Source of the DNA: Paraburkholderia phytofirmans OLGA172
Lineage (GTDB): Bacteria; Pseudomonadota; Gammaproteobacteria; Burkholderiales; Burkholderiaceae
Length of the DNA stretch: 64,000 nucleotides
Direction: 5' to 3'
Assembly (NCBI RefSeq): GCF_001634365.1
Contig: NZ_CP014578.1
Span: forward strand, 3,968,001 to 4,032,000
Made by a program: the position numbers and the translations under genes
In this document: positions 1 through 64,000 of the stretch, in pieces
Layout of the letters: the number at the start of each line of letters is the position of its first letter
How positions within the stretch are numbered: the first letter of the stretch is position 1
The notes under the pieces: model-generated
Told to the model about the DNA's origin: nothing
Seen by the model: only the letters and a program-made list of their open reading frames with translations
The model's database searches: none

Positions 1-518
1 GGGGCTTCCGCTGGTTTGTGAATCTGATGAACATTCCGCTCGGCGATTTCGCACGCGGCGCGCCGGTGCAAAAGCCGTTCGTCGTGCACAACCAGCCGGT
101 CTCGGTCGATATCTGCTACGAGGATATTTTTGGCGAGGAGATTGCGCGGAACATTCGCGAGAGCGATACGCCGGCGGGTGTGCTGGTCAACTCGACCAAT
201 CTCGCCTGGTTCGGCGACACCATCGCGCTGGATCAGCACTTGCAGATTGCACGCATGCGTTCACTGGAAACTGGGCGCCCGATGCTGCGCGCCACCAACA
301 CGGGCATGACGGCCGCGATCGACGCCAACGGTAAGGTGATCGGACGCCTGATGCCGTACACGATCGGCTCGCTCGATGTGACGGTGCAGGGTACCTCAGG
401 CAGCACGCCCTATGTGACGAGTGGGAATAACACGGTGCTGGCTGTTTCGTTGCTGCTGCTGGCGTTCGGGTTTGCGTTCGGGCCGGGGATCGTACGGCGT
501 CAAAACGGCAAGAAATGA
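1..518 (+). CDS. lnt: Apolipoprotein N-acyltransferase, C-terminal part (truncated by window edge)
   Basis: This is the C-terminal part of the inner-membrane enzyme that adds the third acyl chain to lipoproteins. The reading frame is open from base 3, where it gives GFRWFVNLMNIPLGDF, so the gene begins outside the window; the GTG at 18 is an internal valine. The nitrilase-like domain is visible: VDICYEDIFGE carries the catalytic Cys, and STNLAWFGDTIALDQHLQ and RPMLRATNTGMT are conserved Lnt stretches. A last membrane segment (VLAVSLLLLAFGFAFGPGIV) precedes the basic tail RRQNGKK. A hairpin terminator follows about 80 bases after the stop. Identification is firm from the motifs; the upstream membrane domain cannot be seen. 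Confidence 0.93.
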   Translation, partial: GFRWFVNLMNIPLGDFARGAPVQKPFVVHNQPVSVDICYEDIFGEEIARNIRESDTPAGVLVNSTNLAWFGDTIALDQHLQIARMRSLETGRPMLRATNTGMTAAIDANGKVIGRLMPYTIGSLDVTVQGTSGSTPYVTSGNNTVLAVSLLLLAFGFAFGPGIVRRQNGKK

Positions 519-597
519 GCTGCCAATAAGCGTCGATGAAGCGATCTGGCCGCTTCTACACGGAAACCCTGTTCAATCACGGCCGAAAAAACCACCA

Positions 598-642
598 TAA
601 AAAACGCGCGCTTCGGGAAAAACCGAGCGCGCGTTTTTTATT
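598..642 (+). terminator. Rho-independent terminator, probably bidirectional, between lnt and the GST gene
   Basis: ACGCGCGCT pairs with AGCGCGCGT across a short loop, flanked by an A run on the left and a T run on the right. It lies between two convergent genes and could stop both. Confidence 0.8.
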
Positions 643-715
643 CGAAAGCAACCCGGCTGATCGATGTCGATTGCACGACACAAGCAGCCGCGACACGCCG
701 TTCAGTGACCTTGAC

Positions 716-1327
716 TCAGGCCGGCACCGTATCGATAAACGACTGGCGCAGTGACAGTTTCTGGAAATGCTTATCCAGATTCGGATACCCTTCGCGCCAG
801 TTCAATTCGGGCATGCGGAAATCGAGGTAGCCCAGCGCGCAGCCCACCGCGATGTCCGCGAGTGTGTAGTGATTGCCCGTGCACCACGGCTTGCTGCCCA
901 AGCCTTGCGACATCGCGATCAGGCCTTCGTCGATCTTGCGTTGCTGCCGCGCGACCCACGCGTCCACGCGCTGTTCGGGCGTGCGCTGGGTGCCTTCGAG
1001 GCGAATCAGCACCGCGGCGTCGAGGATGCCATCGGCAAGTGCTTCCCAGCAGCGCACTTCGACGCGTTCGCGCCCAGACGGCGGAATCAGCTTGCCGACC
1101 GGCGACAGCGTATCCACGTATTCGCAAATCACTCGCGAGTCGAACACCGCTTCGCCGTCTTCCATCACGAGACACGGCACCTTGCCGAGCGGATTGAAGG
1201 TGTGAATCGCGGTATCCGGCGCCCAGACGTTCTCGGGCACGAGTTCGTAGTCGATCTTCTTGTCGGCCAGAACGATCCGCGCTTTGCGCACGAACGGGCT
1301 GGCGAGCGAACCGATGAGTTTCATCAT
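716..1327 (-). CDS. Glutathione S-transferase family protein (YibF-like)
   Basis: A soluble protein of about 203 residues with the GST two-domain plan. The N-terminal thioredoxin-like domain starts MKLIGSLASPFVRKARIVL and carries the glutathione-binding NPLGKVPCL and DSRVICEYVD stretches. The C-terminal helical domain contains the N-capping pattern TLADIAVGCALGYLD. These match the bacterial YibF-like GST group; the substrate is unknown. The start is placed at the ATG-ATG pair near 1324-1327 because an AAGG sits about 9 bases upstream; the open frame extends further 5' without family resemblance. It is divergent from pepP and convergent with lnt. Confidence 0.85.
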   Translation of the reverse strand: MMKLIGSLASPFVRKARIVLADKKIDYELVPENVWAPDTAIHTFNPLGKVPCLVMEDGEAVFDSRVICEYVDTLSPVGKLIPPSGRERVEVRCWEALADGILDAAVLIRLEGTQRTPEQRVDAWVARQQRKIDEGLIAMSQGLGSKPWCTGNHYTLADIAVGCALGYLDFRMPELNWREGYPNLDKHFQKLSLRQSFIDTVPA

Positions 1328-1557
1328 GACCATCTGCCTTTTCTTGAATTCGGCGAAAGTATAAGTGGTTGGCGCCATTCCCGAGCGCAGAGCAGCCACT
1401 TCGCAAGCCGCACGGATGCTCGCCGTGCATGGATTGCAACATTGCCGCGACGCCCGCGCGCCGTCTACCCGGCCAAATGGCTAACGCGGCTGGGGCGCCC
1501 CCTCCCCGCCAGTATCCGCGCAAAATAAGTCTCCGCATTGGGCGCTACAATCGCAAA

Positions 1558-2964
1558 ATGAACCAGCCGACCGAACCCACCATCGCCATCGACGTCTATC
1601 GCACGCGTCGCGAGCGCGTACTCGCGGCACTGCGCGCAGCGGGCGCGGGCGTCGCCATCGTCCCCACCGCGCCGGAAAAGCTGCGCAACCGGGACGCCGA
1701 CTACCCCTACCGGCACGATAGCTACTTCTACTATCTGACGGGCTTTACCGAACCCGAGGCGTGCCTCGTGCTCGATGCAAGCGCCGCGCCTGGCGAGCCG
1801 GCTTCGATCCTGTTCTGCCGCGAGAAGAATGTCGAGCGCGAGACGTGGGACGGTTTCCGTTTCGGGCCGGACGGCGCGCGCGAGGCGTTCGGCTTCGACG
1901 CCGCCTTCGCCGTGGGCGAAGTCGATACGCAACTGCCGCACATTCTCGCTGACAAGCCGGCGCTGCATTACGCGCTCGGCACGTCGGCGGAACTGGACGA
2001 ACAGGTGCGCGGCTGGCTCGACGCCGTGCGTGCGCAAGGCCGCAGCGGCGTCGCCGCCCCCACCGTCGCGCGTGATCTGATTCCGTTGCTCGACGAGATG
2101 CGGCTCATCAAGGATCCCCACGAACTCGCCATCATGCGCCGCGCCGGACAGATTTCGGCGCAAGCGCATCGCCGCGCGATGGCCGCCTGCCACCCCGGCG
2201 TGCGCGAATACGAACTCGAAGCCGAGTTGCTTTACACATTCCGCAAATTCGGCGCGCAGGCGCCGGCTTACACGTCGATCGTCGCCGCGGGCGCCAACGC
2301 CTGCGTGCTGCACTACCCAGCCGGCAACGCGATTGCCCAGGACGGCGACCTGATCCTGATCGACGCCGCCTGCGAACTCGACGGCTACGCTTCCGACATC
2401 ACCCGCACCTTCCCGGCGAGCGGCCGCTTCACCGCGGCGCAGCGCGAGTTGTACGACGTCGTGCTGGCCGCGCAGCAGGCAGCCGTCGACGCCACCCGCG
2501 TCGGCGCCACCTTCGACGATCCGCACCAGGCCGCCCTGCGTGTGCTGTCGCAAGGTCTGCTCGACACCGGCATCATCGACCGCACGAAGTTCGCCTCGGT
2601 CGACGCGGTGATCGCCGAGCGCGCCTACGCGCCGTTCTACATGCACCGTACCGGCCACTGGATCGGCATGGACGTGCACGATGTCGGCGACTACCGCGAA
2701 CGCGGCGCGCCGCGTGACGAAGCGGGCGCGCTGCCATGGCGCACGCTGCAGGCAGGAATGACACTGACCATCGAGCCCGGTCTGTATATCCGTCCGGCCG
2801 AAGGCGTGCCCGAGCGCTACTGGAACATCGGTATCCGCATCGAAGACGACGCGATCGTCACGCCGGCCGGCTGCGAACTGATCACGCGCGACGTCCCGGT
2901 GGCCGCCGACGAGATCGAGGCGCTGATGCAACAGGCCCGCGCGGCCCAGCAAACAAAACGGTAA
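1558..2964 (+). CDS. pepP: Xaa-Pro aminopeptidase P
   Basis: A cytoplasmic metallopeptidase that removes an N-terminal residue preceding proline. The 468-residue protein has the aminopeptidase P N-terminal domain (residues 1 to about 170, with YPYRHDSYFYYLTGF) and a pita-bread M24 catalytic domain. All five metal ligands are in place: D269 and D280 in IDAACELDGYASDITR, H367 in GHWIGMDVHD, E406 in LTIEPGLYI and E429 in IRIEDD. The ATG at 1558 is chosen because similarity begins just after it; upstream sequence in frame looks non-coding. It is followed 31 bases later by ubiH, the order also known from Escherichia coli (pepP-ubiH), suggesting co-transcription. Confidence 0.95.
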   Translation: MNQPTEPTIAIDVYRTRRERVLAALRAAGAGVAIVPTAPEKLRNRDADYPYRHDSYFYYLTGFTEPEACLVLDASAAPGEPASILFCREKNVERETWDGFRFGPDGAREAFGFDAAFAVGEVDTQLPHILADKPALHYALGTSAELDEQVRGWLDAVRAQGRSGVAAPTVARDLIPLLDEMRLIKDPHELAIMRRAGQISAQAHRRAMAACHPGVREYELEAELLYTFRKFGAQAPAYTSIVAAGANACVLHYPAGNAIAQDGDLILIDAACELDGYASDITRTFPASGRFTAAQRELYDVVLAAQQAAVDATRVGATFDDPHQAALRVLSQGLLDTGIIDRTKFASVDAVIAERAYAPFYMHRTGHWIGMDVHDVGDYRERGAPRDEAGALPWRTLQAGMTLTIEPGLYIRPAEGVPERYWNIGIRIEDDAIVTPAGCELITRDVPVAADEIEALMQQARAAQQTKR

Positions 2965-2995
2965 GCCAGGCAGTAACCCAAGGAAACAACCCGCC

Positions 2996-4231
2996 ATGAA
3001 CGACGTCCCCCAGTCGACGGTGATTCTGAAACCCGCCGTGTCCGACCGCCCCTTCGATTTCGACGTGACGATCGTCGGCGCCGGGCCGGTCGGGCTGGCG
3101 CTTGCCGGCTGGCTGGCGCGCCGCAGCGCGACGCAGGCGCTGAAGATCGCACTGATCGACGCGCGCGAGCCGGAAGATTCGATTGCCGATCCGCGCGCGA
3201 TCGCCGTGTCGCACGGCAGTCGGATGATTCTCGAACCGCTGCGCTGGCCCGCCGACGCCACCGCGATCCAGCGCATCCACGTGTCGCAGCGCGGCCATTT
3301 CGGCCGCACGCTGATCGACCACGGCGAGCACGGCTTGCCGGCGCTCGGCTACGTGCTGCGTTATGGCGCAATCGTGCACGGTCTCGCCGAGGCGGTTCAC
3401 GCGACCTCCGTGCACTGGTTCCGCTCCACCTCCGCCGCGGCGCCGACTCAGGAACTCGACGGCGTCACGCTGCCGATCGAAACCGCGGGTATCACACGCC
3501 ACCTGCGCACGCGGATTCTGGTCAATGCCGAAGGCGGCCTGTTCGGCGACCAGAAAACCGCCAGGAGCGCGGGTAGCAGCGCCGGCGGCGGCACACGCGA
3601 TTACGGGCAGACCGCGCTGGTCGGCACGGTCAGCGTGTCGGCGCCGCAGCCGCATGTAGCGTGGGAACGCTTCACGTCGCAAGGACCGATCGCGCTGCTG
3701 CCGATGGGCGGCGTGCGCGGCGCGAATTACGCACTGGTCTGGTGCTGCGCACCCGAAGAAGCCGCGCGGCGCGCCCAGCTCACGGACGACGAATTCCTGC
3801 GCGAACTCGGCGCCGCATTCGGCAGCCGCATGGGCCGCTTCACGCAAATCAAGGGGCGCGCGTCGTTCCCGTTGGGGCTGAACGCGGTCGATACGCTGGT
3901 GAAGGGCCATGTCGTCGCAATCGGTAATGCGGCGCAGACGCTGCATCCGGTGGCGGGTCAAGGCCTCAATCTCGGCCTACGTGACGCGCATGCGCTCGTC
4001 GATGCCTTGTCGGCGGAAGGCCCCACCCCACTGGCCTTGGCAACGTTCGCGCAACGCCGCGCGCTCGACCGGCGCCTGACGATCGGCGCGACCGATACGC
4101 TCGCACGCCTGTTCACCGTCGACTTCCCGCCGCTCGCCGCCCTGCGCGGCCTCGCTCTCACCGCGCTCGAATTCGTGCCGCCGGTGAAAACCGCGCTGGC
4201 GCGGCAAATGATGTTCGGTCAACGCCGTTGA
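2996..4231 (+). CDS. ubiH: UbiH/UbiF-family FAD-dependent ubiquinone-biosynthesis hydroxylase
   Basis: A flavin monooxygenase of 411 residues that hydroxylates the aromatic ring of a ubiquinone precursor. The N-terminal Rossmann motif is IVGAGPVGLALAG (glycines near residues 28, 30 and 33). The UbiH/COQ6 signature near residue 310 reads GNAAQTLHPVAGQGLNLG, followed by RDAHALVDAL. A middle stretch AIAVSHGSRMIL matches the family's substrate-side region. Position directly after pepP favours UbiH over the paralogues UbiF and VisC, but the exact hydroxylation position cannot be read from sequence. The protein carries a Ser/Gly-rich linker around residues 185-200 (ARSAGSSAGGGT) that is probably a surface loop. 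Confidence 0.88.
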   Translation: MNDVPQSTVILKPAVSDRPFDFDVTIVGAGPVGLALAGWLARRSATQALKIALIDAREPEDSIADPRAIAVSHGSRMILEPLRWPADATAIQRIHVSQRGHFGRTLIDHGEHGLPALGYVLRYGAIVHGLAEAVHATSVHWFRSTSAAAPTQELDGVTLPIETAGITRHLRTRILVNAEGGLFGDQKTARSAGSSAGGGTRDYGQTALVGTVSVSAPQPHVAWERFTSQGPIALLPMGGVRGANYALVWCCAPEEAARRAQLTDDEFLRELGAAFGSRMGRFTQIKGRASFPLGLNAVDTLVKGHVVAIGNAAQTLHPVAGQGLNLGLRDAHALVDALSAEGPTPLALATFAQRRALDRRLTIGATDTLARLFTVDFPPLAALRGLALTALEFVPPVKTALARQMMFGQRR

Positions 4232-4440
4232 GCGCGCCACCCGCTCGCGGCTGCACGGCCGCTGCAGGCTTTTTAGGCGCCGTAGTTGGGCACATAAGCG
4301 GCGCCGCGCAAGCGGTGCCGGTTCTATGAATCGGGCACTTTCATAGAAGATTTAATGAGTTACGGCAGACGCAAGTCAGGTGTCGGCTATCTGTTAACGC
4401 TAAAATAGCGGTTTTCCCTCGCATTTCGCGAACGCTCCGA

Positions 4441-4471
4441 TTGACAGAATCTGAAAAGACACTGGAACAAT
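4441..4471 (+). promoter_or_regulatory. Candidate dusB-fis promoter
   Basis: A perfect TTGACA (4441-4446) precedes AACAAT (4466-4471) 22 bases before the dusB start codon. The 19-base spacer is longer than ideal, so this is tentative. Confidence 0.3.
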
Positions 4472-4493
4472 CGGTCGCAGGCGCGTCCAAGTC

Positions 4494-5561
4494 ATGCCTA
4501 CTCTCGGCTCCCACAATCTGCGTAACAACTTGTTCGTCGCCCCCATGGCCGGCGTGACCGACCGGCCGTTCCGGCAATTGTGCAAACGGCTGGGCGCGGG
4601 CTATGCGGTGTCGGAAATGGTCGCCTCGAATGCGCAGTTGTGGAAAAGCGAAAAAACCATGCGCCGTGCCAACCACACGGGCGAGGTCGAGCCGATCGCC
4701 GTGCAGATCGCCGGCGCCGATCCTGCCATGATGGCCGAAGCCGCTCGCTACAACGTGGCGAACGGCGCGCAGATCATCGACATCAACATGGGCTGCCCAG
4801 CCAAGAAGGTGTGCAACGTGGCCGCGGGTTCCGCCTTGCTGCAGAACGAACCGCTGGTGCAGCGCATCGTCGAGGCGGTGGTGGGCGCGGTGGGCGTCGG
4901 CCCTGATGCCGTGCCCGTCACGCTGAAGATCCGCACCGGCTGGGATCGCGCGAACAAAAATGCTTTGACGGTCGCGCGTCTAGCCGAGGCCGCCGGCATT
5001 TCCATGCTGACCGTGCACGGCCGCACCCGCGCCGACCTGTATCACGGCGACGCCGAATACGAGACCATCGCTGCCGTCAAAGCGGCGGTGCGCATTCCGG
5101 TGGTCGCCAACGGCGACATTACGTCGCCGCAAAAAGCCCGCGAGGTGCTCGCCGCCACCGGCGCCGACGCCATCATGATCGGCCGCGCCGCGCAGGGGCG
5201 TCCGTGGCTGTTCCGCGAGATCGAGCATTTCCTGCAAACGGGTGAGTTGCTGCCGCCGCCGCGCATCGACGAAATCCAGCAGGTCATGAACGAGCATCTC
5301 GAAGATCACTACGCGTTCTACGGCGAATTTACGGGTGTGCGCACAGCGCGTAAGCATATCGGCTGGTACACTCGCGGCCTTTCTGGCGCCAACGTGTTCC
5401 GGCACCGCATGAATACGCTGGACACCACGCGCGAACAACTCCTCGCCGTCAACGAATTCTTCGACGCCCAAAAGGCGATCTCCGACCGCCTCGTCTACGT
5501 CGACGAGACGCTCAGCAAGAACGACGGCGAGCCGGACCATACCGACCGACTAGCAGCATGA
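4494..5561 (+). CDS. dusB: tRNA-dihydrouridine synthase B
   Basis: An FMN enzyme of 355 residues that reduces uridine in the D-loop of tRNA. The TIM-barrel starts with FVAPMAGVTDRPFRQLC (FMN phosphate side), and the catalytic cysteine is C101 in INMGCPAKKVCN. Other family blocks are KIRTGWD, LTVHGRTR, VVANGDI and MIGRAAQGRPWLF, and the C-terminal helical tRNA-binding domain contains ARKHIGWY. The last four bases overlap the start of fis (ATGA), the conserved dusB-fis arrangement of proteobacteria, so the two are almost certainly one operon. Confidence 0.96.
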   Translation: MPTLGSHNLRNNLFVAPMAGVTDRPFRQLCKRLGAGYAVSEMVASNAQLWKSEKTMRRANHTGEVEPIAVQIAGADPAMMAEAARYNVANGAQIIDINMGCPAKKVCNVAAGSALLQNEPLVQRIVEAVVGAVGVGPDAVPVTLKIRTGWDRANKNALTVARLAEAAGISMLTVHGRTRADLYHGDAEYETIAAVKAAVRIPVVANGDITSPQKAREVLAATGADAIMIGRAAQGRPWLFREIEHFLQTGELLPPPRIDEIQQVMNEHLEDHYAFYGEFTGVRTARKHIGWYTRGLSGANVFRHRMNTLDTTREQLLAVNEFFDAQKAISDRLVYVDETLSKNDGEPDHTDRLAA

Positions 5562-5791
5562 GCAAGAACAATATCGAACAATCTGTCCGCGACAGCCTGG
5601 GGATATATTTCCAGGATCTCGACGGCTCCAATCCGCATGACGTCTACGACATGGTTATTTCATGCGTGGAAAAACCCTTGCTCGAAGTGGTGCTCGAGCA
5701 GGCCGGCGGCAACCAGTCGCTGGCCGCCGAGTATCTCGGCATCAACCGCAATACGCTGCGCAAGAAACTGCAACAGCACGGTCTCCTGTAG
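5558..5791 (+). CDS. fis: Fis-family nucleoid-associated DNA-binding protein
   Basis: A small 77-residue DNA-bending protein that in enterics activates rRNA promoters and shapes the nucleoid. The C-terminal helix-turn-helix reads EQAGGNQSLAAEYLGINRNTLRKKLQQ, the near-invariant Fis/NtrC recognition helix region (residues about 46-73). The N-terminal part (about residues 1-40) should form the dimer and beta-hairpin arms. It is shorter than the 98-residue E. coli Fis because the N-terminal arm is reduced, which is normal in betaproteobacteria. Translation is coupled to dusB by a 4-base overlap. Confidence 0.95.
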   Translation: MSKNNIEQSVRDSLGIYFQDLDGSNPHDVYDMVISCVEKPLLEVVLEQAGGNQSLAAEYLGINRNTLRKKLQQHGLL

Positions 5792-5848
5792 CTCGTTTTA
5801 GTTTCTTTCGCGCCCTGCCACGTTTCCCTTCGGCTTTTCGTCTTCATC

Positions 5849-7414
5849 ATGATCAAGCAAGCGCTCATCTCCGTTTCCGACAAGTCCGGCATTGTCGACT
5901 TCGCCAAGTCGCTGTCGGACCTCGGCGTCAAGATCCTGTCGACCGGCGGCACCGCGAAACTGCTCGCGGACGCGGGCCTCTCCGTCACCGAAGTCGCCGA
6001 CTACACGGGCTTCCCGGAAATGCTGGACGGACGCGTTAAAACGCTGCATCCGAAGGTGCATGGCGGCATTCTGGCGCGCCGCGACCTGCCGGAACACATG
6101 GCAGCGCTTGAAAAGCACGACATTCCGACGATCGACCTGCTGGTCGTGAATCTGTATCCGTTCGTGCAGACCGTGTCGAAAGAAGAGTGCTCGCTGGAAG
6201 ACGCGATCGAGAATATCGACATCGGCGGCCCGACCATGCTGCGCTCAGCCGCGAAGAATCATCGCGACGTGACGGTGGTGGTTGATCCGACGGATTACGC
6301 AGTCGTGCTCGACGAAATGCGTGCAAATAGCAACGCAGTTTCGTACAAGACGAACTTCCGTCTGGCCACCAAGGTGTTCGCGCACACCGCGCAGTACGAC
6401 GGTGCGATCACGAACTACCTGACGAGCCTGACCGACGAATTGCAACACTCGTCGCGCAACACTTACCCGGCTACCTTCAACCTGGCCTTCGACAAGGTGC
6501 AGGACCTGCGCTACGGCGAAAACCCGCATCAGAGCGCCGCGTTTTACCGCGACCTCTCCGTGCCGGCGGGCGCACTGGCGAACTACAACCAGTTGCAGGG
6601 CAAGGAACTGTCGTACAACAACATCGCCGATTCCGATGCGGCGTGGGAATGCGTAAAAACGTTCGACGTGCCGGCTTGCGTGATCGTCAAGCACGCGAAT
6701 CCGTGTGGCGTGGCAGTGGGCGCGGACGCCAACGAAGCGTATGCGAAGGCGTTCCAGACCGACCCGACCTCGGCGTTCGGCGGCATCATCGCGTTCAACC
6801 GTGAAGTCGACGAAACGGCGGCGCAAGCGGTGGCCAAGCAGTTTGTCGAAGTGCTGATCGCCCCGTCGTTCAGCGCGGCGGCTCGCCAGGTGTTCGCGGC
6901 CAAGCAGAACGTGCGTCTACTGGAAATCGCTTTGGGCGAAGGCCATAACGCGTTCGATCTGAAGCGCGTCGGTGGCGGCCTGCTGGTGCAATCGCTCGAT
7001 TCGAAAAACGTGCAGCCGCATGAGTTGCGCGTGGTCACGAAGCGTCACCCGACACCGAAGGAAATGGACGACCTGCTGTTCGCATGGCGCGTCGCGAAGT
7101 ACGTGAAGTCGAACGCGATCGTGTTCTGCGGCAACGGCATGACGCTCGGCGTCGGCGCGGGCCAGATGAGCCGCGTGGATTCGGCGCGTATTGCGAGCAT
7201 CAAGGCGCAGAACGCCGGTTTGACGCTGGCGGGTTCGGCTGTGGCGTCGGATGCGTTCTTCCCGTTCCGTGACGGTTTGGATGTAGTGGTTGCAGCAGGC
7301 GCGACCTGCGTGATTCAACCGGGCGGCTCGATGCGCGACGACGAAGTGATCGCTGCGGCTGACGAGCACAACATCGCGATGGTGGTGACCGGCGTGCGTC
7401 ACTTCCGGCATTGA
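5849..7414 (+). CDS. purH: Bifunctional AICAR transformylase / IMP cyclohydrolase
   Basis: This 521-residue enzyme performs the last two steps of IMP synthesis. Residues 1 to about 150 form the IMP cyclohydrolase (MGS-like) domain: [35 protein letters not shown] [16 protein letters not shown] and NLYPF. The rest is the transformylase domain, with the catalytic lysine-histidine pair at residues 281-282 in [22 protein letters not shown], and the terminal signature [19 protein letters not shown] and [11 protein letters not shown]. Length and all motifs are intact. It lies 57 bases after fis, on the same strand, and ends at a hairpin terminator. Confidence 0.97.
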
Positions 7415-7478
7415 TTTCGGCTTCGCGGAGACCGCCTGATACTTTGTGGCGCGGTAATCGCTAACGTAGCTTGAGCGA

Positions 7479-7517
7479 AACGGCTCGGTGGACATTTCCG
7501 CCGGGCCGTTCTCTTTT
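7479..7517 (+). terminator. Terminator downstream of purH
   Basis: A 13-bp stem (7479-7491 with 7498-7510, two G-U pairs) with a 6-base loop is followed by CTCTTTT. It separates purH from the ruv genes. Confidence 0.65.
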
Positions 7518-7658
7518 GCGTGTGTGTGCGCCGCCTTTCAACGCCAACGCATGCGGCAGCAGTTTTTATTCCGCCGGCGTCGCTGCACGCCGACCGCCAC
7601 ACGGCGCGTTCGTTGTAGTATCGCAAGCACCTGATTTTCACCGCGCATGCGGCACCTC

Positions 7659-8201
7659 ATGAGAATTCTCGGCATCGACCCCGGCCTGCGCGTGACCGGC
7701 TTTGGCGTAATCGATCAAACCGGACACACGCTTAGCTACGTCGCAAGCGGCGTGATCAAAACCGCCGACGCCGATCTGCCGTCGCGTCTCGGCACCATTT
7801 TCGAAGGCATTTCGACGCTGATCCGTCAACATTCGCCGGATCAGTCAGCGATCGAAAAGGTGTTCGTCAACGTCAATCCGCAATCCACCCTGCTGCTTGG
7901 TCAGGCACGTGGCGCGGCGATCTGTGGACTGGTGGCGGGGGGGGTGCCGGTCGCCGAATACACGGCCTTGCAGTTGAAGCAGGCCGTGGTCGGTTACGGC
8001 CGCGCGACGAAGGAGCAGATGCAGCAGATGGTGGTGCGGCTGCTCAACCTCTCCGGCGTGCCCGGCACCGACGCCGCCGACGCCCTCGGCATGGCGATTT
8101 GCCACGCGCATGGCGGCACGACGCTTAGTACGCTGGGCGGCATTGCGCCTTCGTTGGCGAAGAAGGGGTTGCGGGTGCGGCGCGGAAGGTTGGTGGGGTA
8201 G
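7659..8201 (+). CDS. ruvC: Holliday junction endonuclease RuvC
   Basis: RuvC (180 residues) is a dimeric nuclease that cuts four-way recombination junctions symmetrically. The RNase H-like catalytic acids are visible: D7 in LGIDPG, E66 in AIEKVFVN, and the C-terminal pair in [15 protein letters not shown]. The start is the ATG at 7659 ([10 protein letters not shown]), the family's usual start, rather than an in-frame ATG 12 bases earlier. The gene contains an uninterrupted run of eight G (7937-7944) inside VAGGVPV. It heads the ruvC-ruvA-ruvB cluster on the same strand. Confidence 0.96.
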
Positions 8202-8248
8202 AGATTCGGTGCGCTACACTCGCCCTTTCTCTAAAGATTGAATCCGCC

Positions 8249-8830
8249 ATGATCGGTCGCATTGCCGGCGTTCTGCTGGAAAAAAACCCGCCGCATCTGC
8301 TCGTCGACTGCAACGGCGTCGGCTACGAAGTCGATGTGCCGATGAGCACGTTCTACAACCTGCCTTCGAACGGCGAACGCGTCGTGCTGCTCACGCAAAT
8401 GATCGTGCGCGAAGACGCGCATCTGCTCTATGGTTTCGGCACCGCCGAGGAACGCTCGACTTTCCGCGAGCTGCTGAAGATCACCGGCATCGGCGCGCGT
8501 ATGGCGCTCGCCGTACTCTCCGGCATGAGCGTGCATGAACTGGCGCAGACCGTCACGATGCAGGACGCAGCGCGCCTGACTCGCGTGCCTGGCATCGGCA
8601 AGAAAACCGCGGAGCGGCTGCTCCTCGAACTGAAGGGCAAGATCGGCGCCGACCTCGGTGCGATGGCGGGCGCGGCGTCGGCATCCGACCACGCCTCCGA
8701 TATCCTGAACGCGCTGATCGCATTGGGTTACTCCGAAAAAGAAGCGTTGGCGGCCATCAAGAACGTGCCGGCCGGCACCGGCGTTTCCGAAGGCATCAAG
8801 CTCGCGTTGAAGGCGCTATCCAAGGGCTAA
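8249..8830 (+). CDS. ruvA: Holliday junction branch-migration protein RuvA
   Basis: RuvA (193 residues) forms the tetramer that holds the open junction and docks RuvB motors. Domain I (residues 1 to about 63) is the OB fold: [14 protein letters not shown] and [15 protein letters not shown]. Domain II carries two helix-hairpin-helix motifs, [18 protein letters not shown] and [18 protein letters not shown]. Domain III at the C terminus ([19 protein letters not shown]) contacts RuvB. The gene is 47 bases after ruvC and 31 bases before ruvB, consistent with one operon. Confidence 0.96.
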
Positions 8831-8861
8831 AGCTCGAACTCGCGCGCGGTACAATGACCGC

Positions 8862-9926
8862 ATGATCGAAACCGACAAACTCGCCGCCGAGCGCATCATC
8901 GCGGCCACGCCCGTCTCGCCGAACGAAGAAGCGTTCGAGCGCGCGTTGCGCCCGCGCCAGCTCGAAGAATATGTCGGCCAGGAAAAAGTGCGCGGTCAGC
9001 TGGAAATCTTCATCGAGGCGGCCAAGCGCCGGTCGGAATCGCTCGACCACGTGCTGCTGTTCGGACCGCCGGGTCTTGGCAAGACCACGCTCGCGCACAT
9101 CATCGCGCGGGAAATGGGTGTCAATCTGCGGCAAACTTCCGGTCCGGTGCTCGAACGCGCCGGCGACCTCGCTGCGCTGCTCACCAACCTCGAAGCCAAC
9201 GACGTCCTGTTCATCGACGAAATCCACCGGCTCTCGCCGGTCGTCGAGGAAATTCTGTATCCGGCGTTAGAGGACTATCAGATCGACATCATGATCGGCG
9301 AAGGACCGGCCGCGCGCAGCGTGAAGCTGGATCTGCAACCGTTTACGCTAGTCGGCGCAACCACCCGCGCGGGCATGCTGACCAATCCGCTGCGCGATCG
9401 CTTCGGGATCGTGGCGCGGCTCGAGTTTTATAACGCCGAAGAACTCGCGCGTATCGTCACGCGTTCGGCATCGCTGCTGCATGCGCAGATCCATCCAGAT
9501 GGCGCGTTCGAAATCGCCAAGCGGGCCCGCGGCACGCCGCGGATCGCGAACCGGCTGTTGCGCCGCGTGCGCGATTTCGCCGAGGTAAAAGCGGACGGCA
9601 ACATCACCGCACAGGTGGCCGACGCCGCGCTCAGAATGCTCGACGTCGACGCAGTCGGCTTCGACCTGATGGACCGCAAGCTGCTCGAAGCGATCCTGCA
9701 CAAGTTCGACGGCGGCCCGGTCGGTGTCGACAACCTGGCGGCGGCAATCGGCGAAGAACGCGACACGATCGAAGACGTGCTCGAACCGTATCTGATCCAG
9801 CAAGGCTTCCTGCAACGCACGCCGCGCGGCCGCGTCGCCACGCTGCTCACGTACCGGCACTTCGGTCTCGCCGCGCCGGACGCTTCGAGCCCCATCCCCG
9901 GCCTGTGGGATTCGGCCGCGCCTTGA
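8862..9926 (+). CDS. ruvB: Holliday junction branch-migration helicase RuvB
   Basis: RuvB (354 residues) is the AAA+ ATPase ring that drives branch migration with RuvA. Walker A is [13 protein letters not shown] (residues 68-79, K74), Walker B is [10 protein letters not shown] (D119, E120), sensor 1 is LVGATTRAG, and the arginine-rich sensor 2 region is [18 protein letters not shown] winged-helix DNA-binding domain ends the protein ([17 protein letters not shown], then Y-RHFG). Full length and last of the ruv cluster. Confidence 0.97.
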
Positions 9927-9965
9927 ACCGGCAGCCCATCCGCATCGCGTGAGGCCGATCTAGCA

Positions 9966-10904
9966 ATGTCCGATCAAGCCAGGCAACCCAGCTCACGCGC
10001 GGGTCTCGCACAATTGCTCACGAGCGGAATCCGCTCGAAACTGGCTGCCGGTGTCACGCATCTGACAACCGGGAGCGGCCCCACACTCGATTACTCATCG
10101 CCCCCCGGAGACCCCGGCCTCTTCGGGCCCGACTCCGTGTGCTGGAAAGTCCACGCCGACTTTACGTCGATGATGACGGGTGGCATCAGCGCACTGCTGC
10201 TCCAGGCACTGCATCCGCTGGCTCTCGCCGGCGTATGGGACCATTCGACGTTTCGCACCGATATTCTGGGGCGGCTGCGCCGAACCGCGACTTTCATCTC
10301 CGGCACGACGTATGGCAACCGGCACGATGCTTTAGCGCTGATTGAGCGCGTGAAGCGCATTCACCTCGGCGTCACTGGCATTGGGCCTGATGGCCAGCCG
10401 TATCGCGCAAGCGATCCTGCCCTGCTGACTTGGGTGCACGTGGCCGAGGTGTCGAGTTTCATGACTGCGCACTTACGGTACGTGAATCCGTTGCTGCCCG
10501 TTGCCGCGCAGGATCGGTACTTCGAGGAAACCGCGCGCATCGCCGAGAAGCTCGGCGCGTCGAATATTCCGCGCTCACGTGCCGGGATCGACGCTTACCT
10601 GCTCGCCATGCAACCCGAGTTGGTGGCCAGCGAGCGTACTCGAGAAGTCGTGAAGATTCTGATGAATGCGCCCGCACCGACCGCCGCGATGGGGCCCGCG
10701 GGAGCATTGATGTTGAACGCCGGCGTTGATCTGCTGCCCGATTGGGCGCAGGCGATGCTTGGGTTCGAGCGATTCGCTGGTCTTCGTCGCGCGCTCACCC
10801 GACCCGGTGTGCGGTTGGTCGCGCCGGTGATCCGCTGGGCGCTGGCAAACGGCGTATCGAAGCGGGCACGCCACCGCGTTGCTGCTGCGCGCGAATCCAG
10901 GTAA
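9966..10904 (+). CDS. DUF2236 / MpaB-type oxygenase-family protein
   Basis: A protein of 312 residues matching the family now named oxygenase MpaB after a fungal mycophenolate enzyme and the bacterial rubber oxygenase (Lcp) relatives. Typical blocks are LLLQALHPLALAGVWDHS, GRLRRTATFISGTTYG and WVHVAEVSSFM. Such proteins often bind b-type heme; histidines suited to this occur in ALHPLAL and in WVHV, but ligation is inference. No signal peptide is seen. It follows ruvB by 39 bases on the same strand, though a functional link with recombination is not implied. The substrate is unknown. Confidence 0.8.
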   Translation: MSDQARQPSSRAGLAQLLTSGIRSKLAAGVTHLTTGSGPTLDYSSPPGDPGLFGPDSVCWKVHADFTSMMTGGISALLLQALHPLALAGVWDHSTFRTDILGRLRRTATFISGTTYGNRHDALALIERVKRIHLGVTGIGPDGQPYRASDPALLTWVHVAEVSSFMTAHLRYVNPLLPVAAQDRYFEETARIAEKLGASNIPRSRAGIDAYLLAMQPELVASERTREVVKILMNAPAPTAAMGPAGALMLNAGVDLLPDWAQAMLGFERFAGLRRALTRPGVRLVAPVIRWALANGVSKRARHRVAAARESR

Positions 10905-10921
10905 GCCGCGCGAAATAACCA

Positions 10922-10993
10922 CTGCGAGATAGCTCGCCGCAGGATAGATTTCTGCGAGATAGCTTTCTGCGAAAGAGCTTCGGCGAGTAGCGG
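10922..10993. repeat. 15-base periodic imperfect tandem repeat
   Basis: The 13-mer CTGCGAGATAGCT occurs at 10922-10934 and again exactly 30 bases later at 10952-10964, with degenerate copies between and after (CGCAGGATAGATT, CTGCGAAAGAGCT, CGGCGAGTAGCGG). It lies in the convergent gap after the DUF2236 gene. Confidence 0.75.
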
Positions 10994-11058
10994 CCCCCTG
11001 AGTGTCGCGAGCGAGGCAAGCCGTGCAAACCGGCTCCATGCAAATGGAACCGCTCCGA

Positions 11059-11736
11059 TCAACGCCCCGGTTCCGGCGTCCTTTTGAAGCTATCGTCCGC
11101 ACTCGGCGCTTCGAGATGCGACACGTCCGCCCACGACACGATCGTCGCCTTGTGACCGTCGTCGGCGTAATCCACCACGTTGACGCTCGTGTTCAGCAAC
11201 GCGTAATCACGCGGCGCATCGAGTGATAGACCGCACGCAAAACGACGCACGCAATCTAGCACGCCGCCATGCGCGACGACGGCGATCCGCCCGCCCGGAT
11301 GCGCGGCCACCAGAGGCTCGATCGCGTGCAGCACGCGGTGATAGAGCGTGCGCTGCGATTCGCCTTCAGGCGGCGCGAAGCCTGGATCACGGGTTTGCCA
11401 GTGCGCGTATTCGTCGGGGAAACGGACGGCGATCTCGTCGCTGTCATGCCCCTGAAACGCGCCGTATGAGCGCTCGCGCAAACCTTCACGCAGTTGCAAC
11501 GGCAGGCCGAGCGCGTCGGCGATCGGCTGCGCGGTCTGTTGCGCGCGTTGCAGATCGCTCGAATAGATCGCATCGAGCCGCGCGCCCTCTTGCACCTCAT
11601 TCGCGATGCGGCGTGCAAGGCGCTTTGCCTGCGCAAGGCCGGTCGTCGCGAGCGGAATGTCAATGTGACCTTGAATGCGCTTGATGCGGTTCCAGTCGGT
11701 CTCGCCGTGGCGGATGAGCAGAATCTGCGTGGTCAT
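11059..11736 (-). CDS. Histidine phosphatase family protein (phosphoglycerate mutase-like)
   Basis: A 225-residue branch-1 histidine phosphatase. The catalytic RHG motif is ILLIRHGETDWN (phospho-acceptor H10), followed by GHIDIPLATTGLAQA; the proton donor glutamate region is LREGLRERSYGAFQG and the second catalytic histidine is in VVAHGGVLDC. It resembles GpmB/CobC-type phosphatases more than true glycolytic mutase, so the substrate is open. The gene lies 111 bases downstream of dtd on the same strand; dtd, tyrS and this gene form a minus-strand run. Confidence 0.87.
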   Translation of the reverse strand: MTTQILLIRHGETDWNRIKRIQGHIDIPLATTGLAQAKRLARRIANEVQEGARLDAIYSSDLQRAQQTAQPIADALGLPLQLREGLRERSYGAFQGHDSDEIAVRFPDEYAHWQTRDPGFAPPEGESQRTLYHRVLHAIEPLVAAHPGGRIAVVAHGGVLDCVRRFACGLSLDAPRDYALLNTSVNVVDYADDGHKATIVSWADVSHLEAPSADDSFKRTPEPGR

Positions 11737-11847
11737 GGGATGAACGTGGGCGCCAGTAGCCGGTTATGCCGAGCCGCTATTGTCGCAAAAAGCGGCCGGT
11801 GGCGTAGCGGCGTGCCACCGCATACCCCATGCGGCGGCAGTTGAGAC

Positions 11848-12306
11848 TCAAGCGTTTGTCTGCAGCCAGAACGTGACCGGCCCGTCATTGACGAGCGACA
11901 CCTGCATGTCGGCGCCGAACTCGCCCGTCTCGACGATCGGGTGCTTTGCGCGGGCTGCCGAGACGAAGTAATCGAATAGCCGCTTGCCCTCGTCGGGCGG
12001 TGCGGCGGGCGTGAAACTGGGACGCAGGCCGCTGTTGGTGTCAGCGGCCAACGTGAACTGCGAAACGAGCAGCAAGCCGCCCGCGCGCCCGGCGCCGTCG
12101 AGATTCTGCACGGAGAGATTCATCTTGCCGGCGGCATCGCTGAAGACGCGGTAGCCGAGCACCTTGGCGAGCAGCCGGTCAGCTGCGGCCTCTGTGTCGC
12201 CACGTTCGGCGCATACGAGCGCCAGCAGGCCCGCCTCGATCGCGCCGGTCACGCGGTCGTCCACGCGCACTTCCGCGCGCCGCACGCGCTGGATCAGCGC
12301 GATCAT
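11848..12306 (-). CDS. dtd: D-aminoacyl-tRNA deacylase
   Basis: Dtd (152 residues) hydrolyses D-amino acids, and glycine on tRNA-Ala, from mischarged tRNA. The N terminus [17 protein letters not shown] and the two active-site signatures are present: [10 protein letters not shown] (Ser-Gln-Phe-Thr) and the C-terminal Gly-cis-Pro motif [10 protein letters not shown]. Length equals the family norm. It lies 80 bases downstream of tyrS, a suggestive pairing because tyrosyl-tRNA synthetase readily charges D-tyrosine, the classic Dtd substrate. Confidence 0.95.
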
Positions 12307-12386
12307 CGGCTCGACTCCGAATGCAACAACGCTCGAATCGCCATCGCGTTATCGTTGAGTCCGCTGAGGTTGAGTCCGCTGAGCCG

Positions 12387-13631
12387 TCAAGCCGTCAGCG
12401 TGACGCGCGCAAAACGGCGCTTGCCGACCTGCACGACGTACTCGCCTGCTTCGACCTTCAGGCCCTTGTCCGATACCGTCGTACCGTCGATCTTCACGCC
12501 GCCTTGTTCGATGTTGCGCAGCGCCTCGCTGGTCGACGGCACGAGGTTGGCCTGCTTGAGCAACTGGCCAATAGCGAGCGGTGCGCCCGCGAGCGTGACC
12601 GACGGAATATCGTCCGGCACGCCGCCCTTCGCGCGATGATTGAAGTCTTCGAGCGCGCGCTCGGCATCGGCTTGCGAGTGGAAGCGCGCGACGATTTCCT
12701 GACCGAGCATCACCTTGAAATCGCGCGGATTGCGGCCCGCTTCAATCTCTTTTTTGAAGCCGGCAATCTCATCCATCGGACGGAACGACAGCAGTTCGAA
12801 GTAACGCCACATCAGCACGTCGGAGATGCTCATCAGCTTGCCAAACATGTCCGTCGGCTTTTCGCTGATACCGATGTAGTTGTTCTTCGACTTCGACATC
12901 TTCTCGACGCCGTCCAGGCCTTCGAGCAACGGCATGGTCAAGATGCACTGCTGATCCTGACCGTACTGCTTCTGCAGTTCACGGCCCACCAGCAGGTTGA
13001 ACTTCTGGTCCGTGCCGCCGAGCTCGAGGTCGGCATTCAGCGCGACCGAGTCGTAGCCTTGCATCAGCGGGTAGAGGAATTCGTGGATCGAGATCGGCAC
13101 GCCGCCCTGGAAACGCTTGGTGAAATCTTCGCGCTCGAGAATCCGTGCCACCGTGTAGCGCGATGCGAGCTTGATCATGCCGTCGGCGCCGAGCGGCATC
13201 GACCATTCGCTGTTGTAGCGGATTTCGGTCTTGTCGCGGTCGAGCACGAGTGCGGCTTGCTCGAAATACGTTTTCGCATTCGATTCGATCTGCTCGCGCG
13301 TGAGCGGCGGGCGCGTGGCATTGCGGCCCGACGGATCGCCAATCAGCGACGTGAAGTCGCCGATCAGGAAAATCACCGTGTGACCGAGGTCCTGCAACTG
13401 GCGCATCTTGTTCAGCACGACCGTGTGCCCGATGTGGATGTCAGGCGCGGTCGGATCGAGGCCGAGCTTGATACGCAGCGGCTTGGCCGTAGCCGCGCTC
13501 TTCGCGAGCTTTTGCGCGAATTCGTCTTCGATCAGCAGTTCGTCGACGCCGCGCTTGGTGACGGCGAGTGCGTGACGGACTTCGTCGGTGATCGGGAAGG
13601 CGGGGCTGGGCTTGGTGGACTCGGTGGTCAT
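12387..13631 (-). CDS. tyrS: Tyrosyl-tRNA synthetase
   Basis: A class I aminoacyl-tRNA synthetase of 414 residues, the TyrZ-like subgroup. The HIGH-like motif is [13 protein letters not shown], the tyrosine pocket region is [17 protein letters not shown], and the KMSKS loop is [13 protein letters not shown]. An S4 RNA-binding domain closes the protein ([20 protein letters not shown]). The ATG at 13631 is the only start that fits the family. It is divergent from anmK across a 206-base gap. Confidence 0.95.
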
Positions 13632-13837
13632 GCTGGAAACGTGAAGTCGCGAAAAAAAGAGATTGTCCCATAGATGCGCGCCGGCGCGCCCACTGACTCA
13701 GCCATAAGCGCGCCGCCGGCGTACGATTTCGGCTTGTCGGGACGCGCCATTGGCGTCGTGACGCTTTATATTCGGCCGCGCTTGCACCGATAATCTGCTA
13801 AAAGAGATCGCAACGAATCATCGAGAGGAGCAGCAAC

Positions 13838-14968
13838 GTGGCGCAAGACCCCGCAGACGGCGTCTACTTTGGATTGATGTCCGGCACGAGCATGGACGGT
13901 GTGGACGGTGTGGCCGTCAAATTTGCCCAAGGCAAGCCGCCGGTGGTGCTGGCCGAGGCGTTTGTCGGGTTCGCGGCGGGCTTGCGCGAGGCCCTGTTCG
14001 CACTTCAACAGCCGGGGGACAACGAGATCGAACGCGAAGCGCTGGCCGCTAATGCGCTCGCCACGCGCTACACCGTGTGCTGCCACGAATTGCTGCAAGG
14101 CAGCCGCGTGCCAGCCTCGGAAGTCCGTGCAATCGGCGTCCACGGCCAGACGGTGCGGCATCGGCCGGAAAAGGGTTACACGCGCCAGATCAACAACCCC
14201 GCGCTGCTCGCGGAAATGATGCACATCGACGTGGTCGCCGACTTCCGCTGCCGCGACGTCGCGGCCGGCGGCCAGGGCGCGCCACTCGTGCCGGCGTTTC
14301 ACGCCACCGTGTTCGGCGCGAAAGACGAAACGCGGGTGGTCTGCAATCTGGGCGGCATCAGCAATATCACGATCCTGAACGCGACCGGCGGCGTGCGCGG
14401 CTTCGACTGCGGGCCGGCGAACGTCCTGCTCGACGAGTGGGCGCAGCGCCATCTCGGCAAGCCTTTCGACGAAAACGGTCACTTCGCCGCGAGCGGCCAG
14501 GTCGACCGCACGCTCCTTTGTGCATTGCTCGACGAACCTTTCTTCCCGCAACAACCGCCGAAAAGCACCGGCCGTGACTTATTCAACGCGCAATGGCTGG
14601 ATGCAAAGCTCCAACCGTTCGCCGCCCTCGCCCCCGCCGACGTACAAGCCACACTGGTCGCGCTGACCGCGGTAACGGTTGCACGCGAAATCGAACGACA
14701 TGCATCGGACGCCAGGGCGGTCTATGTGTGCGGCGGCGGGGCACGCAATCCGGAGATTCTCAAAGCCCTGCGACAGGCGCTGGAGGACAGCGGCGTAAGC
14801 GGCGTGCCCGTGATGACAACCGACGCGCTCGGCGTCCCGCCGAGCCAGGTCGAGCCGCTGGCGTTCGCCTGGCTTGCCATGCGCTGCGTGGCGCGCTTGC
14901 CAGGCAATTTGCCGGCAGTCACTGGCGCCTCAGCCGAGCGCGTGCTCGGGGCGATCTACCCGCGCTAA
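13838..14968 (+). CDS. anmK: Anhydro-N-acetylmuramic acid kinase
   Basis: AnmK (376 residues) phosphorylates and opens 1,6-anhydroMurNAc recovered from peptidoglycan turnover. The ATP-binding signature is [18 protein letters not shown] near the N terminus; other family blocks are [39 protein letters not shown] and [10 protein letters not shown]. The start is a GTG at 13838 preceded by GAGAGGAG with a 7-base spacing, better supported than any nearby ATG. It ends at a hairpin terminator shared with erpA, which converges on it. Confidence 0.95.
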
Positions 14969-15000
14969 GCGAAGAGTCCGATGTTTGGCTCAGGCAATAA

Positions 15001-15028
15001 GAAACGGGGCCGAAGCCCCGTTTCCTTT
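15001..15028 (+). terminator. Bidirectional terminator between anmK and erpA
   Basis: GAAACGGGGC and GCCCCGTTTC form a perfect 10-bp stem with a CGAA tetraloop, followed by CTTT. It lies between convergent genes. Confidence 0.8.
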
Positions 15029-15055
15029 ACAACCTGTCGCCTAACCGGCCGGCCA

Positions 15056-15421
15056 TCAAACCGAGAACGACGAGCCGCAACCACAGGTGGTCGTAGCGTT
15101 CGGGTTCTTGATAACAAACTGCGCGCCGTTGATGTCGTCCTTATAGTCGATCTCAGCGCCGACCAGATACTGGTAGCTCATCGAATCGATCAGCAGCTGG
15201 ACGCCGCTCTTGTTCATGACGGTGTCGTCTTCGTTGACGGCTTCGTCGAACGTAAAACCGTACTGAAAGCCCGAGCAGCCGCCGCCCTGCACGAAAACGC
15301 GCAGTTTCAGGTCCGCATTGCCTTCTTCTTCGATCAGTTGCTTGACCTTGTCAGCCGCTGCGTCGGTAAAAACGAAGGGGGCGGGCATCTCGGTCACGGG
15401 TGTATCGGTGACTGCGTTCAT
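15056..15421 (-). CDS. erpA: Iron-sulfur cluster insertion protein ErpA
   Basis: An A-type Fe-S carrier (121 residues) that delivers clusters to apoproteins, essential for isoprenoid enzymes and respiration in many bacteria. The three conserved cysteines are C49 in [12 protein letters not shown] and C113 and C115 in [10 protein letters not shown]. The C-terminal CGCGSSF form is typical of ErpA rather than IscA. The short N-terminal extension [16 protein letters not shown] is common in Burkholderiaceae. It is separated from the upstream rpsI gene by 268 bases and a terminator, so it has its own promoter. Confidence 0.95.
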
Positions 15422-15611
15422 TCGAACTCTCCAAAAAGCTTCTAACCGCTATTGTAGGGCTGATCTCAATATCGTGCTGAAGCCCACAAAATCAATGGGT
15501 TCTTCCAGGAAATTCTATCGATCGACGCCGGCCGCCATCAGCCTGCCTGAGCGGACAGAACCACCGCCCCAGCGAGAAAACCGTCGTCGCCAACCCAGCG
15601 CGGAAAAACCA

Positions 15612-15651
15612 TAAAAAAAGCCGCCTTCGCGAAAGCGTTGGCGGCTTTTGC
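15612..15651 (-). terminator. Terminator downstream of rpsI
   Basis: Read on the minus strand, GCCGCC pairs with GGCGGC across a loop that itself contains a CGCTTTCGCG hairpin, followed by seven T. It lies 39 bases after the rpsI stop. Confidence 0.8.
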
Positions 15652-15689
15652 AGCATTCCAGCCCGAAAGCCGGATTGCACACGAAGCGA

Positions 15690-16082
15690 TTAACGCTTCG
15701 AGAATTGCTTCCTGCGACGTGCCTTGTGGAAGCCGACCTTCTTACGTTCGACTTCACGAGCGTCACGCGTCACGAAGCCAGCCTTCGACAGTTCCGGCTT
15801 CAGCGTTGCGTCGTAGTCCATCAGTGCGCGGGTGATGCCGTGGCGAACCGCACCGGCTTGACCCGTTTCACCGCCACCCGTCACGTTGACTTTGATGTCG
15901 AACGTAACGCCGTGGTTCGTGAGTTCCAGCGGCTGACGCACGATCATCAGCGACGTTTCGCGCGAGAAGTAATCGGCGATAGGCTTGCCGTTCACAACGA
16001 TATCGCCCTTGCCTGCCTTGATGAAGACGCGTGCGACGGCGCTCTTGCGGCGGCCCGTGCCGTAATTCCAGTTACCGATCAT
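15690..16082 (-). CDS. rpsI: 30S ribosomal protein S9
   Basis: Ribosomal protein S9, 130 residues, the normal bacterial length. The N terminus [15 protein letters not shown] and the basic C-terminal tail ending RRRKQFSKR, which reaches to the P-site tRNA, are both present, as is the central [19 protein letters not shown] block. It follows rplM by 11 bases, the universal rplM-rpsI operon. Confidence 0.98.
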
Positions 16083-16093
16083 GTGGGCTCCCC

Positions 16094-16522
16094 TTAGATC
16101 TCGAGCGCTTTCGGCTGTTGTGCCGAATGCGGATGCGTTGCTTCAGCGTAGACCTTCAGCTTCTTGATCATCGCGTAGCCGAGCGGGCCCTTCGGCAGCA
16201 TGCCCTTGACCGCTTTCTCGAGCGCGCGGCCCGGGAAGCGTTCTTGCATCTTGCCGAACGTCGTTTCATAGATACCGCCCGGGTAACCCGAGTGACGGTA
16301 GTACTTCTTGTCAGTAGCCTTGTTGCCCGTGACGCGCAACTTGCCGGCGTTGATAACGATGATGAAATCACCGGTGTCGACGTGCGGAGTGAATTCAGGC
16401 TTGTGCTTGCCGCGAAGACGGTGTGCCACTTCGCTGGCGACACGCCCGAGAACCTTATCCGTCGCGTCAATCACGTACCATTCACGCGTAACCTCATGGG
16501 CTTTTGCGGAAAACGTCTTCAT
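16094..16522 (-). CDS. rplM: 50S ribosomal protein L13
   Basis: Ribosomal protein L13, 142 residues, an early-assembly large-subunit protein. Family blocks include [41 protein letters not shown] and the [13 protein letters not shown]-terminal stretch. The ATG at 16522 gives the canonical start MKTFSAK; the open frame continues upstream but without family similarity. It is the first gene of the rplM-rpsI operon and lies 262 bases downstream of a candidate small-RNA gene on the same strand. Confidence 0.98.
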
Positions 16523-16783
16523 GATCGATCCAAAAAAATTGCTGCGCCCAATGTGTTTTTTCCTGCTTGTAGTGTGCGCATCGAGGCGCGTGCAGGCTCT
16601 CCCTGGTTCTTCCTCCGCGGGCGCGGATGCGGAAAAGCTCTGAATTATAAAGGAATTTGTCACGCCGAGTCAAAGCTTGCAGGGTTTCGGGCGACAAGTT
16701 GCGTGCGGCGACGGCCGGATAGCGCCCTTTGACGCTCCTCGTGACACGCCGAACGGCATCGGCTCGGGACCCAAGCGCGGACG

Positions 16784-16876
16784 AAAAAAAACCCGAACGA
16801 GCGGTTCGGGTTTAATCCACCAAAGGAGGAGGCGGAGGAGACAGCGGAGGTTGCAGAGTTGTTGCAACCGATGGGC
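16784..16876 (-). ncRNA. Candidate small RNA with anti-Shine-Dalgarno-like stretch
   Basis: No protein reading frame is seen here, but the minus strand holds a complete sRNA-like unit of about 90 bases. A promoter with a perfect TATAAT lies just upstream. The predicted transcript starts near 16872-16877, forms a perfect 7-bp hairpin (GGTTGCA / TGCAACC, 16849-16869) with a 7-base loop, then has an unpaired pyrimidine-rich stretch (16818-16848) containing CTCCTCC and CCTCCTCCTTT, complementary to Shine-Dalgarno sequences. It ends in an 8-bp stem (16791-16798 with 16804-16811) followed by eight T. It resembles in design the CCUCC-bearing Hfq-dependent sRNAs of alphaproteobacteria, but no specific family is recognised. 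Confidence 0.7.
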
Positions 16877-16879
16877 TCG

Positions 16880-16908
16880 ATTATAGGAGGCGGTCTTGTG
16901 CGACGCAA
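16880..16908 (-). promoter_or_regulatory. Sigma-70-type promoter of the candidate sRNA
   Basis: Minus strand TTGCGT (16903-16908), a spacer of exactly 17 bases, then a perfect TATAAT (16880-16885). Just upstream lies a perfect inverted repeat TTGCATT / AATGCAA (16915-16932) that could be an operator. Confidence 0.7.
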
Positions 16909-17206
16909 GAACATTTGCATTGCGAAATGCAATCCCATAATGTGGCACGGCGACTTGCAGACCGCAAAATAGCTAATTCTCTTTAAAATCAACCAACCAC
17001 GCCTTTTTAAGCCAATATATAAGCAGACATCAACTAGAGTAAAAACCCTAAACCGGTCAGGACTTACCCGAATCGGCGGAACATGCCGCACCGCAACACG
17101 CAAGCGGTCATTGGGCATAAGTTCCGGCGAAAGTCCCTTCGGGCGGACGCGCAAACACCGGGCTACAATGCGTTTTCGATATAAGCGCAGCGCGGTGGAG
17201 CACAGC

Positions 17207-17629
17207 ATGGAATGCAAAGTTAGCTGGATGGGGCAAGACGGGATGGCGTTTGCGGCCGAGACGGGCAGCGGCCATCTGGTCACGATGGACGGCGCGCCGG
17301 AAGGCGGCGGCCGCAATCTCGCGCCGCGTCCGATGGAAATGGTTCTGCTCGGCACGGGCGGCTGCACGGCGTACGACGTCGTGATGATCCTGAAGAAAAG
17401 CCGCCAGGAAATCGCCGGGTGCTCGGTGACGCTGAAGGCCGAACGCGCCAGCGAAGATCCGAAAGTGTTCACCAAGATCCACTTCCACTTCACCGTTACG
17501 GGCAAAAATCTGAACCCGGCTACGGTGGAACGCGCGATCAATTTGTCGCACGACAAATACTGTTCGGCGTCGATCATGATCGCGAAGACCGCTGAACTCA
17601 CGCACTCGTTCGATATCGTCGCGGGTTGA
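17207..17629 (+). CDS. OsmC/Ohr-family protein
   Basis: A 140-residue OsmC-like protein, a family of thiol peroxidases acting on organic hydroperoxides. The two cysteines of the active pair are C53 in LGTGGCTAYDVV and C119 in HDKYCSASIM, at the classic spacing. The NLAPRPMEMVLLG stretch before the first cysteine is typical of the YhfA-like branch. The ATG at 17207 is chosen because GTGGAG lies about 8 bases upstream and similarity starts at MECKVSW. It shares a bidirectional terminator with rnpB. Confidence 0.88.
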   Translation: MECKVSWMGQDGMAFAAETGSGHLVTMDGAPEGGGRNLAPRPMEMVLLGTGGCTAYDVVMILKKSRQEIAGCSVTLKAERASEDPKVFTKIHFHFTVTGKNLNPATVERAINLSHDKYCSASIMIAKTAELTHSFDIVAG

Positions 17630-17689
17630 GCGCGGCGCGGCGGCTTCGGTGCGGGTAGCCACGCATCTGAGCAAACCAGCGCGTCAAAA

Positions 17690-17727
17690 GAAAAATGCCG
17701 GCGTCCGCAAGGACGCCGGCATTTTTT
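17690..17727. terminator. Bidirectional terminator between the OsmC gene and rnpB
   Basis: AAAAATGCCGGCGTCC and GGACGCCGGCATTTTTT form a near-perfect stem with a GCAA tetraloop; the flanking A and T runs suit both directions. Confidence 0.88.
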
Positions 17728-17735
17728 GTTAGGTG

Positions 17736-18149
<414 letters not shown>

Positions 18150-18235
18150 TGGGGCGCATTTTAACACTGCGGCGGATACGTGCGGCCTCGACGGCTGGAA
18201 CGGCCGGATGGCGCCGCTATCCCGCTCAAACCGGA

Positions 18236-18315
18236 TCGCCCCTTCGACCCTTCGACCCTTCGACCCTTCGACCCTTCGACCCTTCGACCCTTCGCCCCTT
18301 CGACCCTTCGCCCCG
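18236..18315. repeat. Octanucleotide tandem repeat (TCGACCCT)n
   Basis: Ten consecutive 8-base units, seven TCGACCCT (six of them perfect and uninterrupted at 18244-18291) and three variants with C in place of A. It lies between rnpB and the DUF3025 gene, downstream of the latter's stop. Confidence 0.95.
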
Positions 18316-18373
18316 ACTCTACGCGCGGCAACCGCCCAAGCCGCTTGAACCGGGGCACATGCACCGCGGGCCA

Positions 18374-19207
18374 TTAGCGCGAACGCCGCCCGGCGCGAAA
18401 GACGGACGTGTCATCGTAAAACGCGGCGTATTCGTTCTCCGCCCACCAGCCCGGAATCCCCAGCACCGGCAGCGGCGCAAACATGCGGCTCGTCAATGCC
18501 TCGGTGCTCAGAAGTGCCGTGCTGACAGACTCGTCGAGGCATTTGTCGCGCGCGGCGGCGTCCCAGCCAAAGTATTCGGACGGCACGTCGACGATCCACG
18601 CGTGGCCCGTGCAGGCCTTGAACGGGGCAATCAGCTTTTCCAGCAGCGCGTGGCCGAAGCAACGCACTTCGCAGCGCGCGCCCCAGGCATCACGATGAGC
18701 AATCAGCAGCGTCTGCCAGTCGAACCCGCGCAATGCCGCGCTCAACGCCGGATCGGCACAGGCGAACAGCAACGCGTTTTCGTCGAACAAGGTCAGCGTA
18801 TCGCGCACGCCGCCGCGGGTCGGGCCGACGCCTAACACGTCGATCGCCGCAGACTGTCGCGCGTTCAGCGCCGCCTTGATCCGCGGAAACGCAAACCACA
18901 TCGACCCGTTGAAAAAATCATGCAGGTTGTGGCGCGTCGGCACGCAGCCCGTCGCCGCGATGTGCGCCTCGTAAGCCGCACCCGGCGGCAGCTCGTCCTG
19001 CGCAATGAACGCGAGGCGCTGGCCGCGCCCTGTCACCTGCCGCATCTCGCCGGCGTCGGCATTCATTTCTGCGAGCAAGGCGGCGTAGCTCGTTAGCGCG
19101 CCCCGCTGCCAGCGCTCGCCGCGCGCCGCGAACTGCGCGAACCACGGCTTCGACCAGTCGATATCGGCGAAACCGAAGTCCACGCGCACCGCCTCTTGCA
19201 CCTGCAT
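18374..19207 (-). CDS. DUF3025 domain-containing protein
   Basis: A soluble protein of 277 residues belonging to the DUF3025 family of unknown function, widespread in beta- and gammaproteobacteria. Recognisable blocks are HNLHDFFNGSMWFAFPRIKA (residues about 93-112), LTLFDENALLFAC, and the C-terminal PLPVLGIPGWWAENE. No signal peptide or membrane segment is apparent. The gene is 11 bases downstream of pyrC on the same strand and is probably co-transcribed with it; a role linked to pyrimidine synthesis is not established. Confidence 0.85.
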   Translation of the reverse strand: MQVQEAVRVDFGFADIDWSKPWFAQFAARGERWQRGALTSYAALLAEMNADAGEMRQVTGRGQRLAFIAQDELPPGAAYEAHIAATGCVPTRHNLHDFFNGSMWFAFPRIKAALNARQSAAIDVLGVGPTRGGVRDTLTLFDENALLFACADPALSAALRGFDWQTLLIAHRDAWGARCEVRCFGHALLEKLIAPFKACTGHAWIVDVPSEYFGWDAAARDKCLDESVSTALLSTEALTSRMFAPLPVLGIPGWWAENEYAAFYDDTSVFRAGRRSR

Positions 19208-19218
19208 CTAACGCAACC

Positions 19219-20298
19219 TCAGACGAGACGCCAACCAATCGACTCACCGCCGCGCAGCGGCACAACAGGCGTGTCGCCGACCGGCAATTCAGCCGGCAAC
19301 GTCCATTCTTCGCGACGCAGCGTGACTTTCTCCTCGCTACGCGGCAGACCGTAGAAATCCGCACCGAAGAAGCTAGCGAAGCCTTCGAGCTTGTCCAGCG
19401 CGCCGGCCTTGTCAAATGCTTCCGTATAGAGTTCGAGCGCATGCAGTGCCGTGTAGCAACCCGCACAGCCGCACGCGTGTTCCTTCAGACCCTTCGGATG
19501 CGGCGCGCTATCCGTGCCGAGGAAGAAGCGCGGATTACCCGAGGTCGCCGCCTCGACCAGCGCCACGCGATGCGTCTCGCGCTTCAACACCGGCAGGCAG
19601 TAATAATGCGGGCGAATGCCGCCCTGGAAAATCGCGTTGCGGTTGTACAGCAGATGATGCGCGGTGATCGTCGCACCCAGCAGCCCCGGCTCCACGCCGG
19701 CTTCACGGATGTAGTCGACGGCATCCTTCGTGGTGATGTGCTCGAACACCACCTTCAGCGCCGGAAATTCGCGCCGCAACGGCGTCATCACGCGGTCGAT
19801 AAACACCTTCTCGCGGTCGAACAGGTCAATCGACGAATCCGTCACTTCGCCGTGCACCAGCAACGGCATGCCGGTTTCCTGCATCACTTCGAGCGTTTTG
19901 GCGCACTTCATGATGTCGGTGACGCCCGCGTCCGAGTTGGTCGTCGCACCCGCCGGGTACAGCTTCACGCCATGCACGAAGCCGCTTTCGCGCGCGCGGC
20001 GGATTTCGTCGGGCGGCGTGTTGTCGGTCAGGTACAGCGTCATCAGCGGTTCGAACTTCGCCCCGGCCGGGATCGCGGCGACGACGCGCTCGCGATACGC
20101 CTGCGCCATTGCGGTCGTGGTGACCGGCGGTTTCAGGTTAGGCATGATGATCGCGCGACCGAACTGGCGCGCGGTATCCGGCAATACGGCAGCGAGCATC
20201 TCTCCGTCGCGAACGTGCAGGTGCCAGTCGTCCGGGCGGGCGATCGTAACAGTGTCGATGGTGTCGATCGAATCGAGGGAGGCGTTGGAAGCGGTCAT
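19219..20298 (-). CDS. pyrC: Dihydroorotase, class II
   Basis: PyrC (359 residues) closes carbamoyl-aspartate to dihydroorotate in pyrimidine synthesis. The metal-binding HxH is in [11 protein letters not shown], the carboxylated lysine in [11 protein letters not shown], further histidines in LLVHGEV and [11 protein letters not shown], and the catalytic aspartate in FLGTDSAPH. The start is placed at the ATG at 20298 ([10 protein letters not shown]); the frame extends 78 bases further upstream without family resemblance. The N-terminal [10 protein letters not shown] is a mild low-complexity extension. Followed by the DUF3025 gene. Confidence 0.95.
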
Positions 20299-20487
20299 GG
20301 CGAGAGGGGAACGAGATTCGGCGGCAAAAAAGCCAATCGGCATGCTCAAAGCGGTACAAATCACAGCAATTCGCAACGCTAGAGCCTAAACACACGTCAA
20401 TTTTGCTGTTTGGCGCTTCTGGCTCGGTGATATGCTTGGAAAATCATCATTGTAACGGCTCGCCCCGTTCACAGGCTTACCCGCAAC

Positions 20488-21414
20488 ATGTGCCAACTTC
20501 TCGGAATGAACTGCGCCGCGCCGACGGACGTCACGTTCTCGTTCACCGGCTTTGCGGCGCGCGGCGGCGTCACCGATCACCACGCGGACGGCTGGGGCAT
20601 CGCCTTCTTCGAAGACAAAGCCTGCCGCCTGTTCATCGACCATCAATCGTCGGCCACCTCGCCGATCGCCGAGATGGTCAAGCGCTACCCGATCAAATCG
20701 AAGAACACGATCGCGCATATCCGCAAGGCGACGCAAGGGCACATCCTGCTCGAGAACTGCCATCCGTTCATGCGCGAACTGTGGGGGCGCCACTGGATCT
20801 TCGCGCACAACGGCGACCTGAAAGATTATTCGCCGGCGCTTAACGGCGTCTATCAACCGGTCGGCACGACCGACAGCGAACTCGCGTTCTGCGCGTTGCT
20901 GCAAGGTTTGCGCAAAGCTTTCCCGGGCACGCAGCCGCCGCTCGGCGAACTGTTCGCCGCACTCGAGACCCTCACGCGCGAGATCACGCAGTTCGGCGTA
21001 TTCAATTTTCTGATGTCGAACGGCCAGGCGCTGTTCGCGCACTGCTCGACGCATCTGCACTACATCGTACGGCGCTGGCCGTTCTCGACCGCGCATCTGG
21101 TCGATGCGGACGTGTCGATCGATTTCGCCAAGTACACGACGCCGGAAGACCGCGTCGCCGTGATCGCGACCAAACCGCTCACTGATAACGAAGTGTGGAC
21201 CGCTTTCGAACCGGGCGATCTGATGATGTTCCAGCACGGTGAAGTGATCGACCGAGTCAACGTGCCCGTGCCGGCTTCGGTGCTGGAGAAGCTGCGCAAT
21301 CCGGCGTTGGACGCCTCGGCTTCGGCAACTACGATTGCGGCTTCGATTGAGGCGGTGGCCACTGCCGAGGTCGATCTCGAAGCCGCGGACGACACCGCCG
21401 CTTTCGAATCCTGA
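20488..21414 (+). CDS. Class II glutamine amidotransferase (YafJ-like)
   Basis: A 308-residue Ntn-type glutaminase domain protein. After removal of Met1 the catalytic nucleophile is C2 (MCQLLGMNC). Other family blocks are TDHHADGWGIAFF, TIAHIRKATQG, ENCHPFMRELWGRHWIFAHNGDL and TDSELAFCALL. It lacks a synthase domain, as in E. coli YafJ, so the acceptor of the released ammonia is unknown; some relatives act in ergothioneine or gamma-glutamyl metabolism. The last 40 residues (SASATTIAASIEAVAT) are low-complexity. Divergent from pyrC. Confidence 0.88.
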   Translation: MCQLLGMNCAAPTDVTFSFTGFAARGGVTDHHADGWGIAFFEDKACRLFIDHQSSATSPIAEMVKRYPIKSKNTIAHIRKATQGHILLENCHPFMRELWGRHWIFAHNGDLKDYSPALNGVYQPVGTTDSELAFCALLQGLRKAFPGTQPPLGELFAALETLTREITQFGVFNFLMSNGQALFAHCSTHLHYIVRRWPFSTAHLVDADVSIDFAKYTTPEDRVAVIATKPLTDNEVWTAFEPGDLMMFQHGEVIDRVNVPVPASVLEKLRNPALDASASATTIAASIEAVATAEVDLEAADDTAAFES

Positions 21415-21515
21415 TCTGCGCGTGCGTTCGCTAACGCCCGAATGGCTGGAGCCCGCATCTACCAGCATTCGCCAACTGAAGAACGCCTGAACGGCGGGCG
21501 CCGTCGCAAAGGCCC

Positions 21516-21571
21516 GAACGTCAAAACGTCAGAACGTCAGAACGTCAGAACGTCAGAACGTCAGAACGTCA
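21516..21571. repeat. Octanucleotide tandem repeat (GAACGTCA)n
   Basis: Seven consecutive 8-base units, six perfect GAACGTCA and one AAACGTCA, immediately before the hairpin that separates the amidotransferase gene and gltL. Confidence 0.95.
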
Positions 21572-21576
21572 GAAAT

Positions 21577-21638
21577 AAAAAAGCCGCTTCTTTGAACTGT
21601 CCAGCCTTTTGGGTGCAGTTCAAAGAAGCGGCTTTTTT
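21577..21638. terminator. Bidirectional terminator formed by a long perfect palindromic element
   Basis: Two 23-base arms (21577-21599 and 21616-21638) pair perfectly across a 16-base loop, with A6 and T6 at the outer ends. It separates convergent genes. The inner part (TGAACTG...CAGTTCA) recurs in the purB terminator at 32085-32167. Confidence 0.9.
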
Positions 21639-21680
21639 GCATGGGTCACGCCAACCAGTCAGCGCGGCTCAAGAACAACC

Positions 21681-22406
21681 TCAGTGCAGGATCTTCGCCA
21701 GAAAATCCTTCGCGCGATCCGACTTCGGATTCGCGAAGAAGTCTTCCTTCTTGTCGTCTTCCACGATCAAGCCCTTGTCCATGAAAATCACGCGGTGCGC
21801 GACCTTCTTGGCAAAGCCCATTTCGTGCGTGACGCACATCATCGTCATGCCTTCCTGCGCGAGTTCGACCATCACGTCGAGCACTTCGTTGATCATTTCC
21901 GGATCGAGCGCGGAAGTCGGCTCGTCGAACAGCATGGCGATCGGGTCCATCGACAGTGCGCGCGCAATCGCCACACGCTGCTGCTGACCGCCCGACAGTT
22001 GCCCCGGAAACTTATCCGCATGCGCACGCAGACCAACGCGATCGAGCAGCTTGTAGCCCTTGGTCGTGGCCTCGTCCTTCGAACGGCCGAGCACCTTGAT
22101 CTGCGCAAGCGTCAGGTTCTGCACGATCGACAGATGCGGAAACAGTTCGAAGTGCTGGAACACCATGCCGACCTTCGCACGCAGCTTCGACAGATTGGTT
22201 TTCTTGTCGGTCAGCGATTGGCCGTTGATGACGATCTCGCCCTTCTGGAACGGCTCGAGGCCGTTAACGGTTTTGATCAGCGTGGACTTGCCCGAGCCCG
22301 ACGGCCCGCACACCACCACCACTTCACCTTTTTTGACTTCCGTCGTGCAGTCGGTCAGCACTTGAAACTGACCGTACCACTTCGAAACATTCTTGATAGA
22401 GATCAT
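21681..22406 (-). CDS. gltL: Glutamate/aspartate ABC transporter ATP-binding protein
   Basis: The cytoplasmic ATPase of the GltIJKL importer, 241 residues, identical in length to E. coli GltL. Walker A is [19 protein letters not shown], the Q-loop is [10 protein letters not shown], the signature is [15 protein letters not shown], Walker B is [14 protein letters not shown], and the switch histidine is in CVTHEMGFA. The ATG at 22406 overlaps the gltK stop (ATGA), and AAGG lies 7 bases upstream, so translation is coupled. Last gene of the operon. Confidence 0.95.
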
Positions 22407-23080
22407 CTTGCGACCTTTTTCTGAAGACCTTTGACGAGGCTCGACGCGATCACGCAGATCACGAAATAACACGCGCCCGCGAACAGTACCATTTCGACAT
22501 TCGTACCGTCACGGTCGCCAATATTCGTGGCGGTGCGGAAGAAGTCGGCAAGGCTGATCACGTAGACGAGCGACGTATCCTGAAACAGCACGATACCTTG
22601 CGTAAGCAGCAGCGGCACCATCGCGCGGAACGCCTGCGGCAGCACGATGAGGCGCATCGCCTGCGGGTAGCTCATGCCGAGCGCAAACGCGGCATTGACC
22701 TGCCCGCGCGGCACCGCCTGAATGCCGGCGCGGATGATCTCCGAATAGTACGCAGCCTCGAACAGCGAGAAAGCGACCATTGCCGAAGCCAGCCGGATGT
22801 CGATATCCGGCGACAAGCCCAGCACGTTCTGCAGCACCTGCGGCACGATCAGGAAGAACCACAACAGCACCATCACCAGCGGGATCGAACGGAAAACCGT
22901 GACGTAAGCCTTCGCGAACCATTCGAACGGCTTGATCGGCGAGAGTCGCATGATCGCGAGAAGGGTGCCCCAGACGATGCCGATCACGATCGCAATCAGC
23001 GTGATCTTGATGGTGACGATAGCGCCGGTCCACAGCGTAGGCAGTGCGCCCGGAATACCGCTCCAGTCGAAATGATGCAT
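22403..23080 (-). CDS. gltK: Glutamate/aspartate ABC transporter permease GltK
   Basis: One of two inner-membrane permeases of the importer, about 225 residues with the five-helix polar amino-acid permease plan. The EAA-loop that docks the ATPase is [20 protein letters not shown]. The start is taken as the ATG at 23080, which overlaps the gltJ stop as TGATG and has GGAGG six bases upstream; a GTG one codon earlier is possible. Confidence 0.93.
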
Positions 23081-23820
23081 CACTTACCTCCGATATAGCC
23101 GGGCAACCGGGTCTTGTGTTCGACCCAGCGCATCAGTTGCATCACGATCAGATTGATCAGCACATACGCCAGCGTGACCGCGATGAACGACTCATACGTC
23201 TGCGACGTGTAGTCGACCAGTTGCCGGGCTTGAGCTGACAGATCCAGCAGACCGATGGTCGACGCGACCGCCGAGTTCTTGAAGATGTTCAGAAACTCGG
23301 ACGTAAGTGGCGGCACGATGATCCGGTACGCCACCGGCAGCAGCACGTAGCGATACGTCTGCCATTGCGTGAAACCCATTGCCAGGCCCGCGGCGCGCTG
23401 GCCGCGCGGCAACGCGTTGATGCCCGAGCGCACCTGCTCGCACACGCGCGCAGCGGTGAAGAGCCCAAGACAAATGATCGACGACGAGAAGAACTGCGCA
23501 CTCGGCGGCAGTTGCTTGTACCAGGTCCCGATCGACACCGGCAGCAACTCCGGTATCACCAGATACCAGATGAAGAACTGCACGATTAGCGGGATGTTGC
23601 GGAAGATTGCGACATAGAGCGTGCCGATACCCGACGCCCATTTATTCGGCACCGTGCGCAGCACACCAAAAAGCGAACCGACGATCAGCGCGATCACCCA
23701 TGCCGAAAGCGACACGGTAATCGTCACCCAGAAGCCGGACATTAGCCAGCCGAGATAGGTAGTCGGCTCGCCGGTAGAGACCGGACTCAGCAGAATGCCC
23801 CAGTTCCAGTGATATGACAT
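23080..23820 (-). CDS. gltJ: Glutamate/aspartate ABC transporter permease GltJ
   Basis: The partner permease, 246 residues, the same length as E. coli GltJ. It contains the membrane segments [20 protein letters not shown] and the EAA loop [20 protein letters not shown]. The ATG at 23820 (MSYHWNW) has GGAG eight bases upstream; a TTG two codons earlier is less likely. It forms a heterodimer with GltK. The 82 bases between it and gltI show no strong terminator, so gltI can be co-transcribed. Confidence 0.93.
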
Positions 23821-23902
23821 GACCAAGACTCCAGCAAAAAGAAACGGAAGAAGCGCGTGGCCCCTTCCGTCTCGTTCAGCGTTTCAAAAAAACAGCTGAG
23901 GT

Positions 23903-24796
23903 TTAATCGATTGCCTTGTCATTCGGGCTCTTGAAGAGCGCCTTCATGTCATCGCTTTCCGGGAAGTTCAGGTTCAGGCCCTTCGGCGGAATCGGCGATT
24001 CGAACCATTTCTTGTAGATCTGATCGGCTTCGCCCGAGGTTTCGACCTTGGCGATTGCTTCGTCGACGACCTTCTTGAATTCCGGATCGTTCTTGCGAAT
24101 CATGCAGCCGTACGCTTCATGCGATTGCGGCGTGCCGACGATCACGAAGTCGCCCGGGTTGTTCGACTTGGCGCGTTCGCCTGCCAGCAGTGCGTCGTCC
24201 ATCATGAACGCAGCAGCGCGGCCGGTAGAGAGCGTCAGGAACGACTCACCGTGGTCTTTCGCGCTGATGATGTTCATGCCCATGCTCTTGTCCTGGTTCA
24301 TCTTGCGCAGGATACGCTCGGACGTGGTGCCGGCGGTCGTGACGACCGTCTTGCCCTTCAGGTCGGCCCAATCCTTGACGCCGGAATCCTTCTTGGTCAT
24401 CAAACGCGTGCCGATCACGAAGATCGTGTTCGAGAACGCAGCCTGTTGCTGGCGCTCGGCGTTATTGGTGGTCGAGCCGCATTCCATGTCGACGGTGCCG
24501 TTCTGCACCAGCGGAATACGGTTTTGCGATGTGACCGGCGTCAGCTTGACCTTCAGGTTAGGCATGTTCAGCTTCTGCTTGACCGCCTCAACGACCTTCA
24601 GCGCGAATTCCTGCGAATAGCCGATGACATTCTGCTTGTCGTCGTAATACGAAAACGGGATCGACGATTCGCGATGACCCAGCGAAATCACGCCCGTGTC
24701 CTTGATCTTTTTCAGCGTACCGGCGTCTTGCGCATGCGCGCCAACCGTAAACAGTCCGAGAGTCGCGAGCAGCAGCGCAGCTTTTTTAACCTTCAT
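23903..24796 (-). CDS. gltI: Periplasmic glutamate/aspartate-binding protein
   Basis: The substrate-binding subunit, 297 residues. It starts with a clear Sec signal peptide (MKVKKAALLLATLGLFTVGAHA, cut near residue 22). The SBP_bac_3 fold is visible: GVISLGHRESSIPFSYYDD, NGTVDMECGSTTNNAERQ, LKGKTVVTTAGTTSERILRK and GRAAAFMMDDALLAG. The start ATG at 24796 has AAGGAG seven bases upstream. First gene of gltIJKL; the large excess usually made of this subunit fits its position. The neighbouring gdhA uses the same amino acid. Confidence 0.95.
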   Translation of the reverse strand: MKVKKAALLLATLGLFTVGAHAQDAGTLKKIKDTGVISLGHRESSIPFSYYDDKQNVIGYSQEFALKVVEAVKQKLNMPNLKVKLTPVTSQNRIPLVQNGTVDMECGSTTNNAERQQQAAFSNTIFVIGTRLMTKKDSGVKDWADLKGKTVVTTAGTTSERILRKMNQDKSMGMNIISAKDHGESFLTLSTGRAAAFMMDDALLAGERAKSNNPGDFVIVGTPQSHEAYGCMIRKNDPEFKKVVDEAIAKVETSGEADQIYKKWFESPIPPKGLNLNFPESDDMKALFKSPNDKAID

Positions 24797-24974
24797 GTGT
24801 GATCTCCTTGGCAAGAACCGGCGCCAGTTTAGCAAAGTAATTATTCTGAAAGTATCGCTATAAACCATGTTTGTTGCGTGCTCCCCAGGGCACTTCCTCC
24901 GGGGCGCGCGCCGCTACGCGTATTGTCGTTTTATACGGCGCTTCCGGGTCGGTCAACCTTTCCGGACATACAAA

Positions 24975-25005
24975 GGCGGGCGGCATCGTATCGATGCCGC
25001 CCGCC
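24975..25005 (-). terminator. GC-rich hairpin, probable gdhA terminator
   Basis: A perfect 14-bp stem (24975-24988 with 24992-25005) and 3-base loop, followed on the minus strand by TTTG. It is the last of three hairpins downstream of gdhA; the T run is short. Confidence 0.5.
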
Positions 25006-25093
25006 GGGTCGAACACGCGGTCTTTTGAACCGCGTCGAAGCAAGGATCGGAGAGGTCCGCGAGGTAGCGGACCCGCCGGTTCACGCAATCAGA

Positions 25094-26407
25094 TCAGGGA
25101 TACAGACCGCGCAATTCGCGCGCTTCCAGGATCCGCTTACATGCGACGATAAACGCCGCGGTCCGCACGGACACCTTCTGTTCGCTCGACACCTGCCACA
25201 CTGCGGCAAACGCTTCACGCATCACGCGCTCGAGACGCTGGTTGATCTCGTCTTCGGTCCAGAAGAAGCTCGAGAAGTCCTGCACCCATTCGAAGTACGA
25301 CACCGTCACGCCGCCGGCATTCGCCACCACGTCCGGAATCACGAGGATGCCGCGGTCGTGCAGAATGTCGTCCGCTGCCGTGGTGGTCGGGCCGTTGGCG
25401 CCTTCCACGACGATCTTGGTCTTGATCTTGCCGGCGTTCTTTTCGGTGATCTGGTTTTCGAGCGCAGCCGGAATCAGGATGTCGGATTCGACGTTCCAGA
25501 ATTCTTCGCTCGCGATCGCATCGGCTTCCGGGAAACCGCCCACGCCACCGTGCTTCGCCACGTAATCCAGCAGCGCGACCGCATCGATACCGGTCGACTT
25601 GTACAGCGTGCCGGTGTGATCCTGCACCGCGACCAGCTTCGAGCCCGCTTCCTGGAACAGACGCGCAGCGATGCCGCCCACGTTACCGAAGCCCTGCACG
25701 GCGATACGTGCGCCTTCGATGTCGACACCAATGCGGCGTGCGGCTTCGGAGGCGACCACGAACACGCCGCGGCCCGTCGCTTCACGGCGGCCCAGCGAAC
25801 CGCCCAGCGTGATCGGCTTGCCCGTCACGACGCCCGTGGCCGTTTGGCCCTGGTTCATCGAGTACGTGTCCATCATCCACGCCATGATCTGCTCGTTCGT
25901 GTTCACGTCCGGCGCGGGGATGTCGGTATTCGGCCCGATGATGATGCCGATTTCGCTGGTGTAGCGGCGCGTCACGCGCTCCAGCTCGCCACGCGACAAG
26001 GTGCGCGGGTCGACACGAATACCACCCTTCGCGCCGCCGTACGGCACGTTCACAGCAGCGTTCTTCACCGACATCCACGCCGACAGCGCCATCACTTCCG
26101 ACAGCGTCACGTCCTGGTGATAGCGCACGCCGCCCTTACCCGGACCGCGCGACACATTGTGCTGCACGCGATAGCCTTCGAAGTGCGCAACTGTGCCGTT
26201 ATCGAGTTCGATAGGCACATCGACGATCAGAATGCGCTTCGGGCGCTTCAGGGTTTCAAGCCAGCGGGACAGTGAGCCGAGGTACGGCGCGACGCGGTCG
26301 ACCTGACGCAGGTAGTTGCCCCACGGGCCGAGGTCGTCTTTATTCAGGTAGGAAGGAACCGACTGCAACGTTGATGCGGATTGTGCTGCTTGTTGCTGGG
26401 ATGACAT
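25094..26407 (-). CDS. gdhA: Glutamate dehydrogenase (Glu/Leu/Phe/Val family)
   Basis: A 437-residue oxidoreductase interconverting glutamate with 2-oxoglutarate and ammonia. The substrate-binding lysines are in [12 protein letters not shown] and [13 protein letters not shown], the catalytic aspartate in the DIPAPDVNT block, and the nucleotide-binding Rossmann motif is [15 protein letters not shown]. Cofactor preference is not certain from sequence. The ATG at 26407 has GGAG five bases upstream. It lies upstream of gltIJKL on the same strand and downstream of a LysR regulator, a glutamate-handling neighbourhood. Confidence 0.94.
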
Positions 26408-26545
26408 GAACGCTCCGGCGTTGATCGAGTGACAGCATTGTCGAAAAACGCCGTTTTGAAATCCAATGCCGTTTCCTTATCCGATTATGTTTTTTTTGCA
26501 TAACCGTTGAGAAGCCGCAAATTCGCGTCGTGGGGACGCAGGTTT

Positions 26546-27508
26546 TCAGGCAGCGCTTGCGCCTTGCGCCAACTCCTCCGACACCACGTCCCATAACTGC
26601 CGCACGAGTATCTGCCGCGCATCGTCGCCTTTCGCGGCCAGCTTGTCGCGATAGAGGCGAATCTCCATGGTCAGCGTGAGCTGCCCCTCCGGCGTGCCAC
26701 GCGTTGCGCGATCGAGGCGGATCAGCTTGCCGTCGGCAACCGCGTCTTCCACGGCGCTGTGGGGCAGAAAGGCGATGCCGTGGCCGGCCAACGCCATCGC
26801 TTTGAGCCCCTCGGCCATGTCGGTTTCGTACAAGCGGTCGAGATACAGGCGCTCTTGCGCATTAGCGAGGATCACTTCGGTCATGCGCCCGAGGTACGCG
26901 TTCGGCGTGTAGGTCAGATAGGGCGTGGGCGTTTCGGCCGTGCCCGGCAGCGTGTGCCGGGCACGGCCGGCGCGGCCCGGCGCCGAGAACGGGCTGATCG
27001 GCTCGTTGCCGAGCGTCAGCATGTCGTAGCGCGCCGGGTCAAGCGCGATTGGATGGCTCGGATGGTGATAGCCCATCATCAGATCGCAGCCGCCTTCCAC
27101 CAGCGCCAAAGCCGCATCGTGCACGTTCAACGCCCGCAGCCGGGTGTGAATCGGGCCCATTTGCGCTTCGATGCGCTGCAGCCAGCGCGGGAAATACGTC
27201 AGTGACAGCGTGTGCGGGACTGCGAACTCGATGGTCGCCTGCGGCGTCGCCGTGTGCCCGCGCAGCAGGGCACGCGCCTCGTGGAACTGCGACAGCATCG
27301 CCAGCGCCTGCTCGTAGAACACCTGGCCTGCCGCCGTCAACCGCGTCGGGTAAACCGAACGATCGATCAATTCCGTGCCCAACCACGCTTCCAGTGCCTG
27401 AATCCGCCGCGAAAACGCCGGCTGCGTGACGTGACGCGATTCGGCCGAGCGGCTAAAACTACGCGTTTCCGCGAGCGAAACGAAGTCTTCGAGCCATTTC
27501 AGTTCCAT
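26546..27508 (-). CDS. LysR-family transcriptional regulator
   Basis: A 320-residue LysR regulator. The winged helix-turn-helix occupies residues 1-60 (LEDFVSLAETRSFSRSAE, then TQPAFSRRIQALEAWLG). The effector domain follows from about residue 90 (TIEFAVPHTLSLTYFPRWL). It is on the same strand as gdhA, 138 bases upstream, so it may be a local regulator of gdhA or of the glutamate importer; this is inference from position. The effector is unknown. Confidence 0.88.
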   Translation of the reverse strand: MELKWLEDFVSLAETRSFSRSAESRHVTQPAFSRRIQALEAWLGTELIDRSVYPTRLTAAGQVFYEQALAMLSQFHEARALLRGHTATPQATIEFAVPHTLSLTYFPRWLQRIEAQMGPIHTRLRALNVHDAALALVEGGCDLMMGYHHPSHPIALDPARYDMLTLGNEPISPFSAPGRAGRARHTLPGTAETPTPYLTYTPNAYLGRMTEVILANAQERLYLDRLYETDMAEGLKAMALAGHGIAFLPHSAVEDAVADGKLIRLDRATRGTPEGQLTLTMEIRLYRDKLAAKGDDARQILVRQLWDVVSEELAQGASAA

Positions 27509-27652
27509 GCGAAGCCTGCTGCCAGCGGGAGGGAGGAAGTCAGCATTCTAGATCGGTGTCGCGATGCATACCGCGGCCATTAACCTCCGTTCTTGCCCCA
27601 CGGCGACATGCGACGACCGTGTGCCGGCAACAGGCCGGGTGCAAGAGACGCA

Positions 27653-28396
27653 CTAGGCCTCGCCCCCTTCCATGACGCGATGGTTCCCAATACGCTCGAC
27701 CTCACCGAGTCCATTGATCACGCATGCCTGGCCAATCAGCCCTTCGCGGTCCAAGCCGGAATCTTCGAGTTGTTGAGCCGTCAGGCTGCCACTCGCCACA
27801 CCGATATACACCCAATACTGCAATGGCCGGCAGCCGATGCCCAGTTCGCCGGCATCGCTGATAACTCCAAAATGCTTCAACGCCCGATAGTGATCGGGCC
27901 GGGCATTCTTGTCGTCATCCGACTTCCATTGCTCGATGAAACTGTCGTAGCGGTTCGCCCGCAACGCGACGAAATCGTACGTCCATGCGTCGTTGAACAC
28001 CGATTCGAGAAAGGCCCGGCGGGCGCCGTCAGCACCCATGACCCTGCACATCTCGCCGAGTAGCCCGCAGTTGAGATTCGCCGTCGCATCGTTGAAGTGG
28101 ACAGGCAATCCCACGACCATCCAGTTCGCGGCGCCCTCCCCTTCACTGGCTGCCGGCTGATCGAACTCCATACGAATACCACGCGCATCCCAGTCCAGAA
28201 ATGCCCGCATCAGGCATTCAATATCGTCGGCGAACAGCCATTCATCCGGCCCGGCCTGGGCGCCGCCCGGGTCGTCGCCTCCACAGCTGACTGCGAACCG
28301 TGGACGTCCGATTTCGTTGATGTATTCCTCGAATTGTGCACCGCTGGTAATGACCGACCGGAAGACCGTTACACCCTGCCGGGGAGCTTTCATCAT
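27653..28396 (-). CDS. Hypothetical protein, 247 residues
   Basis: I do not recognise this family. The frame is well supported: AGGAGG sits seven bases before the ATG at 28396 and codon use is GC-rich like the neighbours. The protein is acidic, cytoplasmic by appearance (no signal or membrane segment), with aromatic-rich stretches such as FNDAWTYDFVALRANRYDSF and CRPLQYWVYIGVASG. It ends in HRVMEGGEA. Upstream on its strand lies an AT-rich promoter region, unlike the core genes around it. It could be a secreted effector or immunity-like protein, but nothing in the sequence proves this. Confidence 0.6.
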   Translation of the reverse strand: MMKAPRQGVTVFRSVITSGAQFEEYINEIGRPRFAVSCGGDDPGGAQAGPDEWLFADDIECLMRAFLDWDARGIRMEFDQPAASEGEGAANWMVVGLPVHFNDATANLNCGLLGEMCRVMGADGARRAFLESVFNDAWTYDFVALRANRYDSFIEQWKSDDDKNARPDHYRALKHFGVISDAGELGIGCRPLQYWVYIGVASGSLTAQQLEDSGLDREGLIGQACVINGLGEVERIGNHRVMEGGEA

Positions 28397-29383
28397 TTAC
28401 AACCTCCTCGCTTTACTTGATTTTTTTGGAATACAGGAGCCGACACAATACTCAATTTTTTATAAATATAGAAGCATAGCCGTTAGATTCAGCAAATACT
28501 TCATTATTACGCCGGCAATGAACCGGATAGTTAATTGACGATGCCACACCATTAAAGCCGCTCTGCAACAGGTATTTCGTATTCGAGCATTACACCTCTA
28601 CGGCGCCTCGCAACATGCTATTAATTTGAAAGGCTTAACGAAAATTACCTGGCGATCATGTATATCGCATATCGCGCAGTCGCCTTCGATAAGAAGATAT
28701 TTAAAGCCATGGTGAAGCGTTGTCGACTTATTTCCTCCTTTTTTCCGTAGGAAGCTGACTGCAACCTTTTACGGAGATTAAGCTAGACTCCTGCAACAGT
28801 CCTTAGTCGTTCCTCGGTGCATGGCGGCCTCTCCCCGGGCCGCAGCATTGTTAATGCGCCCGTTAGTAGCGGGCGTCTTTTTTTTGAAGGTATTCGACGC
28901 CGCCCTCCGGGCGTCTCGGCATAAACAAGCGTGTCGTCATAAATAGCTTTCGCGCAGCGTAGTAGATGTGCTATGTGCAGTGAATAAAGTCGCGATCCGT
29001 ATGTTCGACATTCAATGAACATTCTTGAGATTTGCTGGCAGCGATCGGTTCGATTTGCGGAGGTTCCGCCTATCCCCATTCGGGCGTTACATCGCCAGGC
29101 CACGCTTATTAAGCGAATTTTTTGCGCATATCGATTCCCGCACCACGGATTTGAGCTCGGCCGTTGGAATTATCCCGGTAAAAGTTTATTTTCCCGGGCA
29201 CGCATCGGTCGCTCGATAGTGAGCATCTGTTTCGAAGGCGAGGTTTTCTTGTGGGATTGAGTGGCCTGCTTCCGGCAGCCGGATGATTACCCCGTAGATG
29301 ACCTGAGTGGCACATCGCTATTACTGGTACTGGTTTATCGTCTCCGGGCTATTGACTCCACAGCGAGGCATTGCGAAAAATCC
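28397..29383. other. AT-richer non-coding stretch in an accessory patch
   Basis: Nearly 1 kb without a convincing gene. Local A+T is clearly higher than in the flanking core genes, especially 28400-28750 (TTTTTTATAAATATAG and similar). It contains one sRNA-like unit with three hairpins at about 28795-28885 and a hairpin GACGCC / GGGCGTC near 28895-28915. Short open frames here (for example one of 81 residues at 29015-29260) have no recognisable features. Confidence 0.6.
28795..28885 (+). ncRNA. Candidate small RNA ending in three successive hairpins
   Basis: Three stem-loops in series: GCGGCC / GGCCGC (28824-28829 with 28838-28843), GCATT / AATGC (28845-28849 with 28853-28857), and CGCCCG / CGGGCG (28857-28862 with 28870-28875) followed by TCTTTTTTTT. 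No gene precedes this terminator on the plus strand for more than 1 kb, so it should end a non-coding transcript. TAGACT at 28784-28789 may be the -10 box, but no good -35 element is seen, so the 5' end is uncertain. Confidence 0.45.
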
Positions 29384-30334
29384 ATGTCAACGATCAGCCC
29401 TTCCGTACGGATCGAAGGCAGCATCAGCCAGCCCAGGTTACGTGCATCCGACCCGTTCCTCCCACCCTTCGGCAACGAGTGGGCGTTGCTGCCCCCCGAG
29501 GGCAACTTGCGCGCTGAACTAGGCGCGCTTCTGCGGACGTTCTGTCTACATGATGAAACTATCTGGTCGATGTGCCACTGGGCGTCCCCGTGGCCGGAAT
29601 CGCCGTCTGCGCCTATGGCGGTGCCGCCCCCGCTCAACGACGCCATGCCGCTTGGCGCAAGTGTCCTGCCGGACGCGTCCGCCATGCGCATGACGCCGGA
29701 TGTAGCTCGAGTGCCCGGCAGTTCTGCTCACCATGTTGTGGTAAGGGCCGCCTGCGCCATCGGCGCCGCCGCGGTCCTGATATGGGTCGCCTTCGACGAT
29801 TTGCCGCAGCGTCACGCGAAACCCTACGCCACTTCGGCGCAACTACCCGATGTCGCAAAACACACGCCCGCTCAGGCACACCCACGTGACGTCGGGTTCC
29901 CTACCAGCGGGCAGACTCTTGCGCCGGCCACCTTACAGCCGCATCGGGTTGAAGCGCGCCCCGCGCACCGCGTGATGCGTGACGAGATTCACGTTATGCG
30001 CTTCGAAGCCCACCACCCCGATTCGCGGACTGTCAGCAGTGCGCGGCGCTCAGGTAGGGCTGTATTGTCTACAGCCTCGCCCAAACTCGCGCCGGCGGCC
30101 ATCACGCACCGGTCGTTGGCTCGCCCGTCGGCAGCGGGAAGGTACGCGTCATTCGCGCCGATAACGCTCGGCATCGACGAATATGCGGCCGTCACGCTGC
30201 CCACTGATGCGCCTCTTCACGACGCTGCGTTGGTGCAGCCGGCAGTACATCGCGGCAACTTCGGCGATACCGAGTGGATGAGCCATCTACCGCAGCGGCG
30301 CATAACCGAAGTGCCCGGCGAGTTTTCGAAGTAG
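29384..30334 (+). CDS. Hypothetical single-pass membrane protein, 316 residues
   Basis: Not recognised. The frame runs from ATG at 29384 (MSTISPSVRIEG) to 30334; the open frame extends 123 bases further upstream. About residue 118-135 is a likely membrane segment (VVRAACAIGAAAVLIWVAF). The N-terminal part includes LRAELGALLRTFCLHDETIW, and the C-terminal 180 residues are low-complexity, rich in Pro, Ala, His and Arg. This is compatible with a cytoplasmic N domain, one helix and a disordered periplasmic tail. It may be lineage-specific; a non-coding origin cannot be excluded entirely. Confidence 0.45.
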   Translation: MSTISPSVRIEGSISQPRLRASDPFLPPFGNEWALLPPEGNLRAELGALLRTFCLHDETIWSMCHWASPWPESPSAPMAVPPPLNDAMPLGASVLPDASAMRMTPDVARVPGSSAHHVVVRAACAIGAAAVLIWVAFDDLPQRHAKPYATSAQLPDVAKHTPAQAHPRDVGFPTSGQTLAPATLQPHRVEARPAHRVMRDEIHVMRFEAHHPDSRTVSSARRSGRAVLSTASPKLAPAAITHRSLARPSAAGRYASFAPITLGIDEYAAVTLPTDAPLHDAALVQPAVHRGNFGDTEWMSHLPQRRITEVPGEFSK

Positions 30335-32055
<1,721 letters not shown>

Positions 32056-32084
32056 AGCCGGACAATCCGGCTCTAAGCGATATA

Positions 32085-32167
32085 AAAGGCGCTCCGTGAA
32101 CTGCACCCCACAGGTTGAACCGGTGTCCAACTTTTCGGGGTCAGTTCACCAAGAAGCGCCTATTTTT
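32085..32167 (+). terminator. purB terminator built on a dispersed palindromic element
   Basis: Outer stem AGGCGCT / AGCGCCT (32087-32093 with 32155-32161) encloses GTGAACTG / CAGTTCAC (32096-32103 with 32142-32149) and ends in ATTTTT. The inner element resembles that at 21577-21638. The stop codon of the convergent gene lies inside it. Confidence 0.75.
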
Positions 32168-32532
32168 GGCCGGCAGCCGAGTCGTAGGTGTTCGATTTCG
32201 AGTTCCAAGCGTCGGTCATAGATATACTGTTGCTCTGAATAATCTCCCCCCGTAACCCCGTACACCAGCCAACGTTCGGGTGATGCGATCGCCGCATTGA
32301 TGGAAGTGGTAATTTGTTTGCAGCGCGGATCGTTTGAACTAGTCGAAGCGGTTGAAGACGCCGCCTGCCGAATATTTCTTTCAACAGTGCTGAGCAACTT
32401 TACTTCGGCCCCTTCACTTGCTGAGGCAAGGGGAGCCCCCCTTCCCGCGTGAGCGGCGCCGGCTAGCAATAACACGCCGATTGTCGCCGCAAATGCTCCG
32501 CTGCCATTCTTTATGAGAGAGAGTTCCGCCAT
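32146..32532 (-). CDS. Small secreted or periplasmic protein of unknown function
   Basis: A 128-residue protein with a signal peptide (AFAATIGVLLLAGAAHA, cleaved near residue 29). The mature part is about 99 residues with two cysteines (DPRCKQITTS and LRLGCRPK), suggesting one disulfide, and a central SPERWLVYGVTGGDYSEQQY. GGAG seven bases before the ATG supports the start. No family is recognised. The last codons and the TGA fall inside the palindromic terminator of purB, so the exact C terminus may be a by-product of that element. Confidence 0.6.
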   Translation of the reverse strand: MAELSLIKNGSGAFAATIGVLLLAGAAHAGRGAPLASASEGAEVKLLSTVERNIRQAASSTASTSSNDPRCKQITTSINAAIASPERWLVYGVTGGDYSEQQYIYDRRLELEIEHLRLGCRPKIGASW

Positions 32533-32850
32533 CGTTCGCCTCCAACAGGATTGGACAACATAAGTGCAGCTGACTGACTGCGACTAATGCTTCTGCAACC
32601 TTCATACAGAGTGTTTGGCTGTCCCATTCTGCAAAGCCAAAACGCATAAAAAACTCAGACAATTCCCAAATTCACGTCAGAATAAAGTTCAAAGGCGATT
32701 GCACCAAAACCCGGCTACCGAGTGAGTCGGACGCCTGTTGTGGGCTACTGTCGTAACGGCGTGCATTCCGTCGAGGGCGCCCCAAAATGAAACGCCTCGG
32801 CCACGCAAGCGCGGCCGAGGCGTCGATATCAGGAGAACGTCGCTGAAACC
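32533..32850. other. Intergenic region between the small secreted protein and gntK
   Basis: 318 bases. It contains the gntK terminator at its right end; the rest would be the promoter region of the small secreted protein. No gene or other structure was seen. Confidence 0.4.
32792..32823 (-). terminator. gntK terminator
   Basis: Perfect 11-bp stem (32792-32802 with 32813-32823), 10-base loop, followed on the minus strand by TTCATTTTGG. It lies 28 bases after the gntK stop. Confidence 0.65.
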
Positions 32851-33354
32851 TTACCGGATCTTCATCTGCCTCAACACGTCGTCGACGATCTCTTCCGGCG
32901 ACAACTCGATGCTCACCGTGATCGCCTCGTCCGGGCCCGGCTCTTCGAGCGTATCGAGCTGACTTTGCAGCAGCGATGGATCGAAGAAGTGACCGGTACG
33001 CGTGGTCAACCGCTCGCGCAGCACCTCAAACGAACCCTTCAGATAGACGAAGCACACGCCCTTATCACCGTTGCTACCGCCGCGCAGAACCTCGCGATAC
33101 GAACGCTTCAGCGACGAACACGTGAACACCGCCTGCTCGCCCGCCCTCTGCTTTTCTTCGATCGCCGCACGGATGGTTTGCAGCCACGGCCAACGGTCTT
33201 CGTCGGTAAGCGGAATGCCGTGGTGCATTTTCTCCTTGTTGGCGGCGCTGTGAAATGCATCGCCGTCGGTGAACGCGCAGTGCAGGCGTTCCGCCAGCAT
33301 TTCGCCAATCTTCGTTTTGCCGGCGCCCGACACGCCCATTGCGATCAGAATCAT
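32851..33354 (-). CDS. gntK: Gluconokinase
   Basis: GntK (167 residues) phosphorylates gluconate to 6-phosphogluconate. The P-loop is AMGVSGAGKTKIGEML (residues 6-21), followed by FTDGDAFHSAANKEKMHHG with the substrate-binding residues and TCSSLKRSYREVLR. It starts 10 bases after the gntP stop region on the same strand, so gntP-gntK are translationally close. The product feeds edd upstream in this cluster. Confidence 0.94.
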   Translation of the reverse strand: MILIAMGVSGAGKTKIGEMLAERLHCAFTDGDAFHSAANKEKMHHGIPLTDEDRWPWLQTIRAAIEEKQRAGEQAVFTCSSLKRSYREVLRGGSNGDKGVCFVYLKGSFEVLRERLTTRTGHFFDPSLLQSQLDTLEEPGPDEAITVSIELSPEEIVDDVLRQMKIR

Positions 33355-33364
33355 CAGAAACTCC

Positions 33365-34750
33365 TTACACGACCGTCGCGAGCGCGAAAGTCAAACCCAA
33401 GCCCATCAGTGAAATGATGGTTTCGAGGAGCGACCATGTCTTGAAGGTCTGCCCCACCGTCATACCGAAGTATTCCTTGATCAGCCAGAAACCGCCGTCG
33501 TTCACATGCGAGAAAATCAGCGAACCCGAACCCGTGGCGAGCACCAGCAATTCCGGCGTGACCTGCACGCCGCTGGCGGCGGTGATCGGCGCGACGATGC
33601 CGCAAGCGGTGGTCATGGCGACCGTCGCCGAACCCGTGGCCAGACGAATCAGCGCGGCCACCAGCCAGCCGAACAGCAGCGGCGACAGGTGCATGGCCAT
33701 CGCGACGGCGACGATTTCCTTCGAAATGCCGCTATCCATCAGCACGCGCCCAAAACCGCCGCCCGCGCCGACGATCAGCGTGATGCCCGCGATCGGTGCG
33801 AGACATTCGCCGCAGAACTTCTGGATCTGCTCACGATTGAAGCCGCGGCTCGCACCGAAGGTCCAGAAACTAACCAGCACGGCAATCAACAGTGCCACGT
33901 CCGAATTGCCGACGAAATGCAGCAGATCGTTCGGCAAGGTCTTCGGCGTGGAGACGAGGTCGGCCCAGCTGCCGATCAGCATCAGAATCACCGGCAAGAG
34001 GACCGTGAACAACGTGACGCCGAAGCTCGGCAGTTCGCGCTTCGGCGCCGCGCTCTTCGCGTTATTTTGCGCGTCGTCACCATGGCCGAGGAATTGCGCG
34101 GCAAGCGGGTTGTTGTTCGGCAGCTTGATGTAGCGGCTGATCAGCAGCGCGAACAGCGGACCGGCCACGATCGCCGTCGGCACACCCACCATCAGACCGT
34201 ACGCAATCGTCTTGCCAATGTCGGCGTGATACGCCTGCACCGCGAGCATGGCAGCCGGGTGCGGCGGAATCAGACCGTGCACGACGGACAGACCCGCGAC
34301 CATCGGCAAGCCGACCAGCAGCAGCGACTTGTTGGTGCGTTTAGCGACGTTGAACGCGATCGGAATCAGCAGCACGAAACCGACTTCGAAAAACACCGGC
34401 AAACCGACGATGATCGCCACGACCATCATCGCCCAATGAATGTTCTTCTCACCGAACCACTCGATCAGCGTGGTGGCGATGCGCTCCGCGCCGCCCGATT
34501 CGGCCATCATTTTGCCGAGCATCGTGCCGAGGCCGACCACGATCGCGATGTGGCCGAGCGTATTGCCGTTACCGGTTTCGAACGATTTGACGATCGTGCC
34601 GATCGGCATGCCGGATACGAGACCCAACAGCAGCGAAACAATGATCAGGACGAGGAACGGATAAACCTTGTAGCGGGTGATCAGCAGGATCAGCAGTGCG
34701 ATGGCGATCACCGCGAAAACCAGCAGCATGCTGCCGTGGACAGCTTCCAT
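33365..34750 (-). CDS. gntP: Gluconate:H+ symporter, GntP family
   Basis: An inner-membrane transporter of 461 residues with about 12 to 14 hydrophobic segments, importing gluconate with protons. Family stretches include GLGTMLGKMMAESGGAERIA, GLIPPHPAAML, and the C-terminal LVLATGSGSLIFSHVNDGGF. The central loop KSAAPKRELPSFG links two halves. The ATG at 34750 gives MEAVHGS. It precedes gntK and follows eda across 256 bases, so a separate promoter is possible. Confidence 0.93.
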   Translation of the reverse strand: MEAVHGSMLLVFAVIAIALLILLITRYKVYPFLVLIIVSLLLGLVSGMPIGTIVKSFETGNGNTLGHIAIVVGLGTMLGKMMAESGGAERIATTLIEWFGEKNIHWAMMVVAIIVGLPVFFEVGFVLLIPIAFNVAKRTNKSLLLVGLPMVAGLSVVHGLIPPHPAAMLAVQAYHADIGKTIAYGLMVGVPTAIVAGPLFALLISRYIKLPNNNPLAAQFLGHGDDAQNNAKSAAPKRELPSFGVTLFTVLLPVILMLIGSWADLVSTPKTLPNDLLHFVGNSDVALLIAVLVSFWTFGASRGFNREQIQKFCGECLAPIAGITLIVGAGGGFGRVLMDSGISKEIVAVAMAMHLSPLLFGWLVAALIRLATGSATVAMTTACGIVAPITAASGVQVTPELLVLATGSGSLIFSHVNDGGFWLIKEYFGMTVGQTFKTWSLLETIISLMGLGLTFALATVV

Positions 34751-35006
34751 GAAGCGCCTCCTTTGCGTTATTGATTGTCGGTGCGGAACACGGCTGGCAC
34801 CTGTCTCACTGCGACCTGAAGCGGTGCCTGAAAACCCGGCAAGCCGCGCGGACGCCGAATTTTACTGTTTGTTGTCTCTAAAAGCGCGCGAATCTGGCAC
34901 GCATATCGAAAAGGAGCCTCGCCGCGACAGCCTGACAGACTGTTTCGACGAGACCCCTTTGCGTAGGACCTGGCTAGCGAATTATCGTATCGTGCGCCGA
35001 TGCAGC

Positions 35007-35648
35007 TTAGTGAGCAGATGGGACGAGCTCGCTGGCGGCACGCGCGAGGCGCGTGACTTCGTCCCAGTTTTGCGCGGCGAGCGCGGCTTTCGGCGTGAGC
35101 CACGAACCGCCGACGCACACCACGTTCGGTTGTGCGAGGAAATTGATAGCGCTTTCGGCAGTGATACCGCCGGTTGGGCAGAATTTTAGCGTTGGGAACG
35201 GGCCGTAAAACGCCTGCAGCATCGGGATACCGCCGGCTTGCTGCGCCGGGAAGAACTTCACGATCTCGTAGCCGAGTTCCAGCGCGGTGATGATGTCGGT
35301 CGGTGTCATTACGCCCGGCAGCAGCGGCAAGCCGGCGTCCTGCGCGGCCTTGTGCATGTCTTTCGTCAGACCCGGCGAAACGCCGAACTGCGCGCCAGCT
35401 TTCTTCGCCTGAGCGCAGTGCTCCGGCTTCGTGATTGTGCCGACGCCGACAACGATGTCTTCCGCCAGTTGACTCGCGCGCTCGATCGCTTCCAGGCCGG
35501 CTGCAGTGCGCAGCGTGATTTCCAGCACCTTCACGCCACCCGCGTGCAGTGCGCGCGACACGTGCTCACCCTGCTCGACCGAGTCGAACGCGAGCACCGG
35601 AATCACCGGACCGAGGCGTACGATATCGCTTACTGTTTTCGCTGTCAT
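35007..35648 (-). CDS. eda: 2-dehydro-3-deoxy-6-phosphogluconate aldolase
   Basis: Eda (213 residues) splits KDPG to pyruvate and glyceraldehyde-3-phosphate. The Schiff-base lysine is in YEIVKFFPAQQAGG, and the catalytic glutamate in the strand VLEITLRT. Other blocks: VGVGTI, GVMTPTDIITALE and FCPTGGI. It lies 26 bases downstream of edd, so edd-eda form one unit, the core of the Entner-Doudoroff pathway. Confidence 0.95.
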   Translation of the reverse strand: MTAKTVSDIVRLGPVIPVLAFDSVEQGEHVSRALHAGGVKVLEITLRTAAGLEAIERASQLAEDIVVGVGTITKPEHCAQAKKAGAQFGVSPGLTKDMHKAAQDAGLPLLPGVMTPTDIITALELGYEIVKFFPAQQAGGIPMLQAFYGPFPTLKFCPTGGITAESAINFLAQPNVVCVGGSWLTPKAALAAQNWDEVTRLARAASELVPSAH

Positions 35649-35674
35649 AGTCAGACTCCTTGTTTCTGCAGCGT

Positions 35675-37579
35675 TTAGCTGGCTTGAGTGGTGCTTGTGT
35701 GTTTTTTGGCGTGTGCTTTGGCCCGCTCGCCGTGGTGCGCCGCGTGCTCGCCCACCATCGGACCGAACACCGAGGCGCCCTGCTCCGCCGGCGCTGCCGC
35801 CGCGCGGAACACGCCGAACAGTTCACGGCCGAAGCCGACTTCGTTTTCCGCCTGATGCTGCGGCAACGCTTCTGGCCGCGCCGCCCATTCGGCCGCATCG
35901 ATTTCGATGTCGAGCACGCCCGCGGCCGCATCGATCACTAGCATGTCGCCGGTGCGGACTTTGCCGATCGGGCCTTGCAGCAAGGCTTCCGGCGACAGGT
36001 GAATCACCGCCGGCACTTTGCCCGACGCGCCGGACATGCGGCCGTCGGTAACCAGTGCAACGTGGAAACCTTGATCCTGCAACACACCGAGCAACGGCGT
36101 CAAACGATGCAACTCGGGCATGCCATTTGCGCGGGCGCCCTGGAAGCGCACCACGGCGATGAAGTCGCGTTTCAGTTCGCCTTTGTCGAATGCTTCCTGA
36201 ACCGCTTCCTGCGAATCGAACACGATGGCCGGCGCCTTCACCTTGCGATGCTGCGCTGCCACCGCGGAAATCTTGATCACGCCGCGACCGAGCTTGCCCT
36301 GCATCAGACGCAAGCCGCCGTCCGGCTGGAACGGTTCCTTGATGCCTCGCAACACCGCCGTGTCTTCGCTCTTTTCCGCACCCGGCACCCATTGCAGCTT
36401 GCCGTCGATCAGCTTCGGTTCTTCGGTGTAGTGATGGAGACCCTTGCCGGCGACGGTGTTCACGTCTTCATGCAGCAAGCCTCCTTCCAGCAGATTGCGG
36501 ACCAGGAACGCGACGCCGCCCGCAGCATGGAAATGGTTCACATCGGCCTTGCCGTTCGGATAGATCTTCGCGAGCAGCGGCACGGCTTGCGACAGCGTGT
36601 CGAAGTCGTCCCAATCGATCACGATGCCGGCCGCCCGCGCAATCGCGACGAGATGCAGCGTGTGATTGGTCGAACCGCCCGTTGCCAGCAATGCGACGAT
36701 GCCGTTGACGATCGCTTTCTCGTCGACCACGTGGCCGATCGGCATGTAGTTGCCGCGATCCACTGTCAGATCGAGCACGCGGCGCGCGGCCTGCGCGGTT
36801 AGCGCGTCGCGCAGCGGCGTATGCGGGTGCACGAACGCCGAGCTCGGCAGATGCAGGCCCATCACTTCCATCAGCATCTGGTTGCTGTTCGCGGTACCGT
36901 AGAACGTGCAGGTGCCGTGACTGTGATACGCGGCGGCTTCCGCTTCGAGCAGCGCGTCGCGGCCGCATTGGCCGGTAGCGAAGAGCTGACGGGTCTTGGC
37001 TTTGTCGTCGTTCGACAGGCCGCTGCCCATCGGGCCGGCCGGCACGAAAATCGTCGGCAGATGGCCGAATTGCAGCGCGCCGATCAGGAGACCCGGCACG
37101 ATCTTGTCGCAAATGCCGAGGCAAAGCGCTGCGTCGAACATATTGTGCGTGAGGGCGACTGCTGTGCTCATCGCGATCACTTCACGCGAGAACAACGACA
37201 GTTCCATGCCCGCGTTGCCTTGCGTGACGCCATCGCACATGGCCGGCACGCCGCCGGCGAATTGCGCGACACCACCGTTTTCACGCGCAGCCTCTTTGAT
37301 GATGTCCGGGTAGTTTTTGTACGGCGCGTGCGCGGACAGCATCTCGTTGTACGAGGACACGATGCCGATGTTCGGCTGGCGGATCTGCTTGATGACGAGC
37401 TTGTCGTGGCCTTCGAGACCAGCAAACCCGTGAGCCAGATTGGCGCACGAGAGCGCGCCGCGTGCCGGGAATTTGCCCTGAGCGTGCTCGATACGGGCCA
37501 GATACGCCTCGCGAGTGGGCTTGCTGCGCTCGACCACGCGTTGCGTGACCTTCAACAATTGCGAATGCGGGGAAACCAT
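35675..37579 (-). CDS. edd: 6-phosphogluconate dehydratase
   Basis: Edd (634 residues) is a [4Fe-4S] dehydratase making KDPG from 6-phosphogluconate. The family cluster ligands are expected in the stretches [15 protein letters not shown] and [12 protein letters not shown] and in [16 protein letters not shown]. Further blocks are [10 protein letters not shown] and [15 protein letters not shown]. The last ~25 residues ([20 protein letters not shown]) are a basic, His-rich extension. First gene of edd-eda and divergent from hexR, with two HexR-like boxes in between. Confidence 0.95.
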
Positions 37580-37668
37580 CGGAGCTCCTTCGTCGCTGGC
37601 GTGAGGCGTAGGCGCACTATGCCAGGCAGGTATCGCGGGGATGTCGAAACGGTCGACGTCGTAATGTT

Positions 37669-37683
37669 AGTAGAAAAACTACA
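37669..37683 (-). promoter_or_regulatory. HexR-like operator 1 (edd side)
   Basis: Minus strand TGTAGTTTTTCTACT, a near-palindrome GTAG-N5-CTAC, resembling the described HexR motif (TGTAGT...ACTACA form). It lies 90 bases before the edd start. Confidence 0.6.
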
Positions 37684-37800
37684 TGATCGCAATCACGACT
37701 GCCGTTGCGTCGCCGCATCTTTGAATAGCTACACCGCCTTACTGGCTTTGCCTTAGCGGCATAGGCATCAAAACCTAGGGAATACACCTACCGCCATATA

Positions 37801-37815
37801 TGTAGTTTTTGTACC
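37801..37815 (+). promoter_or_regulatory. HexR-like operator 2 (hexR side)
   Basis: TGTAGTTTTTGTACC, a second copy of the same half-site layout, 56 bases before the hexR start codon, consistent with autoregulation. Confidence 0.55.
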
Positions 37816-37870
37816 TTATTTTGCAATCAGATATAGTCCATGCATTCTTCAGCATAGTGCGAGTTTTTCA

Positions 37871-38716
37871 ATGATGCTGTCCCAGGTGGAAGAGATGCGC
37901 GACCAGTTGCGCCCGTCCGAGCGCAAGCTGGCCGATTACGTGATCGAAGCGCCGCGCGAGGTGCTCGATCTCTCGATGACCGAGGTGGCCGCGCGCGCCG
38001 GCGTCAGCCAGCCGACCATCGCGCGCTTCTGTCATGCGCTCGGGTTTTCAGGCTTTCGCGAGTTCAAGATCCGTCTGGCGCAGGGCATTGCGGCGGAAGT
38101 GCCGGCCGTCTATCGCGATGTGCGACCGGACGAGCCGACGCCGGGCGTCGCCGCGAAGGTGCTCGACCGGACTATCGGCGCGCTGATCCAGGTGCGCAAC
38201 AATCTGTCGTCGGACAGCGTGGCGGCGGCGATCACGCTGCTTGCGCAGGCGCGGCGCATCGAGTTCTACGGCGCGGGCGGGTCAGGCATTGCAGCGCTGG
38301 ACGTGCAGCACAAGTTTTTTCGCTTGGGTATGCCGAGTGTCGCGTATTCGGATCCGCATACGTTTCTGATGTCGGCGGCGCTGCTGGGTGAAGGCGATGT
38401 GGTGGTGGCGATTTCAAACACCGGGCGCACACGCGATATCGTTGACGCGACGAAGTCGGCGCTGGCAAGCGGCGCGAAGGTGATTGCGATCACGCACGGC
38501 AATTCGCCACTCGCGCGGCTCGCGACGGTCGGCCTGTTTGCGAACGTCGATGAAGATACGGATATCTTTTCGCCGATGACCTCGCGCGTCTCGCATCTCG
38601 CGATCGGCGACATTCTGGCAGTGGGAGTGGCGTTGAGCCGGGGACCAGAACTGGTCGAGAAGCTGGCGCAGGCGAAGGAAGTGATCAACCGCCGAAGGAT
38701 CGATCCCCGCGGATAA
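37871..38716 (+). CDS. hexR: RpiR-family transcriptional regulator, HexR-like
   Basis: A 281-residue regulator that in other proteobacteria represses edd-eda and related sugar genes and is released by KDPG. The N-terminal RpiR helix-turn-helix is EVAARAGVSQPTIARFCHALG (residues about 38-58). The SIS sugar-phosphate domain spans about residues 120-260: RIEFYGAGGSGIAALDVQHK, AISNTGRTRDIVDATKSAL and AKVIAITHGNSPLA. It is divergent from edd with HexR-like boxes between them, which strongly supports the assignment. No clear Shine-Dalgarno is seen before the ATGATG start. Confidence 0.9.
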   Translation: MMLSQVEEMRDQLRPSERKLADYVIEAPREVLDLSMTEVAARAGVSQPTIARFCHALGFSGFREFKIRLAQGIAAEVPAVYRDVRPDEPTPGVAAKVLDRTIGALIQVRNNLSSDSVAAAITLLAQARRIEFYGAGGSGIAALDVQHKFFRLGMPSVAYSDPHTFLMSAALLGEGDVVVAISNTGRTRDIVDATKSALASGAKVIAITHGNSPLARLATVGLFANVDEDTDIFSPMTSRVSHLAIGDILAVGVALSRGPELVEKLAQAKEVINRRRIDPRG

Positions 38717-38803
38717 CGGGTGACCCTGCGCGCCTGACCACTCCTCCGCAAGCGGTGCACGCGAGGCAAAATGCGCTTGCTAGGCATCGACGTGCCGAGA
38801 CGC

Positions 38804-38838
38804 AAAAAAGGCGGGCTCCCCGAAAAGAGCCCGCCGTT
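38804..38838 (-). terminator. Terminator of the autotransporter gene
   Basis: GGCGGGCTC / GAGCCCGCC stem (38810-38818 with 38827-38835), loop of 8, followed on the minus strand by six T. Confidence 0.85.
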
Positions 38839-38911
38839 CAAACCACCTACCTAAGATCGGTTCACGAAAAGCACCCAAACCGCAGCGCTTTTCGCGACCA
38901 TCACCCAATGC

Positions 38912-41900
38912 TTACCACTGATACGACGCGCCTGCGCCGTAGGTCGTATCCGCCGCGCTGATCCCCGCGCCGACCTTGACCTTCAGGTTCGCGGTTACAC
39001 GCGCCGACGCGCCCAGTGCCATAGCCTGATAGCCCTTGTAGCTGCCGCCGGCAACGCCGACTGCGAGCGTCTTGCCCGGATCGACTTCCGGAATCATCGT
39101 CAACGCGGTAGCAGCTGCAACACCGCTATAAGCGTTACGCGCGACCGAGCCCAAGCCCGACTGGAATTGACGCATGTTCACGGCGTCCGTCGGGCCTTGG
39201 CCGTCAGCGACGTTCGTGATACGGCGTTCGTTGCCCAGCGAACCCACCGATACGGTGTTCGCCTGATCGGCCACCGAGCCTGCGCCGAGTGCCACCGAAT
39301 TGTCGCCACTGGCCTGCGCGCCGCCGCCCATCGCCATCGAACCGCTGCCGGTCGCCGATGCTGCCGGACCACCTGTGTCAGTCGCGATGCTGCTGCTGCC
39401 GGTCGACTGCTGGTTCTGCACCGCCTGGTTCAGGTTAGCCACTTGCTGGTTGGTGTTCCACAGCTGTGCGCCAGTTACCGCATCTGAGCTCGTTGCCGAC
39501 AGTTCACCGTCCTGCAAATTGGTCAGCTTCACCTTCGGCGCGCTGGCCGAACCGCCCAACGTCACCTGGTTGTGTGCCGCGCTGTCATACGACACCGCGT
39601 TCGCCACCGAGCCGCTCATCGTGCCGACAGTTGTTTGCAGGCTAGCGATGTCCGACGTGTTCTGCGTCACACGACCGTCGATGTTGGTGATTGCTGCGCC
39701 GACGCCGTTCACGGTCGTGCCACCAACGGTGTACGTGGGCATCGAGATCGTGCCGTCCTCATTGACGGTCGAACCGCCGCCCAAGGCGTCTGCCGTACTC
39801 TTGGCGTTTGCATGCAATTGCGCGCCGTTCACCGCGTCGCTGCTTGACGCATTGACCGCACCTGCCGCAACTCCCGTCACGACACGGTTACCCGCTGTGC
39901 CGGCCATATTGACACGCAGACCGTCCGTAGCCGCACCGACAAGGATGTCGCGCGAGGTCTGATCTTGCGTGACCATGCCGATACTGCCGTTGTTGATCTG
40001 CGTCTGCAGCGTCGACAGACCGTTATCGAGCGAATCGAGTGCGCCGCCGACCGTATTCTGCGTGCCGCCTTGCACGTGGTACGTCGGGCCGGTGACCGAA
40101 CCATCGGCATTGACCTGCGCACCGCCGCCGAGCGACGCAACAACCGGACTCAACTGACCAACGTTGACTGCGGAGTTGCTCGTCGTGCCGGCTGCGACGC
40201 CGACCAGTTCACGTGCGCCTGCGGTGCCCGCAAAGTTGACGTGCGCGCCGTCCTTGTCGCTCGCAACCATCAGGTCACGTGAGGTCTGGTCCTGTTGCAC
40301 CAGACCCAGTTCGCCGTTGTTGAGCTGGTTCGTGATGTTGCTCACCGAACCTTCAACGTTCGTCACCCGCGAATCGATTTTCGTGATGTCGCCAGCGTTC
40401 TTTGCAATGTCAGTCGAATTCTGAGCGATGTCGTCTGCGTTCTTTGCAATGTCGCTCGAATTCTGGGCGATGTCGCCTGTATTCTTTGCGATGTCGCTGG
40501 TGTTCTGCGTAAGCGCTTCGCCGTTCGCCGCCACGTCCAGGTTCGTCTTGTTCAGCTGCGAGCCATTCACCGCGTCGCTGCTCGTCTCGCTCAGCGCGCC
40601 ATCTGCAATACCCGCCACCACGCGGTTGCCCGCCGTGCCGGCCATGCTGATCTGCAGACCGTCCGTCGCTGCACCAACCGTCAGGTTACGCGTGGTCTGA
40701 TCCTGTTGCACCAGGCCCACTGCGCCGCTGTCGAGCTGTTTCGTGATGTCGCTCACCGAGCCTGCAACATTGTCGATCGCGTCAGCGTTCTTCGTGATTG
40801 CATCGCTATTCTGCGCAATCGCGTCGCTGTTCTGGGCGATGTCGCTGGTGTTCTTCGTGATCGCTTCGCTGTTCTGCTCCACGGTCGTGTTCGTCGCAAA
40901 CAGTTGCGAACCGTTCACCGCGTCGCTGCTCGTTGCATTGAGCGCTCCGGTCGACACGCCCTTCAGTTGACGCGCGCCCGCCGTGCCGGTGAAGTCCACC
41001 GTCGTGCCCGCTGTCGCGCTCGCCACCGTGATAGCATGGCTCGTCGCATCCTGTTGCACAAGACCGGTCGAACCGCTGTTGATGTTGGTGATCGCCGTGT
41101 TCAGCGTCGAGATGGCGTCGGCGTTCTTAGTGACGTTATCGTTCGTCGTGTACAGCTGCGCGCCGTTCACTGCATCCGTGCTCGATGCCGACACTGTGCC
41201 TGCCGCCACTTTCGAGAGCATCGTACCTGAAGCGCCGCCCAGCGTCGCTCTGCCCTTGGTCGCATCGTCGTAGGCAACGAACGAGTTCGTTGCGTTCCCG
41301 CTCGTATCGGTTTTCAAGCCGGCAGCCTTCAACTGCGCGTAATTTACAGCATCAGTACCTTGCGTCGCGGCTGCCACATTGACCAGCTGGCGCTGCGCGG
41401 TTGCAGATCCGATCGAGACGGTGTTATCTCGGTCAGCAGCAGCGTTAGCGCCCAAAGCCACTGAATTGCTTCCGGTCACGGACGCCGCAGTACCCAGAGC
41501 AACGGCGTTGGCTGTCTGCGCTTTAGCCGTTGCGCCCAAAGCCATCGCGCCCTGCTGCGAGGCGATTGCCGTGTCGCCAATTGCGATAGCAGAATTGGCA
41601 GTGGCGGATGCCGCGGCGCCCATAGCGACCGAAGCAAGTCCAGACGCGTTAGCATCAGCGCCAATGGCAGTTGCGGACCCAGCAATGGCCTTGGCACGCA
41701 CGCCTACAGCTAACTGATCCCAGTTGCCATTAGTTTTACCGGAAATTGAGGTGCCGGTCCCTGCACCGCCCGCTGTTGCGGAAGACCCAATAGCAACGGA
41801 ACTCGTCCCGCTAGCCGTCGTGCAGTAGCCAGTACTCGCTCCGTCGATTGCGATACTCGTAGCGTCCTGAGCACTGGTGCAAGCGCCTAAAGTTGTCCCT

Positions 41901-42052
41901 GCAAAAGTATCCATTGAACCGCCCGCAGCAAGCATTGCCACTACAAGTGCGATCTTGTTGCGGCTGCTCTTACCGCGGCTCCTCGTCACTTCCGACGCGG
42001 CGACATACGTCCCGGCGCGTTCATTCCATACGCTCTTGTACGACTTGTTCAT
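38912..42052 (-). CDS. Trimeric autotransporter adhesin (YadA/BpaC-like)
   Basis: A type Vc secreted outer-membrane adhesin of 1046 residues. It begins with an extended signal peptide ([24 protein letters not shown]) and a hydrophobic core ([13 protein letters not shown]). Residues about 60-215 are YadA-type head repeats ([20 protein letters not shown] and kin), followed by alternating neck motifs ([17 protein letters not shown]) and coiled-coil stalks at residues about 388-425 and 513-556 built from I-A-x-N heptads. A second head segment ([20 protein letters not shown]) precedes the C-terminal YadA anchor of about 75 residues ending GAGASYQW, a four-strand piece of a trimeric beta-barrel. 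Likely roles are adhesion and biofilm; the receptor is unknown. Confidence 0.95.
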
Positions 42053-42603
42053 GATTTCATCCTTCTGAATATCAGTTATGGGTTTGATGTCGCGGGAGGT
42101 GTCTTACCGAAGTCCTGCGCGCGTCACTGAGTAGCAGAAGGATTAAAAACAGGGCCGTCGCAATTGGCATTTTTTGACCATCCCATTAATCCCTCTGGAA
42201 TGGAACCACTATATGACCGGGCAATTCTCAAATTAATAGGACAGTTCCGAAATCCTAGGGAACGATAAGGATTCACCTACGACAAATTGACAAAAATAGG
42301 ACTCGCGAACAGGAAACCGCCGACAGTGTACGGCTGGCAGACAACGGACACACAGGGGGACTCAGCGCAAGCGCACGAACGATGTCACGCTCAGATTAAG
42401 AATAACCTGAACGAATCACCTACTACGGAAGCATTTTGACGGGAAGAGATTGGCGCAAAAAAAGCCAGATTAAATCAACACTTCTTGACGAATGCCAACT
42501 ACCCAACATTCGATTATTAAATCGCATCCTGCACGATATTAAACGCCGTGCAGGCGGACAAACAAATCTGATCAGAAAAAATTAATAGGAGAATTCCTAT
42601 TTA
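42053..42603. other. AT-richer promoter region of the adhesin gene
   Basis: 551 bases without a gene. It contains CCTAGGG...ATTCACCTAC (42254-42280) and CCTGAACGAATCACCTAC (42406-42423), which share a pattern also seen upstream of hexR at 37774-37791. The AT bias and long 5' region suggest regulated expression of the adhesin. AAGGAT lies before the adhesin ATG. Confidence 0.5.
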
Positions 42604-43020
42604 TTAAAACGGCTTAATAACAACCAATGCCACTGCCGCCAGCATCCCCAATACGGGCAGTTCATTAAACATCCGATACCACTTATGCGAGCGGCGATTC
42701 TCGCCACGCTCGAACGTCCGCAACAGCACGCCGCAATAGGCGTGGTAAATGATCAGCAACACCACCACACCGACCTTCGCGTGAATCCAGCCTTGCCCGC
42801 GTCCGATGCCGATCGCGAGCCACAGCCACAGACCGCAAGCAAGCGCCGGCACCGCGATAAACGTCATGAAGCGGAACAGCTTGCGCGCCATCGTCAAAAG
42901 GCGCGCCGTGGCGGCGCGTTCCGTCTCCATCGCCAGATTGACGAAGATGCGCGGCAGGTAGAACAGGCCGGCAAACCAGGAAGCAATCAGAACGATGTGA
43001 AACGTTTTTACCCAAAGCAT
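42604..43020 (-). CDS. hemJ: Protoporphyrinogen IX oxidase, HemJ type
   Basis: A 138-residue inner-membrane protein with four hydrophobic segments, matching HemJ, which oxidises protoporphyrinogen IX in heme synthesis in bacteria lacking HemG or HemY. Characteristic stretches are MLWVKTFHIVLIASWFAGLFYLPRIF (with H8), GWIHAKVGVVVLLIIYHAYCG (with the conserved His-Ala-Lys), and RRSHKWYRMFNELPVLGML. It was long annotated as CopD-like or UPF0093. Length is typical. It lies downstream of proA but 115 bases apart. Confidence 0.9.
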   Translation of the reverse strand: MLWVKTFHIVLIASWFAGLFYLPRIFVNLAMETERAATARLLTMARKLFRFMTFIAVPALACGLWLWLAIGIGRGQGWIHAKVGVVVLLIIYHAYCGVLLRTFERGENRRSHKWYRMFNELPVLGMLAAVALVVIKPF

Positions 43021-43135
43021 CAGCGGTCCTCGTACTGCTTGTCAGCGTGGAAATGGGCGGGGGGCCGCCAGCGCGCTGAATGGAAAGCGTGTGCCCATCC
43101 TAGGGATGGTGACAGCGCGTCGGCAGCGAACCGCG

Positions 43136-44407
43136 TTATTGCCGGCCTTCGCCGTGCCCCAGCACTATATATTTCAGCGACGTCAGCCCTTCCAGCCCCA
43201 CCGGCCCACGCGCATGCAGCTTGTCGTTCGAGATGCCGATCTCCGCGCCCAAACCAAATTCGAAGCCATCGGCAAAGCGCGTCGACGCATTGACCATCAC
43301 GCTCGCCGAGTCGACTTCGCGCAGGAAGCGCATCGCGCGGTCATGGTCTTCGGTGACGATCGCGTCGGTGTGCTGCGAGCTGTAAGTGTTGATGTGGTCG
43401 ATGGCCGCGTCGAGCCCGTCCACCACCTTGATCGCCAGCACCGGTGCAAGATATTCGGTGCGCCAGTCTTCTTCGGTGGCCTCGACGAGCGGGCCCACGC
43501 CCGCATCCGACAACACCGCGCGCGCTGCAGCGTCCACGCGTAGTTCGACTTCCTTGTCGCGATACAGCTTGCCCAACGGTGGCAGCACTTCAGCCGCAAT
43601 GCCACGCGCTACCAGCAGCGTTTCCATCGTGTTGCAAGTGCCGTAGCGGTGCGTCTTGGCGTTATCGCAGACGGTCAACGCCTTCGCCACATCCGCGCGA
43701 TCGTCGACATATACGTGGCAGATGCCGTCGAGATGCTTGATCATCGGCACGCGCGCTTCGTTCATCAGCCGCTCGATCAGGCTCTTGCCGCCACGCGGCA
43801 CGATCACGTCGACGTATTCGGTCATCGTGATCAGCTTGCCGACCGCGGCGCGGTCCGACGTGGCCACGACTTGCACCGCGTCCTGCGGCAAGCCGGCGGC
43901 TTCCAGTCCTTCACCGATCAGCTTTGCCAGCGCCGTGTTGCACTCCAGCGCTTCCGACCCGCCACGCAGGATCGTCGCATTGCCCGACTTCAAACACAGC
44001 GCGGCCGCGTCGATCGTCACGTTCGGGCGCGATTCGTAGATGATGCCGATCACACCGAGCGGCACGCGCATCTGACCGACCTGAATGCCGCTCGGCCGAT
44101 ACTTCAGATTGCTGATCTCGCCAATCGGATCGGCCAGCGCGGCGACTTGCCGCAAGCCTTCGACCATCGTCCCCAGCGCCTTGTCCGACAGCGTCAAACG
44201 GTCGATGAACGCGGCGTCGAGCCCTTTCTCGCGTGCACGGGCGACGTCGCGCGCATTGGCATCCTTGAGCAACGCAGCATCGCGTTCGATTGCCTGAGCG
44301 ACGGCCGCAAGCGCGGCGTTCTTCGCCGCCGTCGACGCCCGCGCCATCGCACGCGATGCGTGGCGGGCGCGGCGCCCGAGGTCGGTCATGTACTGGTCGA
44401 TATCCAT
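43136..44407 (-). CDS. proA: Glutamate-5-semialdehyde dehydrogenase (gamma-glutamyl phosphate reductase)
   Basis: ProA (423 residues) makes glutamate semialdehyde for proline synthesis using NADPH. Family blocks are [46 protein letters not shown], and the catalytic cysteine in [15 protein letters not shown]. The C-terminal [20 protein letters not shown] is the ProA end signature. The start MDIDQYMTD at 44407 is chosen as the usual Burkholderia form; in-frame ATGs 12 and 24 bases upstream exist. proB is not in this window. Confidence 0.95.
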
Positions 44408-44689
44408 GGTGATTCTCATAGCGCCGCGCACGTCGAGGTGCGGCGGACAGGCAAAATTAGCGAAAGATCAAAAGATTGTAAGTCGGGTGGCGGAGCTTTG
44501 CTTGACGCGGTGGCCGGAGTGGCTGAGGTGAAATCCTTTGCGCCACCAACGTCGACGCTGCGGGACCTGGTACTGCGCCGACATAGACTGTGACGCGTCT
44601 GGATGCCTGCTGCTAGTTGGGAAAACCTCGCCGGCCCCTCGTCAACCTGTAAACCTCATCAGCGACTTCGGCTGCGCCGATGGTCCAGA

Positions 44690-45811
44690 TCAGACTGGCC
44701 TTCGTGCTGGTGCGGCCACCGCAGAGCGAGGTCGTGGCGGCGGCACGGGCGCCGCCTTTGCCGGCGACGCCACCGTCATCGCCAGTTCGAACAAGCCGGC
44801 CCACGGATCGGGCGGCGGATCGTTGCGATGATTGCCCGGCGTGCCGCCGGACAATCCCTTCACCTGCCGATCCAGCCGCGCCGCCAAAGCGAGCGCCTTT
44901 TCAAGCGCGCTTTCCGTGACACGCGACAGCGCCGGCCCGATCAGCCGCTCACGCGGCCCCCACACACGGTTCTCGCGCACCAGCACCGCGAGCGGCTTGC
45001 CCGCCGCCACGCCGCGCTTGATCCGCAATAGCGTCCGCACTTCTTCAACCACCGCCCACAGCACAAGCACCGCTGCCTCACCCTCGCCGCGCAGGCCGTC
45101 GAGCATGCGTGACAAGCGACCGACATCGCCCGCCAGCATCGCCTCGTTCAGCTTGAAAACGTCATAACGGGCGACGTTCAGCACAGCGTCCTGAATCTGT
45201 TCGAAGCTCAGCGAACCAGCCGGATAAAGCAGCCCGAGCTTCTGGATTTCCTGATGCGCCGCCAGCAGGTTGCCTTCAACACGTTCGGCGATAAACGCCA
45301 GCGCGCGGCGCCCTTCTTCACCGGCAACAACCCGCTGGCCTTGAGCCGCGAGCCGTTGACCAACCCAATTCGGCAACTGCGCGCGCTCGACCGGATCGAT
45401 CTTCAACGCGACGCCGGCATCGGACAGCGCGGTGAACCATGCCGACTTTTGCGTGGCCGCATCGAGCCTCGGCAGCGTGATCATCGTCAGCACGTCGTCA
45501 TTCACGGCGGCGGCCAGCGCCTTCAACGTCTCCGCGCCTTCCTTGCCGGGCTTGCCGGACGGAACGCGCAATTCGACCAGTTGACGATCGCCGAACAGCG
45601 ACATCGACTGACTCGCGCCAAGCAGCGAACTCCAGTCGAAACCACGCTCGACGGTGAACACCGAGCGGTCGGTAAAACCGGCTGCACGCGCCGTCGCCCG
45701 AATCCGGTCGCACGCTTCCTGCGCGAGCAGGTGCTCGTCGCCGTACACGACGTACAGTCCGGCGAGTCCCTTCGCGAGATGCGCTTCGAGCGCGTCAAGT
45801 CGCAGTTGCAT
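44690..45811 (-). CDS. holA: DNA polymerase III subunit delta
   Basis: HolA (373 residues) opens the beta sliding clamp as part of the clamp loader. It has the degenerate AAA+ N-terminal domain (LYVVYGDEHLLAQEACDRI), the clamp-contact region SLLGASQSMSLFGDRQLVEL, LERVEGNLLAAHQEIQKL-type FIAERVEGNLLAAHQEIQKL, and a C-terminal collar (VLWAVVEEVRTLLRIKRG). The tail beyond about residue 345 (AKAAPVPPPRPRSAVAA) is a Pro/Ala-rich extension beyond the normal domain end. It follows lptE in the usual leuS-lptE-holA order. Confidence 0.93.
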   Translation of the reverse strand: MQLRLDALEAHLAKGLAGLYVVYGDEHLLAQEACDRIRATARAAGFTDRSVFTVERGFDWSSLLGASQSMSLFGDRQLVELRVPSGKPGKEGAETLKALAAAVNDDVLTMITLPRLDAATQKSAWFTALSDAGVALKIDPVERAQLPNWVGQRLAAQGQRVVAGEEGRRALAFIAERVEGNLLAAHQEIQKLGLLYPAGSLSFEQIQDAVLNVARYDVFKLNEAMLAGDVGRLSRMLDGLRGEGEAAVLVLWAVVEEVRTLLRIKRGVAAGKPLAVLVRENRVWGPRERLIGPALSRVTESALEKALALAARLDRQVKGLSGGTPGNHRNDPPPDPWAGLFELAMTVASPAKAAPVPPPRPRSAVAAPARRPV

Positions 45812-45896
45812 GGCTACCGATCGGCGAGGTTAAACGAGTGCATAAGCGAATGCATGAGCAAGTGCTGCAAACAAAAACGACGACACAGCGCGACGC

Positions 45897-46448
45897 TCAC
45901 AGCGGCGGCGGCGGCAACGGCGCGCGCGGCGCAACCGACGGCACCTGCTGACCCGGCCCCGGATGCAGCGAGCGCACCAGCGACAGACGGCGCGTCAGCT
46001 GGTCGATCGCGTCGTTTTCCATGTCCGCGAACAGAAGGTCGGCTTCCGCAGCCTTGGCCTGCGAGAACTGGTCGCTGTAGGTCATCGCGCGGTTCAGCGC
46101 GATCACGCTCGCCGGAATCAGCACCGTACCGTCCTTGCCAACCAGCGTATAGGTCATCGAGAGATTCATTGCATATTCTTCGACGACACCCAGCGAGTTC
46201 AGCGTAAGCGTACTGACACCGCGGCCTTCGGTGATCTGCAACGTTGCGTCCGCATTCGCTACGGAAGTGACCACAACCGTGTCGCTGCCGCCCTGCACGA
46301 GGCGCGTCAGCCGCGCGCCGGCCGCTGCCGAACCGCCGGAGATATAGAGTCGTTTGAATGCGTAGTCCTGCTGGCCGCGCAGCTGGAAGCCACAGGCGGA
46401 CAACATCAGCACGCTGCACACCAGCGTCAATAACGATCTGCGAGTCAC
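45897..46448 (-). CDS. lptE: LPS-assembly lipoprotein LptE
   Basis: LptE (183 residues) is the outer-membrane lipoprotein plug of the LptD pore that inserts lipopolysaccharide. The signal peptide ends in a lipobox (LVCSVLMLSACGFQLRG, lipidated Cys near residue 18). The mature domain begins GFQLRGQ, typical for LptE, and the C-terminal 20 residues are Pro-rich (SVAPRAPLPPPPL). The start is a GTG at 46448 with AGGAG about 6 bases upstream; the open frame continues 96 bases further without signal-peptide logic. It lies between leuS and holA. Confidence 0.9.
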   Translation of the reverse strand: MTRRSLLTLVCSVLMLSACGFQLRGQQDYAFKRLYISGGSAAAGARLTRLVQGGSDTVVVTSVANADATLQITEGRGVSTLTLNSLGVVEEYAMNLSMTYTLVGKDGTVLIPASVIALNRAMTYSDQFSQAKAAEADLLFADMENDAIDQLTRRLSLVRSLHPGPGQQVPSVAPRAPLPPPPL

Positions 46449-46540
46449 GTTGGCTCCTGGTTCGCAGTAAATTCCGCGGCGAGAGACAAGCGCCGCCATG
46501 CGCGACGGCGTCCTGCCTGCTGTCATGTTTCGGTGGGCTG

Positions 46541-49441
<2,901 letters not shown>

Positions 49442-49879
49442 CTATTTGCTTGCCGCGGGCGGCGGCGGGTCCGTCACGAAACCGATCCGCTCGAGCCCGG
49501 CCTGTTGCGCTGCGCCCATCACCTGCGCGATCACCTCATAGCGCGTGGAGCGCTCGGCGCGCAACTGGATCTCGGGCTGGTCGGCCTGCCCTTCTTTGCC
49601 CGCTTCCACGAATCGCGCGCGCATCTGCTGCAGCGTGATGACATTGCCGTTCCAGTACAGCTTGCCGGCGGCGTCGATTGAAAGAGAAATGGTTTGCGGT
49701 GTTTGCCGCGCGGGCGCTGCCGCGACTTTGGGCAAATCGAGCCGGATCGCGTGCGTGAACAAAGGCGCGGTAATGATAAAAATCACCAGCAGCACGAGCA
49801 TCACGTCGATTAACGGCGTCATGTTGATCTCGGCCATCGGCGCGGCCGTCTGCTTTTTCTCGAGTCCGCCGAATGCCAT
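49442..49879 (-). CDS. exbD: ExbD/TolR-family biopolymer transport protein
   Basis: A 145-residue inner-membrane protein that couples proton flow to TonB or TolA together with ExbB/TolQ. One transmembrane helix lies at about residues 21-42 (PLIDVMLVLLVIFIITAPLF) with the functional aspartate D25; the rest is periplasmic. The N-terminal AEINMTPLIDVML is the family signature. No tolA, tolB or tonB lies nearby, so whether it serves TonB or Tol is open; the pair is annotated by family only. Confidence 0.85.
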   Translation of the reverse strand: MAFGGLEKKQTAAPMAEINMTPLIDVMLVLLVIFIITAPLFTHAIRLDLPKVAAAPARQTPQTISLSIDAAGKLYWNGNVITLQQMRARFVEAGKEGQADQPEIQLRAERSTRYEVIAQVMGAAQQAGLERIGFVTDPPPPAASK

Positions 49880-49903
49880 GTCGCCTCCTTCTGTCTTCCA
49901 GTC

Positions 49904-50632
49904 TCAGCGGTGCGTCTGGTGGGTGCGGGCGGGGGCTTGCTGAGGCTGCGGCTGGGGGCGGGGCTGATCCGCCGGCGCGCACACGTAGGCGTGCAGATCG
50001 TGCGCGAAGCCGTCGAGTTCCTCCGACAACTGCCGCACCATCCGCCCGAGCACGTTATAGGCAAGCACCGCCGGAATCGCAACCACGAGGCCGAAAGCCG
50101 TCATGATCAGCGCCTCGCCGACCGGTCCCGCGACGTTCTCGATCTGCGCCTGGCCGCTCGCCGCGATGCTGCCGAGCGCATGATAAATGCCCCAAACCGT
50201 GCCGAGCAGGCCGACGAACGGCGCCGTGCTGCCCACCGAGGCCAGCAGCACCTGACCGAACTCGAGCCGCCGCTGCGACGCGTTGAGCGCCTGACGCAGC
50301 GCCCGCAATACCCGCTCGCCGCGCTCGACGCGGGCGAGCAGCGCGCCGGGAATGTCCACTTCAGCCGCGTGCAGCGCGGCCTCGGCGAGCGGCGTGAAGA
50401 CGCGCTCCCGGTCCACGCGCCTCATTGCCGCGACACCGTCCGACAAGGTCGACGCCTGCCAGAACTGCGCAATCGCCGGCACGGCCTGACGCCTGGCGCG
50501 TGTGAGGATCCAGCTTTTGACGATCAGAAAGCACCAGCTCGCAATCGACATAGCCAGCAACACATACGCGACGCCATGCGTGATCGCGTCGCTGGTTTCC
50601 AGGTAATGGATGATGCCGCTGCTGCCTGCCAT
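49904..50632 (-). CDS. exbB: MotA/TolQ/ExbB proton channel family protein
   Basis: A 242-residue inner-membrane protein with three hydrophobic segments: VAYVLLAMSIASWCFLIVKS (N-terminal), STAPFVGLLGTVWGIYHALG, and EALIMTAFGLVVAIPAVLAYN. The latter two form the ion-path bundle of the family. The C-terminal tail is Pro/Gln-rich (QPRPQPQPQQAPARTHQ), beyond the usual end. It precedes exbD by 24 bases; the two form a stator-like complex. Confidence 0.87.
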   Translation of the reverse strand: MAGSSGIIHYLETSDAITHGVAYVLLAMSIASWCFLIVKSWILTRARRQAVPAIAQFWQASTLSDGVAAMRRVDRERVFTPLAEAALHAAEVDIPGALLARVERGERVLRALRQALNASQRRLEFGQVLLASVGSTAPFVGLLGTVWGIYHALGSIAASGQAQIENVAGPVGEALIMTAFGLVVAIPAVLAYNVLGRMVRQLSEELDGFAHDLHAYVCAPADQPRPQPQPQQAPARTHQTHR

Positions 50633-50700
50633 CTGACCTCGCCGTTGGAAAGTGCTTAAAGGGTTGCGCGTTGCGCGAACGGACGTTCAGGGGAGCAAAG

Positions 50701-50728
50701 CGGGGCCGCAACCGGCCCCGTGACACGC
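50701..50728 (-). terminator. Hairpin downstream of dapB
   Basis: CGGGGCC / GGCCCCG stem (50701-50707 with 50714-50720), 6-base loop, followed on the minus strand by CTTTG; a short T run makes it a moderate terminator. Confidence 0.45.
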
Positions 50729-51526
50729 TCAACGCAGGCCGAGCACGTCCTGCATGTCGAAGAAACCCGTATCGTGGCCTTCGAGGAAACGCACAGCACG
50801 AAGCGCGCCTTGCGCGTATGACAGTCGGCTCGCCGATTTGTGCGTGATTTCGATACGCTCACCGATGCCGGCAAACAGCACCGTATGGTCGCCGACAATG
50901 TCGCCGCCGCGAATCGCCGAAAAGCCGATCGTGGACAGATCGCGTTCGCCGGTCACGCCTTCGCGGCTGTAGACCGCGCAGTCGTCGAGATCGCGGCCGA
51001 GCGCATGGGCGATCACTTCGCCCATGGTCAACGCCGTGCCGGACGGCGCGTCGACCTTGTGACGGTGATGCGCCTCGATGATTTCGATGTCGTAGCCGGT
51101 CGCGAAATGCTTCGCGGCGTATTCGAGCAGCTTCAGCGTGACATTGACGCCCACGCTCATGTTCGACGCAAACATGATGGCGATCTTGTCCGCCGCGGCG
51201 CGCAGTTGCGCTTTCTGCTCGCTATCGAAACCGGTCGTGCCGATCACCATTTTGACGTTGTGGCGCTGCGCGGCTTCCAGATGCATCAGCGTGCCTTCGG
51301 GCCGCGTGAAGTCAATCAGGTAATCGGATTCGGCGAACACGCGCTCGACGTCGTCCGTCAGCAGCACGCCCGTCTGTTTGCCGAGAAACGCGCCGGCGTC
51401 CTGACCGAGTTGCGGGGAGCCCGCACGGTCGAGCGCGCCGGACAGCGTAGCTTCGGGGTCGTTGAGGACGGTTTCGATGAGCATCCGGCCCATCCGGCCC
51501 GATGCGCCAGCAATGGCAATTTTCAT
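50729..51526 (-). CDS. dapB: 4-hydroxy-tetrahydrodipicolinate reductase
   Basis: DapB (265 residues) reduces the cyclic intermediate of the lysine/diaminopimelate pathway with NAD(P)H. The nucleotide-binding motif is [16 protein letters not shown], and the catalytic histidine and lysine are in [16 protein letters not shown]. Further blocks: [18 protein letters not shown] and NMSVGVNV. The ATG at 51526 is used; an upstream open frame is not similar to the family. It is downstream of bamE on the same strand. Confidence 0.96.
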
Positions 51527-51650
51527 GGCTACGAGGGTTCGAAAAGGGGTAAAAAGCGGCAAATCCCGGCAAACGCGGCGGCGGGCAGCACGCCCCGGCG
51601 CCACGCCTACTGGAACAGCAACGGCCAGCACCGGTACAGCAGAAAGGCTG

Positions 51651-51689
51651 ACGGGCGCTGCGCACGGTGCATTCCGACGCAGCGCCCGT
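51651..51689 (-). terminator. Terminator downstream of bamE
   Basis: Perfect 12-bp stem (51651-51662 with 51678-51689) and 15-base loop, followed on the minus strand by CAGCCTTTCT. A moderate terminator 30 bases after the bamE stop. Confidence 0.55.
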
Positions 51690-51718
51690 CTTAACGTCCC
51701 AAGAGAAGGACAGCGTGC

Positions 51719-52555
51719 TTAGCCGCCCGTTCCCGTAGTGGACGAAGTAGACGTCAACGGCGCGTTATGCGTCGGGCCGCCGTTATTGCTTTGCGGGCCC
51801 GTCGGTCCCACCGGGTTTTCCTGCGTACCCGGAACCTGCGGCGGCGGCGGACGATGGAACTGGAACTGCGGCTGCCCGGCGGCCGTTGGGCCTTGCGGCG
51901 GAACCCCGCCACCGTTGGCGGTCGGCGCGGTAGAACGCACCGACGACTGCCTGTTGCCCGACGGCGCTTGCACGGCGTTGGTCAGCCGATTCGCGGCCTG
52001 CGCGGCCTCGGCGTTGGCGTCCGTTGACGGCACGGCTGCTGCTGCGGCGGCGTCGACGGACGGCGAAGGCGTGGTGTCCACGGCAGCCGGCGCCGCGGCT
52101 ACCGGCGCGCTAGCGCCAGTTGCCGCGCTTGCCACGTTCGGCACGGCAGCCTTCTTCTTGCCGAGCTTGTCACCGTCGATTTCCGCCAGCAACTCGAGGT
52201 TGGAAGGCAGATCGTCGCCACCCGACCAGCTGGCGACGCGGTCGCCCGCGAATATGATCACGAAGTCGCGCTGTTGCACGACGTTAGTCGAACCGCGCTT
52301 GAAATAGAACACGTAGTCCCAGCGGTCCGCGTGGAACATGTCGGTCAGCAAGGGCGTGCCGAGCAACTGCTTCACCTGCGCGCGCGACATGCCGACCTGC
52401 AGCTGTGCAGCCGCTTCTTTCGAGACGAAATTGCCTTGCACCACCGTAATACGGTACGGCGTAATGCTCTGGGCAACGCGCTGCGTCAGGCTGTCGTAGG
52501 TGGAACATCCGGCAAGAACCGCGACAGTCGCAACAGCGATCAAGGTACCCCGCAT
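51719..52555 (-). CDS. bamE: Outer-membrane assembly lipoprotein BamE (OmlA/SmpA family) with long C-terminal extension
   Basis: BamE is a small lipoprotein of the BAM complex that inserts beta-barrel proteins. The lipobox is TVAVLAGCSTYDSL (lipidated Cys near residue 16), and the BamE fold runs to about residue 130: GMSRAQVKQLLGTPLLTDMF and RWDYVFYFKRGS. The remaining about 140 residues are an unusual Ala/Pro/Ser/Gln-rich tail (ASAATGASAPVAAAP, HRPPPPQVPG), about as long as the normal protein again. GGGGGAG lies five bases before the ATG at 52555; a longer start 13 codons upstream is possible. It is divergent from fur, a conserved arrangement. Confidence 0.9.
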   Translation of the reverse strand: MRGTLIAVATVAVLAGCSTYDSLTQRVAQSITPYRITVVQGNFVSKEAAAQLQVGMSRAQVKQLLGTPLLTDMFHADRWDYVFYFKRGSTNVVQQRDFVIIFAGDRVASWSGGDDLPSNLELLAEIDGDKLGKKKAAVPNVASAATGASAPVAAAPAAVDTTPSPSVDAAAAAAVPSTDANAEAAQAANRLTNAVQAPSGNRQSSVRSTAPTANGGGVPPQGPTAAGQPQFQFHRPPPPQVPGTQENPVGPTGPQSNNGGPTHNAPLTSTSSTTGTGG

Positions 52556-52713
52556 GCGGCTCCCCCGGTAGATCAATTGAGATTTTGAAATCATTTCACT
52601 CACCGTGCGGGCCCGCTGACGAGCCGCGCGAGTTTCATTCCATCGAAGATGACCAGAACGGCAAAAACACATTACTATGAGAGCCCAGCATTGTACTCTA
52701 GGGATCCCTTGTC

Positions 52714-53148
52714 ATGACCAATCCAACCGATCTCAAGAATATCGGGCTCAAGGCGACCCTTCCGCGCCTCAAAATCCTTGAGATTTTCCAGCACAGTGCG
52801 GTGCGCCATCTGACTGCAGAAGACGTCTACCGCAACCTGCTGCACGAAGAACTCGATATCGGCCTCGCAACCGTGTATCGCGTGCTGACGCAGTTCGAAC
52901 AGGCCGGCCTGCTGTCGCGCAGCAATTTCGAATCGGGCAAAGCGGTGTTCGAATTGAACGAAGGGTCGCATCACGACCACCTCGTTTGCCTCGATTGCGG
53001 GCTCGTCGAAGAGTTTTTCGACTCCGAAATCGAGAGCCGTCAGCAATCCATCGCGAAGGAACGCGGCTTCAAGCTGCAGGAACACGCGCTGGCGCTGTAC
53101 GGCGCGTGCACCAAGGAGGATTGCCCGCATCGTAAGCACCAACGTTGA
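52714..53148 (+). CDS. fur: Ferric uptake regulator
   Basis: Fur (144 residues) represses iron-uptake genes when loaded with Fe(II). The winged-helix domain spans about residues 10-85 ([17 protein letters not shown], then [12 protein letters not shown]). Metal-site residues are in [18 protein letters not shown] (His-His-Asp-His and the Cys-x-x-Cys pair), and the C-terminal [13 protein letters not shown] carries the second Cys pair. Full-length and divergent from bamE, the usual betaproteobacterial layout. No classic Fur box is obvious in the 158-base gap. Confidence 0.96.
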
Positions 53149-53198
53149 ATTGATGCAATGCCGGCCGCGTCGGGGTGCGCGGTTCGGTGGGCAACGAG

Positions 53199-53232
53199 AA
53201 AACCCGGCCGATAAAATCGGCCGGGTTTTTTT
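53199..53232 (+). terminator. fur terminator
   Basis: AAACCCGGCCGA / TCGGCCGGGTTT stem (53200-53211 with 53217-53228) with a 5-base loop, then TTTT. Confidence 0.85.
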
Positions 53233-53317
53233 ATGTGTGCGGCGCTGCGGCCGCGCCGGGAGGCTAGCGCCTCTTTGCATGTGCGGCGTTGCTTTGCCGC
53301 CGCGTTGCGACTCCAGC

Positions 53318-53830
53318 CTACTCCGCCAACTCGACACTCGCCTCAAACAGCAGCCGCCACGGCTCGGCTAACGACAATTCATCGCAGTTGGGCTGCTCGC
53401 CGCCACGATCCACCACCACAAAATCGCTCACCTGATCGAGCGCAAGCAGCGGATGGTGCCAAACGCCTTTGGCGTAGTTCACGCCCTGCCAGCCGTCGCT
53501 CCAGAAGGCACGCATTCGCGCCGAATCGAGCTCGCCCGCTGGCGCGACGACCACCAGATAGCGGCGCGCCGTTAATGGAATGAAAGCCTGACTGCCCAGC
53601 GGATGCCGCTCCATCATCGTGATTTCGATCGGCAGCGCGCGAGGCTGCGCCCGAAACAGATTGATCAGCGGCCGGCCGCCGTTCTCCGTCACGTCGACGT
53701 TCGCGAGGTCGTGATAGCGCTCGGTCGTGCCGCCGTTAATCGGGAAATGGCGCGCGCCGGCCAGTTCGATGACGTCGCCGAACGGCGCGAAGGCCGCGCG
53801 CGTCAGACGTTCCACATGCAAGGTCTTCAT
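53318..53830 (-). CDS. allA: Ureidoglycolate lyase
   Basis: AllA (170 residues) releases urea from ureidoglycolate to give glyoxylate, late in allantoin breakdown. The cupin-like fold is recognisable: [20 protein letters not shown] near the N terminus, [21 protein letters not shown] in the centre and [13 protein letters not shown] with the conserved histidines. The ATG at 53830 (MKTLHVERL) is the family start. It is 13 bases downstream of alc, so the two enzymes are one operon. Confidence 0.93.
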
Positions 53831-53843
53831 CGATGCAACTCCG

Positions 53844-54854
53844 TTATGCGAGCTCGCCCCACAAGCGCAGGCGCGACACGCCACCGTCCGGGAAGATGTT
53901 GAAACGCACGTGCGTCACCGGCCCGAGGGACGCGATGCCGTCCGCGAATGTGTGCACGTGGTCCATCTGCAGCTTCTGTTCGCCGAGCAGCACCGGCCAG
54001 AACATCGCCTGCGTGACGAGCGAATCGTCCGTGCCGCCCGTCACCGAGGCCGCCTGAAGCGAACAGCGATCGGGGTAATTGCCCTTGAAGTGCGCCGTGT
54101 CCACTTCGATCTTGTGAATCACGCCCGGCCGCGCGAGCGCGACGATCGCCCAGTCGTTGCCCGGCTCGCGGCGGCGTCGCGTTTCCCAGCCATCGCCCAT
54201 ATTGACGCCGCGGCCCGGCATCAGCATCTGCGAGGCCGGCCCGAAGTGCTGGTTGTTCGCGGCGACAAGGTATGCGCCGTTTTCGATCGCGGCGAGATCC
54301 AGCAGCGTGCCGCGCTCGACGCGCTCCCAGTCGCGCTTCGGCTGGCCGTACACACGCAGACGCGCGAGACCGCCGTCCGGATACAGATTCACGCGCAGAT
54401 GGGTGAAGGCGCGGGCGTCGTTCACTTCGATGTAATGGTGCTGGTTGCCCTGCAACGTGGTGGCCGGCACGAGTGTTTGCCAGTCGGCATTGTCGGGCGG
54501 AACTTCGCCGTCCACGTAGCACGCGTCGATCGACGCGGCCGGCGGGAAGTTGCCGGTGAAGTGACTCGTGTCCAGATCGACGCCGTACACGACGCCCGGC
54601 CGAGCGAGCCGGATCACGCAATAGTCGTGGCCGGTGGTGCGCTTGCGGCGGGTTTCCCAGCCGTCCATCCATTTGCCGTGGTCATCGTATTTGCCGGGAA
54701 TGAACACCGCCGGCTGAGGCTCGAGCATGCGTTCTTTCGGCGCGAAGAATTCGTCGCTCGCGTAGAGCGCCTGCGCGCCCAGACGCGGGTCGGCGAGGTT
54801 CATGTAGCGACGGGTGAAGGCGGGTGCGTTGGGGTCGAGGATCGGATTGGCCAT
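53844..54854 (-). CDS. alc: Allantoicase
   Basis: Allantoicase (336 residues) cuts allantoate to ureidoglycolate and urea, the step before AllA. The protein is an internal duplication of a beta-jelly-roll domain: two matching blocks, [20 protein letters not shown] (about 62-81) and [20 protein letters not shown] (about 222-241), each followed by a [14 protein letters not shown] / [14 protein letters not shown] strand pair. Further signatures are [18 protein letters not shown] and [20 protein letters not shown] at the end. The ATG at 54854 gives [20 protein letters not shown], typical of the family. Confidence 0.94.
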
Positions 54855-54987
54855 AGTCTCGGTCAGGCAACGAAAAGTGAGGGAGAGCCGGCGGAGTCAG
54901 CGCATCCGCCGGGGCATAACGCGCGCCGCGTTGGCGCGCTATTGAATAGCAATGAATCTGGCGACAGTGCAACGTGCTCGCGGCGGG

Positions 54988-56316
54988 TCAGACGGCTGGT
55001 ACGTGTTCGCCGGCAGTGGACTCGACGCCCACGTCTTCGCCCGCGGGCACGTAGCGCAGCGCTTTGTCACCATTCAGCACGCGATGAGCGCGCGCCCGGT
55101 CGATATCGTTTTCCCACACGGCAACCACCACCGTCGCCACGCAGTTGCCGATCAGGTTGGTCAGCGCGCGGGCAATACCGACGAACCAGTCGACCGGCAG
55201 AATCAGCACGAGGCCGAGCACGGGGATCGCAGGAATCGCGGACAGTGTCGCGGCCAGAATCACGATGGCCGAGCCGGGAATGCCGTGCGCGCCCTTCGAC
55301 GTCACCAGCGACACCAGCACCACCACGATCAGGTCATGGATGGACAGCGGCGTGTTGGTCGCCTGCGCGATGAAAATCACAGCGAGCGTCAGATAGATGG
55401 AGAAGCCATCGAGATTGAAGGAGTAACCCGTCGGAATGACAAGCCCGACAGTCGAATCCTTGACGCCCATCCATTCGAGCTTGCGCATGATCTGCGGCAG
55501 CACGGCATCTGAAGAAGCCGTACCGAGCACGATCGACAGCTCTTCGCGCAGATAGCGGATCAGCTTGAAGACGCTGAAACCGGCCAGACGCATCACGATG
55601 CCCAGCACGACCGCCACGAACACGAAACAGCTCGCGTAGAACACCAGCACCAGCATGCCGAGTTGCTTGAGCGACTCGACACCGTAGGTGCCGGTCGTGA
55701 ACGCGATCGCGCCGAGCACGCCGAGCGGCGCGAGCTTGATGATGAAACCCATCACGCGAAAGAACACCTGCGAAAGCTCGTCGATCAGGCTGCTGACGCG
55801 CTGCGCTTTATTGCCCAACAGCGATAGCGCGGAGCCGAACAGCACCGAAAACACGAGGATTTGCAGGATGTCGCCGGTCGCGAAGGCATTGATCGCCGTG
55901 TCGGGGATGATCTTCAGCAGAAAGCCGGCCGTGTCCTTGAGGCTCTTCGCGTGCTCCGTATAGGTCGACAGCGAAGCGGGGTCGAGCGAATGCAGGTTGA
56001 TGTTCATGCCGACACCGGGCCGCGTGGCGTAGGCCAGCAGCGCGCCGATCACGAGCGCAATCGTCGTCATGACCTCGAAGTAGATCACCGCCTTCAGGCC
56101 GACGCGGCCGACTTTGCGCAGATCGCCGGCATGCGCCATACCGCTCACCACCACGCAGAAGACGATCGGACCGATCACCATCTTGATCAGCTTGAGAAAG
56201 CCGTCGCCGAGCGGGCGCAGCGATTGGGCGAAATGCGGGAACACGGCGCCGACCACGATACCTGCCACCAGCGCTATGACGACCCGGCCAAACAGCGAAT
56301 TGAAGAATTTCAACAC
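54988..56316 (-). CDS. dctA: Dicarboxylate/cation symporter, DctA family
   Basis: A DAACS-family symporter of about 442 residues importing C4-dicarboxylates such as succinate or malate, with 8 transmembrane helices and re-entrant loops. Signature segments: IKMVIGPIVFCVVVSGMA, the serine-rich motif EELSIVLGTASSDAVLPQIM, GLVIPTGYSFNLDGFSIY and LVTSKGAHGIPGSAIVILAAT. The start is taken as GTG at 56316 with AGGAGG upstream; a TTG next codon is possible. Its position beside allantoin genes is uncertain in meaning. The promoter carries a GntR-type operator at 56351-56365. Confidence 0.92.
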   Translation of the reverse strand: MLKFFNSLFGRVVIALVAGIVVGAVFPHFAQSLRPLGDGFLKLIKMVIGPIVFCVVVSGMAHAGDLRKVGRVGLKAVIYFEVMTTIALVIGALLAYATRPGVGMNINLHSLDPASLSTYTEHAKSLKDTAGFLLKIIPDTAINAFATGDILQILVFSVLFGSALSLLGNKAQRVSSLIDELSQVFFRVMGFIIKLAPLGVLGAIAFTTGTYGVESLKQLGMLVLVFYASCFVFVAVVLGIVMRLAGFSVFKLIRYLREELSIVLGTASSDAVLPQIMRKLEWMGVKDSTVGLVIPTGYSFNLDGFSIYLTLAVIFIAQATNTPLSIHDLIVVVLVSLVTSKGAHGIPGSAIVILAATLSAIPAIPVLGLVLILPVDWFVGIARALTNLIGNCVATVVVAVWENDIDRARAHRVLNGDKALRYVPAGEDVGVESTAGEHVPAV

Positions 56317-56350
56317 GGCTTCCTCCTGGTTACGATACACATCTGTTCAG

Positions 56351-56365
56351 ACTGGTCCGACCAGT
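56351..56365. promoter_or_regulatory. FadR/GntR-type operator upstream of dctA
   Basis: Palindrome ACTGGTCCGACCAGT, the TGGTC-N-GACCA pattern known for GntR/FadR-family regulators. Centre is about 42 bases before the dctA start. Confidence 0.65.
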
Positions 56366-56511
56366 TCTGTTATCTCGAATAGTAGGAAGCCGATATACTG
56401 GCGTCAAGGATTCTAATCACGGTGTTTACCCGTTCCTTTCCCAGCGTTCCGGGGCCGGATTGTGCGCGTGTCACGACGCCCGTACGGGCGTTCAGAACGC
56501 GTATTACAATG

Positions 56512-56524
56512 CTGGTCAGACCGC
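56512..56524. promoter_or_regulatory. FadR/GntR-type operator upstream of the gntR-type gene
   Basis: CTGGTCAGACCGC shares the TGGTC-N-GACC core with the dctA-side operator, 21 bases before the regulator's start codon; autoregulation is likely. Confidence 0.55.
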
Positions 56525-56544
56525 AAACACCCAGGTGAGCCACG

Positions 56545-57237
56545 ATGAAAAACGTTCCGCATACCGTCACCGATGCCGCCATTGCGACCATCCGCGAACG
56601 GATCGAAGGGGGCGTCTATCCGGTGGGCAGTTTGCTGCCGGCGCAGCGCCAGCTCTCCGAGGAACTGGCGATCAGCCGTGCCTCGCTGCGCGAGGCGCTC
56701 TCAACGCTCGAAGCGCTCGGTCTGCTGATGATCCGTCCCGGCAAGGGCGTTTATGTTGAGAGTGCGCAGGCCGCGGCTGCGCAACCGTGGCGCTTCGCGG
56801 CGCAGTCGTCGCTGCCGGATACGTACCAGATGCGCTTCGCACTGGAAGGCTTTATCGCGCGCATGGCGGCGCTGGCTGTCACCGATTCCGACCTCGCCTG
56901 GTTCGAAGACAACATCACGGCCATGCAAACGGCGCTCGCCTGCGATGAACTCGACGAAGCCGCCCGCCTCGACTACGACTTCCACATGCGCATCGTGAGC
57001 ATTGCCGGCAACGCGGCGATCGAGTCGATCCTGAGCAGCGCCGCGGAAATCATGAAGGAAAGCCAGCGGATGCCGTTTTACCGGCGTGAACTGGTGCTGT
57101 CCACGTACACCGAGCATCGGGCGATTCTCGATGCGCTCAAGGCACGCGATTCCGCAGCCGCCGGCAAGGCGATCGAAACCCATATTTCGAACGCCGCGCA
57201 GCGCGCCGGCGTCTATTTCCCGACGCCGCAGGCGTAA
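56545..57237 (+). CDS. FadR/GntR-family transcriptional regulator
   Basis: A 230-residue regulator with a GntR winged helix (residues about 10-75: GSLLPAQRQLSEELAISRAS, then REALSTLEALGLLMIRPGKG) and a C-terminal FCD ligand domain with the likely metal-binding Asp and His in DYDFHMRIVSIAGN and EHRAILDAL. The divergent position beside dctA-alc-allA and the two matching operators suggest it controls those genes, with a carboxylate (possibly an allantoin breakdown product such as glyoxylate) as effector; the effector is inference. It shares a terminator with gap. Confidence 0.88.
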   Translation: MKNVPHTVTDAAIATIRERIEGGVYPVGSLLPAQRQLSEELAISRASLREALSTLEALGLLMIRPGKGVYVESAQAAAAQPWRFAAQSSLPDTYQMRFALEGFIARMAALAVTDSDLAWFEDNITAMQTALACDELDEAARLDYDFHMRIVSIAGNAAIESILSSAAEIMKESQRMPFYRRELVLSTYTEHRAILDALKARDSAAAGKAIETHISNAAQRAGVYFPTPQA

Positions 57238-57264
57238 AAAAACCGCTCCGAGGAGCGGTTTTTT
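57235..57264. terminator. Bidirectional terminator between the GntR-type gene and gap
   Basis: AAAAAACCGCTCC and GAGCGGTTTTTT form a near-perfect stem with a very short loop, A6 and T6 at the ends, between convergent genes. Confidence 0.85.
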
Positions 57265-57323
57265 GCAGTTGCCTTGCCACCGGCCCAAGACCAGCAGCAG
57301 AGGCACACGAAGCTAGACCAAGC

Positions 57324-58334
57324 TTACTTCGCGTTGGCCAGCGCCACAGCCGTATCCAGCATGCGGTTCGAGAAGCCCCACTCGTTGTCGTACCAGCTCG
57401 ACACCTTCACCAGACGGCCCGACACCTTGGTCAGCGTCGCGTCGAACGTCGACGAAGCCGGGTTGTGGTTGAAGTCGATCGAGACCAGCGGTGCGTCGTT
57501 GTAACCGAGGATGCCCTTCAGCGAGCCTTCCGACGCTTCCTTCATGATCGCGTTGACTTCCTCGACCGTCGTGTCGCGCGCGGCGATGAACGACAGGTCG
57601 ACGACCGACACGTTGATCGTCGGGACGCGGATCGCGTAGCCGTCCAGCTTGCCGTTCAGTTCCGGCAGCACGAGACCCACTGCCGAGGCAGCACCGGTCT
57701 TGGTCGGAATCTGGCTGTGCGTGGCCGAGCGCGCGCGGCGCAGGTCTTCGTGGTACACGTCCGTCAGAACCTGGTCGTTCGTGTAAGCGTGAATCGTCGT
57801 CATCAGGCCGTTCACCAGCCCGATCTTGTCGTTCAGCGGTTTCACCAACGGTGCCAGGCAGTTGGTCGTGCACGATGCGTTCGAGATCACCGTGTCCGAT
57901 GCCTTCAGGACGTTGTGGTTCACGCCGTAGACGATCGTTGCGTCGACGTCCTTACCGCCCGGCGCCGAGATGATGACCTTCTTTGCGCCGCCCTTGATGT
58001 GCGCGCTAGCCTTTTCCTTGGTCGTGAAAAAGCCCGTGCATTCCATCACGACGTCGACGTTCAGCTCGCCCCACGGCAGTTCTGCCGGATTGCGGTTAGC
58101 CAGCACGCGGATCTTGTCGCCGTTGACGACCAGGTAGTCGCCGTCCACCGAGACTTCGCCCGGGAACTTGCCATGCGCGGTGTCGTATTGCGTCAGGTGA
58201 GCGTTGGTCTTGGCATCGCCAAGATCGTTGATGGCGACGATTTCGATATCGTGCTTCTTGCCGTTTTCATAGAAGGCGCGCAGCGTGTTGCGGCCGATCC
58301 GGCCGTAGCCGTTGATTGCGACGCGAATCGTCAT
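57324..58334 (-). CDS. gap: Glyceraldehyde-3-phosphate dehydrogenase
   Basis: GapA-type enzyme, 336 residues, oxidising glyceraldehyde-3-phosphate with NAD. The Rossmann start is [19 protein letters not shown], the catalytic cysteine lies in [16 protein letters not shown] with the partner histidine in [19 protein letters not shown] stretch, and the C-terminal [14 protein letters not shown] is the family end. It is downstream of tkt by 95 bases; a 9-bp hairpin without T run sits in that gap (58391-58415). Both serve the pentose-phosphate/Entner-Doudoroff output. Confidence 0.97.
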
Positions 58335-58429
58335 GGTCTATCTCCTGATGGCTGAAAAAAATCTTCCATGTGGGTCTGATTTGCGGGGATTGCCGCGCGT
58401 GGGGTCCGCGCGGCAGCCGCGAATGCAGA

Positions 58430-60451
58430 TCAGCCCAAGGCGGCTTTGGCCGTCGCTACCACGTGCTCGACGGTGAAGCCGAAATGCTTGAACAGCACGC
58501 CAGCCGGGGCCGATTCGCCGAACGTGTCGATGCCGACCACGCCGCCTTCCAGACCCACGTACTTGCGCCAGAAATCCGTGACACCCGCTTCGATCGCGAC
58601 GCGGCGCACGCCATGCGGCAGCACGCGTTCACGGTATTCGGCGTCCTGCTTGTCGAACACGGTGGTCGACGGCATCGACACGACGCGTGCCGCGATGCCT
58701 TCGCGAGCGAGCGGCTCGACCGCGTTCAACGCCAGTTCGACTTCCGAACCGGTGGCGATCAGGATGACCTTGCGCGCGACGATCTCGTCGTTCCAGTCGC
58801 GCAGCACGTAACCACCCTTCTCGATGTTGGCGATCTGCGCGTCGGTACGCTCCGAGAACGGCAGGTTCTGACGGCTGAAGATCAGGCACGACGGGCCGTG
58901 GTGCTCGACCGCGTGGGTCCAGGCCACCGCCGTTTCGACCGTATCGGCCGGGCGCCACACTTGCAGATTCGGAATCAGACGCAGGCTCGCGACGTGCTCG
59001 ATCGACTGGTGGGTCGGGCCGTCTTCGCCCAGACCGATCGAGTCGTGCGTGAACACGAAAATGGACGGCGCCTTCATCAGCGCGGCGACGCGCAGCGCGT
59101 TGCGGCTGTAGTCGGAGAACGTCAGGAACGTGCCGCCGAAGGCCTTGAAGCCGCCATGCAGCGCGATGCCGTTGATCGCAGCGCTCATGCCGAACTCGCG
59201 CACGCCGTAGTTCACGTAGTTGCCGGCTGCCTTGCCTTCAGCGTTCACCCGCACCGGCTTGGCGGCCTTCCAGTTGGTCAGGTTCGAACCGGTCAGGTCG
59301 GCGGAACCGCCGAGCAGTTCCGGCAACACGGCCGACAAACCTTCGATAGCTTGTTGCGAAGCCTTACGTGTCGCGACGGTTTCCGCGCGTTCGTTCGCAC
59401 CGGCGATGATGGCCTTGGCCTTTTCTTTCCAGTCGGCGGGCAATTGCTTCGCGTCGCGGCGCTTGAATTCCGCGGCTTCCTGCGGGTATTTCGCTGCGTA
59501 CGCTGCAAACGCCTTGTCCCAGTCGGACTCGATGCGCGCGCCGGCTTCCTTCGCGTCCCATGCTGCGTAGACTTCCTGCGGAATCACGAACGGCTCCCAC
59601 TTCCAGCCGATCGCTTCACGCGTTGCTGCGATTTCCTTGTCGCCGAGCGGCGCGCCGTGCGAGTCGTGGCTGCCAGCCTTGGTCGGCGCGCCTTCGCCGA
59701 TCACGGTTTTGCAGCAGATCAGCGTCGGCTTGTCCGACAGCTTGGCTTGCTTGATCGCGGCGTCCACCGCGTCGACGTCATGGCCGACCACGTTCGGGAT
59801 CACGTTCCAGCCGTACGCTTCGAAGCGCTTCGGCGTGTCGTCGTGGAACCAGTGGACCACTTCGCCGTCGATCGAGATGCCGTTGTCGTCGTAGAACGCG
59901 ATCAGCTTGTTCAGCTTCAGCACGCCCGCGAGCGAGCAGGCTTCGTGCGAGATGCCTTCCATCAGGCAGCCGTCGCCGACGAACACGTACGTGTGGTGGT
60001 CGACGATTGTCGCGTCAGGCTTGTTGAATTCGGTGGCGAGCAGCGACTCGGCGAGCGCCATGCCGACCGCGTTTGCCAGCCCCTGGCCGAGCGGGCCGGT
60101 GGTCGTTTCGACGCCCGGCGTGATGCCGTATTCCGGATGGCCCGGCGTCTTCGAATGCATCTGGCGGAAGTTCTTCAGCTCTTCCATCGGCAGGTCGTAG
60201 CCGGTCAGGTGCAGCAGCGAATACAGCAGCATCGAGCCGTGGCCGTTCGACAGAATGAAACGGTCGCGATCGGCCCACTGCGGGTTCTTCGGATTGTGGC
60301 GCAGATGGCGCGACCACAGCGCCACGCCGATTTCGGCCATGCCCATCGGCATGCCGGGGTGGCCGGAATTCGCTTTTTGAACAGCGTCCATGGACAACGC
60401 GCGGATTGCGTTGGCCATCAGGGAAGTGGGTGCGGGAGACGGGGTCGTCAT
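58430..60451 (-). CDS. tkt: Transketolase
   Basis: A ThDP-dependent enzyme of 673 residues exchanging two-carbon units between sugar phosphates. Thiamine diphosphate and Mg binding is seen in [14 protein letters not shown] (the GDG motif), with [20 protein letters not shown] in the N-terminal domain. The middle pyrimidine domain contains [20 protein letters not shown], and [19 protein letters not shown] is the family signature. The ATG at 60451 (MTTPSPAPT) is chosen; similarity begins about 15 residues later. It precedes gap, so a tkt-gap transcript is likely. Confidence 0.96.
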
Positions 60452-60859
60452 GTCGAGTCCGGAGACAGAGTCAGAAAGCGGTACGCGCTTGAGGCCCGGC
60501 TGCTCGAATGCCAGTCCACTTCGGCGCACGGTGCGGCGCCGGGAGACGCGAGGCGGGCAGAGCAAACGGACAAGGCTGAAAGCGTGACATTCTAACAGAA
60601 CGTTCACCAGCCCCCTCGCGGGGACGCCCGCCTCGCTGCCTGGTCCGCGCTGGGTCCGCGCTGGGTCCGCGCTGGGCCCTAGCTGGGTCTGCGCTGGGTC
60701 TTAGCTGGCTGCGAGCTGGTTCTGGGGTGGCCGCACGCTGGTTCTTGGGTGGCCGCGCCAGTTCGAGCCGGCGCTGCATGCGGACGGGGTCACGCCGCGA
60801 GTGCGCCTTTACAATTGAGCGACACCAACCCACCGCGCTCCGAAAGGAGCCCGCCATCC
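60452..60859. other. Intergenic region between tkt and speE
   Basis: 408 bases, divergent promoters expected. It contains a degenerate 11-base tandem repeat (60641-60750). AAGGAG at 60844-60849 is the ribosome-binding site of the speE-like gene. No gene was seen. Confidence 0.5.
60641..60750. repeat. Degenerate 11-base tandem repeat (TGGGTCCGCGC)n
   Basis: About nine to ten units of 11 bases, starting TGGTCCGCGC, TGGGTCCGCGC twice, TGGGCCCTAGC, TGGGTCTGCGC, TGGGTCTTAGC, TGGCTGCGAGC, then drifting. Because 11 is not a multiple of 3 it is not a coding repeat. Confidence 0.85.
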
Positions 60860-61888
60860 GTGAGCGCTCCCCTGCTGTTCCAGCCAACCGCCGACGCAGT
60901 CTACGGATTTCCGAACGCGCTGCTGCTTGCGCGCGTCGATTCGCCCTACCAGCGTATCGAGGTGTGGGACACGCCGCAGCTCGGCCAGCTATTTACACTC
61001 GACGGCCGCCCGATGACCTCGACCGGTGACGAGTTCATCTACCACGAATGCATGGTGCATCCCGCCGCTCTGGCGCATCCTTCGCCGAAAACTGCGCTGG
61101 TGCTGGGCGGCGGCGATGGCGGCGCCGCGCGGCAATTGCTGAAGCACCCCAGCATTGAGCGGATCGTGGTGGCGGAGCTCGACGCCGAAGTCGTGCGCAT
61201 GACCCGCGAGTATCTACCCGAGGTACAGGGAGGTGCTTTCGACGATCCGCGCGTCGAGCTGGTGATCGGCGACGCTGCGCATTATGTCGCGGGGGCCGCC
61301 CACGGGGGGGCTGCCCAAGCAGGGACCGCCCATGCGACGACCGCCTTGGCAACCGCGGAGACCGCAAGGGCATCGGATTCGGCTCACGCGGCAGGACAGG
61401 CTGTGGCACAGGCACACGCGGCGACGACGGCTTCGGCTTCGGCGGCGGCCACGGCCACTATGCAGTTCGATCTGGTCGTCTTCGACCTGACGCCGCCTGA
61501 CTCGCCCGCCGCAGGCCTATACACACCCGACTTCTACATGCAGCTCAAACGCGTCATGAGTCCGGCCACCGTGCTCTCCCTGCATCTCGGCTCGCCGTAT
61601 TTCCACGCTGAACGCGTCGCCGGCCTGCTCGACGATCTGCGCGACACATTCGCCATCGTGCGCACGATGCACACCTTCATCCCGCTCTATGGCTCACTCT
61701 GGATGATGGCGACCGCCAGCGACACGCTCGACCCCGCCTCCCTCGCCGTCGAAACACTCGCTGAGCGCCTTGCCGCGCGCCGAATCGCCTCGCTGAAGCA
61801 TTACGACCCGGCCCTGCACGCCGGACTGTTCTCGGCTTCCCGCTCCGTGCGCGATAAACTAAGTCAATTCTTAAAGCCATCAAGCTAA
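60860..61888 (+). CDS. speE: Spermidine synthase-like polyamine aminopropyltransferase with a low-complexity insertion
   Basis: About 342 residues. The N-terminal beta-strand domain (YQRIEVWDTPQLGQLFTLDG) and the Rossmann core LVLGGGDGGAARQLLKHPSI and VVAELDAEVVRMTREYLPEV match spermidine/spermine synthases. The catalytic aspartate is retained in FDLVVFDLTPPDSPAAGLYT, although the usual second Asp-Pro is Pro-Pro. Between GDAAHYV and MQFDLVVF lies an Ala/Thr/His-rich insertion of about 57 residues (144-200), containing a G7 tract at 61304-61310, not seen in typical members. The start is a GTG at 60860 with AAGGAG 10 bases upstream. The substrate (putrescine, other amine) is not settled. Confidence 0.83.
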   Translation: MSAPLLFQPTADAVYGFPNALLLARVDSPYQRIEVWDTPQLGQLFTLDGRPMTSTGDEFIYHECMVHPAALAHPSPKTALVLGGGDGGAARQLLKHPSIERIVVAELDAEVVRMTREYLPEVQGGAFDDPRVELVIGDAAHYVAGAAHGGAAQAGTAHATTALATAETARASDSAHAAGQAVAQAHAATTASASAAATATMQFDLVVFDLTPPDSPAAGLYTPDFYMQLKRVMSPATVLSLHLGSPYFHAERVAGLLDDLRDTFAIVRTMHTFIPLYGSLWMMATASDTLDPASLAVETLAERLAARRIASLKHYDPALHAGLFSASRSVRDKLSQFLKPSS

Positions 61889-62002
61889 CGCGTGGGCAAA
61901 ATGCACGGCTCGGTCGGCGCGCGCTATCGGTGCATCGATACGCGACCGACCACCTGGCCTCGCAGCATGCATCCCGCAAACCCAATAGATCCGGAGAACC
62001 CC

Positions 62003-62416
62003 ATGACCGCCCCCCGCCCAGCCGGTGTGCCCTGGTTGACCCCCTATCTGACGGTGCGCGACGCACGTGCCGCGACCGCGTTCTTCGAAGCGGCATTCGG
62101 CTTCGAGGTACGCGATAGCGTTCAGGACGACGGTGTCGTCATGCATGTCGAGATGACCTATCAAGGCCAGCTGATCGTGATGTTCGCGCCGGAAGGCGCG
62201 TTCGGCTCGGCGGCGAAAACACCCAAAAGCGCGGGCGCGATTGCGCCGCAATCGTTCTATGTCTATGTCGACGATGTCGACGCGGTTTACACGCGGGCAC
62301 TAGCCGCCGGCGCAAAATCGCTGAGCGAGCCACAGGATCAGTTCTGGGGCGACCGGTTCGCCCAGGTCGAAGATCTGGACGGCTACCGTTGGGCGCTCGC
62401 TCGCCACCTTTCCTGA
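62003..62416 (+). CDS. VOC-family protein (glyoxalase/bleomycin-resistance fold)
   Basis: A 137-residue single-domain vicinal-oxygen-chelate protein. The fold signature is PYLTVRDARAATAFFEAAFGF, then SFYVYVDDVDAVYTRALAAG and the C-terminal FWGDRFAQVEDLDGYRWAL with the metal-side glutamate region. It resembles the PhnB-like and YycE-like subgroup of uncharacterised members. GGAG six to seven bases before the ATG at 62003 fits; the upstream open frame is non-coding. It is 4 bases before rsmE. Confidence 0.85.
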   Translation: MTAPRPAGVPWLTPYLTVRDARAATAFFEAAFGFEVRDSVQDDGVVMHVEMTYQGQLIVMFAPEGAFGSAAKTPKSAGAIAPQSFYVYVDDVDAVYTRALAAGAKSLSEPQDQFWGDRFAQVEDLDGYRWALARHLS

Positions 62417-62420
62417 ACCA

Positions 62421-63176
62421 ATGAGTATTTTTCTGATGCCTCGCTTCTTCGTCGGTACGCCTCTCAAGCCCGACGACATCATGCAGTTGCCCGATGACGT
62501 CACGCGCCACATCCTCGTGCTGCGTTTGCAGCCCGGCGATTCGATCGTGCTTTTCAACGGCGAAGGCGGCGAATACAGCGCCGAACTCGTCGAGGTCGAG
62601 CGCCGCTCAGCCAAGGTGAGAATTCACGAATTTCGCAATATCGAAGTAGAAGCGCCGTACCACCTCACCCTCGCGCAGGGCATTGCCGGCGGTGACAAGA
62701 TGGACTGGCTCATCGAGAAGGCAGTCGAACTCGGAGCCTCGTGTTTCGTGCCGCTGACCACCACGCGCAGCGTCGTGCGCCTTTCCGGCGACCGCGCGCA
62801 GCGGCGTCATGTGCACTGGCAGGGCATCGTGCGGGCGTCGTGCGAACAATGCGGGCGCAATCGCCTGCCGGAAGTAATGCCAGTGCGTGAGATCGCCACC
62901 TGGCTCGGCGCGCTGCCTCGCACGCCTGAAGAAGGCGAAATGCGCATTCTGCTGTCGCCGCGCGCCAGTATCAGTTTTTCGGCGCTGCCCGCCAATCCGC
63001 CGTTCGGGCGCGTGACCGTGCTGGTCGGCCCGGAAGGCGGCTTTTCGGCCGCGGAAGAAGCCGCTGCGACCGACCACGGATTTGCCGCAGTCGGTCTCGG
63101 TCCGCGTGTGTTGCGCACTGAAACCGCGGGCATCGCCGTACTTTCGGCGCTGGCAGCACGCTGGGGCGGCTGGTAA
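62421..63176 (+). CDS. rsmE: 16S rRNA (uracil-1498-N3)-methyltransferase
   Basis: RsmE (about 246-251 residues) methylates U1498 in the 30S decoding region. It has an N-terminal PUA-like domain (MPRFFVGTPL, HILVLRLQPGDSIVLFNGEGG) and a SPOUT methyltransferase domain with the knot motif VLVGPEGGFSAAEEAAA and LGPRVLRTETAGIAVLSAL. The start may be at 62421 (MSIFLMPRFF) or at the MPRFF ATG at 62436; neither has a strong Shine-Dalgarno. It is followed by a hairpin terminator. Confidence 0.93.
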   Translation: MSIFLMPRFFVGTPLKPDDIMQLPDDVTRHILVLRLQPGDSIVLFNGEGGEYSAELVEVERRSAKVRIHEFRNIEVEAPYHLTLAQGIAGGDKMDWLIEKAVELGASCFVPLTTTRSVVRLSGDRAQRRHVHWQGIVRASCEQCGRNRLPEVMPVREIATWLGALPRTPEEGEMRILLSPRASISFSALPANPPFGRVTVLVGPEGGFSAAEEAAATDHGFAAVGLGPRVLRTETAGIAVLSALAARWGGW

Positions 63177-63185
63177 GCCAAAAGC

Positions 63186-63220
63186 AAAGGCCCGCCGATC
63201 GGGCGGGCCTTTCTCTTTGT
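63186..63220 (+). terminator. rsmE terminator
   Basis: AAAGGCCCGCC / GGGCGGGCCTTT stem with a 4-base loop followed by CTCTTTG. Confidence 0.8.
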
Positions 63221-63278
63221 TTTGCTACGGCTGGCAGTGGGTTCGGGGAAACCGCTCGGGCAACCTTTCAGGCATGCC

Positions 63279-63839
63279 TTATGCAAACGAATAAAACACC
63301 CGGAACGCGACCTTGCGCTCGGCCCAGAACTCGGACGCTTCGCGGAACACGTCCAGGAGCGTCTCGCGCCCTTCCTTGTCGAACTTTTGTGCGACCGGCA
63401 GTTGCTCGAGAACGATCACAAACCCGGGTTGCGCGCCTGCCTTTTGGACCAGATCCGTCAGGCAATCGTAGAGCGCGTCGTAATTCTTGCCGAAATGTTT
63501 CGGAAACAGGAACGACGTAGCAATGGTTTCCAGCACTTCCTGTTTGGACTGCGCATTCGCACAGTACGCATACAGAAAATGCTGGCCGAGTTGATGGGCC
63601 TCGTCAGCTAGATCCTGCACGCGAAACGCGCGGATCGACTGTACGATGTTCGGTCGTACGGTCTTGAAAAGACTCATGGGCTCCTCGTTCGAAGAAAGCA
63701 CAGTGCCAGCTTCGCTCTGGTTATCCCGGTCCTGGTCGCCGGCGCGCATCCGCATGACGCGCTGGAACAAATTGCCCTCGCCAGCCGCGAAAAGATCCGT
63801 CGCGACTCCGGTGTCGTGCGCGTAGACGTTGTCGCTCAT
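63279..63839 (-). CDS. Barstar-family (RNase inhibitor-like) protein
   Basis: A protein of up to 186 residues whose C-terminal 90 residues match barstar, the inhibitor of barnase-type RNases: FLYAYCANAQSKQEVLETIA, FLFPKHFGKNYDALYDCLTD and VIVLEQLPVAQ. The N-terminal half (residues 1 to about 54, GVATDLFAAGEGNLFQRVMR) is a predicted disordered or regulatory extension of unknown role. No barnase-type ribonuclease is next to it. Starts at 63866, 63848 or a short form at 63677 (with GAGGAG close by) are also possible; 63839 is chosen for a GGGA about 9 bases upstream. Confidence 0.8.
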   Translation of the reverse strand: MSDNVYAHDTGVATDLFAAGEGNLFQRVMRMRAGDQDRDNQSEAGTVLSSNEEPMSLFKTVRPNIVQSIRAFRVQDLADEAHQLGQHFLYAYCANAQSKQEVLETIATSFLFPKHFGKNYDALYDCLTDLVQKAGAQPGFVIVLEQLPVAQKFDKEGRETLLDVFREASEFWAERKVAFRVFYSFA

Positions 63840-64000
63840 GCCGTTCATCCCGATGTCATTCAACAATACGATTAAAACTGGTGTAATGGTCGTCCGAGTA
63901 GTAACAGTTGTCGATCCGCTGTAGCGGACCTCCGCAGACGATGCGACGCGCCCCGCGGTTTCGTGAGCGAGGCGTGGGGACGGTGTATTCGTGGTAATAG

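Follow-up and report, generated by a model that had tools for sequence, protein, structure and literature searches.

Introduction

The closest described relatives of the locus studied here belong to Rfam family RF02278 (Betaproteobacteria toxic sRNA). In Burkholderia cenocepacia J2315, four RF02278 RNAs are transcribed, of which the 92-nt ncS27 is processed, attenuates growth when overexpressed and yields faster growth when silenced by an antisense construct (PMC5688073). The CU stretch of ncS27 is predicted to cover ribosome-binding sites, and levels of ncS03, ncS05 and ncS27 rise in biofilm and in glucose medium (PMC5688073 Table 2); the same study calls the regulator of double-hairpin RNA accumulation in B. 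cenocepacia unknown. The ncS27 gene sits between BCAL3348a and BCAL3349, and toxicity to E. coli upon cloning has been reported for relatives (PMC4603805). Four RF02278 RNAs are also reported from Herbaspirillum seropedicae (PMC7011215). S17 of Bordetella pertussis, which shares the CU-rich core of the family, undergoes RNase E processing and acts as a repressor of BP2158, matching the ribosome-binding region of this target; the S17 promoter has the −35 element TTGCAT, and repression of this promoter has been postulated (PMC11722255).

A second line of work concerns PhaR. PhbF, the PhaR of H. seropedicae, is a repressor that binds PHB granules, and the motif TG[N]TGC[N]3GCAA lies inside its footprint (PMC3206438). 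Cupriavidus necator PhaR is likewise sequestered by PHB granules (PMC12542648, PMC11332829), and a 2021 review describes the part of riboregulation in C. necator PHB formation as still undeciphered (PMC8401924). PhaR control of a small RNA gene with an anti-Shine–Dalgarno (anti-SD) motif is already known in S. meliloti, where PhaR (AniA) binds the gene of the CCUCC sRNA MmgR in vitro (EMSA) through a YGCRNYGCR palindrome and represses it (PMC12542648). MmgR, of the alphaproteobacterial alpha-r8 family, is associated with PHB as well as with carbon and nitrogen status, and acts on phasin expression (PMC12542648, PMC7143759). Here we describe an RF02278 gene of Paraburkholderia phytofirmans OLGA172 whose promoter contains a sequence resembling a PhaR/PhbF operator.

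Results

The window, the whole 64,000-nt stretch of DNA analysed, carries a match to the full RF02278 model (positions 1–64) on the minus strand at 16783..16843, scoring 66.8 bits where the gathering threshold is 50, with an E-value of 2.9e-11 (cmscan, 64-kb window). The locus also has the two hairpins of the family, the second being a terminator, and its CU-rich stretches. It is a real sRNA gene of an already named family. The first-pass annotation had proposed an Rfam search while recognising no named family; the search supplies one. The predicted transcript of about 92 nt spans 16784..16875 (−), its 5′ end being set by the −10 box together with the length of ncS27, 92 nt (PMC5688073 Table 1); this predicted length fits the ncS27 primary transcript. 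The locus resembles ncS27 and the other B. cenocepacia members ncS03, ncS05 and ncS62 in family and CU-rich stretches (PMC5688073, PMC4603805), is predicted to share with ncS27 the 92-nt length and a 5′ extension, and is probably the counterpart of ncS27 as the rplM-linked copy.

Other families fit less well. Anti-hemB (RF02837), a Burkholderia sRNA that likewise has a CU-rich loop and a terminator, reaches 27.0 bits, short of its gathering score of 49.5, and membership is rejected; the alphaproteobacterial model SorY scores 18.2 against 111. The four Rfam matches at E≤1 for the locus include no alpha-r8/MmgR family, for which Rfam may lack a model.

The predicted 92-nt RNA folds at −32.7 kcal/mol, compared with −17.0 ± 2.8 for shuffled sequences (z −5.57; 0 of 200 as good). 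Its minimum-energy structure consists of three minus-strand elements. The 5′ leader hairpin at 16849..16869, a perfect 7-bp stem (GGTTGCA/TGCAACC), lies outside the Rfam model. The middle hairpin at 16816..16836, present in both the fold and the RF02278 structure, pairs TCCGCC (16836–16831) with GGTGGA (16821–16816) and holds the anti-SD-like UCCUCCUUU in its loop. The intrinsic terminator at 16784..16813 has a 10-pair stem (16813–16789) and eight T (16791–16784). CTCCTCCGCCTCCTCCTTT runs from 16840 to 16822, and the 5′ CU-rich stretch UGUCUCCUCC occupies 16834..16843. The CU stretch had been described as unpaired, which holds for UGUCUCC on its 5′ side and for the loop UCCUCCUUU and fails for the paired TCCGCC. 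The other parts first read from the letters, namely TATAAT, TTGCGT at a 17-base spacing, the 7-bp 5′ hairpin and the terminator with eight T, are all found on the minus strand. Overlapping frames of 69, 92 and 405 aa cross the locus and look incidental by eye, and it contains no plausible reading frame.

We then compared the locus with its relatives. At E≤0.001, every one of the 58 genus-sample genomes and 128 of the 200 order-sample genomes have an RF02278 match, 75 of the latter above the family cut-off; the source genome has nine, five of them over the cut-off. As an observation on copy number, Noviherbaspirillum autotrophicum (G266, the genome of L051) has 16 matches, against the three to five reported for Burkholderia. 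All 44 aligned rplM-linked copies (43 plus the window) contain TCTCCTCC, the string used to select them, and 39 have a second CCTCC. The middle hairpin is nearly invariant. Several Paraburkholderia, Burkholderia and Pandoraea copies keep the 5′ stem with changed letters, but other copies have a weak hairpin or none, and the feature is not universal; the promoter of L019, L022, L064 and L070 lies directly at the core.

The terminator stem changes on both sides in four of six pairs. For the structure as a whole, the both-side-change cells (26 versus 9.2) and the covariation score (0.236 versus 0.150) exceed every one of 500 shuffles, which the count of pairs changed in this way does not (4 versus 3.7). 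Terminator-like sites in the 3-kb stretch scanned are no commoner than in shuffles (4 versus a mean of 3.9), and the terminator call thus rests on conservation rather than on the scan. Scanner counts by themselves would be compatible with a chance terminator and promoter and no gene. The Rfam E-value, the fold z-score, and the conservation and terminator covariation all speak against that reading, as do the published transcripts of homologues unless the copy here is dead, and we give it a negligible probability. The expectation of an sRNA gene with conserved CCUCC stretches is borne out, its homologues ncS27 and Bordetella S17 being transcribed and processed.

The sRNA gene lies upstream of rplM (L13, 16097..16522, minus; PF00572), which is followed by rpsI (S9, 15690..16082, minus; PF00380), and its divergent neighbour is an OsmC-like gene (17207..17629, plus; PF02566). 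About 860 nt past the sRNA, beyond the OsmC-like gene, lies RNase P RNA (RF00010, 294.5 bits, 17734–18147, minus). Of 80 named rplM loci, 43 carry the sRNA at most about 1.1 kb upstream and on the strand of rplM, and its stems and CU stretch are conserved there. This figure is a lower bound, as the pattern search gave no sRNA within about 1.1 kb in 37 loci, among which L017 and L036 have too little upstream DNA and L010 has its copy about 7.4 kb away. The linked copies range from Paraburkholderia to Herbaspirillum, Undibacterium, Polynucleobacter and a Rhodocyclaceae MAG, and two of Burkholderia (L024 and L025) lie 726 and 711 nt upstream of rplM. In B. cenocepacia J2315, BCAL3348 is presumably rplM. 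The linkage looks like a conserved position.

Such deep conservation on the same strand could point to a role chiefly in cis, or in co-regulation of rplM–rpsI, as a translation modulator tied to ribosome synthesis. The sRNA has its own terminator, however, and rplM has a separate, sigma-70-type promoter-like site (TTGACT-18-TATAAT, 16644..16673, minus). The P. fungorum copy is on the same contig as rplM yet about 7.4 kb upstream, and eight of the nine RF02278 matches of the source genome sit elsewhere. We therefore reject a role for rplM, do not retain the proposed tie to the ribosomal-protein operon, and consider action in cis or on rplM–rpsI very improbable.

The promoter at this locus contains the −10 box TATAAT (16880..16885, minus) and, across a 17-base spacer, a −35-like TTGCGT (16908–16903), which was missed by the promoter scanner because it fits the consensus −35 at only three of six positions. 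TTGCGT lies inside TTGCGTCGCACAA (16896..16908, minus), a predicted PhaR/PhbF operator by the published consensus sequences (PMC3206438, PMC12542648), with its left half forming the −35 element. TTGCGTCGCACAA is similar to TG[N]TGC[N]3GCAA read in reverse, departs from the exact H. seropedicae consensus by a single base, and holds the YGCRNYGCR core with at least two mismatches in the arms of the S. meliloti consensus. Taken alone, the site is not significant, as chance alone would give 0.75 occurrences of the operator pattern in the window. The window has no match to the S. meliloti PhaR consensus at ≤1 mismatch, the best, with two, being at a distal conserved element TTTCGCAATGCAAA (16914..16927, minus). 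The core of this element, CGCAATGCA, is 17 bp from the proximal core, and TTTCGCAATGCAAA is possibly a second PhaR-like site or the site of another factor. It is kept as TTTCGCAATG, TTTCGTAATG or TTTCGTAGTG in Burkholderia and Ralstonia copies that have no proximal operator.

The source genome encodes PhaR (PF07879, E 2.1e-30) and has 10 phasin matches. Among its RF02278 copies, the window's own (L003) and L002 have the operator and L001 has the partial form TTGCGTCGCATCGG, while the accessory copies L004–L007 (two on contig C5 and two more) have a different, AGGGTTTATACT-like promoter and no operator. Contig C5 (22,868 bases), with L004 and L005, also carries by eye a ParA-like ORF, a replication-protein-like ORF and an IS66-type transposase. 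The region upstream of the genome's own phaR (L270) has no TTGCN3GCA match. Genome-wide searches gave 23 sites for TTGCNNNGCACAA, many inside ORFs, versus six for a reversed-pattern control, and 21 for TTGNTGCNNNGCANCA versus 13; neither of these simple patterns is specific enough to delimit a regulon. Filtering the TTGNTGCNNNGCANCA sites by eye to an RNY centre leaves six, namely an sRNA copy (L343), two phasins (L345 and L348) and three others.

Across the family, the operator pattern is enriched. In the 150 nt upstream of the RF02278 copies, TGC-RNY-GCA-NMA occurs for 41 of 56 from PhaR-encoding genomes and for one of 32 from PhaR-less genomes, the RNY centre having been picked after the sets had been seen and the published consensus found later. 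At least one match is present in 17 of 19 PhaR-encoding families versus 1 of 11 PhaR-less families; 15 of the 56 copies lack the pattern. These 88 promoters comprise 56 from 54 of the 94 genomes that have PhaR as well as RF02278, and 32 from 26 of the 34 with RF02278 only (L327 excluded). The background of 11 in 1608 windows is mostly coding, so that the upstream region of rplM itself is the fairer control. There, the looser TGCN3GCANMA (either strand, 150 nt) matches 0 of 80, against 32 of 43 rplM-linked named sRNA copies (shuffle mean 1.3). The same looser pattern matches 42 of 56 PhaR-encoding copies (shuffle mean 1.7) and 4 of 32 PhaR-less copies (0.4). It also precedes 29 of 36 phasin genes (1.9; 3 of 39 loci near contig ends dropped) and 18 of 31 phaR genes (1.8; 30 loci from the 136 genomes with a PhaR match, plus the source genome), both classes known elsewhere as PhaR targets. 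The S. meliloti PhaR consensus, taken from print and allowed ≤1 mismatch, matches 36 of the 56 (shuffle mean 1.0, largest 4), 1 of the 32, 6 of the 1608 background windows and 1 of 80 rplM upstream regions.

In rplM-linked relatives, the operator takes the forms TTGCATTGCACAA, TTGCAATGCACAA, TTGCGTTGCACCA and similar, with the left half as the −35. Exactly 17 bases separate the left half from TANNNT in 28 of 30 rplM-linked promoters with a sense-strand match; L043 has 16, and L038 has its first site further up and a second that fits, which brings the count to 29. The sense-strand operator is absent from the other 13 of 43 (L020, L024, L025, L027–L029, L032–L034, L063, L076, L081 and L084), which include copies of Burkholderia sensu stricto (L020, L024, L025), Ralstonia (L028, L029) and Cupriavidus (L032–L034). 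Other copies of some such genomes have the element, in Burkholderia (L304, L313), R. pickettii (L320) and Cupriavidus (L322, L323), and C. gilardii (L308) has TTGCGTCGCACAA 154 nt upstream, beyond the scanned stretch. It was not found in L305, L314, L330 and several extra Oxalobacteraceae copies. Judged by these relatives rather than by the J2315 sequence, ncS27 differs from the locus here, since the rplM-linked copies of Burkholderia sensu stricto have no proximal operator; ncS27, the best studied copy, may thus not be under PhaR.

In a rival reading, the element of an otherwise sound RF02278 gene would belong to another regulator, or be an extended −35 favoured by RNA polymerase, with no role for PhaR. 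The TTGC half does serve as the −35 at fixed spacing, the element is missing from some copies in PhaR-encoding genomes, and agreement of the rplM-linked set with the S. meliloti consensus is poor (6 of 43 at ≤1 mismatch; shuffle mean 1.0, largest 5). The same element, however, stands upstream of phasin genes and phaR and is absent from the rplM control, and it resembles both the footprinted PhbF site and the S. meliloti consensus. In other families (for example L255 and L261), it lies by eye just upstream of an apparently separate −35, which argues that it is not merely a −35 variant. We consider an origin of the element independent of PhaR unlikely, although it retains some weight, in part for the clade structure described below.

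Among the 200 genomes of the order sample, 94 have RF02278 and PhaR, 34 RF02278 only, 42 PhaR only and 30 neither. The two are no tight pair, and presence alone is no argument for PhaR control. The contrast between promoters of PhaR-encoding and PhaR-less genomes does argue for it, with the caveat that it follows clades. TATTAGA is found in 28 of 32 PhaR-less promoters versus 1 of 56 PhaR-encoding copies, and the PhaR-less genomes are mostly a set of families sharing it, so that the contrast may reflect few evolutionary events. The only RNY match without PhaR (L229) comes from an 85% complete genome (G180), and PhaR is present in both other sampled genomes of its genus. TATTAGA (L211–L240, L135, L147) mostly lies within a ATATTAGATAATTCTAAT-like inverted repeat over the −10.

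Discussion

The RNA itself and its likely mode of targeting are already known; new here is the promoter with its PhaR/PhbF-like operator. Our searches of the open-licence PMC literature turned up no mention of PhaR controlling RF02278, and PhaR is not named in the accessible parts of PMC5688073, PMC7011215, PMC4603805 and PMC11722255. S3 of PMC5688073 may present the same promoter element, with no regulator named in the accessible part of that source.

We think it likely that PhaR blocks the promoter of this ncS27-type RF02278 sRNA until PHB is stored, and that the sRNA lowers translation of uptake and catabolism genes through CCUCC. PhaR (PhbF) would be bound at TTGCGTCGCACAA over the −35 and spacer, blocking the promoter. 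Upon carbon excess, PHB granules would form and take up PhaR, the operator would be vacated, and the sRNA would be transcribed and in part processed. Its CCUCC stretches, with Hfq in the Bordetella relative, would then cover the Shine–Dalgarno sites of uptake and catabolism mRNAs, whose translation would fall, damping uptake, catabolism and growth. In this scheme, PhaR binding and the direction of control are predicted from the operator, and the physiological role at the locus remains putative. Processing and the ribosome-binding-site steps are supported by work on relatives; such blocking has been shown for one target of a relative, is predicted for others and would apply here by analogy. The rise of ncS03, ncS05 and ncS27 in glucose medium and biofilm, and the S17 promoter being thought derepressed, are in line with this mechanism (PMC5688073, PMC11722255).

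Translation modulation through CCUCC, suggested in the first-pass annotation, agrees with these relatives, S17 repressing a target with a matching ribosome-binding site; control of rplM is not supported. The comparison drawn there with alphaproteobacterial CCUCC sRNAs fits well, because the MmgR gene is under PhaR, the regulator proposed here. The two RNAs share an anti-SD motif; MmgR is alphaproteobacterial and acts on phasin expression, and the locus has no Rfam match to such a family.

The S17 −35, TTGCAT, is like the left half of some predicted operators; S17 lies by coq7 rather than rplM and does not impair exponential growth of E. coli in LB (PMC11722255). Two copies in our sample, L125 and L127, have TTGCATCGCACAA 117–135 nt upstream of RF02278; their neighbours, by eye Coq7-like, glycosyltransferase-like or OsmC-like, resemble the Bordetella S17 locus.

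In a broader reading, which we hold to be evenly balanced, RF02278 sRNAs would form the RNA arm of a PHB-storage regulon across PhaR-encoding Burkholderiales, paralleling PhaR–MmgR; PhaR would be the postulated repressor of S17, and PhaR-less lineages would use the TATTAGA promoter. The operator predicted before this widespread, putatively ribosome-binding-site-blocking sRNA family names one candidate regulator. As this repressor senses stored carbon in the form of the bioplastic PHB, the predicted PhaR site could explain when the RNA is made.
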